From the IMG/VR virus record IMGVR_UViG_3300021519_000030, positions 1 through 35,156 of that record: a stretch of 35,156 nucleotides of DNA. One strand, written 5' to 3'. The position numbers were made by a program, and so were the translations under genes. Each line of letters begins with the position of its first letter. Position 1 is the stretch's first letter. This stretch comes from a virus. Below, piece after piece: positions 1 to 35,156 of the stretch. Under the pieces are notes generated by a model. It saw only the letters and a program-made list of their open reading frames with translations, did no database searches and was not told the origin of the DNA.

Positions 1-98
1 CGCTGCCGCCGCCTACGCCGCCGCTTACGCCGCCGTCGCCGCCGACGCCGCCGACGCCGCCGCCGTCGCCGCCGTCGCCGCCGACGCCGCTGTCGCTG
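1..98. repeat. GCC-rich triplet/nonamer repeat at left edge
   Basis: The first ~98 bases are almost entirely GCC triplets interrupted every third codon by TAC, GAC, GTC or GCT, giving an imperfect 9-bp period. On the plus strand one frame reads as Ala-Ala-X (X = Tyr, Asp, Val or Ala). Such simple sequence is prone to slippage and to assembly breaks, which may be why the sequence begins here. Confidence 0.7.
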
Positions 99-115
99 CC
101 GATCATGTAAAGTAA
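2..115 (+). CDS. Ala-rich C-terminus of a truncated protein (5' partial)
   Basis: The frame starting at base 2 stays open to a TAA at 113-115 and encodes about 37 residues of Ala-Ala-X repeats with Tyr, Asp and Val at the third positions, ending DHVK. Alanine-rich tails with this AAY/AAD pattern occur at the C-termini of some phage proteins, so this is read as the end of a gene that begins outside the window. The next frame is also open to a TAA at 108-110 and would give a Pro-rich Pro-Pro-Thr/Ser repeat, so the frame choice is a judgement. No function can be assigned. Confidence 0.4.
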   Translation, partial: AAAAYAAAYAAVAADAADAAAVAAVAADAAVAADHVK

Positions 116-140
116 TCCTTGACGGCGCACTTGCGCTGTG

Positions 141-193
141 CAATAAAGCAACCGCAATAAAGCAACCGCAATAAAGCAACCGCAATAAAGCAA
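141..193. repeat. 14-bp direct repeats, iteron-like (3.8 copies)
   Basis: The unit CAATAAAGCAACCG is repeated head to tail without spacers at 141-154, 155-168 and 169-182, with a shortened fourth copy at 183-193. The first three copies are identical. It is AT-richer than its surroundings and lies between the left-edge coding tail and the first complete plus-strand gene (ATG at 216). Contiguous 14-bp repeats of this kind may be a protein-binding array: an origin iteron, an operator or an activator site. No DnaA box was recognised beside it. Confidence 0.75.
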
Positions 194-215
194 GCATTAC
201 AAGGGACTGACGCAC

Positions 216-467
216 ATGCTGACCCTCTACCGCCCCGCCGCTCTGAACACTACCACCCGCCGTACCACTCTGGCGGAAAAGACCGCGCTTGCCGCCGAGG
301 CCAAGCGCCGCTTTGACATCGCCATGCGAGACTTGAAAGCCGCTGGCCGCGCGACCAAGGCGCGTAGGGATCTAGTCGGCACATGCGACCACCTCCTGAC
401 CCGCATTGATGTCATTCAAGCCTATACGCGCGTCATCGAGAACATCTTTCACGGCCCGAACGCCTGA
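216..467 (+). CDS. small hypothetical protein, 83 aa
   Basis: Not recognised. It encodes 83 residues, is basic and mostly helical in composition, with an Ala/Lys/Arg-rich segment (about 20-60: LAEKTALAAEAKRRFDIA and AGRATKARRDL). There is no signal peptide or membrane segment. The ATG at 216 follows an AGGGA-type ribosome-binding site at 202-206 and comes 22 bp after the 14-bp repeat array, so this is the first gene of the left plus-strand operon. It is followed after 10 bp by the next gene. It could be a small DNA-binding or host-takeover protein, but nothing in the sequence decides this. Confidence 0.6.
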   Translation: MLTLYRPAALNTTTRRTTLAEKTALAAEAKRRFDIAMRDLKAAGRATKARRDLVGTCDHLLTRIDVIQAYTRVIENIFHGPNA

Positions 468-477
468 CAGGGAGAAC

Positions 478-705
478 ATGAACATGAACGTGGCACGCCG
501 CAAAACCATCGCCGACCCGCACGATGACGGCGCGTTCGACGTGGTCCAGGACGGTATCGTCTTGGGCCATTGCGCGCCGACTCGCCGACAGCCGGGCTTG
601 CGTTGCGTCACAGTGACAGGGCGAGTAGGATACGCCGCGACGCGCGACGATGCTGCGGCCTGGGTGCTGGCGAACGCCGCGCCGGGAAAAAGGACAAACC
701 AATGA
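478..705 (+). CDS. small hypothetical protein, 75 aa
   Basis: Not recognised. The ATG at 478 is chosen because AGGGAG (469-474) precedes it at good spacing; an earlier in-frame ATG (406) would overlap the upstream gene deeply and has no comparable site. The protein begins MNMNVARRKTIADPHDD and contains FDVVQDGIVLGHC and a later RVGYAATRDDAAAWVLAN segment, which looks like a small alpha/beta fold made of short strands and one helix. Its TGA (703-705) overlaps the ATG of the transglycosylase gene (702-704) in an ATGA junction, so the two are probably translationally coupled. Confidence 0.6.
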   Translation: MNMNVARRKTIADPHDDGAFDVVQDGIVLGHCAPTRRQPGLRCVTVTGRVGYAATRDDAAAWVLANAAPGKRTNQ

Positions 706-1274
706 GACGCATCACACTAGCACTGGCGGCCATGCTTGCCGCGTCACCCGCCGCCGCAGAGATGACTGCGGCGGAATACTTTGCGCGCGACAAAGCCCGC
801 AATTGGACGGGCGCGCTGGTCAACGATGTCCGCGCGCCTTTTGGCGCGCTGCGAAGTACTGCTGTCCCCAGAGACCGCGAATACGTTGCGCGCATTGTAG
901 AGCGCGAAACCCGCACGCGGCTGGGCTCGCAGTGGACATCGACGGCGCTTAAGCTGACGCAACTGGAGAGCGGTTTCCGTTGTAACGCGCAGGGGCCGCG
1001 CGTGCGCTCGCACGGCGGTGACAGGGCGCAGGGCGCACTGCAAGTCATGCCGCGCACGGCACGCGCAATGGGGCTTGACCCGCGCAGGCTGACAGAATGT
1101 GAATATGGAATTGCGGCTGGGATCATGCACATGCAGCGGTGCGTTGCCGCCGGGGTCCGTACACACGTCCAGATGAGCGCGTGTCACGTCGCCGGGGGGG
1201 GAGGCTGGCAACGAAGGTTAGCTTCAAAAGCAGAGCGGTACAAACAGCAGTACATTCGGATGGCAATGCGGTAA
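702..1274 (+). CDS. secreted SLT-type lytic transglycosylase
   Basis: Predicted peptidoglycan-cleaving enzyme of the soluble lytic transglycosylase (lysozyme-like) fold, 190 aa. Residues 1-19 form a signal peptide (MRRITLALAAMLAASPAAA, cleavage after AAA), so it should act in the periplasm. The SLT signature is clear: LKLTQLESGF (catalytic Glu at residue 89), GALQVMPRTARAMGL (111-125) and an EYGIAAGIMHM helix (134-144). Five cysteines could form disulfides outside the cytoplasm. It overlaps the preceding gene by ATGA and is followed 12 bp later by a 41-residue membrane protein. It lies outside the late lysis cluster, so it may be a lysis enzyme expressed on its own schedule or a periplasmic wall-remodelling protein. 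Confidence 0.85.
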   Translation: MRRITLALAAMLAASPAAAEMTAAEYFARDKARNWTGALVNDVRAPFGALRSTAVPRDREYVARIVERETRTRLGSQWTSTALKLTQLESGFRCNAQGPRVRSHGGDRAQGALQVMPRTARAMGLDPRRLTECEYGIAAGIMHMQRCVAAGVRTHVQMSACHVAGGGGWQRRLASKAERYKQQYIRMAMR

Positions 1275-1286
1275 GGGGGGCCGGAC

Positions 1287-1412
1287 ATGGGCTATATAGT
1301 TTTGATGCTTGCGATTTCCATGACGCTTGTAAACGCTGGTCTGGCGTTTCTCGTCGCGTGGCTGATCTCTGAGCTACTGCCAGACATCATCAAAAAGTGG
1401 AGAGAATTTTGA
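1287..1412 (+). CDS. 41-aa single-pass membrane protein
   Basis: Short gene encoding MGYIVLMLAISMTLVNAGLA and a further 21 residues. The first ~30 residues are a continuous hydrophobic segment (FLVAWLISELL in its second half), followed by a basic cytoplasmic-type end (IIKKWREF). A run of six Gs (1275-1280) ahead of the ATG serves as ribosome-binding site. Its TGA (1410-1412) overlaps the ATG of the next gene (TGATG). Directly downstream of a secreted transglycosylase, it could be a pinholin-like or accessory lysis protein, but a role in the membrane unrelated to lysis is equally possible. Confidence 0.65.
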   Translation: MGYIVLMLAISMTLVNAGLAFLVAWLISELLPDIIKKWREF

Positions 1413-1669
1413 TGGAGAACGTACACGACACACTTGCAGCGCGCGAATTGACGCACGGCCCTTACCAAAATACCGCGCTGCACGCGCAGAACCTTAAAAA
1501 CCTCATGCGCGGCGCGCCGAACTGGGCGGCGTTGACGCCTGTGCAAGCGCAATCGCTGGATTGCGTGGCAGATAAGATTGCGCGGATTCTCTGCGGCGAC
1601 GCCGCGCACCCGGACCATTGGCAAGACGGCGCGGGATATTTCACTCTGGCGCTGCGCGCCTCCGCATAG
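1412..1669 (+). CDS. DUF6378-like phage protein, 85 aa
   Basis: The C-terminal half, DKIARILCGDAAHPDHWQDG followed by AGYFTLAL, matches the pattern of the DUF6378 family of small phage proteins (Lys-Ile-Ala-Arg-Ile-x-x-Gly, then Asp-His-Trp-x-Asp-x-x-Gly-Tyr). The function of this family is unknown to me. The ATG at 1412 is chosen over an in-frame ATG at 1397 because it forms a TGATG overlap with the upstream gene and has GGAGAG (1399-1404) at good spacing. Its last 29 bp overlap the 3' end of the GcrA-like gene, which is read in the opposite direction. Confidence 0.65.
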   Translation: MENVHDTLAARELTHGPYQNTALHAQNLKNLMRGAPNWAALTPVQAQSLDCVADKIARILCGDAAHPDHWQDGAGYFTLALRASA

Positions 1670-2015
1670 GCGGCGGGGGCGGTCTCGTCGCCTTTTGACT
1701 GTGCGCGGCGCAATAGGGGGCAGACCCGGACGCCGCAGCGCAGACGTATGCGTCCTTCACACCGGGAAACGCCGCCCCCCACAACGGCCACCGGCATTGC
1801 CCCTGCGCGGCGGCCAGAATGGTGCATCCTTTCGGTTTATTCTTGTCCGAGAACGTGTGCGGCGAAGGGTACTTTTTCCGAAACGCCATCCCTAGCACTG
1901 CATTCGGGGTCTTGTGCAGATGCGCGGCCATCACGGCGGTCGCTACTCCCCGCCGCCGCGCGTCTCTGAGATAGTCTAGCTGCTCGACGGTCCAGGACGG
2001 CGGATCAAACAGCAT
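1641..2015 (-). CDS. GcrA-like cell-cycle regulator
   Basis: 124-aa protein resembling GcrA, the alphaproteobacterial regulator that binds sigma-70 RNA polymerase and activates promoters carrying methylated GANTC sites. The N-terminus has the GcrA-type helix-turn-helix (SWTVEQLDYLRDARRRGV then AAHLHKTPNAVLGMAFRKK, about 7-48). The C-terminus has the conserved Cys/His pattern: GQCRWPLWG (Cys74), Cys92, then APYCAAHSQKA (Cys102, His105). A Pro/Arg tail ends it. ATG at 2015 is preceded by GGAGG and overlaps the primase gene end by 11 bp; a longer form from 2045 is less likely. As the last gene of the replication block it probably redirects host transcription or reads host methylation state. Family membership is well supported; the effect on the host is inference. 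Confidence 0.8.
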   Translation of the reverse strand: MLFDPPSWTVEQLDYLRDARRRGVATAVMAAHLHKTPNAVLGMAFRKKYPSPHTFSDKNKPKGCTILAAAQGQCRWPLWGAAFPGVKDAYVCAAASGSAPYCAAHSQKATRPPPPPMRRRAAPE

Positions 2016-4353
2016 TGGGGCCTCCGCGCGGCGGGAAATCGACAACTTTACTCGTGGCGGTCGGTTCGAGCATGTTCCGCAGCAAAGACTTGCGTTCGGT
2101 AGCTAGTTCCGGCGCGACGTACACATGTTTGCGCGTGTTGTGCTCCGCAGACGACACCTTGCCCCGGTCGATCCACCCCGCTTCTTTGAGAGCGTGCAGC
2201 AGCGCGGACTGCGGGATTTTGACGCCCGCAGGCGCGTATGCTGCCAGCCTGTCGCAGATGCCGTATAAAGGCGTGGCAATGATCCCGCGCCTGAACTCGT
2301 CCGTCCGGGCGCGGATCTGCGTCAAGATGAAACTTTCGGCCATGCTCATCCCGTTCTCGATCAGATTCTCCTTAAACTCGGTCCACATCGGCGGCGCAGA
2401 CGGGTTGAACTTGGACACGTCGCGGTCAGCCAGCCACCGGGCGATGGTCTCGAACCCACCGGCGCGATACCAGCGCCACATGTCCTGCGCCGCGTCCGCA
2501 TCCATGCGCCCGGCGGACGACCAGACGCAGAACCAGCGGCGGTCACCGGACGAGATCGAGATCGGCACCGGGTCGTTCGTAAACGCTAGCACCATGGTCC
2601 TGTTGACCATATCGTATGGGTGCAAGCCCTTGCGGTTGATCGGCAGCGTCTCAGGCGGGGCGGCGATGATGGGCTTTAGTTTGTTAGCAAGCGCACGGCG
2701 CTGCGATGCCTCCGGCTCCCGCAGTTCGTTCAGGATCAGGATCTCCGACTCCAGCGCGTATCCCCACTGCGAATTAAGCCCATCGTTGTCTACGAGGCCA
2801 CGGTTTTTGAGCCCTGGGCCGCAGACGCTCCAGATCAATGGCGCCCACATGGTATCCTTGCCGGAGCCTTCGTCGCCGCCGTGCAGGATCGCGTGGTTGA
2901 TTTTGATGCGCGGGTTCTGGAGTTTGAACGCCATCACATCCAGACAATGGTTCAACTCGGCCTCCTCGGGTACCAGCACCCGGCAATGGTCCAGCCACCG
3001 GGACACGTCGCCAGCGGCCACGCCGGTCAGATCAGGCCGAGCGTCGCGCCAGCGGTTGCCGTACACGTCGCCGTCACGCGACACCAGCACACCATCGCCC
3101 GCAGCGTAGGTGATCCCGCGCAGCAGGCGGGCGTTGGCGGCACTGCGGTTCTCGTCGTAGCAGACGCTGGCCTCGATGCGGCGGGCGGTCTTGCCGGTAA
3201 CGTGGATGGACTTGCAAAACACATGGCGAAAGATGGCGTTGAAGCTGTGACGGCTCAACTCGGTGCGGGCGTCCATGTCAAAATAAGCGTCATCATCCAC
3301 AACATACGCGAACCGCTCATACCAGTTCGCCTTATCAACGCGTCCAACTTCCTTGCGCTCCACTTCGGCGATGACCTTGGCGGCCTCGTCAGGGAACGCC
3401 TCAGTGGGCGACAGCTTGGACAGGGTGGACTGCATCTGCGCTGCCAGCAACTCGTCGCGCAGGCCGGGGGACACTTTTGGGCCGCCGTTGTCATGCACCC
3501 ACGACAAAAACGCCTGCGTATTGAAGCCTTCGCAGTGCCCGTGGTAGCAACAGAACGAGCGGTCCAATGGCTTGTAACGGGCTCCCATCTGGCCGTCCGT
3601 GTGCTCAGCATGGTTGGGGCAGACAACGCCCATCCAGCCCTCTGGGTTGACGTGCGACAGCACCAGACCCTTGTCGTTCAACCACTCCAGCACCGTGTCC
3701 ATGCCGGTGTCGCGCAGATTAAACGGCAGATGCCGGGCCGTCGAAGCCTCCCCAGGCGTGACGCCAAGCGCCTCGCAGATTTGCGAGACAGAAAACAGGC
3801 GTTCAGGATGCCATTCGACGCACCGCGCAGGCCACCCGTCGCGACCGGGCTTCAGGTTGATCGAGCCGGGGATGCGGAAGTTTCGCACGGCGTTAATCGC
3901 GCCGGGGTCCGTGTACCCCGCCACCGCAATGGCGCGGATCGCGGCGCTAAACTCGCCGGTTGTCGGCTGCGTGTCGGGATCGAACGCAAAGCCCCACTGA
4001 AACGACCCCTTGCTGGTTTCCATGATCCATGTTGGCTGCAAGGGCGGGATTTTTGACTTCGTGCCTATATCGTCCAGCATCATGCACAGGACATGCGTGC
4101 AATTGCTGACGCTAGCGCTGACGCGCCCGTTGTCGAACTGCGCGGGGATGAAGCTGCCCGTGTTGACGTACCATGCGCCCGGCTTGCGCTTGTGGTCCAA
4201 CAGGAACGCTGGGAACGTATACGCGAGCGAACCGTCCAGATGCGTGCGCTGCACGCCGTCGCGCAGACTGGGCTTCTGTAGCACCACCAGCGCGGTCTCG
4301 TCCTCGGGCGCGAGCGCCCCAATATAGTCAATGAAGTCTTGCTGGCTGATCAT
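2005..4353 (-). CDS. primase-polymerase / SF3-type helicase
   Basis: 782-aa replication protein that probably both primes and unwinds DNA. The N-terminal half carries features of an archaeo-eukaryotic-type primase: a hydrophobic strand ending in MMLDDIGTK (92-99; Asp94/Asp95 as candidate metal ligands) and NFRIPGSINLK (158-168), typical of PrimPol/RepB-type primases. A Cys/His cluster (Cys245, His248, Cys268, Cys269, His271, Cys274) suggests zinc binding. The C-terminal half is a P-loop helicase of the phage DUF5906/VirE-like kind: Walker A GGDEGSGKDT (492-501), Walker B EILILNEL (537-544), sensor VLAFTNDPVPI (588-598) and SGDRRWF (602-608). It lies 3 bp downstream of the DNA polymerase, completing a minimal replisome. 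The exact subfamily is uncertain. Confidence 0.85.
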   Translation of the reverse strand: MISQQDFIDYIGALAPEDETALVVLQKPSLRDGVQRTHLDGSLAYTFPAFLLDHKRKPGAWYVNTGSFIPAQFDNGRVSASVSNCTHVLCMMLDDIGTKSKIPPLQPTWIMETSKGSFQWGFAFDPDTQPTTGEFSAAIRAIAVAGYTDPGAINAVRNFRIPGSINLKPGRDGWPARCVEWHPERLFSVSQICEALGVTPGEASTARHLPFNLRDTGMDTVLEWLNDKGLVLSHVNPEGWMGVVCPNHAEHTDGQMGARYKPLDRSFCCYHGHCEGFNTQAFLSWVHDNGGPKVSPGLRDELLAAQMQSTLSKLSPTEAFPDEAAKVIAEVERKEVGRVDKANWYERFAYVVDDDAYFDMDARTELSRHSFNAIFRHVFCKSIHVTGKTARRIEASVCYDENRSAANARLLRGITYAAGDGVLVSRDGDVYGNRWRDARPDLTGVAAGDVSRWLDHCRVLVPEEAELNHCLDVMAFKLQNPRIKINHAILHGGDEGSGKDTMWAPLIWSVCGPGLKNRGLVDNDGLNSQWGYALESEILILNELREPEASQRRALANKLKPIIAAPPETLPINRKGLHPYDMVNRTMVLAFTNDPVPISISSGDRRWFCVWSSAGRMDADAAQDMWRWYRAGGFETIARWLADRDVSKFNPSAPPMWTEFKENLIENGMSMAESFILTQIRARTDEFRRGIIATPLYGICDRLAAYAPAGVKIPQSALLHALKEAGWIDRGKVSSAEHNTRKHVYVAPELATERKSLLRNMLEPTATSKVVDFPPRGGPNAV

Positions 4354-4356
4354 CCC

Positions 4357-6330
4357 CTAACCCTTCCCATAGCGTGTCATCGTCGTCGTCTCGATCCCCA
4401 GCGGCAGACCTGCTGCCCATGTGGGTGGCGTACACATCGCGCGCTGCAATGCTGTCTCGGCTGTTACGGGGTCTGCGGTTTCCAGCACGATCTCATCGTG
4501 GACGTGCAGCACGGGTTCGAACCCCTCTGCATCGAGCAAACGAAGAGTGTAACGCAGGATATCGTTAGCGGTCGCTTGACAACAATTCTCGCACGCGAGG
4601 CCTTTCCAGAGCCGCGCGCGAGGCCACTCCGTAGCCTCCGCGCTGGGCTTCCACGCCGCCTTCGCGTAGCTGATCCCTTCCTTCTCCAATCGAGCATATG
4701 GGTAGCACAGGATGCGCCCGGATGGCAGAGCGTACCAGAGGTGCAGACCGTCAAACAGGTACGTTATGCGCCCGGCGGTAAATTCTTTCCCCTTGTGGCG
4801 TATGGCGGCGGTGTAGGCCCGCTCAAGGCTGTCCCAGAACATCACTGCCCAAGGGTTCGCGCGTCTCCAGGCGTTCACCATGCGCTTCGCGTCAGGCTCC
4901 GGTATCTTCATGCCGTATATGCGCGACATCGCGGCGAACGCGCCGACACCCCCGGCGAAACCCAGCGCGAGTTCCTGAATTTTTCCCATCTGGCGCTGCT
5001 CGCCTGTCACCCCGGCAACGGGTACGTGAAACGTCGCGGCGGCGTTGACTTTGTAGACATCCTCGCCGCGACGGAAGATGTCCAGCTTGTCCTCGCCGTC
5101 CCCCGACAGCCAAGGATTGACGCGCGCCTCGATAGATGCCCAGTCGGCTGCTACGAGTTTGCTACCATCCGAGGCCAGCAGCGCGGGGCGCAGCATCTGC
5201 TTCAGCACGTCCGTCACGCGCTTGCCGAACCGGGGCACTATCGAGCCGCCGTCGCGCACCATCGCATCGCGGATCGTCTGCGGGTCCTTCGCGCACTTGC
5301 GTGGAAAATTGTGTACTTGCAATCCGAAACTTGACGCCCGGCCCGTAGCCGCGCCCCCGGCGAACACGAACGCGCCGCGCACGCGTCCGTCGTCGTCATC
5401 CGCGAGCGCTGCGGCGCGCTTGAACTTCGCGACGGACGCGGAGCGTATTGCGTCCGCGTAATGCAGGACTTCGGCGACTTCCGGCGGCACCTCTTCTGGA
5501 TCTTCGGCGGCCAGCTCTTGGAGGTTCGCGCGCACCGTCGTGTCGAGCGAGATGCGCACCCCGTCATCGCTCGGCACTTCCATCAGCGCGTGCCCCCTAC
5601 CCCCGATGCGATGCGATACCCACGTCAGTAGCTGCGGCCCCCGCACGGTCTCGACCGCGCCGCCCGTCAGGTCAAGCACGAGGAGTTGCGTGTCGCGCAC
5701 CTCGTCAGATGCGTAGCGTTCAGCGGCGCGGCACAGTTCGACATCGACGCGCACGCCCCTGTCGTTGATGCGCTCGTTGACGTGGTAGTCGGCCAGCTCG
5801 TCAGCGGACAGGTCACGCATACCCTTGCTGATCGCGCGCATGGCGCGCACGTCCTGCTCGCAGTAGGCCACCATCTCGGCCATCAGACGCGAGTCCTGAC
5901 GGAAGCTGCCATCCTTACCGGGGATGGAGAGCAGGCGGATCAACTGCATACCCCTGTGGTCTTTCTTCAGGGTCGCGCCAGCGAAGCGCCCAGCGTCCGC
6001 CAGCGAACCGGGTGCGCAGTTGGCGCGGGCCTGCGTAGCGGTGCAGTAGAACTGCTCCAGCCGGGGCTCGGGGATGTCCTGATCGGGGCACAGGACGTAC
6101 CAGAAAATGAGCCGTTCGAAAGCCGCGTTGTGCGCCCTGATCTGGCCGGTGTGTTCCGCAACGCGCTGCGGGAACGGTTGACCGGGCACCCAGGTCGTCA
6201 CTGCGTCGTCATCGAAAGCGTAGGACATGCACAGCACCTGAGTGCTGATGTCTTGGGCGTAGTTGTACACGCCCCGCGAAGGCAAGTCGCACTTGCTCCG
6301 CGTCTCGAAATCACAGTATAGGATGGTCAT
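4357..6330 (-). CDS. family A DNA polymerase with 3'-5' exonuclease domain
   Basis: Replicative PolA-type polymerase, 657 aa from the ATG at 6330. The exonuclease domain shows ExoI CDFETRS (Asp7, Glu9), ExoII AHNAAFE (66-72, Glu replacing the usual Asp) and ExoIII YCEQD (Tyr156, Asp160). The polymerase domain has motif A AADWASIEAR (Asp396), motif B RQMGKIQELALGFAGG (Arg446, Lys450) and motif C VLHVHDEIVLE (His611-Asp-Glu613). Counting from motif B, the residue equivalent to E. coli Pol I Phe762 is Leu454, and Tyr766 is replaced by Phe458. There is no 5'-3' exonuclease domain, as usual for phage enzymes. An in-frame GTG at 6390, 6 bp after the upstream stop, would add 20 residues; its AAGGAG lies only 2 bp away, and family members usually begin just before the DFET motif, so 6330 is preferred. 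Confidence 0.9.
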   Translation of the reverse strand: MTILYCDFETRSKCDLPSRGVYNYAQDISTQVLCMSYAFDDDAVTTWVPGQPFPQRVAEHTGQIRAHNAAFERLIFWYVLCPDQDIPEPRLEQFYCTATQARANCAPGSLADAGRFAGATLKKDHRGMQLIRLLSIPGKDGSFRQDSRLMAEMVAYCEQDVRAMRAISKGMRDLSADELADYHVNERINDRGVRVDVELCRAAERYASDEVRDTQLLVLDLTGGAVETVRGPQLLTWVSHRIGGRGHALMEVPSDDGVRISLDTTVRANLQELAAEDPEEVPPEVAEVLHYADAIRSASVAKFKRAAALADDDDGRVRGAFVFAGGAATGRASSFGLQVHNFPRKCAKDPQTIRDAMVRDGGSIVPRFGKRVTDVLKQMLRPALLASDGSKLVAADWASIEARVNPWLSGDGEDKLDIFRRGEDVYKVNAAATFHVPVAGVTGEQRQMGKIQELALGFAGGVGAFAAMSRIYGMKIPEPDAKRMVNAWRRANPWAVMFWDSLERAYTAAIRHKGKEFTAGRITYLFDGLHLWYALPSGRILCYPYARLEKEGISYAKAAWKPSAEATEWPRARLWKGLACENCCQATANDILRYTLRLLDAEGFEPVLHVHDEIVLETADPVTAETALQRAMCTPPTWAAGLPLGIETTTMTRYGKG

Positions 6331-6396
6331 GGGGCTCTGTAGATACTCACGGGCGTCAACAGGGGAAAGACTGCTGACGCCCGCTTTCACTTCTCC

Positions 6397-7047
6397 TTAC
6401 GCCGGACGGCGGCGGCGGCGGGTATCAACGGGCGCGTCAACCGGCGGGGCGTTTGCCACATCCGAGTGCTGTGGGCCGTCCATTCCAATCCACGACGTGA
6501 CATCGAAGAGGGGTGTGTAGATGCGGCCATAGGACTTATGCAAATAATGTTCCACCTTCAGTAGCACGACAGGCACAGGCTTGGTGGGGTCCGCATCTAC
6601 CTGGGACGCAATCGCCAGCGCAAGCCGCTGGACTGCTTTCTTCCCTCCGACTGAAGTGACGGTGTACCGCACTTCCAGACCCTCATCTTCACCAGACATA
6701 CATCTCAGAGACATCCCTACCTGCATCTCCCAGCCGCGTTTAGCGGCTGCCGGTGCGGGGTCAGTGGCTGGCAGGGGCTGTGTCACAGGGGCCATTACTT
6801 CGCCCAAGACCTCGCCATCGCCCCACGCAATAAAGCCATGAACGAAGCTGAACGGGTTGATGGCCCACGTCGCGTCTGCCTCAACTTCAGTCTGGTCCGC
6901 ACCGAACACCCAATGGCCGGTCTTGTCCATCTTGAGCAGCGCTGCGCCCCCCTCTCCGCCCGCGCCCGTGTTGATCGCGCGCAAGCTACTGGAAAGGGAC
7001 TGCACAGATGGAAGGTTGGCGTTGCTGAATACTGTTAGATTAGCCAT
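6397..7047 (-). CDS. conserved replication-block protein, possible ssDNA-binding
   Basis: 216 aa, family not recognised. The first ~180 residues look like a beta-rich fold (DKTGHWVFGADQTEVEADA, then PFSFVHGFIAWGDGEVLGEV), and the C-terminus is a disordered Pro/Ala tail ending TRRRRRPA. It sits between the DUF2800 nuclease and the DNA polymerase, in the place where related phages often encode a single-stranded DNA-binding protein. That position is the only reason for the suggestion: the basic tail is unlike the acidic tails of bacterial SSB. The start at 7047 has AAGGAG 7 bp upstream. Confidence 0.65.
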   Translation of the reverse strand: MANLTVFSNANLPSVQSLSSSLRAINTGAGGEGGAALLKMDKTGHWVFGADQTEVEADATWAINPFSFVHGFIAWGDGEVLGEVMAPVTQPLPATDPAPAAAKRGWEMQVGMSLRCMSGEDEGLEVRYTVTSVGGKKAVQRLALAIASQVDADPTKPVPVVLLKVEHYLHKSYGRIYTPLFDVTSWIGMDGPQHSDVANAPPVDAPVDTRRRRRPA

Positions 7048-7058
7048 CTTTTTTCTCC

Positions 7059-8198
7059 TTAGATGATTTTACCAAGAGCAGCCGACAACTGTCGGCCAAT
7101 CTGCAACGCCGCCGGGCGAGGATCATCCTCGGTTGCCAACGTGTTACCCGATGAGACGGAAACGACGTGTCCCTCCGGCAGCGCGAGCTTGTGCTTCTTC
7201 AGCACCTTCTCGGCCTTCGCAGGGCTCAGGATCGTCGTTTCAATCAATTCGCTGTCGTCTAGGCCCATACCACACATGGCGGCAAAAGCGGCCTTCTCAT
7301 CTACCCACTGGCGTATTCCCCGCTTGGGGACCAGCTTGTAACCCGGCACCGGCAGACCGGACTCCAGCGTCTGCATCGCCAGCGCCCGTACTTCCTTAAT
7401 CCATCCTTCTAGCTGGTCAGCCATCTGCAAGTGTTCAGACACGCGGGCGACATCGACACCCTGCAACGCCGCGACCATCGCCCGGTCAGCCGCGCCGGTC
7501 ATCAACGGACACGTCGCCTTGGCGGCGCACCAGCGACACCAGTCGCCCACCGCCAACGGCGCGTCCGGCCTTTCCGCCAGTTTCACCGCGCGGATCAACT
7601 CACTCTCGAACAGCTTGATGCGGGCAACGCTTGTTACCCAACGCTTGATGTGCGGCGGCTGCACGATCACCAATTCAACCTTCTTCGCGCCTTCGAACGC
7701 CCACTGCGCTGACGGCGTCCGCATTGCGGCGGCGGCGTAGAACAGCAATTGTGGGTTCTCTTCAACCTCGACAGCAACGCCGTCGCCGAACTTCCAGTCC
7801 AGAATGTACGCGGTGGCGCCGATTCGCCCCACAATATCCGCAGACCCGAACACGTTAGGCAAGACAGATCCGAACGCCACCTGCACCTCAGTCTCAAACT
7901 CCATCTGCCGGTCGGGATCTATCTCTTTCAAGGCTGCCAATGCAGGCAACAGCTTGCTGTCAATCAGCTCCTGGTCCAGCGTCACCCCGGCATACTTCGT
8001 ACCAAGGAAATCTTGCGCGCCGCCTTTAGTATACCTGCCGCCCAGCACGTCCGCGATGACGTTGTGGAGCAAGGTGCCGGTGTCGGCGTAGACGCTGGAT
8101 GGTTTGGTGGGAGACTGCGCGACGAGCGCTACGGAGCCGGGGCAGTTGAGGACGCGCTTGGCGGTGGAACCGCCGACTATAGTGCTGTGTTGAGCCAT
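7059..8198 (-). CDS. DUF2800 PD-(D/E)XK nuclease
   Basis: 379-aa RecB/Cas4-type nuclease of the phage DUF2800 family. Catalytic core: FGSADIVGRIG (Asp121), YILDWKFGDG (Asp134-x-Lys136) and NPQLLFYA (Gln150, Tyr154), the QhxxY motif of RecB-like nucleases. Four cysteines, Cys19 plus Cys221, Cys224 and Cys230 in WCRWCAAKATCP, have the split one-plus-three arrangement seen in Cas4 and AddB, where they hold a 4Fe-4S cluster. It is the first gene of the leftward replication block and is likely to process DNA ends during replication or recombination. GAGGT lies about 9 bp before the ATG. Confidence 0.85.
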   Translation of the reverse strand: MAQHSTIVGGSTAKRVLNCPGSVALVAQSPTKPSSVYADTGTLLHNVIADVLGGRYTKGGAQDFLGTKYAGVTLDQELIDSKLLPALAALKEIDPDRQMEFETEVQVAFGSVLPNVFGSADIVGRIGATAYILDWKFGDGVAVEVEENPQLLFYAAAAMRTPSAQWAFEGAKKVELVIVQPPHIKRWVTSVARIKLFESELIRAVKLAERPDAPLAVGDWCRWCAAKATCPLMTGAADRAMVAALQGVDVARVSEHLQMADQLEGWIKEVRALAMQTLESGLPVPGYKLVPKRGIRQWVDEKAAFAAMCGMGLDDSELIETTILSPAKAEKVLKKHKLALPEGHVVSVSSGNTLATEDDPRPAALQIGRQLSAALGKII

Positions 8199-8269
8199 TT
8201 GATTACCTCATTGGATTGTTGACTCAGGTAGGCTAGACAATCTTTTACAAACATGCAATAGATTTCTTT
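8199..8269. promoter_or_regulatory. divergent early control region
   Basis: 71 bp separate the start codons of the leftward replication block (8198) and the rightward nuclease-helicase block (8270), so promoters for both should lie here or just inside the genes. It is AT-richer than the flanks. On the plus strand a TTGACT hexamer (8219-8224) matches the sigma-70 -35 box, and it overlaps a GACTC (8221-8225), a GANTC methylation-type site. No convincing -10 box is seen at 16-18 bp from it, so the promoter call is weak; the regulatory role is inferred mainly from gene orientation. Confidence 0.45.
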
Positions 8270-8545
8270 ATGCGGGAAAGCCAGATTGAGAAGTATTTTG
8301 TATGGGCCGTTCTTTCGAAGGGCGGCGTCACTTACAAGTTCCGGTCCCTCACGCAGCGCGGTGTGGCCGACCGAATCGCGTGTATGCCAAACGGCGAGAC
8401 ATGGTTCGTGGAACTCAAGACAAATGGCGGGCGTCTGGCGCCGCTTCAGAAACTGTTCGCTGCGGACATGCAGCGGTTGGAACAGCGGTACGCCTGCCTG
8501 TGGTCAATAGAGGGGATAGATAAATGGTTGCTATGCGTGTCCTGA
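8270..8545 (+). CDS. VRR-NUC domain nuclease
   Basis: 91-aa single-domain VRR-NUC protein, a PD-(D/E)XK nuclease type common in phages next to an SNF2 helicase. Motifs: RGVADRIACMPNG (30-42, Asp34), ETWFVELKTNGGRLAPLQ (43-60; Glu48-x-Lys50, Gln60). It probably cleaves branched or structured DNA; members of this family resolve junctions or cut flaps. It is the first gene of the rightward block. The ATG at 8270 has no clear Shine-Dalgarno sequence, which would fit a short-leader transcript from the adjacent divergent region. Its 3' end overlaps the next gene by 22 bp. Confidence 0.85.
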   Translation: MRESQIEKYFVWAVLSKGGVTYKFRSLTQRGVADRIACMPNGETWFVELKTNGGRLAPLQKLFAADMQRLEQRYACLWSIEGIDKWLLCVS

Positions 8546-9102
8546 TCGCCTGTGAGTTTTCCGGCATCTTCCGCGACGCATTTATCGCGGCGGGGCATGA
8601 CGCCATCTCGTGCGACCTAGAGCCGTCCGAACGGCCCGGACCACACATCCGGGGTGATGTTCGCCCGCTGCTGCGGGAACCCTGGGATCTGGTAATTGCT
8701 CACCCCTCTTGTCGGAGGCTTTGTAACTCAGGCGTGCGCTGGTTGGCGGAACGCGACCTGTGGGAGGACATGCGAGCGGGCGCGGCGTTCTTTCGGGATT
8801 GCCTGAACGCCAACGCCGCAAAAGTGGCGGTGGAGAACCCGGTCATGCACAGGTACGCAAGGGAGATCATCGGTCGGGGGCCGTGTTTCACCGTGCAACC
8901 TTGGCAATTCGGGGACCCGGTAAAGAAGCGCACCTGCTTTTGGACGCGCGGCAATCTGCCTGCGCTGACGGCGACATCAACCATGACTGCGGCAGACGCC
9001 AGACCCGATATTCATTTCGCATCGCCGGGGCCTAACCGCGAGAAAGAGCGGAGCCGGTCATTTCCAGGCATGGCAAGCGCGGCGGCCATCCAATGGGGCT
9101 AG
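8524..9102 (+). CDS. C5-methyltransferase-like protein
   Basis: 192-aa protein with a Rossmann-type N-terminus resembling phage cytosine-C5 methyltransferase relatives: MRVLIACEFSGIFRDAF (SAM-binding motif I-like) and CDLEPSE (motif II-like). It continues with LVIAHPSCRRLCNSG, where the usual Pro-Pro-Cys of motif IV reads Pro-Ser-Cys, and VENPVMHRYA in place of the motif VI Glu-Asn-Val. It is much shorter than a full C5 methyltransferase and no target-recognition domain is evident. It may modify DNA with an unusual specificity or be an inactive relative. AGGGG (8511-8515) supports the start at 8524; a second ATG lies at 8533. It sits between the VRR-NUC and SNF2 genes with overlaps at both ends. 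Confidence 0.6.
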   Translation: MVAMRVLIACEFSGIFRDAFIAAGHDAISCDLEPSERPGPHIRGDVRPLLREPWDLVIAHPSCRRLCNSGVRWLAERDLWEDMRAGAAFFRDCLNANAAKVAVENPVMHRYAREIIGRGPCFTVQPWQFGDPVKKRTCFWTRGNLPALTATSTMTAADARPDIHFASPGPNREKERSRSFPGMASAAAIQWG

Positions 9103-10436
9103 CTCTTAGACCCTATCAAGAAGAAGCGGCTGATTTCCTGTTCGGGCGCGACCGCGCGATGATCCTCGCGCCCGTGGGCGCGGGCAAGACGGCCATCACG
9201 CTGACGGCCATGGCCGAGATGCTCGCGGAGGGGCACGTCAAGCGGTGGCTGGTGCTGGCCCCCAAGCGCGTCTGCACGGACGTGTGGCCAGCGGAACGAC
9301 TTCTGTGGGCTCCAGACGTTGAGATAGCCGTTGCCATCGGGACACCCAAACAGCGGCGGGCGGCGTTCGAAGGGTCTGCCCCCATTGTCGTGACCAACTA
9401 CGACAACATTCAATCCCTGCCCGACCTATCAGGTTTTGACGGCGTTGTCTTTGATGAGCTAACACGGCTCAAGAACCCGTCAGGCAAGCGATTCAAGGCG
9501 CTGCTGGCGCACCTCGACGAGGTGCCCTTCCGCTGGGGCCTGACAGGATCGTTCACGTCAAACGGCCTTGAAGATGTGTTTGGCCAGTGCAAGGTGGTTG
9601 ACCAGAAGCTGCTGGGCCGCGCCAAGGGCGCGTTTCTCCAGAAGTACTTCGTGTGCGTCAACCGCGATTTTGGGGATTGGCAGCCGCGCAAGGGCGCGCT
9701 GGAGCAGGTCATGGCCGTGATCCGCCCGGCAACTTTCGTGCTGGAACCCGGCGCGTACAGCGATAAACTTCCACCGTTGCACGTTGTGCATATGCGTTGC
9801 GACATGCCCGACCGCGCCGCCTACGAGAAGATGAAACGCGATTTCGTGCTGGAGTACGGAGACGACGAGCGGATCATTGCCGCGAACGCCGCTGCCGTGA
9901 CAAGCAAGCTGCAACAGTTGGCGAGTGGTTTCTCGTACGACACCAAGACAACGGCGCTGGATGCGCGGGGCCGGTTTCGCAGACATCAGACCGCCGTCTG
10001 GTTCTCGCGGCACAAGTTCGACCTGTTGAGTGAGATATTAGAAGAGAACCAGCACGCCAATACGATCATCGTTTACAATTTTAAGGAAGAGTTAGCTGAG
10101 TTGATGCGGCGGTATCCGCAAGCGCGGACGATTGACGACTTTGACGCCATCAACCGCTGGAACGCGGGCGAGATCGAGCTGCTGTTGATCCATCCAAAAT
10201 CCGCCGGGCATGGCTTAAACCTGCAACACGGCGGCAACAAGATCATCTTCCTGTCGCTGCCGTGGTCGCTGGAACTGTTTGAGCAGACGGTAGGTAGGTT
10301 GCACCGCAGCGGCCAGACGAAAGCGGTCTGGTGTTATCTGCTGATGTGTAATAAGACTGTGGACGACCGCATCTGGGCCGCGCTTCAAGACAAGCGGTCT
10401 ACTTCAGATATAGCACTTGAGGAATTGAAGACATGA
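9093..10436 (+). CDS. SNF2-type DEAD-like helicase/ATPase
   Basis: 447-aa superfamily 2 ATPase of the phage SNF2 type. Motif I is ILAPVGAGKTAI (Lys32, Thr33), motif Ia LVLAPKRVC, motif II FDELTRLKN (Asp121, Glu122), motif III WGLTGSF, motif V SAGHGLNLQ and motif VI QTVGRLHRSGQ (398-408). It has no extra accessory domains. It probably translocates on double-stranded DNA to support replication or recombination, and its pairing with the VRR-NUC gene is a recurrent phage arrangement. The ATG at 9093 overlaps the preceding gene by 10 bp and lacks a strong ribosome-binding site, so translation is probably coupled. The end overlaps the next gene as ATGA. Confidence 0.9.
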   Translation: MGLALRPYQEEAADFLFGRDRAMILAPVGAGKTAITLTAMAEMLAEGHVKRWLVLAPKRVCTDVWPAERLLWAPDVEIAVAIGTPKQRRAAFEGSAPIVVTNYDNIQSLPDLSGFDGVVFDELTRLKNPSGKRFKALLAHLDEVPFRWGLTGSFTSNGLEDVFGQCKVVDQKLLGRAKGAFLQKYFVCVNRDFGDWQPRKGALEQVMAVIRPATFVLEPGAYSDKLPPLHVVHMRCDMPDRAAYEKMKRDFVLEYGDDERIIAANAAAVTSKLQQLASGFSYDTKTTALDARGRFRRHQTAVWFSRHKFDLLSEILEENQHANTIIVYNFKEELAELMRRYPQARTIDDFDAINRWNAGEIELLLIHPKSAGHGLNLQHGGNKIIFLSLPWSLELFEQTVGRLHRSGQTKAVWCYLLMCNKTVDDRIWAALQDKRSTSDIALEELKT

Positions 10437-10642
10437 ACCCTAATTGGCGTCAACTCAACCAAGTGTTGCCCACGCTGGATGAGGACACCGTCAAGCGGAT
10501 GCTTGATGACGAGCGCAAGGGCGAGCAGCGCGTTACGGTGCTGGTGCGACTGCACCAGCGCTACACGACCCTGCGAATGATGCGGGAGCGCACGGAGCTT
10601 CTCGGACCCGCGCTAGAGCCAAGAGCAATGGCGCTTAATTAA
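10433..10642 (+). CDS. small conserved protein downstream of SNF2 helicase, 69 aa
   Basis: Helical, charged protein (NWRQLNQVLPTLDEDTVKRM; then RVTVLVRLHQRYTTLRMMRE). The Arg-Leu-His-Gln-Arg-Tyr and Arg-x-x-Arg-Glu-Arg-x-Glu-Leu stretch looks like that of small proteins that commonly follow SNF2 helicases in phage genomes; their role is unknown to me, and a helicase partner is a guess from position. The ATG overlaps the helicase stop (ATGA). The last 8 bp overlap the 3' end of the convergent Rz1-like gene. Confidence 0.6.
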   Translation: MNPNWRQLNQVLPTLDEDTVKRMLDDERKGEQRVTVLVRLHQRYTTLRMMRERTELLGPALEPRAMALN

Positions 10643-10826
10643 CACACCACCCTGCGCGGCGGGCGTTGCTCTGTTTGACTTCCACAATGGTGCTTGTGGT
10701 GTCCTTGGACGACCATGATACGGCGCGCCAAACGGTGCAGACTGTTGCGTTAGTCCCTGCGGTTGGGGTCAGCGTCGCGCACCCGGTCAGGGGACAGATC
10801 AAGAGCATCAGAAGCGCTAATCGCAT
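10635..10826 (-). CDS. Rz1-like outer-membrane lipoprotein (o-spanin)
   Basis: 63-aa predicted lipoprotein: hydrophobic signal MRLALLMLLICPLTGCATL with lipobox LTGC (13-16; lipidated Cys16). The mature part, VCTVWRAVSWSSKDT followed by VEVKQSNARRAGWC, fits the pattern of a class of phage Rz1-like proteins (Cys, then Ser-x-x-Asp-Thr, then Asn and a terminal Cys). It should sit in the outer membrane and join Rz to fuse the two membranes at lysis. The ATG at 10826 follows a strong GGAGG and is nested in the Rz gene in another frame (overlap 10750-10826), a classic spanin arrangement. The gene runs 115 bp past the end of Rz and ends against the convergent rightward block. Confidence 0.75.
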   Translation of the reverse strand: MRLALLMLLICPLTGCATLTPTAGTNATVCTVWRAVSWSSKDTTSTIVEVKQSNARRAGWCVN

Positions 10827-10980
10827 CGCGTGTCCTCCGTAGCACGTCCGCCGTCGCAGCAGCCTCAACCTCGGCCACCGCGTCCTTGCGGATCTTGTAG
10901 TAGGCGCCGGTTAGCGTCAAAAGAAGAACCGCCGCTATTGCCGCATATCTTGCCAGCGGCGTGAAGAGCAGGCTAAACAT
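10750..10980 (-). CDS. Rz-like inner-membrane spanin (i-spanin)
   Basis: 76-aa protein with one N-terminal membrane helix (YAAIAAVLLLTLTGAYYKI, about 12-30) and a charged, helical periplasmic part (KDAVAEVEAAATADVLRRTR). This is the topology of Rz-type inner-membrane spanins, though shorter than lambda Rz. The ATG at 10980 overlaps the end of the holin gene; a GTG at 10998 would add six residues. The lipoprotein gene is nested in its 3' half in another frame, which strongly supports a spanin pair. Confidence 0.7.
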   Translation of the reverse strand: MFSLLFTPLARYAAIAAVLLLTLTGAYYKIRKDAVAEVEAAATADVLRRTRDAISASDALDLSPDRVRDADPNRRD

Positions 10981-11161
10981 CACGGCCACTTCGCCCACTC
11001 ATCCAATCACGGACGGCAATGCGTATGCGAAGGGCAAGCAGCACCAGTGTTGCCAGCGTGACGCCAAGCCCACCCCATGCGCCCAGCTCCAGCGCCCACC
11101 AAGGGAGCGTCAACGCTCCCGCCGCGATTGTACCGTCAAGGGCCAGCTTTGCGTTGTGCAT
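10973..11161 (-). CDS. holin-like membrane protein
   Basis: 62-aa protein with two probable membrane helices (IAAGALTLPWWALELGAW, about 12-29, and GGLGVTLATLVLLALRI, about 30-46) and a basic tail (RDWMSGRSGRDV), the usual build of a small phage holin. It would set lysis timing by opening the inner membrane. Its ATG overlaps the preceding ejection-protein stop (ATGA) with AGAGG upstream, and its end overlaps the Rz start, so holin, Rz and Rz1 form one translationally linked cassette. No endolysin is part of this cassette. Confidence 0.75.
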   Translation of the reverse strand: MHNAKLALDGTIAAGALTLPWWALELGAWGGLGVTLATLVLLALRIRIAVRDWMSGRSGRDV

Positions 11162-12705
11162 CAGGGGGCCTCTTGAGGCGCGAGGGCGTTAACGCCGGAC
11201 GTAGCGCCGGGGATGAGCCAGTTACGGATAGTGGATGTCGGTAGGGGTGGTGGCAACGTGGCGCCCACATTCCGCGCGCGTATGCCTTCCGCGAATCTGT
11301 TGGCTATGGGCACGGCCTGAGCCCCTCTCGCGCTCTCGGCCCATTTACCCGCCGCGCCGGGAACCGCAAAAGCCAGCGATCCGAAAGGGCCTCCTACTGC
11401 ATGGCCCGCTGTACCCGCCAGAGCCGCCATGACATTGCCGAACATACTGGACCGGCTAAATCCGGGTAAAAGGTTTTCTAACGATTTAAGCGTGCGGGAG
11501 CCTATATCGCCCGCAGCTATATCAGTTATGACCTTCTGCTCCGCAACCGAGTACCGCGCCAAACGGTCCTCGTTCCGCGCCAGCGAGGAGAATTGGGTGC
11601 GCAGGGCCTTGATAGGGTCATCCGTCGTGGATACCTCCGCTCTATGGATAAGCGTTTCGATTTCCGAACTTTTGGCCGCCGTACCGAAATCGTTCCGGGC
11701 GCCTATGAACGCCTCACGCACAGCGTCCGGTGACGCAGAAGGCGCAGACGGGTTCTTGGGCACCAGATGCGAGGGGTCGGCCCTTGTAAGCATTTCATCA
11801 AGGCTACGGGAGATTGTAGACAGAACCTTTTTCTCCCCGCCGGATGCGTCATACGCCAGGTCACGCGCTTTCCCCCGCAGCGCATCAAGTTGCGTGAGAG
11901 ACTGCGGCGTTGCTGCGCGGTCCTCAAGAACCTTCAGGAAGCTCCGCGCCGCTGGGTCGAGTTCTTCTACGTACCTTGATGTTTCCAGCGTCTTCTTGAT
12001 ATCCGTGACTGCGGCCTGAAGCACCGTTGGCGAGACAGCCAGATTGGAGTCATCTACAATCTTGTAATTATTTAGCGCACGGGTAAACATTTCGCTCGTG
12101 GTCGCTGTAGCGGGTGCGGCGGGGCGCAACACGTTCCTTACCGCGCTTACCGCGCCCGATATTGCGGGCGAAAGCGGGTCTATAACCGTGCTTGCGCCTT
12201 GGGCCAATTTCGAGGTTGTAGACAGTCCAGCAGCTCTCGCCGCCCCCGCTACTTTTGACAATCCCCCCGCTATAGGCCCCGCGAACATGGGCCCTAACGC
12301 CCGACCCGTAGCCACATCTTGCGATGCCGGTTCGCCAAACATGTAGTTGGCGATTCCATGCGAAGTCGGAAGTACGGTATCCTTATGAAACATGTTTTCA
12401 ATGTCGCCGAACAAACCAGGAGTAGCCGGTATGCCCTGCAATGCGCCGATTCCAATATCAGCGTATCTCCCCGCCAATTCTGCCGCCGTTGGAACGCGCG
12501 GCGTCTCAGCAGGATTTGCAAACGCTTCTTCTACTTGCTTTCGAAACCCACCGCGCAACCGTCCTTCAGAAGACGCTTTCCGCGTAGATGGCATACCTTC
12601 GCCTGCCGCTGGCGCGTCAAGCGTAAACCCAGCGGGCAGTTCGCCGGTCACAGGCGCAACGGGCGAAGCGTCAAGCGTAAAACCGGGGGGGAGGGATGAG
12701 GCCAT
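11161..12705 (-). CDS. putative internal virion / DNA ejection protein, 514 aa
   Basis: Large Ala/Gly-rich protein at the end of the ejection cluster. The N-terminus carries two copies of a short motif, LPPGFTLDASP (4-14) and LPAGFTLDAPA, and a later low-complexity core with glycine-rich, membrane-compatible stretches (PMFAGPIAGGLSKVAGAARA; MAALAGTAGHAVGGPFGSLA). A helical central region (KKTLETSRYVEELDPAARSF) separates them. This composition suits ejection proteins that leave the capsid and line a channel through the host envelope. The start at 12705 is chosen because it forms a TAATG overlap with the upstream gene; an ATG at 12720 adds five residues. No enzymatic motif was seen. Confidence 0.65.
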   Translation of the reverse strand: MASSLPPGFTLDASPVAPVTGELPAGFTLDAPAAGEGMPSTRKASSEGRLRGGFRKQVEEAFANPAETPRVPTAAELAGRYADIGIGALQGIPATPGLFGDIENMFHKDTVLPTSHGIANYMFGEPASQDVATGRALGPMFAGPIAGGLSKVAGAARAAGLSTTSKLAQGASTVIDPLSPAISGAVSAVRNVLRPAAPATATTSEMFTRALNNYKIVDDSNLAVSPTVLQAAVTDIKKTLETSRYVEELDPAARSFLKVLEDRAATPQSLTQLDALRGKARDLAYDASGGEKKVLSTISRSLDEMLTRADPSHLVPKNPSAPSASPDAVREAFIGARNDFGTAAKSSEIETLIHRAEVSTTDDPIKALRTQFSSLARNEDRLARYSVAEQKVITDIAAGDIGSRTLKSLENLLPGFSRSSMFGNVMAALAGTAGHAVGGPFGSLAFAVPGAAGKWAESARGAQAVPIANRFAEGIRARNVGATLPPPLPTSTIRNWLIPGATSGVNALAPQEAP

Positions 12706-14258
12706 TATTGCGGTGTCCATTGACCGTTGCGGAAAATAATTTTTGCGCCGTTAGGGCCAGTCGCCGTTTGACCCTCAGTGAACGTTGCGGCTCGCCCGTT
12801 AACCGTAGGTTTTTCCGCAGTTTTGGCAACCCCTGCGGGCGCGCCGATTTCAACATCCTTGCCTGTAGCCCAAGCATCTAAGGTATTTTTAAGTTGACGG
12901 AAACCGGCAAGACGCTCTTCAGCAGGCGTATTTGGATTGCCTATGTCCGCAACTAATCCTTGAATAAATTTACGGTCTTCGTTTGAGATGCCCGCGCTAA
13001 GTTTACCGTTGAGAAGCTCAAAAGTCATTTGTTTAGCGATATGGTCCAACTGGGCAATGTTTTTTTTACCTGGCGTCACGCCGCCACCAACCGAAGCAGG
13101 TAACATTCCTTTAACTGATGCGCCTGCGTTTTCTATAAGGCCGGATGTAGACGCGTTAATTAAAGCTTCTATTTTTGCCGCGTTTTCGCCGCCTGCCGTA
13201 TGAAGAAGTTGTTGCGCACCTTCCTTTCGGTTGGCTTTAGCGGTTTCTTGCGCCGCCATAGCCTCAGCCGTATTCTTTTCGTAAACCGCGCGCGCCACCG
13301 GGATCATGTTAGCCGTTGCAGACGGTGCAGCAACAGGCGCCTGAGCCACAGGCATGGCCGCAGGCGCGGCAAATTGTGGAGGCGCGGGCGCGGCCATCAT
13401 ATTCGCCGGAGCAGCTTGACCAGCTATCATGTTTGCCTGTTGCGTTATAGGCCCGGGGGAAGGCGCGGGGGCAACGCCCGGGGCGACAACGGAGGCACCG
13501 CCGGGGGCAACGCCCGGGGCGACAACGGAGGCACCGCCGGGGGCGACGGGCGGAGCGCCAGAGCGAGAGCCCATAAAAACGCCAGCCGGATTGTATACGT
13601 CTACGCGCCGCTCACCCGTAGTGGGGTCGGTGTACGGGTCTAGTCTCTTTGCCTTGGCCGCCTCTGCGGCAGCGTGGGCCGCTACACTCTGCGCGGCGGT
13701 CATCGCCTGTTCGCGTGCGGTATCTTCATTGTATGTCGGGCCGAGATGGCTCGCCCATCCCGGCACCAGCCCAACAGCCTCTTGGCGAAACTTAGCATAT
13801 TCGGCGTCTCTTAGTTCGGGGGGCAACGCATTTATGGCATTTAATCTCCTAGATAACATGTCCACATTGGCCACTGCGGCGGTTTGCTTGGCGGCGGCGC
13901 TAACGTCGCCTTGCGCGCGAATCTCGCCCAGCGTTTTCTGATTCTGGAACGGTATCTGGCCTATCCGGCCCCGCATCTCTTGTTGCTCAAGGGTTGCTTT
14001 TATGTTGGCGTTCTGTTGTGCGTCAAATTGTTCGCCCACGCGCGGGGATATACGGTAGGCTGCCGCGCGGGCCTCCTGCGAGTCACGGTTGATGCCGCTA
14101 CCCAGAAGCTGGCGCAGTTGGTTCTGCTCGCCCTGACCGCGCTGGTATTCCGCCAACTGCGCCTGATGCAGCGCCAACTGGTTGAACTGCGCGTACTGCT
14201 GTATCGGATCTGGCAGTTTCATCGGTTGAATCTGAGATGCGATGCTGAAGTCGGCCAT
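12705..14258 (-). CDS. putative DNA ejection protein with shared N-terminal tag, 517 aa
   Basis: Predicted virion-internal protein. It opens with MADFSIASQIQPMKLPDP and QQYAQFNQL, a tag nearly identical to that of the transglycosylase gene upstream. Residues 30-200 are Gln/Ala-rich and probably coiled-coil (LEQQEMRGRIGQIPFQNQKT). The middle is Pro/Ala/Gly-rich with a 12-residue unit repeated twice (VAPGGASVVAPG) and a run of APAPP-type sequence. The C-terminal ~180 residues are helical and end with TFTEGQTATGPNGAKIIFRN, resembling a small beta motif. Gene position among the ejection proteins and composition suggest passage into the host envelope with the DNA. The specific P22 counterpart (gp16 or gp20) cannot be decided. 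Confidence 0.65.
   Translation of the reverse strand: MADFSIASQIQPMKLPDPIQQYAQFNQLALHQAQLAEYQRGQGEQNQLRQLLGSGINRDSQEARAAAYRISPRVGEQFDAQQNANIKATLEQQEMRGRIGQIPFQNQKTLGEIRAQGDVSAAAKQTAAVANVDMLSRRLNAINALPPELRDAEYAKFRQEAVGLVPGWASHLGPTYNEDTAREQAMTAAQSVAAHAAAEAAKAKRLDPYTDPTTGERRVDVYNPAGVFMGSRSGAPPVAPGGASVVAPGVAPGGASVVAPGVAPAPSPGPITQQANMIAGQAAPANMMAAPAPPQFAAPAAMPVAQAPVAAPSATANMIPVARAVYEKNTAEAMAAQETAKANRKEGAQQLLHTAGGENAAKIEALINASTSGLIENAGASVKGMLPASVGGGVTPGKKNIAQLDHIAKQMTFELLNGKLSAGISNEDRKFIQGLVADIGNPNTPAEERLAGFRQLKNTLDAWATGKDVEIGAPAGVAKTAEKPTVNGRAATFTEGQTATGPNGAKIIFRNGQWTPQ
13471..13542. repeat. 36-bp perfect tandem duplication
   Basis: Bases 13471-13506 and 13507-13542 are identical. In frame this duplicates twelve residues (VAPGGASVVAPG type) in the Pro/Ala-rich linker of the ejection protein. 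Perfect identity points to a recent duplication. Confidence 0.85.
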
Positions 14259-14272
14259 TGTCGTTAATCCCT
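14194..14272. repeat. 79-bp leader block repeated at three gene starts
   Basis: A 79-bp block covering the ribosome-binding region, the ATG and about 22 codons occurs colinearly and without gaps at 14194-14272, 14895-14973 and 15529-15607, all on the minus strand. The first and third differ at 14 of 79 positions by my count, nearly all transitions; the second is more diverged. The shared upstream part reads AGGGGTTAACGACA, or close to it, before ATG. Confidence 0.8.
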
Positions 14273-14314
14273 ATAATTTCGTAGTCTCGGCTGGTTCGCT
14301 AAATACAAGATGCG

Positions 14315-14959
14315 TTAATACATCCCCCCGCCGGAACCGCGAGGTCCAAGCCCCCCTTGGGCTGGAGCGTAGGGCATGCCCCATCCGGGATTTGGACCGC
14401 GAGGTCCAAGCCCCCCTTGAGCTGGAGCGTAGGGCAGGGGCTCGCGAGGCAGACCGCTGATGCCGGGATCGCGAGGTCCAAGCCCCCCTTGGGCTGGAGC
14501 GTAGGGCAGGGGCTCGCGAGACAGATCGCTGATGCCGGGATCGCGAGGTCCAAGCCCCCCTTGGGCTGGAGCGTAGGGCATGCCCCATCCGGGATCGCGA
14601 GGCAGACCGCTGATGCCGGGGTAGTTTGGATTGTAGGGCACGCCGCCTCCGGGGGGAAAGCCGTGGCCGTAGGGCATCCCTCTCCCTTGGTCGTGGCGGT
14701 TCCATCCGTACCCAGAAAACCGGCGCCCCCCCTGCGGCTCTTGACGCCGCGCTAACTGATTGTACTGGTCGTACTGTCCATACGCAGACTGCTGATTGTA
14801 CTGGTCGTACTGTCCATACGCAGACTGTCCGTACGCAGGCTGCTGGTTACCCCCTTGCGGCTCTTGACGCGGCGCTAGCTGATTGTACTGGCTGTACTGC
14901 TGCATCGGGTCCGCGTGTTGCGGAGGATAGGTCTGCGGTGCAAAGTTGAAGTCGGCCAT
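14315..14959 (-). CDS. Tyr/Gln/Gly/Pro-rich repeat protein with shared N-terminal tag
   Basis: 214 aa, almost wholly low complexity. It begins MADFNFAPQTYPPQHADPMQ, a diverged copy of the tag on its two neighbours. Residues ~43-70 repeat a 12-residue QSAYGQYDQYNQ unit, resembling prion-like domains. The C-terminal half holds four copies of PYAPAQGGLGPR joined by 20- or 24-residue periods (DPGISGLPREPL linkers). No globular domain is evident. It is likely disordered and, by tag and position, a virion or ejection-associated protein. It has a normal start with the same leader as its neighbours and no stop over the whole repeat, which supports it being a real gene despite its composition. Confidence 0.6.
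   Translation of the reverse strand: MADFNFAPQTYPPQHADPMQQYSQYNQLAPRQEPQGGNQQPAYGQSAYGQYDQYNQQSAYGQYDQYNQLARRQEPQGGRRFSGYGWNRHDQGRGMPYGHGFPPGGGVPYNPNYPGISGLPRDPGWGMPYAPAQGGLGPRDPGISDLSREPLPYAPAQGGLGPRDPGISGLPREPLPYAPAQGGLGPRGPNPGWGMPYAPAQGGLGPRGSGGGMY
14341..14620. repeat. 60/72-bp tandem repeats encoding PYAPAQGGLGPR units
   Basis: The word GAGGTCCAAGCCCCCCTT starts at 14341, 14401, 14473 and 14545, with one base differing in the second copy. The periods are therefore 60, 72 and 72 bp (20, 24 and 24 codons). These encode the C-terminal repeats of the 214-aa protein. Confidence 0.85.
14756..14827. repeat. 36-bp tandem repeat encoding QSAYGQYDQYNQ units
   Basis: A 36-bp unit beginning CTGATTGTACTGGTCGTACT is found at 14756-14791 and again at 14792-14827, essentially identical, with a partial third unit following. 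It encodes the Tyr/Gln-rich segment of the 214-aa protein. Confidence 0.8.
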
Positions 14960-14981
14960 TGTCGTTAACCCCTACAGAGCG

Positions 14982-15593
14982 TTATTGCCGATTAAGTTCA
15001 TTAACGGACCCGCCAGGCGCAAGCGCGTTTAGAAGCGGGCTATACCCGGCCATAAACCTGCGGACGTATACCGGCGCGGTGGTGCCCAAGATATCAGACC
15101 TGTTACCTGCCCGCGACTGAGGCTTCCCCGTAAACCAGACGGAGGCCGCGTCCTCGACGTTGCCATACCGCGCAAAGCTTTTACCGAATTGCGTTTCGAA
15201 CACACGTTCCTGAGCATCAGGGTTAGCAAGAAACTCTGCGGGGGTCATAGACTTACCGAGAGCCTCCCGCGTCCAAGAGGGGATGTTGGCCCCCATCACC
15301 TGATACTTGCCATGCGCGCGGTCGCCGCTTTCGGTGGCTGGCCCCATTGCGACATACGGGTTAGCCCAACCCCGCGACTCAATACCTGCTATGGCGGCCT
15401 TTGCACGGTCCATGTCGAAAGGCCCCCGCGCGCCCGGCTGCTGCGCGCCCGGCTGCTGCGCGCCGGGCGCCCTTGAAAGGTCCCTATCAGCATACGCCTG
15501 CAGGTCCCGCAGCATCGCAAACTGGTTGTACTGCTGTAGCGGGTCCGGCAGCTTTACCGGCTGGACCTGAGATGCAATGCTAAAGTCGGCCAT
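14982..15593 (-). CDS. virion-associated transglycosylase with shared N-terminal tag
   Basis: 203 aa. Residues 1-28 are the tag (MADFSIASQVQPVKLPDP, then QQYNQF), followed by a linker with a repeated PGAQQ unit (about 43-55). The lysozyme-like domain follows: AKAAIAGIESRGWANPY (Glu as candidate catalytic acid), ATESGDRAHGKYQVMGANIP and FETQFGKSFARYG. This is the pattern of structural lytic enzymes that open the peptidoglycan for DNA ejection. The place in the ejection cluster, between the gp7-like and the other ejection proteins, supports a role at infection rather than lysis. The start has the conserved leader AGGGGTTAGCAACA. Confidence 0.8.
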   Translation of the reverse strand: MADFSIASQVQPVKLPDPLQQYNQFAMLRDLQAYADRDLSRAPGAQQPGAQQPGARGPFDMDRAKAAIAGIESRGWANPYVAMGPATESGDRAHGKYQVMGANIPSWTREALGKSMTPAEFLANPDAQERVFETQFGKSFARYGNVEDAASVWFTGKPQSRAGNRSDILGTTAPVYVRRFMAGYSPLLNALAPGGSVNELNRQ

Positions 15594-15605
15594 TGTTGCT
15601 AACCC

Positions 15606-16361
15606 CTAGGGCGTGCCGGACATGAACGGGCCTTCACCTGTGTAGCCCCCCGCGCCATAACTGTACGGGTTCGTATTTTGAACAGGTCTTAACCTACTTA
15701 GGTAGTTATTCGTAGTGTACTGGCTTAGGCCCTGCGAAAGCGCGTTATTGACGCCGTTCGCGATGCCGACGTACCCAGACGCCTGCGCCTGCCCCGCGTT
15801 GTTAATATTCGTCGCCGCAGCCGTGCCGTACTGCCCCGCAGCCGTTGCGGTGCCTGCCGCCGCCGCCTGCCCGATCCGCGTCAGATCGCTGTAGCCCGTG
15901 CGTTCGGCTTCCTTCTCTTGCATAAACCTATTGTAAGCGTTGGTGTATTCGTTGGACGCTTCCTTTTGACCGTAACTCTGCGCCGCCTTAAGCGCCGCCC
16001 CCGAGATCAGGCCACCGCGCGCAGCGGCGTTGGCGTTCAAACCTTCTAAACCTTTGCTTAACCGAAAAGAATAGCCAGGATCTGCCGTGAACTGGTCCAT
16101 GCCGAACCGCTGGTTGTACCCGCCGTAGTTGGCTGCGGTCGTGTTCCCGCCCACGCCAAGGTAAGTCCGCAAGGCGTTTAGACCCTCGCCGCCAGCTTCA
16201 GTGTAGGGAGCCAGATCCTTGCGCTGCTGATTGTACATCTGCAACTGCGTGGCGTTCGCCTGATTGGCGGCGTCGCGCTGCGCGTTTGAGGCTTGACTGG
16301 CGCCGTAGATAGACGCGCCCGCGCCCAGCACGCCAGCGGCTCCTATCGCGATTGCTACCAT
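15606..16361 (-). CDS. DNA transfer / ejection protein (P22 gp7-like)
   Basis: 251 aa with the typical composition of podovirus DNA-transfer proteins: a hydrophobic glycine-rich N-terminus (AIAIGAAGVLGAGASIYGAS), a Gln/Asn/Ala-rich helix (NAQRDAANQANATQLQMYNQ), then YTEAGGEGLNALRTYLG and DPGYSFRLSKGLEGLNANAA, a segment found in many phage injection proteins. The tail is Gly/Tyr-rich. It would be packaged in the virion and ejected early with the genome. GGAG lies 6 bp before the ATG. Function is by similarity of pattern and position. Confidence 0.75.
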   Translation of the reverse strand: MVAIAIGAAGVLGAGASIYGASQASNAQRDAANQANATQLQMYNQQRKDLAPYTEAGGEGLNALRTYLGVGGNTTAANYGGYNQRFGMDQFTADPGYSFRLSKGLEGLNANAAARGGLISGAALKAAQSYGQKEASNEYTNAYNRFMQEKEAERTGYSDLTRIGQAAAAGTATAAGQYGTAAATNINNAGQAQASGYVGIANGVNNALSQGLSQYTTNNYLSRLRPVQNTNPYSYGAGGYTGEGPFMSGTP

Positions 16362-16362
16362 T

Positions 16363-16821
16363 TCAGTCTCCTATCCATTTTGAATAATACACCTCTATAG
16401 GCGTCATATCCAGAAACTTGAACAGCCGCGACGCATCCTTATGTAGTTTGGACCCATAGAGGATGCGTTGTACTTTCCGTCTTCTAGCTTCTTTTTCGAC
16501 CGCGCGAAATAGCTTAACCCCCGCAAAGCCACCCCGTATATCAGGATGCGTCCAGAATATGTCCATTGTGAGGGTCAAGCAAGTGCTATAGTGAAGCCCC
16601 GGCGCGACTATGCCGTTGAAATATCCTACCAAACGCCCCTTCTCGCGGAGTGTCACGACCAGAAGTTCGCCCGCAGCCTCGCGCGCGGCATATACGTTGT
16701 ATTGTGGTGAGAGAGGCACTCTATCTTTGTCGAGCGCCAATTCTTCCCAATGCGCGCGGAACAGTGGTTGAACTTCCTGAACGAAGGAAGACCACGATTC
16801 AACTTGCGCCGTTATCATCAT
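16363..16821 (-). CDS. GNAT-family N-acetyltransferase
   Basis: 152 aa. GNAT motif A is recognisable: FWTHPDIRGGFAGVKLFRAV (89-108), with Arg96-Gly-Gly-x-x-Gly as the acetyl-CoA pyrophosphate loop, preceded by strands VVTLREKGRLVGYFNG and followed by RILYGSKLHKDASRLFKFLD. GNATs of this kind are often found among tail and ejection genes of P22-like phages; the substrate is unknown. It overlaps the oxygenase stop (ATGATG); AAGGAG sits 3 bp from the first ATG (16821) and 6 bp from the second (16818), so the second may be the real start. Confidence 0.75.
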   Translation of the reverse strand: MMITAQVESWSSFVQEVQPLFRAHWEELALDKDRVPLSPQYNVYAAREAAGELLVVTLREKGRLVGYFNGIVAPGLHYSTCLTLTMDIFWTHPDIRGGFAGVKLFRAVEKEARRRKVQRILYGSKLHKDASRLFKFLDMTPIEVYYSKWIGD

Positions 16822-17360
16822 GCGCTCCTTATATCAACGATGCAGACAATCCGGTCATCGCAACTGTTATTGACGACAGAATGCTCTTCGCGGTTGTTGA
16901 TAAGCCAGATGTCGCCCGTGCGGAAATTGACAGTCTCCTCCCCTATATGGAATAACGCGCCGGGCAAACTTTGCAGAGCAATCTGATAACGCGTGTAGAA
17001 CGTCGCGGGCGCGCCCATGTCCGTATGAGGTGTTATTGTATCTCCAACAGGGAGTTTCGTTACTATGCAGCGGCCCAATTGTACACCATCGACCTTGCGC
17101 ATCAGCTCAAGAATTAGCCCCCTTAGAGGCTTCAACGCGTCCCATGCCCGGTAAGGCACTACTTGTATGTCGTTGACGACAGATCCTGTAGGGTCGTTGA
17201 ACATGAGCCATATATCATGCACGGCAGCGTGCGCGGTATTAGGGTGTCTTGTGCGTAAAGTATGCTCATCCCATAGATCGCTGTTGACCGCCAACGCATG
17301 AAGTATTGGCGTTACGTCTACATTATCCGCAATCTTCAAGAAATTACGCATGAAAATCAT
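16818..17360 (-). CDS. 2OG-Fe(II) oxygenase, Asp/Asn beta-hydroxylase type
   Basis: 180 aa with the double-stranded beta-helix signature of the aspartyl/asparaginyl beta-hydroxylase family. Metal ligands are His112-x-Asp114 in TITPHTDMGA and His160 in NNREEHSVVNN; Arg170 in DDRIVCIVD is the expected 2-oxoglutarate-binding residue. All are present, so it should be active. The target is unknown: a virion protein, a host protein or a small molecule. It is coupled to the GNAT gene downstream and preceded by an 18-codon frame with an ATGA overlap. A second ATG at 17351 (MRNFLKI) is an alternative start. Confidence 0.8.
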   Translation of the reverse strand: MIFMRNFLKIADNVDVTPILHALAVNSDLWDEHTLRTRHPNTAHAAVHDIWLMFNDPTGSVVNDIQVVPYRAWDALKPLRGLILELMRKVDGVQLGRCIVTKLPVGDTITPHTDMGAPATFYTRYQIALQSLPGALFHIGEETVNFRTGDIWLINNREEHSVVNNSCDDRIVCIVDIRSA

Positions 17361-17413
17361 TTCTCCCGAAACGCGATTCTATCCAGCGTGTTGGCTTCAG
17401 CAAGCTCAGTCAT
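17357..17413 (-). CDS. 18-codon mini-ORF coupled to oxygenase gene
   Basis: ATG at 17413, five bases after the fibre gene's stop, opens MTELAEANTLDRIAFREK and stops at TGA 17357-17359, overlapping the oxygenase ATG (ATGA). A GAGTGAG stretch precedes it. It is too short for a domain; it may only carry ribosomes from one gene to the next, or be chance. Confidence 0.3.
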   Translation of the reverse strand: MTELAEANTLDRIAFREK

Positions 17414-17418
17414 CGCGC

Positions 17419-18741
17419 TCACTCGTACAGGACATTGACAGTGCCAGCGTCAAAGGTGCCGGTACCGCCAACCGTAGTGATACGAACTTGTGTCAATGTT
17501 GCCGCAAGAGATTTTGCGCCGCCTGTATAAAAAGTAACCGCAGTATCTGACAAACCAATGACCCCTTGCGCCGTCCAAGTGTTTCCGCTGATGTTTGTTA
17601 AAATGATAGCCCCATGTCGAACAGTGGTTGAACTTGAAGAAGCGCTTGAAGTTAATAAAATTCCAGACGAATAATTGTTGCTGGAAACAGCCGCTCCACC
17701 GCCAGTTGCCGATCCAAAATAGTTTGTTGTTTCGAACCCACTACTTGTCCCAAGTTGAATCTGAAGCAAAGCTGAGCTAGCTGTTGAAACGCCATCAAAC
17801 ATCGCCGTAATGCGCTTTACCCACGATGGAATGGACGTAAAGTCGATGTTGGTGCCGCTTGTTGAAGCTACGGCGGTCATCTGCACGATCTTTTGCGTTG
17901 CAGTGTACGAAGTTCCGTTGGTGCTAAAGGGAACCTGACCTATCGCGGTGGGCGCGATGACAGCGGGGGTAGAACTGGCCCAAGTTGTACCGTCGCTGAT
18001 CAACGCGTTGCCCGATGTACCGGGAGCCACAAACTGAACCGCAGCTACGCCGTTGCCAAGAATGACGTTGTTGGCCGTAAGCGTAGACGCGCCTGTACCG
18101 CCGTTGGCGGCGGACATGGGTGTAGTCAAACTGACAATAGTGCCGCTTGTGATTGATCCGCCGTAGATGATGTTGTTGACGAGCTGGAACGCTGTTCCGT
18201 CGTACTCCACCAGCATCATCTTGCCAGCTTGAACGTCACCGGCAGATATCGCCGCCGAGCCGTTCTTGGTGATGCTGGCAGCGGTCAGCCCATCAATGCT
18301 GAGTGTTGCCGCGCCCGTGTTGGTGTTGGCGGCAATAAAACTGTAGATCGAACCTGTTGCATACGCGGTAAGCGTGGGTGACGCCGTAGCCGTTATAGAG
18401 TTTGTCCCCGCCACTGAGCTAAGTTGGCTGTTGATGCCGAAGGGATCGTTGATAGACGGGATGTTGTCGTAGGTGCCGATTAACTCGCTTAATGAATTGT
18501 ACAGGACAAACTTCAGTAAGACGCCGCTAGTTTGCCAAACCTCATTTGGCGTCCGCCCGCCCGCGTTCAGAACTATAGGGTTAGTGTTGGCTATTGTTCC
18601 CGCGCTGGTTGTGTAGGTTGTTCGCAGCGTGGTAGTGCCCGCGTCATAACTGTACAGCAGGCCGCCGACTAGCGGAACGCCGTCGTCATCAAAGAACTGA
18701 GCGCCTGCGCCCGCGAAAGCCGAAAGGTTATAGGTTGTCAT
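17419..18741 (-). CDS. tail fibre / receptor-binding-like protein
   Basis: 440 aa, rich in Thr, Ser, Ala and Gly as expected for a trimeric beta-structured fibre. The N-terminus (GAGAQFFDDDGVPLVGGLLY, then YDAGTTTLRTTYT and NPIVLNAGGR) is a common phage tail-fibre attachment head. The middle contains a fibre-repeat unit (SAANGGTGASTLTANNVILG) also seen in the fibre gene at 27124-29232. The C-terminal ~150 residues look like a beta-sandwich ending TFDAGTVNVLYE and may contact the host. It is 9 bp downstream of another small fibre-like protein. An AGGAT precedes the ATG. Confidence 0.75.
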   Translation of the reverse strand: MTTYNLSAFAGAGAQFFDDDGVPLVGGLLYSYDAGTTTLRTTYTTSAGTIANTNPIVLNAGGRTPNEVWQTSGVLLKFVLYNSLSELIGTYDNIPSINDPFGINSQLSSVAGTNSITATASPTLTAYATGSIYSFIAANTNTGAATLSIDGLTAASITKNGSAAISAGDVQAGKMMLVEYDGTAFQLVNNIIYGGSITSGTIVSLTTPMSAANGGTGASTLTANNVILGNGVAAVQFVAPGTSGNALISDGTTWASSTPAVIAPTAIGQVPFSTNGTSYTATQKIVQMTAVASTSGTNIDFTSIPSWVKRITAMFDGVSTASSALLQIQLGTSSGFETTNYFGSATGGGAAVSSNNYSSGILLTSSASSSSTTVRHGAIILTNISGNTWTAQGVIGLSDTAVTFYTGGAKSLAATLTQVRITTVGGTGTFDAGTVNVLYE

Positions 18742-18750
18742 CGTCCGATC

Positions 18751-19329
18751 CTATAATATTTGCGCTACGGTTAAGATCGTGCCCGGAGCTGCGGGATAGG
18801 CTGGCGAACTACTGGCCGCGTAGGTTGCAATCTGAGCATACCCTAGCGTTGACAGGCCGTACAGTTCGAAATAGTCCCCTGCGGCAAACGTGTAGCTGAA
18901 GTTTACCGTCATCAGGACACTGCCAGCTACGCTTGCGTGCTGCATGGGCACGGTCGCGCGTCTGGAGGTGGCCGTGGCGTCCGCACCATTCACCCGCAGC
19001 CAGAGGGTCATGTCGTCGTCGCTGGACGCGTTGTTGTTGGTTAACTGGAGCGACGCGCTGATGATGCAGCGCCCAGCGCCCGCGACGGTAATACGGGAGG
19101 TAGATAGCGAGAACCCGTGCGTGGCATAAGTAGACCCTACAGGCACGATGGTTGGCGTATTTGCCGTCCAAGCTGTGCTGGTAGTGTCGTAAAAGGCGGC
19201 ATTGGTAACCACGGCGGCAGCGACGGTATTCAGGTACTCAAGATACCGGAACCATTCTCGCGTGGGGACTCCGGTGTCATCATCCGTGATGGCAACTCGC
19301 TGGCCGGGTATGCGGGTCTCACTAAGCAT
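18751..19329 (-). CDS. tail-associated protein with jelly-roll-like C-terminus
   Basis: 192 aa. A short N-terminal segment (MLSETRIPGQRVAITDDDTG, then TREWFRYLEYLN) resembles the virion-anchoring heads of several phage tail proteins. The rest is beta-rich (FSLSTSRITVAGAGRCIISA; LWLRVNGADAT; VNFSYTFAAGDYFELYG), like a C1q/TNF-type jelly roll. It follows the gp10 homologue, where P22 has the gp26 tail needle, but no long coiled-coil needle is visible, so it is not called as gp26. The start overlaps the gp10-like gene by 8 bp. Confidence 0.6.
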   Translation of the reverse strand: MLSETRIPGQRVAITDDDTGVPTREWFRYLEYLNTVAAAVVTNAAFYDTTSTAWTANTPTIVPVGSTYATHGFSLSTSRITVAGAGRCIISASLQLTNNNASSDDDMTLWLRVNGADATATSRRATVPMQHASVAGSVLMTVNFSYTFAAGDYFELYGLSTLGYAQIATYAASSSPAYPAAPGTILTVAQIL

Positions 19330-20863
19330 TGGTGGGGCTTATGAATAACTGTGCGCCCATGATGTAGACCGGCACCGGGTCCGTACCCGACACTTCATAA
19401 ACGCGGTCGCGAATTTTCTGCGTCATGCCGAGTCTGCGCCAGATAACACGTTTGCCGTACTCGCCGATCATACCCATTGATTTCCAATGCTCGTTGGACC
19501 ATGTGTGCCCGCCGTCGTCAGACCAGCGAAGCATAATTTGAGGGTCTGCCCCCTGCACGAGGACCGCTGTAGTGGCAACGCCAGATTCGCCGCTGACAGG
19601 CCCGGCGGACACGGCGTCTGCCGAAATGCTATTGACTGTGTACGCGGTTGTTGAAGGTGCGCCGCCGTCCAGCCCCACGCCGGACTCGCAATCAAGTTGT
19701 AGGTTGTATTGCGTCGTGCGTTTCAGAGTGTTGGCGTCAGAAGCCAACGCCCGCCACGAACGCAACCATTTCTGGGTGCGGCCTCCATCCGCAAACAATT
19801 CCAGATCATAGGCGTACAGCTCGCCAGTTTGATAATCCCCTAACGTAATCTCATTGTTGAAGAACGTCTGAGATGCCGCGCGTTGGCGAATAAATTTGCC
19901 GTTGGCGTACCCAGCTCGTTCGTGCCACACGCCTGTCGCGGCATCGTACACCCACGTCGCGTTAGCGGACGGGAAGGAAAGCACATAAAACGCATGGCCG
20001 TCTTGTTGATATGTGTAAGCCGTGGCGTCGCTAATGTTGGGATATTGCTGGATTTGCCACTCGACAGCGTGCGTACTAACGCGAGAGCCCCGGTAGCCTT
20101 TAGCCCGGTAGACAATACCTTTGCCGCGCGCATCCGCGCCCAGCCAGAAAACGGTGCTGTCAAGTTTGGCAACCGAGAATGCTGCCGCACAACCAATTTC
20201 CATGAACGCGCCCTGTATACGTTGCAAAGGAAAACCGACGTTACCCGCGTTGTACCATACTTCCGTGGTGTTGGTGCCAAACAGCCAAAGCTCTAAATGG
20301 TCTGCGACGGAGGCTACCAGATTGTCGGGCGATCCTTCCGCGCTTGCAAAATCCAACGGGTCTATTGACGTGCCATCAAGAATAGCCGTGCTCCACACAA
20401 GTTGGCTATTAGGCTCAATGAACACAAAATAACCATCCAGGTAAGAAACTGTCACCGCACCTGTAAAATCGGGGTCTGTGATCTGGCCGAAGGCGTTGGT
20501 GACGTTATTAAAGATGTAGCTGGGGCCATTGCAAGCTACAAAGAGCTGTATGCCGTTGTCTGCCATAGACACAGGGCCGTCATTGGCAACAGTTCCAAGC
20601 AGCGTTGCTGCGTAGTTTGTAGCAACTTGATACAGGCTATTGCCAGAAACGACATACATATACGCGCCGTAAGAGTGCAAGCCCCGAATTGGCCCTGTAC
20701 CAATAGTGGCAAGCAAGCGCAATCCCGGCGCGCGTTGAAGGAACGCGGAGGTTTTACCACCGGAGTCCTCTGGCAGCGCTTCAGGAAACAGGTTGATCAT
20801 ACGGCTGTCCGCAGCGTTGAGGCTGCGGGCGGTGTACGCAGATCCAAGAATCGGTGTCTGCAT
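19322..20863 (-). CDS. packaged DNA stabilisation protein (P22 gp10-like)
   Basis: 513 aa, matching the phage stabilisation protein family of P22 gp10, which plugs the portal after packaging and forms the tail-hub stalk. Typical signs are an N-terminal YTARSLNAADSRMINLFPE and LQRAPGLRLLATIG, then repeated beta strands such as GLHSYGAYMYVVSGNSLYQV and LELWLFGTNTTEVWYNAGN. The C-terminus has RWSDDGGHTWSNEHWKSMG and IGEYGKRVIWRRLG, also characteristic. The length is close to the P22 protein. It is coupled to the gp4-like gene by a TAATG overlap. Confidence 0.85.
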   Translation of the reverse strand: MQTPILGSAYTARSLNAADSRMINLFPEALPEDSGGKTSAFLQRAPGLRLLATIGTGPIRGLHSYGAYMYVVSGNSLYQVATNYAATLLGTVANDGPVSMADNGIQLFVACNGPSYIFNNVTNAFGQITDPDFTGAVTVSYLDGYFVFIEPNSQLVWSTAILDGTSIDPLDFASAEGSPDNLVASVADHLELWLFGTNTTEVWYNAGNVGFPLQRIQGAFMEIGCAAAFSVAKLDSTVFWLGADARGKGIVYRAKGYRGSRVSTHAVEWQIQQYPNISDATAYTYQQDGHAFYVLSFPSANATWVYDAATGVWHERAGYANGKFIRQRAASQTFFNNEITLGDYQTGELYAYDLELFADGGRTQKWLRSWRALASDANTLKRTTQYNLQLDCESGVGLDGGAPSTTAYTVNSISADAVSAGPVSGESGVATTAVLVQGADPQIMLRWSDDGGHTWSNEHWKSMGMIGEYGKRVIWRRLGMTQKIRDRVYEVSGTDPVPVYIMGAQLFISPTNA

Positions 20864-21573
20864 TAGAAGTTACCCGCAAAGATATTAAACCGCTGGCGGG
20901 TGCTGACAACGGCGTAGGGGATAGACATGATATCGTCAGGATTGTTTATGCGTTTGATATCTCGCTTGGAGGTCATAGCGATGCGCCCGACCGTGGGCGG
21001 TGGTTCGATACCAAACTCAGGGGCAATTTCGCAAGCCAGATTGTAGCGGAACGCCCGCAGGTAGCCGGGCGGGAAGTACAACTCGGTCGAGAGCGTCGCA
21101 GGCTGGGTCAGTTGCGCCGCTGATATGAAATGCCATTCCAGCACCTTGGTAGGCACCGGATAAACGTGCATGTCGATGTTGGGGAAATTCGTGTTGATCC
21201 ACATTACCTGTGGAAAAGTACTGGTAACGCTTTTGACCGCAATGCCGTCGTACTGCTGCTGGTTGATCAGCTTGATGCCGTAGGAAATGCCGGTCGAGGC
21301 ATCCACGAAATAGGTCGCGTCGTCCATCAGCACGGGACGGTCGCCAACAAAGTCACCGGAAGGGCCAAGGGTGCGGCTTACAAACCCCGGCAACCAAGAG
21401 AACACTTGCTCTTGCGTCGTAAACGTCGAAAGCTTTTCCGTACCCCACGAGTCGATCATCTGGTTGAGCGCAGACAATGCATCTTGCGATGTAGCCGCAG
21501 AGGATGTTTCGCCTTCGGCCAGAACGCCCAGAAGGCGAAGGGCTCCGTTAATCTGATCCCCTGCGGTCGTCAT
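20863..21573 (-). CDS. head-to-tail adaptor (P22 gp4-like tail accessory factor)
   Basis: 236 aa, probable counterpart of P22 gp4, which binds the portal ring and recruits gp10. The N-terminal helix pair (GDQINGALRLLGVLAEGETS, then DALSALNQMIDSWGTEKL) is the usual start of this family, followed by a beta region (MWINTNFPNIDMHVYPVP) and a C-terminal part with YFPPGYLRAFRYNLACEIAP. Its place between coat and gp10 homologues is as in P22. P22 gp4 has muralytic activity; no such catalytic motif can be assigned here. Confidence 0.8.
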   Translation of the reverse strand: MTTAGDQINGALRLLGVLAEGETSSAATSQDALSALNQMIDSWGTEKLSTFTTQEQVFSWLPGFVSRTLGPSGDFVGDRPVLMDDATYFVDASTGISYGIKLINQQQYDGIAVKSVTSTFPQVMWINTNFPNIDMHVYPVPTKVLEWHFISAAQLTQPATLSTELYFPPGYLRAFRYNLACEIAPEFGIEPPPTVGRIAMTSKRDIKRINNPDDIMSIPYAVVSTRQRFNIFAGNF

Positions 21574-21766
21574 GGCTGGTCATTTCCTGTTTCAAAGGCC
21601 TGCTTGCCCGCCGTCGAGGCGCAAGCGTATTTACCGGCTCTGATACGTTGGGGGGTGTTGTCTCACCCGGGGTATATCGGTTCCAGCCGTGAGTTTCGTC
21701 ATAAGCCGCTTCAGCTTCTACGATGGCGACTTTAGTGCCGTGAACCGGATGGCGCATATATATCAT
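21548..21766 (-). CDS. small virion-cluster protein, 72 aa
   Basis: Begins MIYMRHPVHGTKVAIVEAEA, then AYDETHGWNRYTPGE, resembling small proteins found between the coat and gp4 genes in many phages, whose function is unknown to me. The Arg/Pro-rich C-terminus (NTLAPRRRASRPLKQEM) is probably disordered. The ATG at 21766 is preferred because the upstream extension in the same frame runs through the hairpin and into the neighbouring gene; the second ATG (21757) is also possible. Its last 26 bp overlap the gp4-like gene. Confidence 0.6.
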   Translation of the reverse strand: MIYMRHPVHGTKVAIVEAEAAYDETHGWNRYTPGETTPPNVSEPVNTLAPRRRASRPLKQEMTSHDDRRGSD

Positions 21767-21786
21767 GGGTTTATCCGTAAGAAGAC

Positions 21787-21806
21787 GCCCCGCCTTGCGA
21801 CGGGGC
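21787..21806 (-). terminator. hairpin terminator / attenuator candidate
   Basis: A perfect 6-bp GC stem (GCCCCG with CGGGGC, 8-nt loop) lies between two virion genes. Read on the minus strand it is followed by CTTCTT, a short T-rich stretch. It is one of few intergenic hairpins in the late operon and could lower expression of genes after the capsid genes. Confidence 0.5.
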
Positions 21807-21815
21807 ACCAGGATG

Positions 21816-22214
21816 TTAGCCGATGCGATACAACGTCCAAGCTGCGTCGCCAGTCTTGCGAGCGCGGAACAGCGAAGAGCTGGATACCGCAACGCCCATC
21901 GTACCGACAAGGGTCCAGCCCGTAGCGGTAGCAAGCGAACCAATGTTGGCAGAGCTCAGATTGATAACCGAGAAGTCAAACGAACTGTTTGGCTTCGCGT
22001 TTGTAAACAGAGCGTCCATAAGCGCACAGGTGGGCAGGGTGTAGTTAAGGGCCGAGCCGGGGGTAGTTGAGATGATACCCGTCGCGATCTGCGCGGCGGT
22101 CAGGGTGACCGCAGAAGTCAGACCGGACGTGATGTCGCCCTGATCGCTGATAATGGGTTCGTTAACATTGCCATCGCCAAGTTGATAGCCACCACCGGAA
22201 TTGGGAAGAGCCAT
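21816..22214 (-). CDS. capsid-adjacent virion protein, possible decoration protein
   Basis: 132 aa, starting MALPNSGGGYQLGDGNVNEP, then TLTAAQIATGIISTTPG and YTLPTCALMDALF. This is a pattern I associate with small virion proteins encoded beside the major coat gene. The beta-rich sequence with conserved TLPT and GWTLVGTMGVAV segments suggests a head-decoration or fibre-like fold, but the assignment rests on position and pattern. AGGAGA precedes the ATG. Hairpins lie on both sides of the gene (21787-21806 and 22246-22265). Confidence 0.6.
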   Translation of the reverse strand: MALPNSGGGYQLGDGNVNEPIISDQGDITSGLTSAVTLTAAQIATGIISTTPGSALNYTLPTCALMDALFTNAKPNSSFDFSVINLSSANIGSLATATGWTLVGTMGVAVSSSSLFRARKTGDAAWTLYRIG

Positions 22215-22245
22215 GATATTCTCCTGAACAGTTGAGGGAACGGAC

Positions 22246-22265
22246 TTCGGGGCCGCAGCCCCGAA
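22246..22265. other. 8-bp perfect stem-loop between coat and next gene
   Basis: TTCGGGGC and GCCCCGAA form a perfect 8-bp stem with a 4-nt loop, just after the coat stop codon. No T-run follows on the minus strand, so it is more likely an mRNA-stabilising or processing hairpin than a full terminator. Confidence 0.6.
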
Positions 22266-22274
22266 AAGAAGGGA

Positions 22275-23489
22275 TTAGCCCCACATACGCACGGCCATAG
22301 GCGCGCGGATGACGGAGTAGCCGTACAGAACGTCAATACGGCAAGGCATACGGTCGTTGTTGATGTCGTATTGGCGGACAATACGCATCGAGATACCGTT
22401 ATGGACTTGGCGGGACGCCATATCCACGCCTTGCGGCATCAACAGATCGGCGGTGCCAAGCGTGATAGCGTCCTTGTGGTAGATCAGGTTTTGCGGGTAC
22501 GCCGTCGAAGCCGCTCCAACAAACGTAATAGCTGCGTTATCCGCAGGGAACGAATCTACGGTTGCCAGCGCCTGAGAGGACGTGTAAATCGCAGGCGAGA
22601 TTGCGACACTGGTCCATGCGCCACTGGAAGCAGTGGACGCGGCGGTGACGACAAACTGCTGCAAGCTGCCGGTGGTCTGACGGGTCTGCGGATTGACCGC
22701 GTACACGCCAGCAATAGTGAACACGTCGCCCGCCACGATGGTTGCAGAACCTGTGCCGCCATCAAGATTGATGGTAGATGTGCCCTGCGTTGAAACGGCG
22801 CCGTTGACAAGGATCGTGTCCGTGGTGGAACGCGAACCAGTCGTGTGCTGCACGATAGACTGAGACATGTTGATCTCGTCGTAACCAAGCACCCCCTCGC
22901 TCATCATGCCGGTTTTGAACTGACGGCTAATGGTGCCTGTAGGATTGAAGAAACCCTTCATGCCTTCAACAAGACCAGCGTTGGCGGCGGGGTTCACCGT
23001 GCCATAACGCGGGCTCATGGGCACAGCGGTTTCGTTCAGTTTCTGCTGGGCCTGAAGCAGAACGAGCGAAGTCGCGGGGGTCGTGCCGGGAGTGCCAACA
23101 GAAGCATAGATGCTCTGGTAGGCGTTTGCCACGTCCGCATCCACGCTAGCCGCCAACTGGCTGACGCGAGGTTTCAGAACGCGTTCCGCAAAATCATCCA
23201 ACTGCATGGTGAGTTCGGCGGACGTGAAGTTCACGCCGATGTGTTTCTGGGTAGAAACAGTCAGGGTCGTGTACTGCTCATTGTCGTCTTGAACCTGAAG
23301 CGCAGCGCCGTTGGTGACGAGAGCGCGATCAGGAAGGCGGATACGCAGTGTGGAGCCAATCTTAGCACCTTGAACCGCAAAACTATCGTCGTATTGGCGG
23401 TTTATATTGCGTGAGATAACCAGATTATTCTCCAGAATCTCCAGAGCTTTTCTGGTGATCATGTCGATAGTAAGGATCGAATTTGCCAT
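22275..23489 (-). CDS. major coat protein (P22 gp5-like)
   Basis: 404 aa, HK97-fold coat protein of the P22 gp5 type. The N-terminus MANSILTIDMITRKALEILE, followed by NLVISRNINRQYDDSFA and GAKIGSTLRIRLP, is the signature of the family, as are QKHIGVNFTSAELTMQLDDF and LKPRVSQLAASVD. A central beta domain around 225-330 corresponds to the inserted I-domain region. The C-terminus has RQYDINNDRMPCRIDVLYGY, also typical. It is preceded by the scaffold gene 26 bp upstream; an AAAGG serves as ribosome-binding site. Confidence 0.9.
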   Translation of the reverse strand: MANSILTIDMITRKALEILENNLVISRNINRQYDDSFAVQGAKIGSTLRIRLPDRALVTNGAALQVQDDNEQYTTLTVSTQKHIGVNFTSAELTMQLDDFAERVLKPRVSQLAASVDADVANAYQSIYASVGTPGTTPATSLVLLQAQQKLNETAVPMSPRYGTVNPAANAGLVEGMKGFFNPTGTISRQFKTGMMSEGVLGYDEINMSQSIVQHTTGSRSTTDTILVNGAVSTQGTSTINLDGGTGSATIVAGDVFTIAGVYAVNPQTRQTTGSLQQFVVTAASTASSGAWTSVAISPAIYTSSQALATVDSFPADNAAITFVGAASTAYPQNLIYHKDAITLGTADLLMPQGVDMASRQVHNGISMRIVRQYDINNDRMPCRIDVLYGYSVIRAPMAVRMWG

Positions 23490-23515
23490 AGTGTTAGCCT
23501 TTCAGACGTACAGGA

Positions 23516-24280
23516 TTAACGGAATTTCGATGCTTCCTGCTTCTTTATCTGTCGCGCTCGATCTGCGGCAATCCATTCTGACGTGGTCATCGTTTTGATG
23601 GCCCTTGGGTCTGTAGTGTCATAACTGGTATTGCCGTTGTGTCGGGCGGTAACAGGTGAAATAGGCGCGGGCGCACTCGAAGATTTTCTGACCTGCGGAT
23701 TTGAAACCAGATTGGCTTCAATTCTGCCGATCTCCTTGGCCTGCAAGATAGGCGGCAAACGAGAAATGCGGGTTGCTTCGTTGGGGTTAGAACCTAGATA
23801 ATACGCTACATCAGGGCCAACATCAGAAGACTGTATTGTCTCAGCCATCACGGTCGTAATGCGGAGGTTGGGGTTATACGCGACTTGTTCAAAGTCATCG
23901 TATTTGCCCCGCGCGTCCTCTTCGCGGTCGTGGTAGGCATCGACGTATTCAGACTTCTGCTTCTGAGTTTCCCGGTCCCGTAGTAGTTGTTCGGCGTACG
24001 CTTGCGCGTAGGTTTCGACCGAATCAAATTGTTCAGGCGGCGGTAACGCAGAAGGCGCAACAGGAACAGCCCGTTGGGTTTGCTCCCGCTCCCATTTTCG
24101 TTGCTCTCTTGCGAGGCGCTTGCCGACTATAACGTCCAGTTCTTCTTGGGTAAAAGACTTTGGCGTTTCTGTCGTTTGATCATCCGGCTGTTTAGTCTCA
24201 GCAACAGAAGCCGCCGTGGCGTCCATGTCGCGCGCGGATACAGGTGCGTCCGCTGGTGTGTTTAGGCTATCGTCGTTCAT
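23516..24280 (-). CDS. scaffolding protein (P22 gp8-like)
   Basis: 254 aa, strongly charged and helical, located directly upstream of the coat gene as P22 gp8 is. The N-terminal ~40 residues are disordered and acidic, then SFTQEELDVIVGKRLAREQR and WEREQTQR form a coiled-coil-like helix, a start shared by many phage scaffolds. A second helical part (SVETYAQAYAEQLLRDRETQ) follows. The C-terminus is basic (AADRARQIKKQEASKFR), fitting the coat-binding helix-turn-helix of gp8. GGAG lies 8 bp before the ATG. Confidence 0.75.
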   Translation of the reverse strand: MNDDSLNTPADAPVSARDMDATAASVAETKQPDDQTTETPKSFTQEELDVIVGKRLAREQRKWEREQTQRAVPVAPSALPPPEQFDSVETYAQAYAEQLLRDRETQKQKSEYVDAYHDREEDARGKYDDFEQVAYNPNLRITTVMAETIQSSDVGPDVAYYLGSNPNEATRISRLPPILQAKEIGRIEANLVSNPQVRKSSSAPAPISPVTARHNGNTSYDTTDPRAIKTMTTSEWIAADRARQIKKQEASKFR

Positions 24281-24347
24281 AGTCTACTCCGAAGAGTTCC
24301 TGGCTACCGGCCAGTCGGTTAAACAAAGAAACTTGTGTACGCTAGAT
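24281..24347. other. intergenic gap before scaffold gene
   Basis: 67 bp between the small virion-type gene and the scaffold gene. It holds the scaffold ribosome-binding site and a weak 5-bp stem (CTGGC/GCCAG, 24300-24314). No promoter or T-run was recognised. Confidence 0.4.
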
Positions 24348-24653
24348 TTAAGCGTAATAGCTGATGTTAAGTTTAGCGCCTGCCGTCTGTTCGATAAATC
24401 GAATCATGGTAAGGTCGCCGTCGTATTGAAGCGTAGCTCCTACTGCGAGGGTCATACCAACGCCCGCTGTAGGAGCGGTGTTGTCGTCTCGCCACCGCAC
24501 AGCCTGCGTTTCGGCGATAATCAGCGCCATAGCCGGACGACAACTCAAGCCGTTTACATCTACAGATGGCACCGTTAACGCCGTAGAAGAACTCAACGAG
24601 GTGATCTGTTGATAGCCTAACCGGGACGTAATGGTTTTCAGGCTAACCGACAT
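24348..24653 (-). CDS. small conserved virion-type protein, 101 aa
   Basis: Beta-rich protein whose second half, AVRWRDDNTAPTAGVGMTLA followed by LQYDGDLTMIRFIEQT and LNISYYA, is a pattern I associate with small proteins of many phages; their function is unknown but they are usually near capsid genes. The ATG at 24653 is chosen over an in-frame TTG at 24665 because GGAG sits 7 bp upstream of it. It overlaps the 3' end of a small membrane protein gene by 11 bp. Confidence 0.65.
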   Translation of the reverse strand: MSVSLKTITSRLGYQQITSLSSSTALTVPSVDVNGLSCRPAMALIIAETQAVRWRDDNTAPTAGVGMTLAVGATLQYDGDLTMIRFIEQTAGAKLNISYYA

Positions 24654-24792
24654 TGTGGTCTCCAAAGCTTCGTATGGCTATAGCCTGCCAGTTTGGTGAG
24701 TATAGAGCGTTCTGAAGGGAAAGCAAGACGCCCCCGTCCGCCAGCACAAGGAGGGCTAACACCACAAAGATAACGGCCAGGCGTAGCGTCAT
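24643..24792 (-). CDS. 49-aa membrane protein coupled to endolysin
   Basis: Encodes MTLRLAVIFVVLALLVLADG and 29 further residues: one N-terminal membrane helix (about 4-25, LAVIFVVLALLVLADGGVLL) and a short polar tail (YSPNWQAIAIRSFGDHNVG). The ATG overlaps the endolysin stop codon (ATGA), with GGGAG upstream, so the two are coupled. It could be a second holin, an antiholin or an accessory of the membrane-anchored endolysin; the sequence does not decide. Longer forms upstream in this frame would run through the endolysin gene. Confidence 0.6.
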   Translation of the reverse strand: MTLRLAVIFVVLALLVLADGGVLLSLQNALYSPNWQAIAIRSFGDHNVG

Positions 24793-25649
24793 ACCCCCAA
24801 CTCCCGTGATTTTTTCCGTCGTTCGTATATGACATAAGCCCCTGCCGCCGCGACAACCAGCGCCAGCAGTATCCAAGGCCCTACGGAGGCCGCCAAAGCC
24901 CATGCGTCGGTCGCGGTACTCGCGGCATCCTTTGCCGCGTCTACGGCTTCCTTGCCTGCCGCAATGGCCCCGCCAACCCCGGCGATTGCGCCGCCCGCCG
25001 CCGTGGTGGATTGCATCATATCCTTGCCCGTGGTGATTTTTGCCGTGCTGTCGGACGCAACCTCGGTCGGCGCGAGTTCGGCTTGCGTCAGCGCGTCGAG
25101 GAACGCGTTGGCGTAGCCAGCGATCAGCTTTGCACGGTCAGTCCCATTGACGATCCGGCGGGCGCCGACATAATCGCACACGTCGCCATGGATATAGTCC
25201 GCCAGCTTCTTGCCGCTGAACATACCCTCGATCATGCCGCGAAACAGCACGCCAAGCGCGACAGGCCACGTCAGGGCGTCCTCGGGTTTCGCAATGCTGA
25301 ATTTCGTGTAATTGTCCTTGAACGTGATCTGGACAAGGCCGCGCCCGAAGTAACCGTCGCGCCAGTAGGCGCTCTTGACTTGCGGCATCTTCCCGGCGGC
25401 GAACGCCTTGTCGAGGCGGCGAATGGCTTCTTTGTCTGATCCCGCCAGCGTCTCGCGCACCGGATGCATTGTCCGGGCGCTCTCGTGGTATGCAGTCGCC
25501 AGCACATAGGCCAGTTCGCGCCTGTCCATGCGCGGGTATTTGGCCTCTTTGTAATCAAGAACGCGCTTTAGCCCTTCAAGCTGCGTCTCCGAGAGACGGC
25601 CCCCAAATACGGCTTCGCGGACGCGGTTAAAGAAATACTTCTTGTTCAT
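24789..25649 (-). CDS. GH19-type endolysin with C-terminal membrane anchor
   Basis: 286 aa. The N-terminal ~190 residues are a chitinase-like (glycoside hydrolase 19) muramidase domain: LAYVLATAYHESARTMHPVR (46-65; His55-Glu56 as catalytic acid region), Glu66 as candidate second carboxylate, YWRDGYFGRGLVQITFKDNY (95-114) and RRIVNGTDRAKLIAGYANAF (164-183). A Thr/Ala/Gly-rich linker (about 190-245) leads to a C-terminal membrane helix (ALAASVGPWILLALVVAAAG, 251-270) and a basic end (YERRKKSRELGV). There is no signal peptide. The C-terminal anchor is unusual for a phage endolysin and would hold the enzyme at the inner membrane. The start at 25649 has only a weak GAGAT site. Confidence 0.8.
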   Translation of the reverse strand: MNKKYFFNRVREAVFGGRLSETQLEGLKRVLDYKEAKYPRMDRRELAYVLATAYHESARTMHPVRETLAGSDKEAIRRLDKAFAAGKMPQVKSAYWRDGYFGRGLVQITFKDNYTKFSIAKPEDALTWPVALGVLFRGMIEGMFSGKKLADYIHGDVCDYVGARRIVNGTDRAKLIAGYANAFLDALTQAELAPTEVASDSTAKITTGKDMMQSTTAAGGAIAGVGGAIAAGKEAVDAAKDAASTATDAWALAASVGPWILLALVVAAAGAYVIYERRKKSRELGV

Positions 25650-25729
25650 GCGGGAATCTCATCTAAGAAAGTTTGCACCGGCTGGCCCCCCCACCCTTTA
25701 CGATACCCACAATGCGCGGGGCACACATT
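25650..25729. other. 80-bp intergenic gap
   Basis: Lies between the 121-aa unknown gene and the endolysin gene. It contains a run of seven Cs (25685-25691), and a GAATC (GANTC) at 25654-25658, just ahead of the endolysin start. No terminator or clear promoter was seen. Confidence 0.4.
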
Positions 25730-26095
25730 TCAAATTTGGGCCGCCTTGAAGGCCATGATCAGGTCGTTCGCGTCAGCCCCAATCTGCACTTTCAGGGCGT
25801 CGAGCACGCGGCTCGCTTTGCTCTGTTCGACGCGCTCCGTGCGCAGCAATGCGCGCAGTTTGTCGCGATATTGATAATCCGAAATAGCGCTGATCTCCTC
25901 ATCGCCGATTTCGGGCGGGATGTTCTCGACGGGCGTGGATGCGTATCCCGCCAGCGCGTCCGGCCAAGCGCCTTTCGGCAATGCCATAAGCATCGTCGTG
26001 TAGTTGCCTATGTTCATTTGATAATTGTAGACCTCCATCCCGCGATGGAAAGCATTGGCGATAAGGTTGTTGCGGTGTTCTTCGTTGGTAATCAT
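25730..26095 (-). CDS. hypothetical protein, 121 aa
   Basis: Helical, soluble protein, not recognised as a named family. It has MEVYNYQMNIGNYTTMLMAL, WPDALAGYASTP, DYQYRDKLRALLRTERVEQS and KASRVLDALKVQIG. The layout (a Tyr/Asn-rich helix, a Trp-Pro turn, then a charged coiled-coil-like helix) resembles small proteins seen beside tail genes in environmental phages. It lies between the beta-propeller and endolysin genes, with a strong AGGAGG before the ATG. A tail-assembly or chaperone role is only a guess. Confidence 0.65.
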   Translation of the reverse strand: MITNEEHRNNLIANAFHRGMEVYNYQMNIGNYTTMLMALPKGAWPDALAGYASTPVENIPPEIGDEEISAISDYQYRDKLRALLRTERVEQSKASRVLDALKVQIGADANDLIMAFKAAQI

Positions 26096-26116
26096 TTTTA
26101 TCCTCCTGTTGTCAAT

Positions 26117-27124
26117 TCAGTTAAACGCTGTCCCGCTCCCATTACCTGTGGGTAACGTTGCGGGGTTGGCGTACTTGGTCCCAAATCCAGCACTCCAGGG
26201 GTAGGTAGATATATATGGAGTGGTGGTGTGGGCCACAGCGATATCTGTTCCTGCGGGGCTAAACGCTACCCCGTTTCCGGTACTTGCGGGCAGCGTTGAG
26301 GGGTTGGCGTACTTGGTCCCAAATCCAGCACTCCAAGGGTAGGCGGCGATAAATGGAGTGGTGGCGTGGGCCACAGCGATATCTGTTCCTGCGGGGCTAA
26401 ACGCTACCCCGTTTCCGGTACTTGCGGGCAGCGTTGCGGGGTTGGCGTACTTGGTCCCAAATCCAGCACTCCAAGGGTAGGCGGCGATAAATGGAGTGGT
26501 GGTGTGGGCCACAGCGATATCTGTTCCTGCGGGATTAAACGTCACCCCATGGCCAACATTTGCGGGCAGCGTTGAGGGGTTGGCGTACTTGGTCCCAAAT
26601 CCAGCACTCCAAGGGTAGGCGGCGATAAATGGAGTGGTGGTGTGGGCCACAGCGATAGCTGTTCCTGCGGGGTTAAACGCTGCCCCGTTTCCGACACCTG
26701 CGGGCAGCGTTGCGGGGTTGGCGTACTTGGTCCCAAATCCAGCACTCCAGGGGTAGGTAGATATATATGGAGTGGTGGCGTGGGCCACAGCGATATCTGT
26801 TCCTGCGGGGCTAAACGCTACCCCGTTTCCGGTACTTGCGGGCAGCGTTGCGGGGTCGGAGTATTTGGTCCCAAATCCAGCACTCCAAGGGTAGGCGGCG
26901 ATAAATGGAGTGGTGGTGTGGGCCACAGCGATAGCTGTTCCTGCGGGGCTAAACGCTACCCCGTTTCCGGTACCTGCGGGCAGCGTTGCGGGGTCGGAGT
27001 ATTTGGTCCCAAATCCAGCACTCCAGGGGTAGGTAGATATATATGGAGTAACGTCGTGGCTCACAGCGATAGCTGTTATTTTTATTCCGGCACTATAACC
27101 CGTGAACAGGTTCAGGATGCCCAT
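26117..27124 (-). CDS. seven-bladed beta-propeller repeat protein
   Basis: 335 aa. After a short N-terminus (MGILNLFTGYSAGIKITAIA) there are seven repeats with a 46-residue period, of the form TYPWSAGFGTKYANPATLP, then GNGVAFSPAGTDIAVAHTTT. FSPAGTDIAVAH is a WD40-like strand pattern. The seventh repeat stops at GTAFN and lacks its final strand; the N-terminal TAIAVSHDVTP would supply it, closing a ring in the usual velcro manner. Two repeat types alternate irregularly: PYIST in blades 1, 3 and 7, PFIAA in 2, 4, 5 and 6. The ATG at 27124 overlaps the fibre gene stop (TAATG) and has GGGGGAGG upstream; an upstream frame extension to 27172 is rejected. It may be a fibre-tip, receptor-binding or fibre-assembly protein. 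Confidence 0.75.
   Translation of the reverse strand: MGILNLFTGYSAGIKITAIAVSHDVTPYISTYPWSAGFGTKYSDPATLPAGTGNGVAFSPAGTAIAVAHTTTPFIAAYPWSAGFGTKYSDPATLPASTGNGVAFSPAGTDIAVAHATTPYISTYPWSAGFGTKYANPATLPAGVGNGAAFNPAGTAIAVAHTTTPFIAAYPWSAGFGTKYANPSTLPANVGHGVTFNPAGTDIAVAHTTTPFIAAYPWSAGFGTKYANPATLPASTGNGVAFSPAGTDIAVAHATTPFIAAYPWSAGFGTKYANPSTLPASTGNGVAFSPAGTDIAVAHTTTPYISTYPWSAGFGTKYANPATLPTGNGSGTAFN
26120..27043. repeat. 138-bp tandem repeats (6.7 copies)
   Basis: The segment containing TTGGTCCCAAATCCAGCACT recurs every 138 bp (46 codons) with very few differences. The differences cluster at a few codons and recur in different combinations among copies, suggesting gene conversion or unequal recombination between units. 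Confidence 0.9.
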
Positions 27125-29232
27125 TAGGTGAGCCCTCCCCCGGTAACGACAAACGTATTGGACGCGACGCAAAGGATTGTGCAGAGCCCTCGCTGCGCCA
27201 GCGTTCGGTTTCCAGTAGTTGCTGTTCCCACCAGATACATCGTGGTGGACGCCCCCTGCGTGATTGTCTGGTTGGAAGCCGAGTTGTTAAAAATTGTCAC
27301 GGTATCGCCCACGGAAAAGACGCTTGCAGGGACCGTCACGCCGCCCGTGGTGATCGAGATGTGCTTACCGTTGTCGCCCGCGACCAGTATGTAGGCCGAA
27401 GTCTGCGAATTAACAGGAATATTTAGATAGCCGATGCTCGCGCTAGCGGGCGGGAACGTCATCACAGTGCTATCGGTGCCCGCCAATGTCAGCGTGTTAC
27501 TGACAGTCAAGGTCTTCGAAGTCGTGCCCCCGGCAACAGTAAACCCAACTGCGGCAGCCGCCAGCGTCAGGCCGTTGACACTCGTCGGAGTGATCGCGCC
27601 AAGGGTCAGGCTGATGGCTGGCGTTGTTGTGGCGGTCGCCACAGACCCAGATACGCCATTGGCAGTCGTGACGGAGACCGATGTGACAGTGCCTGCGGCA
27701 GCGGCTGCCCATGCTGCCGTTGTACCGTTTGATGTCAGCACCTGCCCATTCGTGCCAATGGCAAGGCGCGTAGAGCTATTGGTGCCGTTGCCGACAATCA
27801 GATCGCCGGTCGTTGTCACAGGCGCCAGCGCATTGAACCCCGCCGTGGCCGTAGTCTGGCCAGTGCCGCCGTTGGCAACGGCAAGTGTTCCTGCAAGTGT
27901 TATGGTGCCGGATGTAATAACGGGTCCGCCACTGGTAGTTAAACCCGTTGTGCCGCCGCTAACGGCAACACTGGTAACCGTGCCTAGCCCGCCTACAGTA
28001 GTCCATGTAGGTGCGCCAGCGCCTCCAGACGTAAGCACTTGCCCTGACGTGCCAGCCGCCGAATAGGCAAGGGCAGTGCCCGTGCCATATGGGACAGTAC
28101 CCGCCGTAGGTGTTGCGGTGGTGTTGGTGCCGCCGTTAGCAATAGCAAGCGTACCGGCAAGCGTTATAGTGCCCGACGTAGTGACAGGGCCGCCACTATA
28201 GGTTAATCCTGTTGTGCCGCCGCTAACATTGACACTTGTAACAGTGCCAGTTCCAGAGGGGGTGACCCATGTGGGCGCCGCAACGCCATTAGATTGAAGA
28301 AATTGGCCCGCCGTGCCTGCGGTCAAGTAAGCAAGCGCAGATCCGGTTCCGTAAAGCAGACTGCCATTTGCCGGTGTAGATGCAAGGCCGGTGCCGCCAT
28401 TAGCAATAGCAAGCGTACCCGTCACGCCAGTCAAAAGAGGAAGCCCGGTAGCATTTGTCAGCGTGCCGCTGGATGGTGTGCCAAGTGCGCCGCCATTGAC
28501 CACAACAGCGCCCGCAGACCCTACATTTACGCCCAGCGCCGTTACAACGCCCGTACCAGTTGTTGTTGTTGCGGGCGATGCGCCCGCGCCGCCGCCAATC
28601 ATGATGGCGTTTGCGGTCAACAGAGCTGAAGTTGCCCACGTTGACGCGCTACTAAAGTATGGGATGCCCCCGGAAGTTCCAGCAACTGTCAGAGCCAACG
28701 TGCCTGAGTTCGTAATGGGAGACCCGGATACCGAAATAAGGCCGCCCGTAAACGACTGAGCTACACTGGTAACCGAGCCCGCCCCTGCGGCGTCCCATGT
28801 AGGCGCGCCCGCACCACCAGATTTAAGCACATACCCCGCCGTACCAACCGCCGAGTACGCCAACGTAGAGCCGTTACCATATGGTATTGTTCCCGCCGTA
28901 GGTGCGTCGGCGGGTCCAAGCTGAAGCGTTTTCGTGGCCGAAAGCGTGATGAATACATTCTTAACGCCTGCTTGAAAAGAAACGACAAGATTGCTGTTCG
29001 AAGACGACAAGATGGTGGTGCGGGCAAAAACATTGGCGCTGGAATAGGTGCCAATACCCACTTCCCATTCGGCTGTAGTTTGGCTTTGTATGCAGTAATA
29101 AAACGTGTCCGCAGCGCTTAATACGGTAGAAAAAGTCCGATATCCCGTAGGCGATGCGCCGGAGACAGTAATGCTCCCGGTGCCCGTTGTGGTCGAAGTG
29201 TCCTTGACACGATCTGCGGTTACAAAGGCCAT
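27124..29232 (-). CDS. repetitive tail fibre protein, 702 aa
   Basis: The N-terminal ~105 residues (MAFVTADRVKDTSTTTGTGS; GYRTFSTVLSAADTFYYCIQ; EWEVGIGTYSS; FARTTILSSSN) form a fibre-attachment head common in phages. Residues ~105-560 are degenerate repeats of about 65 residues with units such as TAGTVPYGTGTALAYSAAGT, SGGAGAPTW and LAIANGGTG, typical of a long trimeric beta fibre. The C-terminal ~90 residues (GKHISITTGGVTVPASVF; TIFNNSASNQTITQGAS) look like a capping domain. It lies between the portal-DUF5856 pair and the beta-propeller gene, which it overlaps by one base. It is probably the main adhesin shaft or a side fibre. Confidence 0.75.
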   Translation of the reverse strand: MAFVTADRVKDTSTTTGTGSITVSGASPTGYRTFSTVLSAADTFYYCIQSQTTAEWEVGIGTYSSANVFARTTILSSSNSNLVVSFQAGVKNVFITLSATKTLQLGPADAPTAGTIPYGNGSTLAYSAVGTAGYVLKSGGAGAPTWDAAGAGSVTSVAQSFTGGLISVSGSPITNSGTLALTVAGTSGGIPYFSSASTWATSALLTANAIMIGGGAGASPATTTTGTGVVTALGVNVGSAGAVVVNGGALGTPSSGTLTNATGLPLLTGVTGTLAIANGGTGLASTPANGSLLYGTGSALAYLTAGTAGQFLQSNGVAAPTWVTPSGTGTVTSVNVSGGTTGLTYSGGPVTTSGTITLAGTLAIANGGTNTTATPTAGTVPYGTGTALAYSAAGTSGQVLTSGGAGAPTWTTVGGLGTVTSVAVSGGTTGLTTSGGPVITSGTITLAGTLAVANGGTGQTTATAGFNALAPVTTTGDLIVGNGTNSSTRLAIGTNGQVLTSNGTTAAWAAAAAGTVTSVSVTTANGVSGSVATATTTPAISLTLGAITPTSVNGLTLAAAAVGFTVAGGTTSKTLTVSNTLTLAGTDSTVMTFPPASASIGYLNIPVNSQTSAYILVAGDNGKHISITTGGVTVPASVFSVGDTVTIFNNSASNQTITQGASTTMYLVGTATTGNRTLAQRGLCTILCVASNTFVVTGGGLT

Positions 29233-29256
29233 AGACCTATCCTATCCTGTAGCGTG

Positions 29257-29622
29257 TCACGTTAGAAACTTGAGTTTGTACAGAGTTGTAAGGTACAAGC
29301 CCACAATTTCATCAATGATATTTTGCAGCGGAGTGTCTTTCTCATCCACCACTTCGTACCGGCAGGCTTCTATCTCGGTTAATTGAATCTCCAGAAATTC
29401 AACTACGTTAGTAGTCTTCTTAGCCGTCTGAAGACCAATCCCGCCAATAAGCCCGTGACGGCCCTGATACATCTCCGCAAAGGTGTCCGCCAGCTCTGCG
29501 ATGTTTTTGTAGAATTTCTCGAGCGCCTTATGCTTGGCAAAGCTACGGGTGTTCAAATGAACGGAATGCGTGACATCCCGCGCCAGAAACAGATAGCCTA
29601 CAAAATCCGCCGCTTTTTTCAT
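29257..29622 (-). CDS. DUF5856-type protein, 121 aa
   Basis: Helical protein with AADFVGYLFLARDVTHSVHL, then KHKALEKFYKNIAELADTFA and EMYQGRHGLIGG. This matches DUF5856, a phage family of four-helix, Dps/ferritin-like appearance. His and Glu residues in the helices could bind metal, but this is not certain. The function is unknown. Its ATG overlaps the portal stop (ATGA), so it is made together with the portal. Confidence 0.7.
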   Translation of the reverse strand: MKKAADFVGYLFLARDVTHSVHLNTRSFAKHKALEKFYKNIAELADTFAEMYQGRHGLIGGIGLQTAKKTTNVVEFLEIQLTEIEACRYEVVDEKDTPLQNIIDEIVGLYLTTLYKLKFLT

Positions 29623-31913
29623 TGCGGCATTCCCGGCGGAGGCATACCTTGCGGCATACCAGAAGGCATATCCGGTTGCATACCAGGGGGCATACTCTGC
29701 GGCATATCAGGGAACATTTCTGACTGCGCGTCAGGCGGCATGTTTTGCGGCATGTCATACGGCATACCAGATTCTTCGCCCGGCAAGTCTTGCCCCGGCA
29801 TTTCGCCCGCCAGATCACCGCTGGTAATCATACCGTGCACAGTACCCATAACAATATCCTGTATCTGCTCAGGTGACATGCTTGCCTGCACGGCGCTGAT
29901 CCGCTTAGTCTCTGCGTCAAACGCTTTGATTGTTGCTTCAAAGTTCTTGCGTTCTAGATCCTGCATTTCAACGGATTGATTGACGTTCTGAAGCATTTTG
30001 TGCATCTGCTCCATTTCTTTGCCCATTGCTTCCATCTGCTGTTCAGCGGCCTGCAATTCCGGAGATTTGTCGTCGTCAGCCATGAGTTTAGGGTCAATAG
30101 TCTTGGCAAACCGTTTTGCCATCTCTTGCGCCCCTGGCCAGTCCATATTCTTAATAAACAGATCGCCTGCAACGGCCCAAAGCGCCGGGTTGCCCTGAAG
30201 AAGTTGCGACATCGAGTCAAGGGCTTCTTGACGTTTTGTCATATAGCTTGGCCCCGTTGTAACGCACACATCGTACTTGCCAACGCCGGGATTGTATATC
30301 TTTTCCAACACAATGTTGGGGTTTTCAGGATTGACGATCTTTCGAACAGGTTCTTGTTGCGTCGGGTCAATCTTTGCCATGTTTGTCTCGCCGTCCATAC
30401 CAATAATGCGAGCAACACGTTGCGTGTCGTATATTTTGGGTATCATGTCAACAATCTGGCGCGTTGTGTAGCGAATAGCGCGGGCTAAATTATCAACGTA
30501 GTGATATGTACCTGTATCGCCTTGTTTTTCACGAGCCAGTATTGCTCGGCCTGACCGTTCGTTGCTAGTTGCGCCCAGGCTACTATCGTACTGACCCGTG
30601 GTTGATTTGATGTCGTCAGACGCCCCCGCTTTGGCCTGTATGAGCCCTGATTGCACCATAGGCGGCGGAGACCGTTGCGGAAGCGGCAACACAGATCCTT
30701 GGCCGTCCGTAACATCGGGGTTGACCTCCAAATACGGCCAATTATTGACGTTTGCGGTCTTCCATTGCTGTTCATATCCCTCAAATTGGCCTCCGTAGCC
30801 TATAAATGGCGCTTTAGGAGCTAAAGCCAACATTTCAGTCTCAGCGGACACCCAATAATTGTACATTCGTTGAGCGTCTTTGGCATTTCGCACCAATCCA
30901 GACACAAAAAGACGGCCATCTACCTCAAATTCGTTGCCAACGACGCGGATGACCGGAATCCACTGGCCAGCCCAGTCGTTCTCTTCCAGCATCTCGTAGC
31001 CGTTGGTTTTGCACCATTTGACGCGCTTACGGTCCACATCGCGGCTTTTGAGCGGAGTCAAACCGGACGCCTTGAACATGGCGTCTTCGCGGCTTCCCTC
31101 AAACGCGGTGCGGTTGTCCGGGTACAGGTTAAGTTTGCCGGGTTCGTACTCAATATGAAAATATTCTGCAATACGAACTACATCCTCGTTCAACCAATTA
31201 GACAAGTTCTCGTCGCCAACGCCTTGCTGTTGAATAGACGAAATTGGCATGGCGTCTGGAAACAGTCTTACATATTCGGATTTCGTAAGGTCTTCCGTAA
31301 TAAAGCACCATTTGGCGTCAGATCCACATGGGTCTTGAATGGTAGGGTCCATATAAACACTAAAAGAGTTGCGAATACGCCCAATGCGGATGTCTTGGTC
31401 AAAGGTATCGTCGTTGCAGTACTCCGTAAGTAACCGGATGTAACCTTCGCCATACGTTACCTGATTTTCGCAAGCAGTATCGTAAGCCACGTCCGCATCC
31501 GACATATACTCGATGTGACGAACAAGGCCGTCGTAAATCTCAGCGACTTCCACGTCTGCTTTGTCATCGACAGGAATGACCCTGCCGCTTGGTCTATTTT
31601 GTCTTTGATCATTTGTCACTTGTCTTACATGTTGCGGAAGTTTGTTAATGGTCAGACAGGGCCTTGCATTGATTGTCTGGCCTTGCACTGAACCACGAGT
31701 AGCCAGCACGTCAGCGGGCCACTGCCATTGATTGTCGGGCGATCCGGCAAAGAACCGCAGATCGTCCAACTCATCTTCGCGGCTTTCAGAATAAGCGGCG
31801 ATAGCCATCGTCAGACGGCTACGCATTGTGTCAAGAATCGTGGCTGGGTTTTTCTTACGAGACCCGCCCCCGCTTGACACGCGGCCCGCCGCAGCTACCC
31901 CTGAATAATCCAT
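29619..31913 (-). CDS. portal protein (P22 gp1-like)
   Basis: 764 aa, the P22-type portal through which DNA enters and leaves. Recognisable parts are the N-terminal helices (YSESREDELDDLRFFAGSPD, then NQWQWPADV), PCLTINKLPQHVRQVTNDQR, YGEGYIRLLTEY and YDTACENQVT. The clip and crown regions follow, with a helical C-terminal part (EMEQMHKMLQNVNQSVEMQD). The last ~60 residues are a Met-Pro-rich repeat (MPQNMPPDAQSEMFPDMPQS and similar), unlike the barrel helix of P22. The ATG at 31913 has AAGGGC upstream and follows the 47-residue gene by one base; a longer form from 31970 would overlap that gene and is rejected. Confidence 0.9.
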   Translation of the reverse strand: MDYSGVAAAGRVSSGGGSRKKNPATILDTMRSRLTMAIAAYSESREDELDDLRFFAGSPDNQWQWPADVLATRGSVQGQTINARPCLTINKLPQHVRQVTNDQRQNRPSGRVIPVDDKADVEVAEIYDGLVRHIEYMSDADVAYDTACENQVTYGEGYIRLLTEYCNDDTFDQDIRIGRIRNSFSVYMDPTIQDPCGSDAKWCFITEDLTKSEYVRLFPDAMPISSIQQQGVGDENLSNWLNEDVVRIAEYFHIEYEPGKLNLYPDNRTAFEGSREDAMFKASGLTPLKSRDVDRKRVKWCKTNGYEMLEENDWAGQWIPVIRVVGNEFEVDGRLFVSGLVRNAKDAQRMYNYWVSAETEMLALAPKAPFIGYGGQFEGYEQQWKTANVNNWPYLEVNPDVTDGQGSVLPLPQRSPPPMVQSGLIQAKAGASDDIKSTTGQYDSSLGATSNERSGRAILAREKQGDTGTYHYVDNLARAIRYTTRQIVDMIPKIYDTQRVARIIGMDGETNMAKIDPTQQEPVRKIVNPENPNIVLEKIYNPGVGKYDVCVTTGPSYMTKRQEALDSMSQLLQGNPALWAVAGDLFIKNMDWPGAQEMAKRFAKTIDPKLMADDDKSPELQAAEQQMEAMGKEMEQMHKMLQNVNQSVEMQDLERKNFEATIKAFDAETKRISAVQASMSPEQIQDIVMGTVHGMITSGDLAGEMPGQDLPGEESGMPYDMPQNMPPDAQSEMFPDMPQSMPPGMQPDMPSGMPQGMPPPGMPQ

Positions 31914-31914
31914 G

Positions 31915-32058
31915 TTACTTGCCCTTTGACGGCTTTGCAGCCGCGCGCTTGACGGAGTAAGCAATGGCAACCGCCTGCTTGGGCGGTTTGCCAGCCTTTA
32001 TCTCAGTCGCCACGTTGGTCTTGAACGCCTTGGGCGTAGGGGACTTTTTGAGCGGCAT
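31915..32058 (-). CDS. 47-aa basic protein between virion protein and portal
   Basis: Encodes MPLKKSPTPKAFKTNVATEI, KAGKPPKQAVAIAYSVKRAA and AKPSKGK. The Met-Pro-Leu-Lys-Lys start and the GKPPKQAVAIAYS core resemble a widespread kind of tiny basic phage protein whose role is unknown to me. The high lysine content suggests nucleic acid binding. Both ends use the same junction, AGTAACATG: its own ATG follows the upstream stop by one base, and its stop precedes the portal ATG by one base. Confidence 0.65.
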   Translation of the reverse strand: MPLKKSPTPKAFKTNVATEIKAGKPPKQAVAIAYSVKRAAAKPSKGK

Positions 32059-32059
32059 G

Positions 32060-32470
32060 TTACTGGCCGTGGATGATGGCGTAATTGATGACAACCGCCT
32101 CAGACAACGAACCGCTGGTCAGGTTGCGAAGCGTCAGCACCGCTGATCCAGCGGCCAAACTGGACACATAGGTCGTGTACGCGCCCGCCGTACCGACGCT
32201 GCCGACGTTCAGGACGATCACATCTTTGGTGCTGATCAGGCTGTTGGTCAACGTAAACGTCACAGCGGTGTTGCCCGCCAGTGCCGCGCCGTTCATGGTA
32301 ATCTGACCAGACGACTTGTTGAGCGTGACGCCCGTGGACTTGTCGGTCGCCTGCGTAACGGAACCCTGCGCCGCCGTGCCGTAACCAATCTGCTCGTTAG
32401 AGAAGATGTACTGCGCCCCAATAATGTCCTGATCGAGGTAGGCGATGCCGATAGATTGCGAATTAGCCAT
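32060..32470 (-). CDS. conserved virion-type protein, 136 aa
   Basis: Beta-rich protein: MANSQSIGIAYLDQDIIGAQ, then GSVTQATDKSTGVTLNKSSG, ITMNGAALAGNTAVTFTLTN and SGSLSEAVVINYAIIHG. I recognise this pattern (VTQATSKSTxVTLNKxxGxIT and a C-terminal LSEAxxINxAII) from structural proteins in many phage genomes, with no established function. It lies between terminase and portal. The ATG at 32470 is preferred to 32488, which would overlap the TerL stop. Confidence 0.7.
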   Translation of the reverse strand: MANSQSIGIAYLDQDIIGAQYIFSNEQIGYGTAAQGSVTQATDKSTGVTLNKSSGQITMNGAALAGNTAVTFTLTNSLISTKDVIVLNVGSVGTAGAYTTYVSSLAAGSAVLTLRNLTSGSLSEAVVINYAIIHGQ

Positions 32471-32472
32471 GA

Positions 32473-33999
32473 TTATGATCCCATCCATGAGTTGGTGACG
32501 TTGGACGCTGAACTGTAGGTGTGGCGGGGTTTCTCTACATACGCGCGGGACGCTACGGGATACGCAAACGTCACCGCTAGCGCGTCGGCTGCGTCGGGAG
32601 ATGCCAATCCGCGTGCCCGCATTTCCTTTTTCCCTTCGAGGAAGATGGTGCCTGACGAGTTAGGCTTCTTTGTAGGCCCAATCAAATCCGATTTCAACTG
32701 CCTGTCTACCGGAATAGACGCTGTTTTGAGCCAATCCCGCATTGCACCCCAGATTTCGGCGCGTTTGTTGCCCCACATTATTGAATTTTTTGCCTTCCAG
32801 CCAAAGTTGACCCCGCGCACTTTGTACCGCTGCTCGTTCAGTCGATCAAGGATGCCGTACCCCAAGCCGCCTTCGTCAATGACAACCAGCGTTGGCTTGT
32901 ACTCTTCGATAGCGTCGATGACGCGGCCCACGATCATCATGGTGTCCTCGCCCGAGTACCGCTTGATGGACGTGAGATCACGCCCCTGCCGCACGACAAT
33001 GACGGTCGAGTCGGCCCCGCCTCGCGCGGGGTCAATACCCATGATAATGGGCGCGGTCATGTCTTTGTACCGTTCACGCTTCATAGCGTCGTCTACCAGC
33101 AGCGGCCAGATAAACTGATCGTCGCCTACGGACGGAAACTCGCCGTAGACCTCAACTTTGGCCTCGCCGCTATCTTCGCCGTATTCCGCAATAATCTGCT
33201 CGTACACCTGTTTGTCGGTGTCCTCGACAGTGCGCGCGTCTACTGATGTCGTATCCCAGAACGCCCGCTTGGAATGAAACGTCTCAAAAAAATACCCCTG
33301 GTTACGCCGGGGGTTGCTAAACGCGAACCAGTAACGGTCCAGCACGTTCTCGGTAAAAAACCCCGCGCCCACCGCCCAAATCGGGTCGGGTATGCCGCTG
33401 GCCTCGTCAAAGATCAGCAGCATCCCGTCGTGGTTGTGCACGCCCGCGTAGCTGTCGGGGTTCTCTTCGGACCACAGCTTGCCCTCCGCCGCCCAGTAGC
33501 GCGTGCCCTTCTTCAGATCGCGTTCCACCAGCTCGCACAGCCATCTGGCGGGCATGAGCTTGGTCGCGCTAATCTCCCACCAATGCGAATTGATGATCAT
33601 AGCCGTCCACTTGGTCAACTCGCCCCATGTCACGGACCTAAGTTGCGCTTCCGAGTTAGCCGAGATGATGCTGGTCGATCCTATGCGCGTCGAGATCATC
33701 CACAAGATTAGCCAACTTACCAGCGCCGATTTGCCGATGCCGCGTCCTGACGCCACTGCTTTACGCAGCGTGTCCATTTGAAGTTGGCCCTTGTTGGCCT
33801 TGATGTGCGCCGAAAGTTCCCGCAACACCCGCCGCTGCCATGTGCGCGGCCCCTTAAACCGCGCCAGCGGCGTGTTCGGTTTGCCCCACGGGAACGCGAA
33901 CAGCACGAAGTTTTCCGGGTCGTCCGCCACACCCGGAGACCACATCTTTGTCATTAGTATTTGTTCTTCGGTAGACGTGTAGACTGGTAATTGCGCCAT
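32473..33999 (-). CDS. terminase large subunit
   Basis: 508-aa DNA-packaging motor. ATPase domain: Walker A VASGRGIGKSAL (82-93, Lys90), Walker B MLLIFDEAS (193-201, Asp198-Glu199) and coupling motif WFAFSNPRRNQGYFFE. Nuclease domain: IMGIDPARGGADST (Asp323), LVVIDEGGLGYG (Asp375) and SPDAADALAV (Asp469 or Asp472), an RNase H-like three-acid site. All catalytic elements are present. The ATG at 33999 has GAGG upstream. With TerS it would select and cut the genome; the P22-like morphogenesis set suggests headful packaging, but this was not derived from the protein itself. Confidence 0.92.
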   Translation of the reverse strand: MAQLPVYTSTEEQILMTKMWSPGVADDPENFVLFAFPWGKPNTPLARFKGPRTWQRRVLRELSAHIKANKGQLQMDTLRKAVASGRGIGKSALVSWLILWMISTRIGSTSIISANSEAQLRSVTWGELTKWTAMIINSHWWEISATKLMPARWLCELVERDLKKGTRYWAAEGKLWSEENPDSYAGVHNHDGMLLIFDEASGIPDPIWAVGAGFFTENVLDRYWFAFSNPRRNQGYFFETFHSKRAFWDTTSVDARTVEDTDKQVYEQIIAEYGEDSGEAKVEVYGEFPSVGDDQFIWPLLVDDAMKRERYKDMTAPIIMGIDPARGGADSTVIVVRQGRDLTSIKRYSGEDTMMIVGRVIDAIEEYKPTLVVIDEGGLGYGILDRLNEQRYKVRGVNFGWKAKNSIMWGNKRAEIWGAMRDWLKTASIPVDRQLKSDLIGPTKKPNSSGTIFLEGKKEMRARGLASPDAADALAVTFAYPVASRAYVEKPRHTYSSASNVTNSWMGS

Positions 34000-34026
34000 T
34001 ATGAGGGGCCTCTTGGGCGTGTCTGG

Positions 34027-34557
34027 CTAAGGAATGTTGCCGCCCACGGGGTTGGACGCGCCATCGGGTGCATCCGTCACGACATTGGTTCCCGGCGCCA
34101 CGCGCCCGCCCGTCCACGGAGATTCATTCAGCGGGCCAAGGCATCGCGCCAATTGTACGCCGTTCACGCGGGTCTCAATCTTGGAGCAGGCGTAAGACCA
34201 CATATTCGACATCCCGCCGCCGGGTTTCGCCGTCGTGGTAAACGTCCGGTGCACGGCGGGTTGCCACGCCCATGTCGGGGCCTGCGGGTAGCTCGTGCGG
34301 TTGGAGAACAGGCTCCACACCTTGCCCTTGGGCGCGTTGCAGGAGCCATTCATCAGATTCAGATCGGCAATGGCGGGGCCGCGCAGAACCGGGCAGATCG
34401 AGGCCCCTTCGCGGAATGCCACGCCATTGACCACAATACTGTTGCCGGTTGGCTCGGTGCTGGACGCCGCGCACAGCGCGTACTCACCCCGGCAGATCGC
34501 CAGTGCGGGTCCGGCGTGGGCCGGAGTAACAAGAAGAAAAAACAAGAAGGCAATCAT
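34027..34557 (-). CDS. secreted cysteine-rich protein between TerS and TerL
   Basis: 176 aa with a signal peptide (MIAFLFFLLVTPAHAG, cleavage after AHA). The mature protein has six cysteines (Cys22 and Cys29, then in ASICPVL, MNGSC, WSYAC and LARC), enough for three disulfides. It contains IVVNGVAFREGASICPVL and LMNGSCNAPKGKVWSLF. Similar secreted proteins occur in other phages but I know no function. It may act in the periplasm, for example in superinfection exclusion. The start at 34557 has AAGGAT about 8 bp upstream; a longer frame from 34617 lacks this and buries the signal peptide. Confidence 0.7.
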   Translation of the reverse strand: MIAFLFFLLVTPAHAGPALAICRGEYALCAASSTEPTGNSIVVNGVAFREGASICPVLRGPAIADLNLMNGSCNAPKGKVWSLFSNRTSYPQAPTWAWQPAVHRTFTTTAKPGGGMSNMWSYACSKIETRVNGVQLARCLGPLNESPWTGGRVAPGTNVVTDAPDGASNPVGGNIP

Positions 34558-34579
34558 TTTGGTATCCTTTGGGTCAGAG

Positions 34580-35008
34580 TCAGGACGCAGTATACGGTAG
34601 CTTTTCCAATGCGTCATGGTCGATCAGGCGCGACTGCGCGTCTTGCAACGCCTGAACAATGCTAATCTTCTGATACACGTCAACCGTCAGTTCTTGTTTG
34701 GCTGTCCATCCATGAACGTGTTTCAGAATCTCCAACGCTGCTTTGGCGTCGCCATTTCGTGCGGCTTCGTGCAGCAGACCAGAGATTTCCATTTCGCCGT
34801 CAGCGTGGCCTTTTAACTCAGCCATTTCGGCCAACTGGTCGAATTGGCATAATTGTCTGTACTCTGCGGGCTGCATACCCGCAGCCAGCGCTAGCGAATC
34901 GTTTTTTAACCCGCGTCGCGCCGCAGCGTAGATCGCGTCTAAACGCGCCTCGGTGGCTTGAAGTTTGCGCGGTTCATGGGGGAGCGTGTGCCATGTCATG
35001 TAAGGCAT
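34580..35008 (-). CDS. terminase small subunit
   Basis: 142-aa DNA-recognition subunit of the packaging terminase. An N-terminal helix-turn-helix-like region (ATEARLDAIYAAARRGLKND, then SLALAAGMQPAEYRQL) is followed by a helical oligomerisation region (GEMEISGLLHEAARNGDAKA, then ALEILKHVHGWTAK), a pattern of small terminases. It is the first gene of the late leftward operon, two genes ahead of TerL. Neither ATG (35008 or 34999) has a strong ribosome-binding site; the first is used here. Confidence 0.75.
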   Translation of the reverse strand: MPYMTWHTLPHEPRKLQATEARLDAIYAAARRGLKNDSLALAAGMQPAEYRQLCQFDQLAEMAELKGHADGEMEISGLLHEAARNGDAKAALEILKHVHGWTAKQELTVDVYQKISIVQALQDAQSRLIDHDALEKLPYTAS

Positions 35009-35156
35009 CGTATGTTAGCCGCGAAGGGTTGGCAAGAAGGAAGCGTGAGTTGATTGCTGTTAAATGTTTTGCGGGGAGCTGAAACTGATTTTTTAAAAAA
35101 AATTTTGTGCGGACCCTCCGTAGCCGGGGCCAGGAACCGCAAGGCCCTGCCCGCCC
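35009..35156. other. right-edge region upstream of terminase genes
   Basis: 148 bp ahead of the late operon. It holds an A/T tract (35089-35106) flanked by very GC-rich sequence at the edge. The late promoter would be expected here, yet no clear -35/-10 pair was recognised. A short open frame (35093-35156) is listed separately. Confidence 0.4.
35093..35156 (-). CDS. possible C-terminus of a gene cut by the right edge
   Basis: On the minus strand the frame ending in TAA at 35093-35095 is open to the edge and gives a 20-residue Gly-rich end (VPGPGYGGSAQNFF at its C-terminus). It is too short to test coding by eye, so it may be chance in GC-rich sequence. Confidence 0.25.
   Translation of the reverse strand, partial: GGQGLAVPGPGYGGSAQNFF

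Follow-up and report, generated by a model that had tools for sequence, protein, structure and literature searches.

Why should three consecutive genes of one phage open with the same leader and the same N-terminal residues and then run on into different proteins? The question is raised by the 35,156 nucleotides of IMG/VR record IMGVR_UViG_3300021519_000030 (the window, by which we mean this whole stretch), which belong to an uncultured P22-type podovirus as evidenced by Pfam matches to the P22 coat and portal proteins, and which also encode a gp10-like head-closure protein (phrog_578). Colinear blocks of leader plus N-terminus open three consecutive minus-strand genes starting at 15593, 14959 and 14258, whose coordinates and translations in the initial annotation are correct. 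We refer to these genes as TG, LC and gene B (the latter encoding the 517-aa protein) and to the shared N-terminus as the tag. The blocks and the genes around them are as follows:

15606 to 16361, minus strand: gene A, a gp7-like DNA-ejection protein of 251 aa (phrog_598, E=2.6e-33)
15531 to 15609, minus strand: tag block 1, comprising leader with ribosome-binding site, ATG and first ~21 codons of TG (MADFSIASQVQPVKLPDPLQQ...), 64/79 identical to block 3 and matched by the relatives' profile at E=5e-8
14982 to 15593, minus strand: TG gene, 203 aa, the tag followed by an A/P/G/Q linker and, by domain homology, a lysozyme-like/transglycosylase domain
14897 to 14975, minus strand: tag block 2, in front of the LC gene, 58/79 identical to block 3
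14315 to 14959, minus strand: LC gene, 214 aa, which repeat analysis resolves into the tag, repeats of the tag's tail and YAPAQGGLGPR x4
14196 to 14274, minus strand: tag block 3, the native 5' end of the gp20-position gene, matching gene B of all close relatives
12705 to 14258, minus strand: gene B, 517 aa, a putative gp20-position ejection protein without the hydrolase cassette, from alignment to relatives L001, L004 and L029
11161 to 12720, minus strand: gene C, the gp16-position gene, 519 aa and without the tag, assigned by synteny with P22 7-20-16 and with relatives

Compared without gaps from -16 to +62 around each ATG (79 nt), the blocks of TG and LC agree at 56/79 positions, in addition to the identities with gene B given above. 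In local DNA alignment the pairs score 93, 78 and 65, whereas none of 2000 dinucleotide shuffles exceeded 34, which places the shared blocks far above chance. TG and gene B differ at 15 of 79 positions, not at 14 as first reported, but almost all of the differences are transitions as described (13 versus 2 transversions), and the first 22 residues indeed differ at only 3 positions, all conservatively. Similarity between LC and gene B is alignable up to approximately codon 37. A tag profile built from relatives alone recognised the N-terminus of gene B (8e-17) as well as that of TG, while the LC N-terminus gave no match at E<=0.1. TG and most of LC are also present in a second contig, IMGVR_UViG_3300021602_000058, which matches the window over 11,851 bp at 99.97% identity and rules out that the arrangement is an artefact of one assembly. 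This contig is the only twin and, being nearly identical, it provides no usable population variation for selection.

P22 orders its ejection genes 7-20-16 and its gp7 also falls in phrog_598 (2e-95). Given this order and the assignment of gene A, which lies directly upstream of the tagged genes, gene B takes the gp20 position and gene C the gp16 position; gene B thus lies where a gp20-type gene is expected, between gp7-like and gp16-like genes and behind gp10. The tagged genes are located among ejection genes as originally proposed, and by synteny TG, LC and gene B are probably all internal or virion proteins. Two tagged genes between the gp7-like gene and gene B are found in the window only. 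Gene B matched neither of the gp20 profiles phrog_917 and phrog_2534 (0 families), and we therefore ascribe it to gp20 by position only; phrog_2534 was matched by 19 of 61 relatives, in those inspected via the C-terminal part of the profile only. A tblastn search of phage records with the 517-aa protein returned no match. On the other side of gene A, the stretch between the fibre-like and gp7-like genes (16363-17360, minus strand) encodes a GNAT acetyltransferase (PF00583) and a product that looks like a hydroxylase/oxygenase; relatives have other small genes in this place. Elsewhere in the window, positions 26117-27172 (minus strand) encode a 351-aa, possibly propeller-like protein of about seven 46-residue repeats of the type TTPFIAAYPWSAGFGTKYANPATLPA, with DNA repeats of 138 bp that are mostly 78-95% identical, and the very end of the record (window positions 1-105) is a short tandem repeat rich in GCC/GAC.

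Relatives were gathered as loci holding a gp7-like gene, and the tag profile was run over the resulting 185 loci. In the 64 distinct relatives that were aligned, the tag occurs on the gene after the gp7-like (phrog_598) gene alone, and among the 107 loci with a profile match, a second tagged ORF is seen only in the window and its own sub-loci. Near relatives have the N-terminus MADFSIASQIRPMQLPDPLQQYAQ and distant ones a sequence like MAxIDPSIALGVKPVQIENPL, and N-termini of this kind are also present in phage DSL-LC05 and in gp28 of Rhodoferax phage P26218, an isolate. TAGGG..TAACGACA, the leader, is gene B's own ribosome-binding region and is conserved in relatives, so that in most phages the block is a gene start and not a free-standing tag. 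The shared block is hence simply the normal 5' end of the gp20-position gene directly behind the gp7-like gene, consisting of a ribosome-binding leader, an extended N-terminal arm and the first turns of a helix.

Conservation in the tagged family peaks at residues 1-15, where mean pairwise identity is 0.41 versus mostly 0.12-0.3 elsewhere. Beyond these residues the family is a mosaic, in which bodies have been swapped under an unchanged N-terminus. In the relatives L108/L113 and L109/L115 the bodies are alike (similarity 0.89 and 0.94), while the tags and the gp7-like proteins differ. The 5' ends of gene B in these pairs read MADF..IQPY versus MVEY/MVDYNTTLPQLQQF, which places a crossover no more than ~30 codons into the gene. 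Searches for other phages with several tagged genes, by DNA pattern, by the profile over the 185 loci and by an all-against-all comparison of N-termini (the output of which was mostly low-complexity noise), found none beyond the window's own population; of 450 DNA-pattern matches in bacterial genomes, none was confirmed as a relative. The triple arrangement is thus seen in one phage population, without independent recurrence.

The initial annotation considered the bodies behind the three tags to be unrelated. For the LC body no homologues were found besides the twin contig, but the TG body has its homologue within proteins related to the 517-aa protein, as one of their domains. The parts of the two proteins concerned are:

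15024 to 15428, minus strand: SLT/lysozyme-like domain of TG, residues 56-190 with Glu72 invariant, predicted from model and alignment
13647 to 14207, minus strand: helical domain of gene B, residues 18-204, following the extended arm (1-17), predicted in the AlphaFold model
13326 to 13583, minus strand: predicted disordered linker of gene B, residues 226-311, corresponding in the alignment to the relatives' cassette slot (SLT type A, type B or GH24)
12867 to 13307, minus strand: C-terminal helical domain of gene B, residues 318-464, from alignment and AlphaFold model

The TG domain is 64-74% identical to domains inside the relatives' tagged protein; residues 37-184 align with residues 215-362 of L029 at 64% identity, and with four more relatives at 65-68%. 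TG is predicted to have an SLT/lysozyme-like fold behind a disordered stretch of residues 1-55, as its model resembles Slt-type lytic transglycosylases and the catalytic domain of a Ralstonia chitinase (VIA Z 8-9.3) and, more distantly, T7 gp16 in the gp15-gp16 core complex (6yt5_G, Z 6.2), at a moderate model confidence and with Foldseek E-values of 0.02 or weaker. Glu72, which lies in a GIES motif after the first helix, is invariant in a 15-row alignment (A5) and nearly invariant in another (A6), and by analogy may be the catalytic residue. Searches with the TG sequence found no family at E<=0.1 in curated Pfam, SLT or other, and no match in the PDB.

In relatives a wall-hydrolase cassette, where present, sits after a helical domain of ~200 residues. 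The slot contains the TG-type SLT (type A) in 5 of 61 members, type B in 9, a GH24-like domain in 1 and no cassette in 46, the window included. Gene B aligns to relatives on both flanks of the slot, its N-terminal part matching L001, L004 and L029 and its residues 240-503 being 53% identical to residues 409-694 of L001, without a cassette in between. A phage-lysozyme-like (GH24-type) cassette fills the slot in L007 (2083-4128), close relatives of which have a different hydrolase or none. The ancestral-type protein, as judged by alignment, is a single polypeptide in relatives, composed of arm, helical domain, linker with optional cassette and C-terminal domain. Since the TG domain lies inside the relatives' tagged protein and the slot is empty in the 517-aa protein, the two genes, as far as alignments can tell, complement each other as parts of one ancestral protein, and each bears a copy of the tag. 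In type the TG tag goes with that of its own phage's 517-aa protein (identity 0.80) and not with the tags of the SLT-bearing relatives L029 and L026 (0.39 and 0.52).

LC is of a different nature. It has no family match in PHROGs or Pfam, and its last repeat is rich in Pro and Gly. Between 14321 and 14776 (minus strand), the central part of the protein repeats the tail of the tag in frame (QYxQYNQLAxRQEPQGG) and then gives way to four almost identical copies of YAPAQGGLGPR. It may be a relic.

Of the selection on the peptide that had been suggested from the conservative differences, what is supported is that the tags of TG and gene B differ more by synonymous than by amino acid change. Over 22 codons TG and gene B have a dS of ~1 and a dN of ~0.07 (dN/dS w=0.07), and neutral simulation gives 6.7 expected amino acid differences versus 3 observed (P=0.0057); over 24 codons amino acid change is likewise below neutral (P=0.00175). 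The TG tag also keeps the family-conserved residues M1, D3, A7, Q9 and P16. For the LC tag, purifying selection was not significant (P=0.22). Part of the synonymous divergence between TG and gene B may predate their split, having accumulated in separate full-length genes before recombination, and the low dN/dS is thus no proof of constraint on the TG copy. A tree of the 88-nt starts, with supports mostly under 60, did not give the order of duplication.

Building on the anatomy, homology and complementary domain content of TG and gene B, we infer an order of events, retention of the arm by selection and a docking function. We posit that the gp20-position gene was duplicated and that the copies shed complementary parts, the 517-aa gene retaining the arm, the helical domain and the C-terminal domain, and the 203-aa gene the arm and the lysozyme-like cassette, while a third copy would have fused to, or grown into, the low-complexity repeat protein LC. 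The arm would be a docking peptide that brings ejection proteins into the assembling procapsid, probably via the scaffolding protein, in which case the detached hydrolase would have had to keep it for packaging and ejection. The arm is predicted to be disordered on TG and extended on the 517-aa protein, as expected of a peptide signal, and by analogy with known systems it is plausible that the shared start is a docking or loading signal retained when the protein split. We consider this explanation as a whole to be probable on balance. The likeliest partner of such a signal would be encoded by:

23516 to 24280, minus strand: head scaffolding protein (phrog_8865, E=2.2e-28)

The initial annotation had suggested docking on the portal as one role. 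In P22 the scaffolding protein is needed for procapsid entry of all three ejection proteins while the portal is not (PMC8402733, PMC12005531), and by this analogy the scaffold is a likelier partner than the portal. Two counterpoints to the docking peptide come from the same phage, namely that the tag motif is absent from P22 gp20 when searched with the profile, and that the assembling fragment of gp20 has 314 residues, against a signal of ~25.

It had also been proposed that the tag is a general portal- or procapsid-targeting label duplicated onto unrelated cargoes. Three genes with differing bodies, one of them a repeat protein of unknown origin, gave this reading its appeal, and duplication of a gene start is borne out here. 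Yet each locus of the 64 distinct relatives has one tagged gene, so that outside this phage the tag is confined to one protein family, an outcome that the initial annotation had itself named as speaking against its proposal; the TG body is native to that family, being a former domain of it and not a different cargo, and P22 ejection proteins assemble without the portal. We therefore regard a general cargo tag as very unlikely.

The main rival is that the tag docks the hydrolase not onto the scaffold but onto the ejection proteins themselves (the 517-aa oligomer or the gp7-like protein), acting as a subunit-to-subunit arm of the ejectosome. It takes its model from T7, where the N-terminal 'molecular tape' of gp16 carries a transglycosylase on the gp15 tunnel (PMC8954989), and is favoured by the match of the TG fold to T7 gp16 and by the extended arm with a long helix behind it in the model. 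Tag similarity also correlates more strongly with the adjacent gp7 (rho 0.41; gp10 0.32) than with the part of the protein that comes right behind the tag (rho 0.22), with a bootstrap interval of the difference that includes zero, but the link with gp7 may be plain genetic linkage. Moreover, in most relatives gene B has no hydrolase to dock and the arm is kept nonetheless, and we judge this rival to be rather improbable. The second rival sees the shared start as a recombination leftover, the leader and gene start being a crossover site or a handy translation-initiation cassette and the TG and LC peptides having no function of their own. Conservation of the leader as gene B's ordinary ribosome-binding site, the crossovers at the tag/body border in L108/L113 and L109/L115 and the lack of significant constraint on the LC tag are all consistent with this. 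It fits poorly with a TG tag whose residues change less than neutral and retain the family-conserved positions, albeit that the synonymous divergence in that comparison could predate the split, and it appears unlikely to us. We thus favour duplication and complementary loss with the arm kept for procapsid entry.

To our knowledge, the known needs for protein choice by a P22-type procapsid are the scaffolding protein and N-terminal parts of gp20 and gp7. In the window, a minimal-signal experiment has seemingly been done by nature, as a split-off wall-cutting domain starts with its parent's first ~25 residues. We tentatively suggest, while regarding it as somewhat doubtful, that these residues are an autonomous loading signal, enough to bring a free enzyme into a scaffold-built P22-type head and a counterpart of the T4 and P1 capsid-targeting sequences, copied when the protein split. 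The candidate signal is short and testable, and Rhodoferax phage P26218 offers a relative in culture whose gp28 has this type of N-terminus. Should it prove sufficient, the peptide would serve as a tool to load cargo into P22-like particles. The locus would also be a clear example of ejection-protein fission via duplication and complementary loss.

Among known systems, P22 is the closest in layout, sharing the P22-type coat, portal and scaffolding genes, the gene order behind the head-closure gene gp10, a gene A of the gp7 family and a gene B at the gp20 position. P22 differs in that its gp20 is without the motif and that it has three ejection genes, compared with five in the window, three of them with a common start; the window's 517-aa protein, in turn, lacks a match to the gp20 family profiles. 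Procapsid entry of P22 gp20 proceeds via its N-terminal 314 residues, and N-terminal fragments of both gp20 and gp7 assemble (PMC8402733). The internal proteins IPI-IPIII of T4 resemble the window's genes in having a short common N-terminus on different bodies, which in T4 serves entry into the scaffolding core and is the sole common part of these proteins (PMC3012670); in the window the N-terminus is shared by three genes, by LC weakly, and synteny suggests an internal location. T4 differs in recruiting many unrelated defence proteins and being able to carry foreign ones, whereas the window has one family and one split-off enzyme, with a putative role. In P1 DarB, the N-terminal 30 residues, a signal of similar length, suffice to bring a reporter into the capsid (PMC9024508), although P1 is a phage of another type, in which no scaffolding protein as such has been identified, and the function in the window is a proposed one. 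Lastly, ejection proteins such as T7 gp16 and the gp15-like proteins of K1E/K1-5 swap hydrolase domains (PMC8954989), a mobility mirrored by the variable slot of the gp20-position protein, but in the window the hydrolase appears to have left the ejection protein altogether and become a gene of its own with a copy of its parent's N-terminus.

Follow-up and report, generated by a model that had tools for sequence, protein, structure and literature searches.

What is the role of a phage gene composed almost entirely of near-identical repeats and situated directly behind a tail-fibre gene? The question is raised by a viral sequence of 35,156 bases (IMG/VR record IMGVR_UViG_3300021519_000030; hereafter, the window), which encodes a P22-type portal (PF16510, E = 2.8e-174) and a major head protein (phrog_283) and belongs to a podovirus. 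The repeats had earlier been read, from the sequence alone, as a seven-bladed propeller, with a host-binding tip or a glycan-binding lectin as fitting roles.

Examination with TRF revealed an array at 26156-27033 with a period of 138 bp (6.4 copies, 91% matches, score 1462), and translation showed that the seven predicted 46-residue repeats are real and lie in a minus-strand gene encoding 335 aa (Table 1), with 46 aa in each of units 1-6 and 43 aa in unit 7. The repeat DNA is near-identical, as had been claimed, with pairwise differences of 2-29 nt of 132-138 (lowest, at 2, between units 5 and 6; highest, at 29, between units 1 and 4), and the irregular mixing of two variants, YIST (Y) and FIAA (F), is seen in the order Y,F,Y,F,F,F,Y along the units. 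The longest exact repeat within the array spans 90 bp, which is below the usual read length. Over 4677 bases an independent contig (L335) agrees with the window at all but 4 positions, which lie in the 45 bases next to its break within the array; as L335 ends there, it confirms the last two blades alone, and the 4 differences, sitting at a contig end, were not taken as a sign of blade conversion. Plus-strand ORFs in the array region were discarded as chance readings of the repeat. Other repeats in the window are a 14-bp unit, GCAATAAAGCAACC, in nearly four perfect copies (140-193), and a 72-bp tandem repeat within an ORF (14394-14580; 2.6 copies, 96% matches).

Table 1. Coordinates of the propeller gene, its repeat units and the adjoining genes in the window
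Feature	Position	Strand	Remark
Tail-fibre-like gene, 702 aa	27124..29232	-	stop overlaps propeller start by one base
Fibre C-terminal domain (residues 585-702)	27127..27480	-	common to other phages' fibres
Propeller CDS, 335 aa	26117..27124	-	ATG at 27124, stop codon 26117-26119
N-terminal 16-residue peptide MGILNLFTGYSAGIKI	27077..27124	-	precedes ring; model confidence low
Repeat unit 1 (residues 17-62)	26939..27076	-	
Repeat unit 2	26801..26938	-	
Repeat unit 3	26663..26800	-	
Repeat unit 4	26525..26662	-	
Repeat unit 5	26387..26524	-	
Repeat unit 6	26249..26386	-	
Repeat unit 7 (43 aa)	26120..26248	-	terminates in ring-closing strand a (residues 329-334)
AGGAGG ribosome-binding-site-like stretch	26096..26107	-	precedes partner gene; seen in sequence
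Partner gene, 121 aa, small helical protein	25730..26095	-	directly downstream of propeller

Structure prediction with AlphaFold2, using an alignment of 36 sequences, yielded the closed seven-bladed ring that had been expected (pLDDT 84.1, pTM 0.86). The model contains 21 strands; its N-terminus begins with strands b, c and (d) and the chain terminates in a strand a, so that the closing blade is built from N-terminal b, c and d and C-terminal a (Velcro closure), in agreement with the proposal that an N-terminal strand completes blade 7. The best structural match found by VIA-align was the seven-bladed designer protein v31WRAP-T (7bid; Z = 40.0, rmsd 1.8 over 284 residues, model 17..335), and further WRAP proteins and the YVTN propeller 1l0q came next; Foldseek concurred on 7bid (E = 5.9e-18), and WRAP constructs also ranked first when the alignment profile was compared with PDB sequences (6r5y, E = 2.2e-5). 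We therefore describe the window protein, as a confident prediction from the model, as a seven-bladed, WD40-like beta-propeller. "WD40-like" is preferred to WD40 family member because the Pfam search gave no match of the protein to the WD40 profile PF00400, which matches 9 of the 36 relatives at E values up to 0.1 (best 1.4e-9). Members of the family also match GGDEF_2 (27.6 bits, above its cut-off of 24.5), DUF4883 and HAT_PRP39_N, in relatives apparently through the summing of weak repeat matches; we rejected all three, as no single stretch passes for the window protein and the model contradicts them. Automatic annotation may give proteins of this family wrong names.

A single query retrieved at least 598 relatives from IMG/VR, and among deposited phages 5 of 50,697 records matched, one of them closely (MW202701, itself an environmental-sample record). 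The family is abundant in viral metagenomes and almost uncultured. Two PHROG families listed as of unknown function resemble it in sequence, PHROG 19311 (matching 23 of the 36 members, E = 3.7e-17) and PHROG 10655 (17 of 36, E = 1.2e-12). A scan of bacterial and archaeal genomes returned two MAG contigs only and no host. One contig (L087) carries two propeller genes separated by a small ORF (6649-9542) and was binned to an archaeal (Nitrosotalea) MAG, likely by misbinning, as its neighbouring genes resemble those of bacterial phages. The open-access literature that we searched, which covers part of the literature, contained no description of the family.

Blade number in this family is nearly always a multiple of seven. 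Of 145 distinct complete proteins, derived from 333 loci, 99 have 7 blades, 31 have 14, 4 were counted as having 21 and 11 have other numbers. Three of the four 21-blade proteins are regular and one (L152) is irregular, so that 133 of the 145 have exactly 7, 14 or 21 blades; in multi-ring relatives the ring-to-ring spacing exceeds the usual spacing by about 5-7 residues. The L152 ORF, of 1971 residues, has roughly 900 residues beyond its irregular blades, which number about 21, and a partner-type ORF precedes it. Among the odd counts, some come from detection artefacts or degenerate blades (L153 and perhaps L077); those of L001 (8 blades) and L064 (6) look genuine, though they may reflect assembly collapse or expansion. 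The original prediction that the array can gain or lose blades is weakened. Sister phages can differ by two blades: L106 has two fewer than L071, although the pair have in common the first eight blades of the comparison, the final two and downstream flanks that are 99.7% identical. Across the family, however, each ring keeps to 7 blades, and blade gain or loss seldom lasts. Two other pairs were dropped from this comparison, L131/L132 because the compared arrays are different proteins (L132 has one 5-unit and one 7-unit array), and L034/L110 because they have no blades in common.

Blades also exchange sequence with each other. In the window, a 7-site block (1010001) and a 3-site block (1100000) show all four combinations across the blades; because recurrent mutation of whole blocks is unlikely, this four-gamete incompatibility indicates that the blades have recombined. 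Exchange between blades is thus well supported, as the suggestion of a homogenised, converting array had implied. At frame columns 1, 14, 19, 25, 42 and 44 the variation within proteins is 0.56-0.72 times that between proteins. Homogenisation is partial and column-specific, since the nearest blade belongs to the same protein for 118 of 479 blades only (nearest-neighbour test).

We further compared amino-acid and silent change in 131 non-redundant proteins (1199 blades), counting differences between blades of the same protein at divergence cut-offs of 10, 15 and 25% (56 proteins at 15%), with limits obtained by bootstrap over proteins; pN/pS is here a simple count over recombination-joined blades rather than a fitted codon model. 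Frame columns, defined at 15% as all columns except 7, 8, 11, 33, 34, 35 and 37, gave ratios of 0.30, 0.21 and 0.22 at the three cut-offs (limits at 15%, 0.18-0.24). The ratios were 3.61, 2.18 and 1.45 at column 7 (1.81-2.55 at 15%), 2.39, 1.57 and 1.25 at column 35 (1.24-1.94), and 2.06, 1.90 and 1.39 at column 37 (1.56-2.24), with lower 95% limits above 1 at every cut-off. Column 8 is borderline (1.62, 1.19 and 1.03; 0.88-1.51 at 15%), its lower limits falling below 1. The same four columns lead at 10% and 25%, with column 7 highest and values dropping as divergence rises; this test is not fully independent, as the columns were spotted in a smaller set that is included in the larger one. The frame is under purifying selection, with an excess of amino-acid change at columns 7, 35 and 37. 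One could still argue that a recently amplified propeller has loops merely free to vary, with no diversifying selection: propellers are commonly amplified from single blades (PMC9218822), and the ratios do drop towards 1 at the 25% cut-off. We consider this very unlikely, since at columns 7, 35 and 37 the lower limits exceed 1 whichever of the three cut-offs is used, whereas other loop columns, for example 36 and 38, have ratios below 1. Local pS is not increased at columns 7, 8, 35 and 37.

In the model, columns 7 and 8 sit between strands b and c, after b, and columns 35 and 37 at the d-a turn. The b-c and d-a turns of propellers share one face, and by this established topology the four columns would lie on one face of the ring. 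Loop columns vary equally between the blades of one protein and between phages; the window's own blades show little variation at the four columns. A diversity-generating retroelement as the source of the variation gained no support from a motif scan of the loci, which found RT-like ORFs in L098 and L099 only, or from the third codon positions of the variable columns, where the bases are mixed.

The fibre stop codon and the propeller start codon overlap by one base (TAATG). Across the family, the gene upstream of the propeller carries one of four fibre-type domains, at most 25 residues from its C-terminus, in 87 of 112 loci (in 28 of these, the domain of the window type), the fibre function of types B-D being judged from sequence only. 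Other proteins occupy the same position behind the window-type domain in phages that lack the propeller: a Gly_rich_2 protein in MW202483 (E = 1.1e-22, although glycine-rich proteins match profiles easily), which likewise overlaps by one base and lies in a genome whose terminase is 65.6% identical to that of the window; a match to the Gp38 adhesin in Sphaerotilus phage R1 (25.9 bits, barely above the cut-off of 25); and a Laminin_G_3 protein in S-B28 (E = 1.1e-12). In DSL-LC05 (terminase identity 72.1%) this interval is occupied by tailspike genes, including one of pectate-lyase type. Two N-terminal peptide types of propellers, WTL...WP and RG..SA.GFG, are also present on proteins other than propellers within the loci. 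In L024 and L030, a different repeat protein encoded beside the propeller has the WTL...WP peptide at its N-terminus; heads are apparently swapped behind a shared N-terminal peptide. The 16-residue peptide of the window protein could possibly serve for docking. Taken together, the fibre overlap, the upstream domains, the proteins in the same slot and the shared N-terminal peptides place the propeller among interchangeable adhesins.

Elsewhere in the window, a DUF5856 protein (29257-29622, minus strand; PF19174, E = 3.3e-22) lies between portal and fibre; PHROG annotates it as a "starvation-inducible transcriptional regulator", and its relatives occur in 17 of 125 propeller loci. Another gene of fibre-like appearance (17419-18741, minus strand) contains an ANGGTG motif and is followed by ORFs resembling a 2OG-Fe oxygenase (16818-17360) and GNAT (16363-16821), all three named by eye.

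Two further readings of the protein deserve mention. An intracellular propeller could bind changing host proteins, for example in counter-defence, with loops that track its targets, and diversification on one face would suit any recognition role; the position among structural genes, behind the fibre-type domains, and the adhesin-like proteins that fill the same slot in other phages make this quite unlikely. An enzyme, whether a lactonase-type or a polysaccharide-cleaving propeller, is brought to mind by 6-phosphogluconolactonases among the structural matches of the model and by the pectate-lyase-type tailspike of DSL-LC05. Yet no catalytic match was found, the likeness to lactonases is one of fold only (10-16% identity), and with near-identical blades no distinct active site is visible, rendering this reading extremely improbable.

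Directly downstream of the propeller there is nearly always a small gene. Relatives of this partner were found by an iterated profile in that position in 115 of 129 loci, with 0 of 3580 shuffled sequences matching as a control; among the 14,711 ORFs of the same loci, 317 matches adjoin propellers and 7 lie elsewhere. Reciprocally, a propeller lies directly before all 56 distinct partner homologues that have upstream DNA, nearly all of these being of the 88-aa partner type (query L097), since the window partner as query matched two loci only. The order fibre, propeller, small helical partner is therefore conserved. The partner is modelled as a helical hairpin (pLDDT 97.8), with no fold match in the PDB below E = 1, no convincing protein family and, for the window gene, no PHROG match; we infer a chaperone or docking role with the propeller. 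A nearly obligate partner gene, a constant ring number and structural neighbours might also be expected of a virion piece (a cap, spacer or decoration at the fibre) that takes no part in host recognition and whose loops follow the phage's own partner proteins. This we find rather unlikely, as loop variation within a protein equals that between phages, which is easier to reconcile with a ligand that changes than with a contact that stays fixed.

These results are best explained, in our judgement probably correctly, by a fibre-tip adhesin, in which the predicted WD40-like propeller would be mounted on the tip of the neighbouring tail fibre and bind the host surface. The host-binding tip suggested by the original prediction thereby gains from the place directly behind the fibre and from the adhesin-like proteins found there in other phages, with host binding itself remaining a probable role; a glycan-binding lectin is a possible form of it. 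Across the blades, the b-c and d-a loops would together make up a single binding face that diversifies, recombination would spread frame changes from blade to blade and reshuffle loop variants, and the small partner would help the propeller to fold or to dock onto the fibre. More broadly, we see about an even chance that such proteins constitute an undescribed class of host-recognition module common in uncultured phages, namely a fibre-tip propeller of fixed blade number, with a frame kept uniform by exchange, one face diversifying in each blade and a dedicated helical partner that rarely occurs apart from it. Changing targets are met time and again by repeat proteins in which variable contact residues sit on a uniform frame, and this would be a phage version. 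A role is thereby suggested for the two PHROG families and for the small window gene, and the compact protein, with its fixed blade number, partner gene and hundreds of natural variants, makes the link between loop variant and host choice testable.

Three known systems invite comparison. The WRAP propeller of Nostoc punctiforme (Npun_R6612) and the designed WRAP-T (2ymu, 7bid; PMC6805158, PMC9218822) share with the window propeller a seven-bladed WD40-type ring, near-identical and recently amplified blades and the same kind of closure, but WRAP is a cyanobacterial domain of about 24% identity, for which the available parts of these papers report no diversifying columns. Gp38 (PF05268), described in PMC12892980 as the receptor-binding protein at the tail-fibre tip, is likewise encoded directly behind the fibre, in the same slot, and both proteins are presumed fibre caps; Gp38 has a glycine-rich fold without blades, and the window propeller gave no match to PF05268 in the Pfam search. 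The HNWD propeller of Podospora anserina has two codon pairs under positive selection at its top (PMC2873952). Like the family described here, with its columns 7/8 and 35/37, it has repeats that are kept uniform and codons that diversify on a single face; the likeness is one of behaviour, based here on simple pN/pS counts, and we claim no descent beyond the fold. HNWD differs in serving fungal non-self recognition, in its unstable repeat number as opposed to one locked at 7 per ring, and in the NACHT domain before the propeller, which is absent from the window protein, where 16 residues and the ring make up the whole. New in the phage family are the diversifying columns on one face, the near-obligate partner gene and the fibre-type domain upstream.
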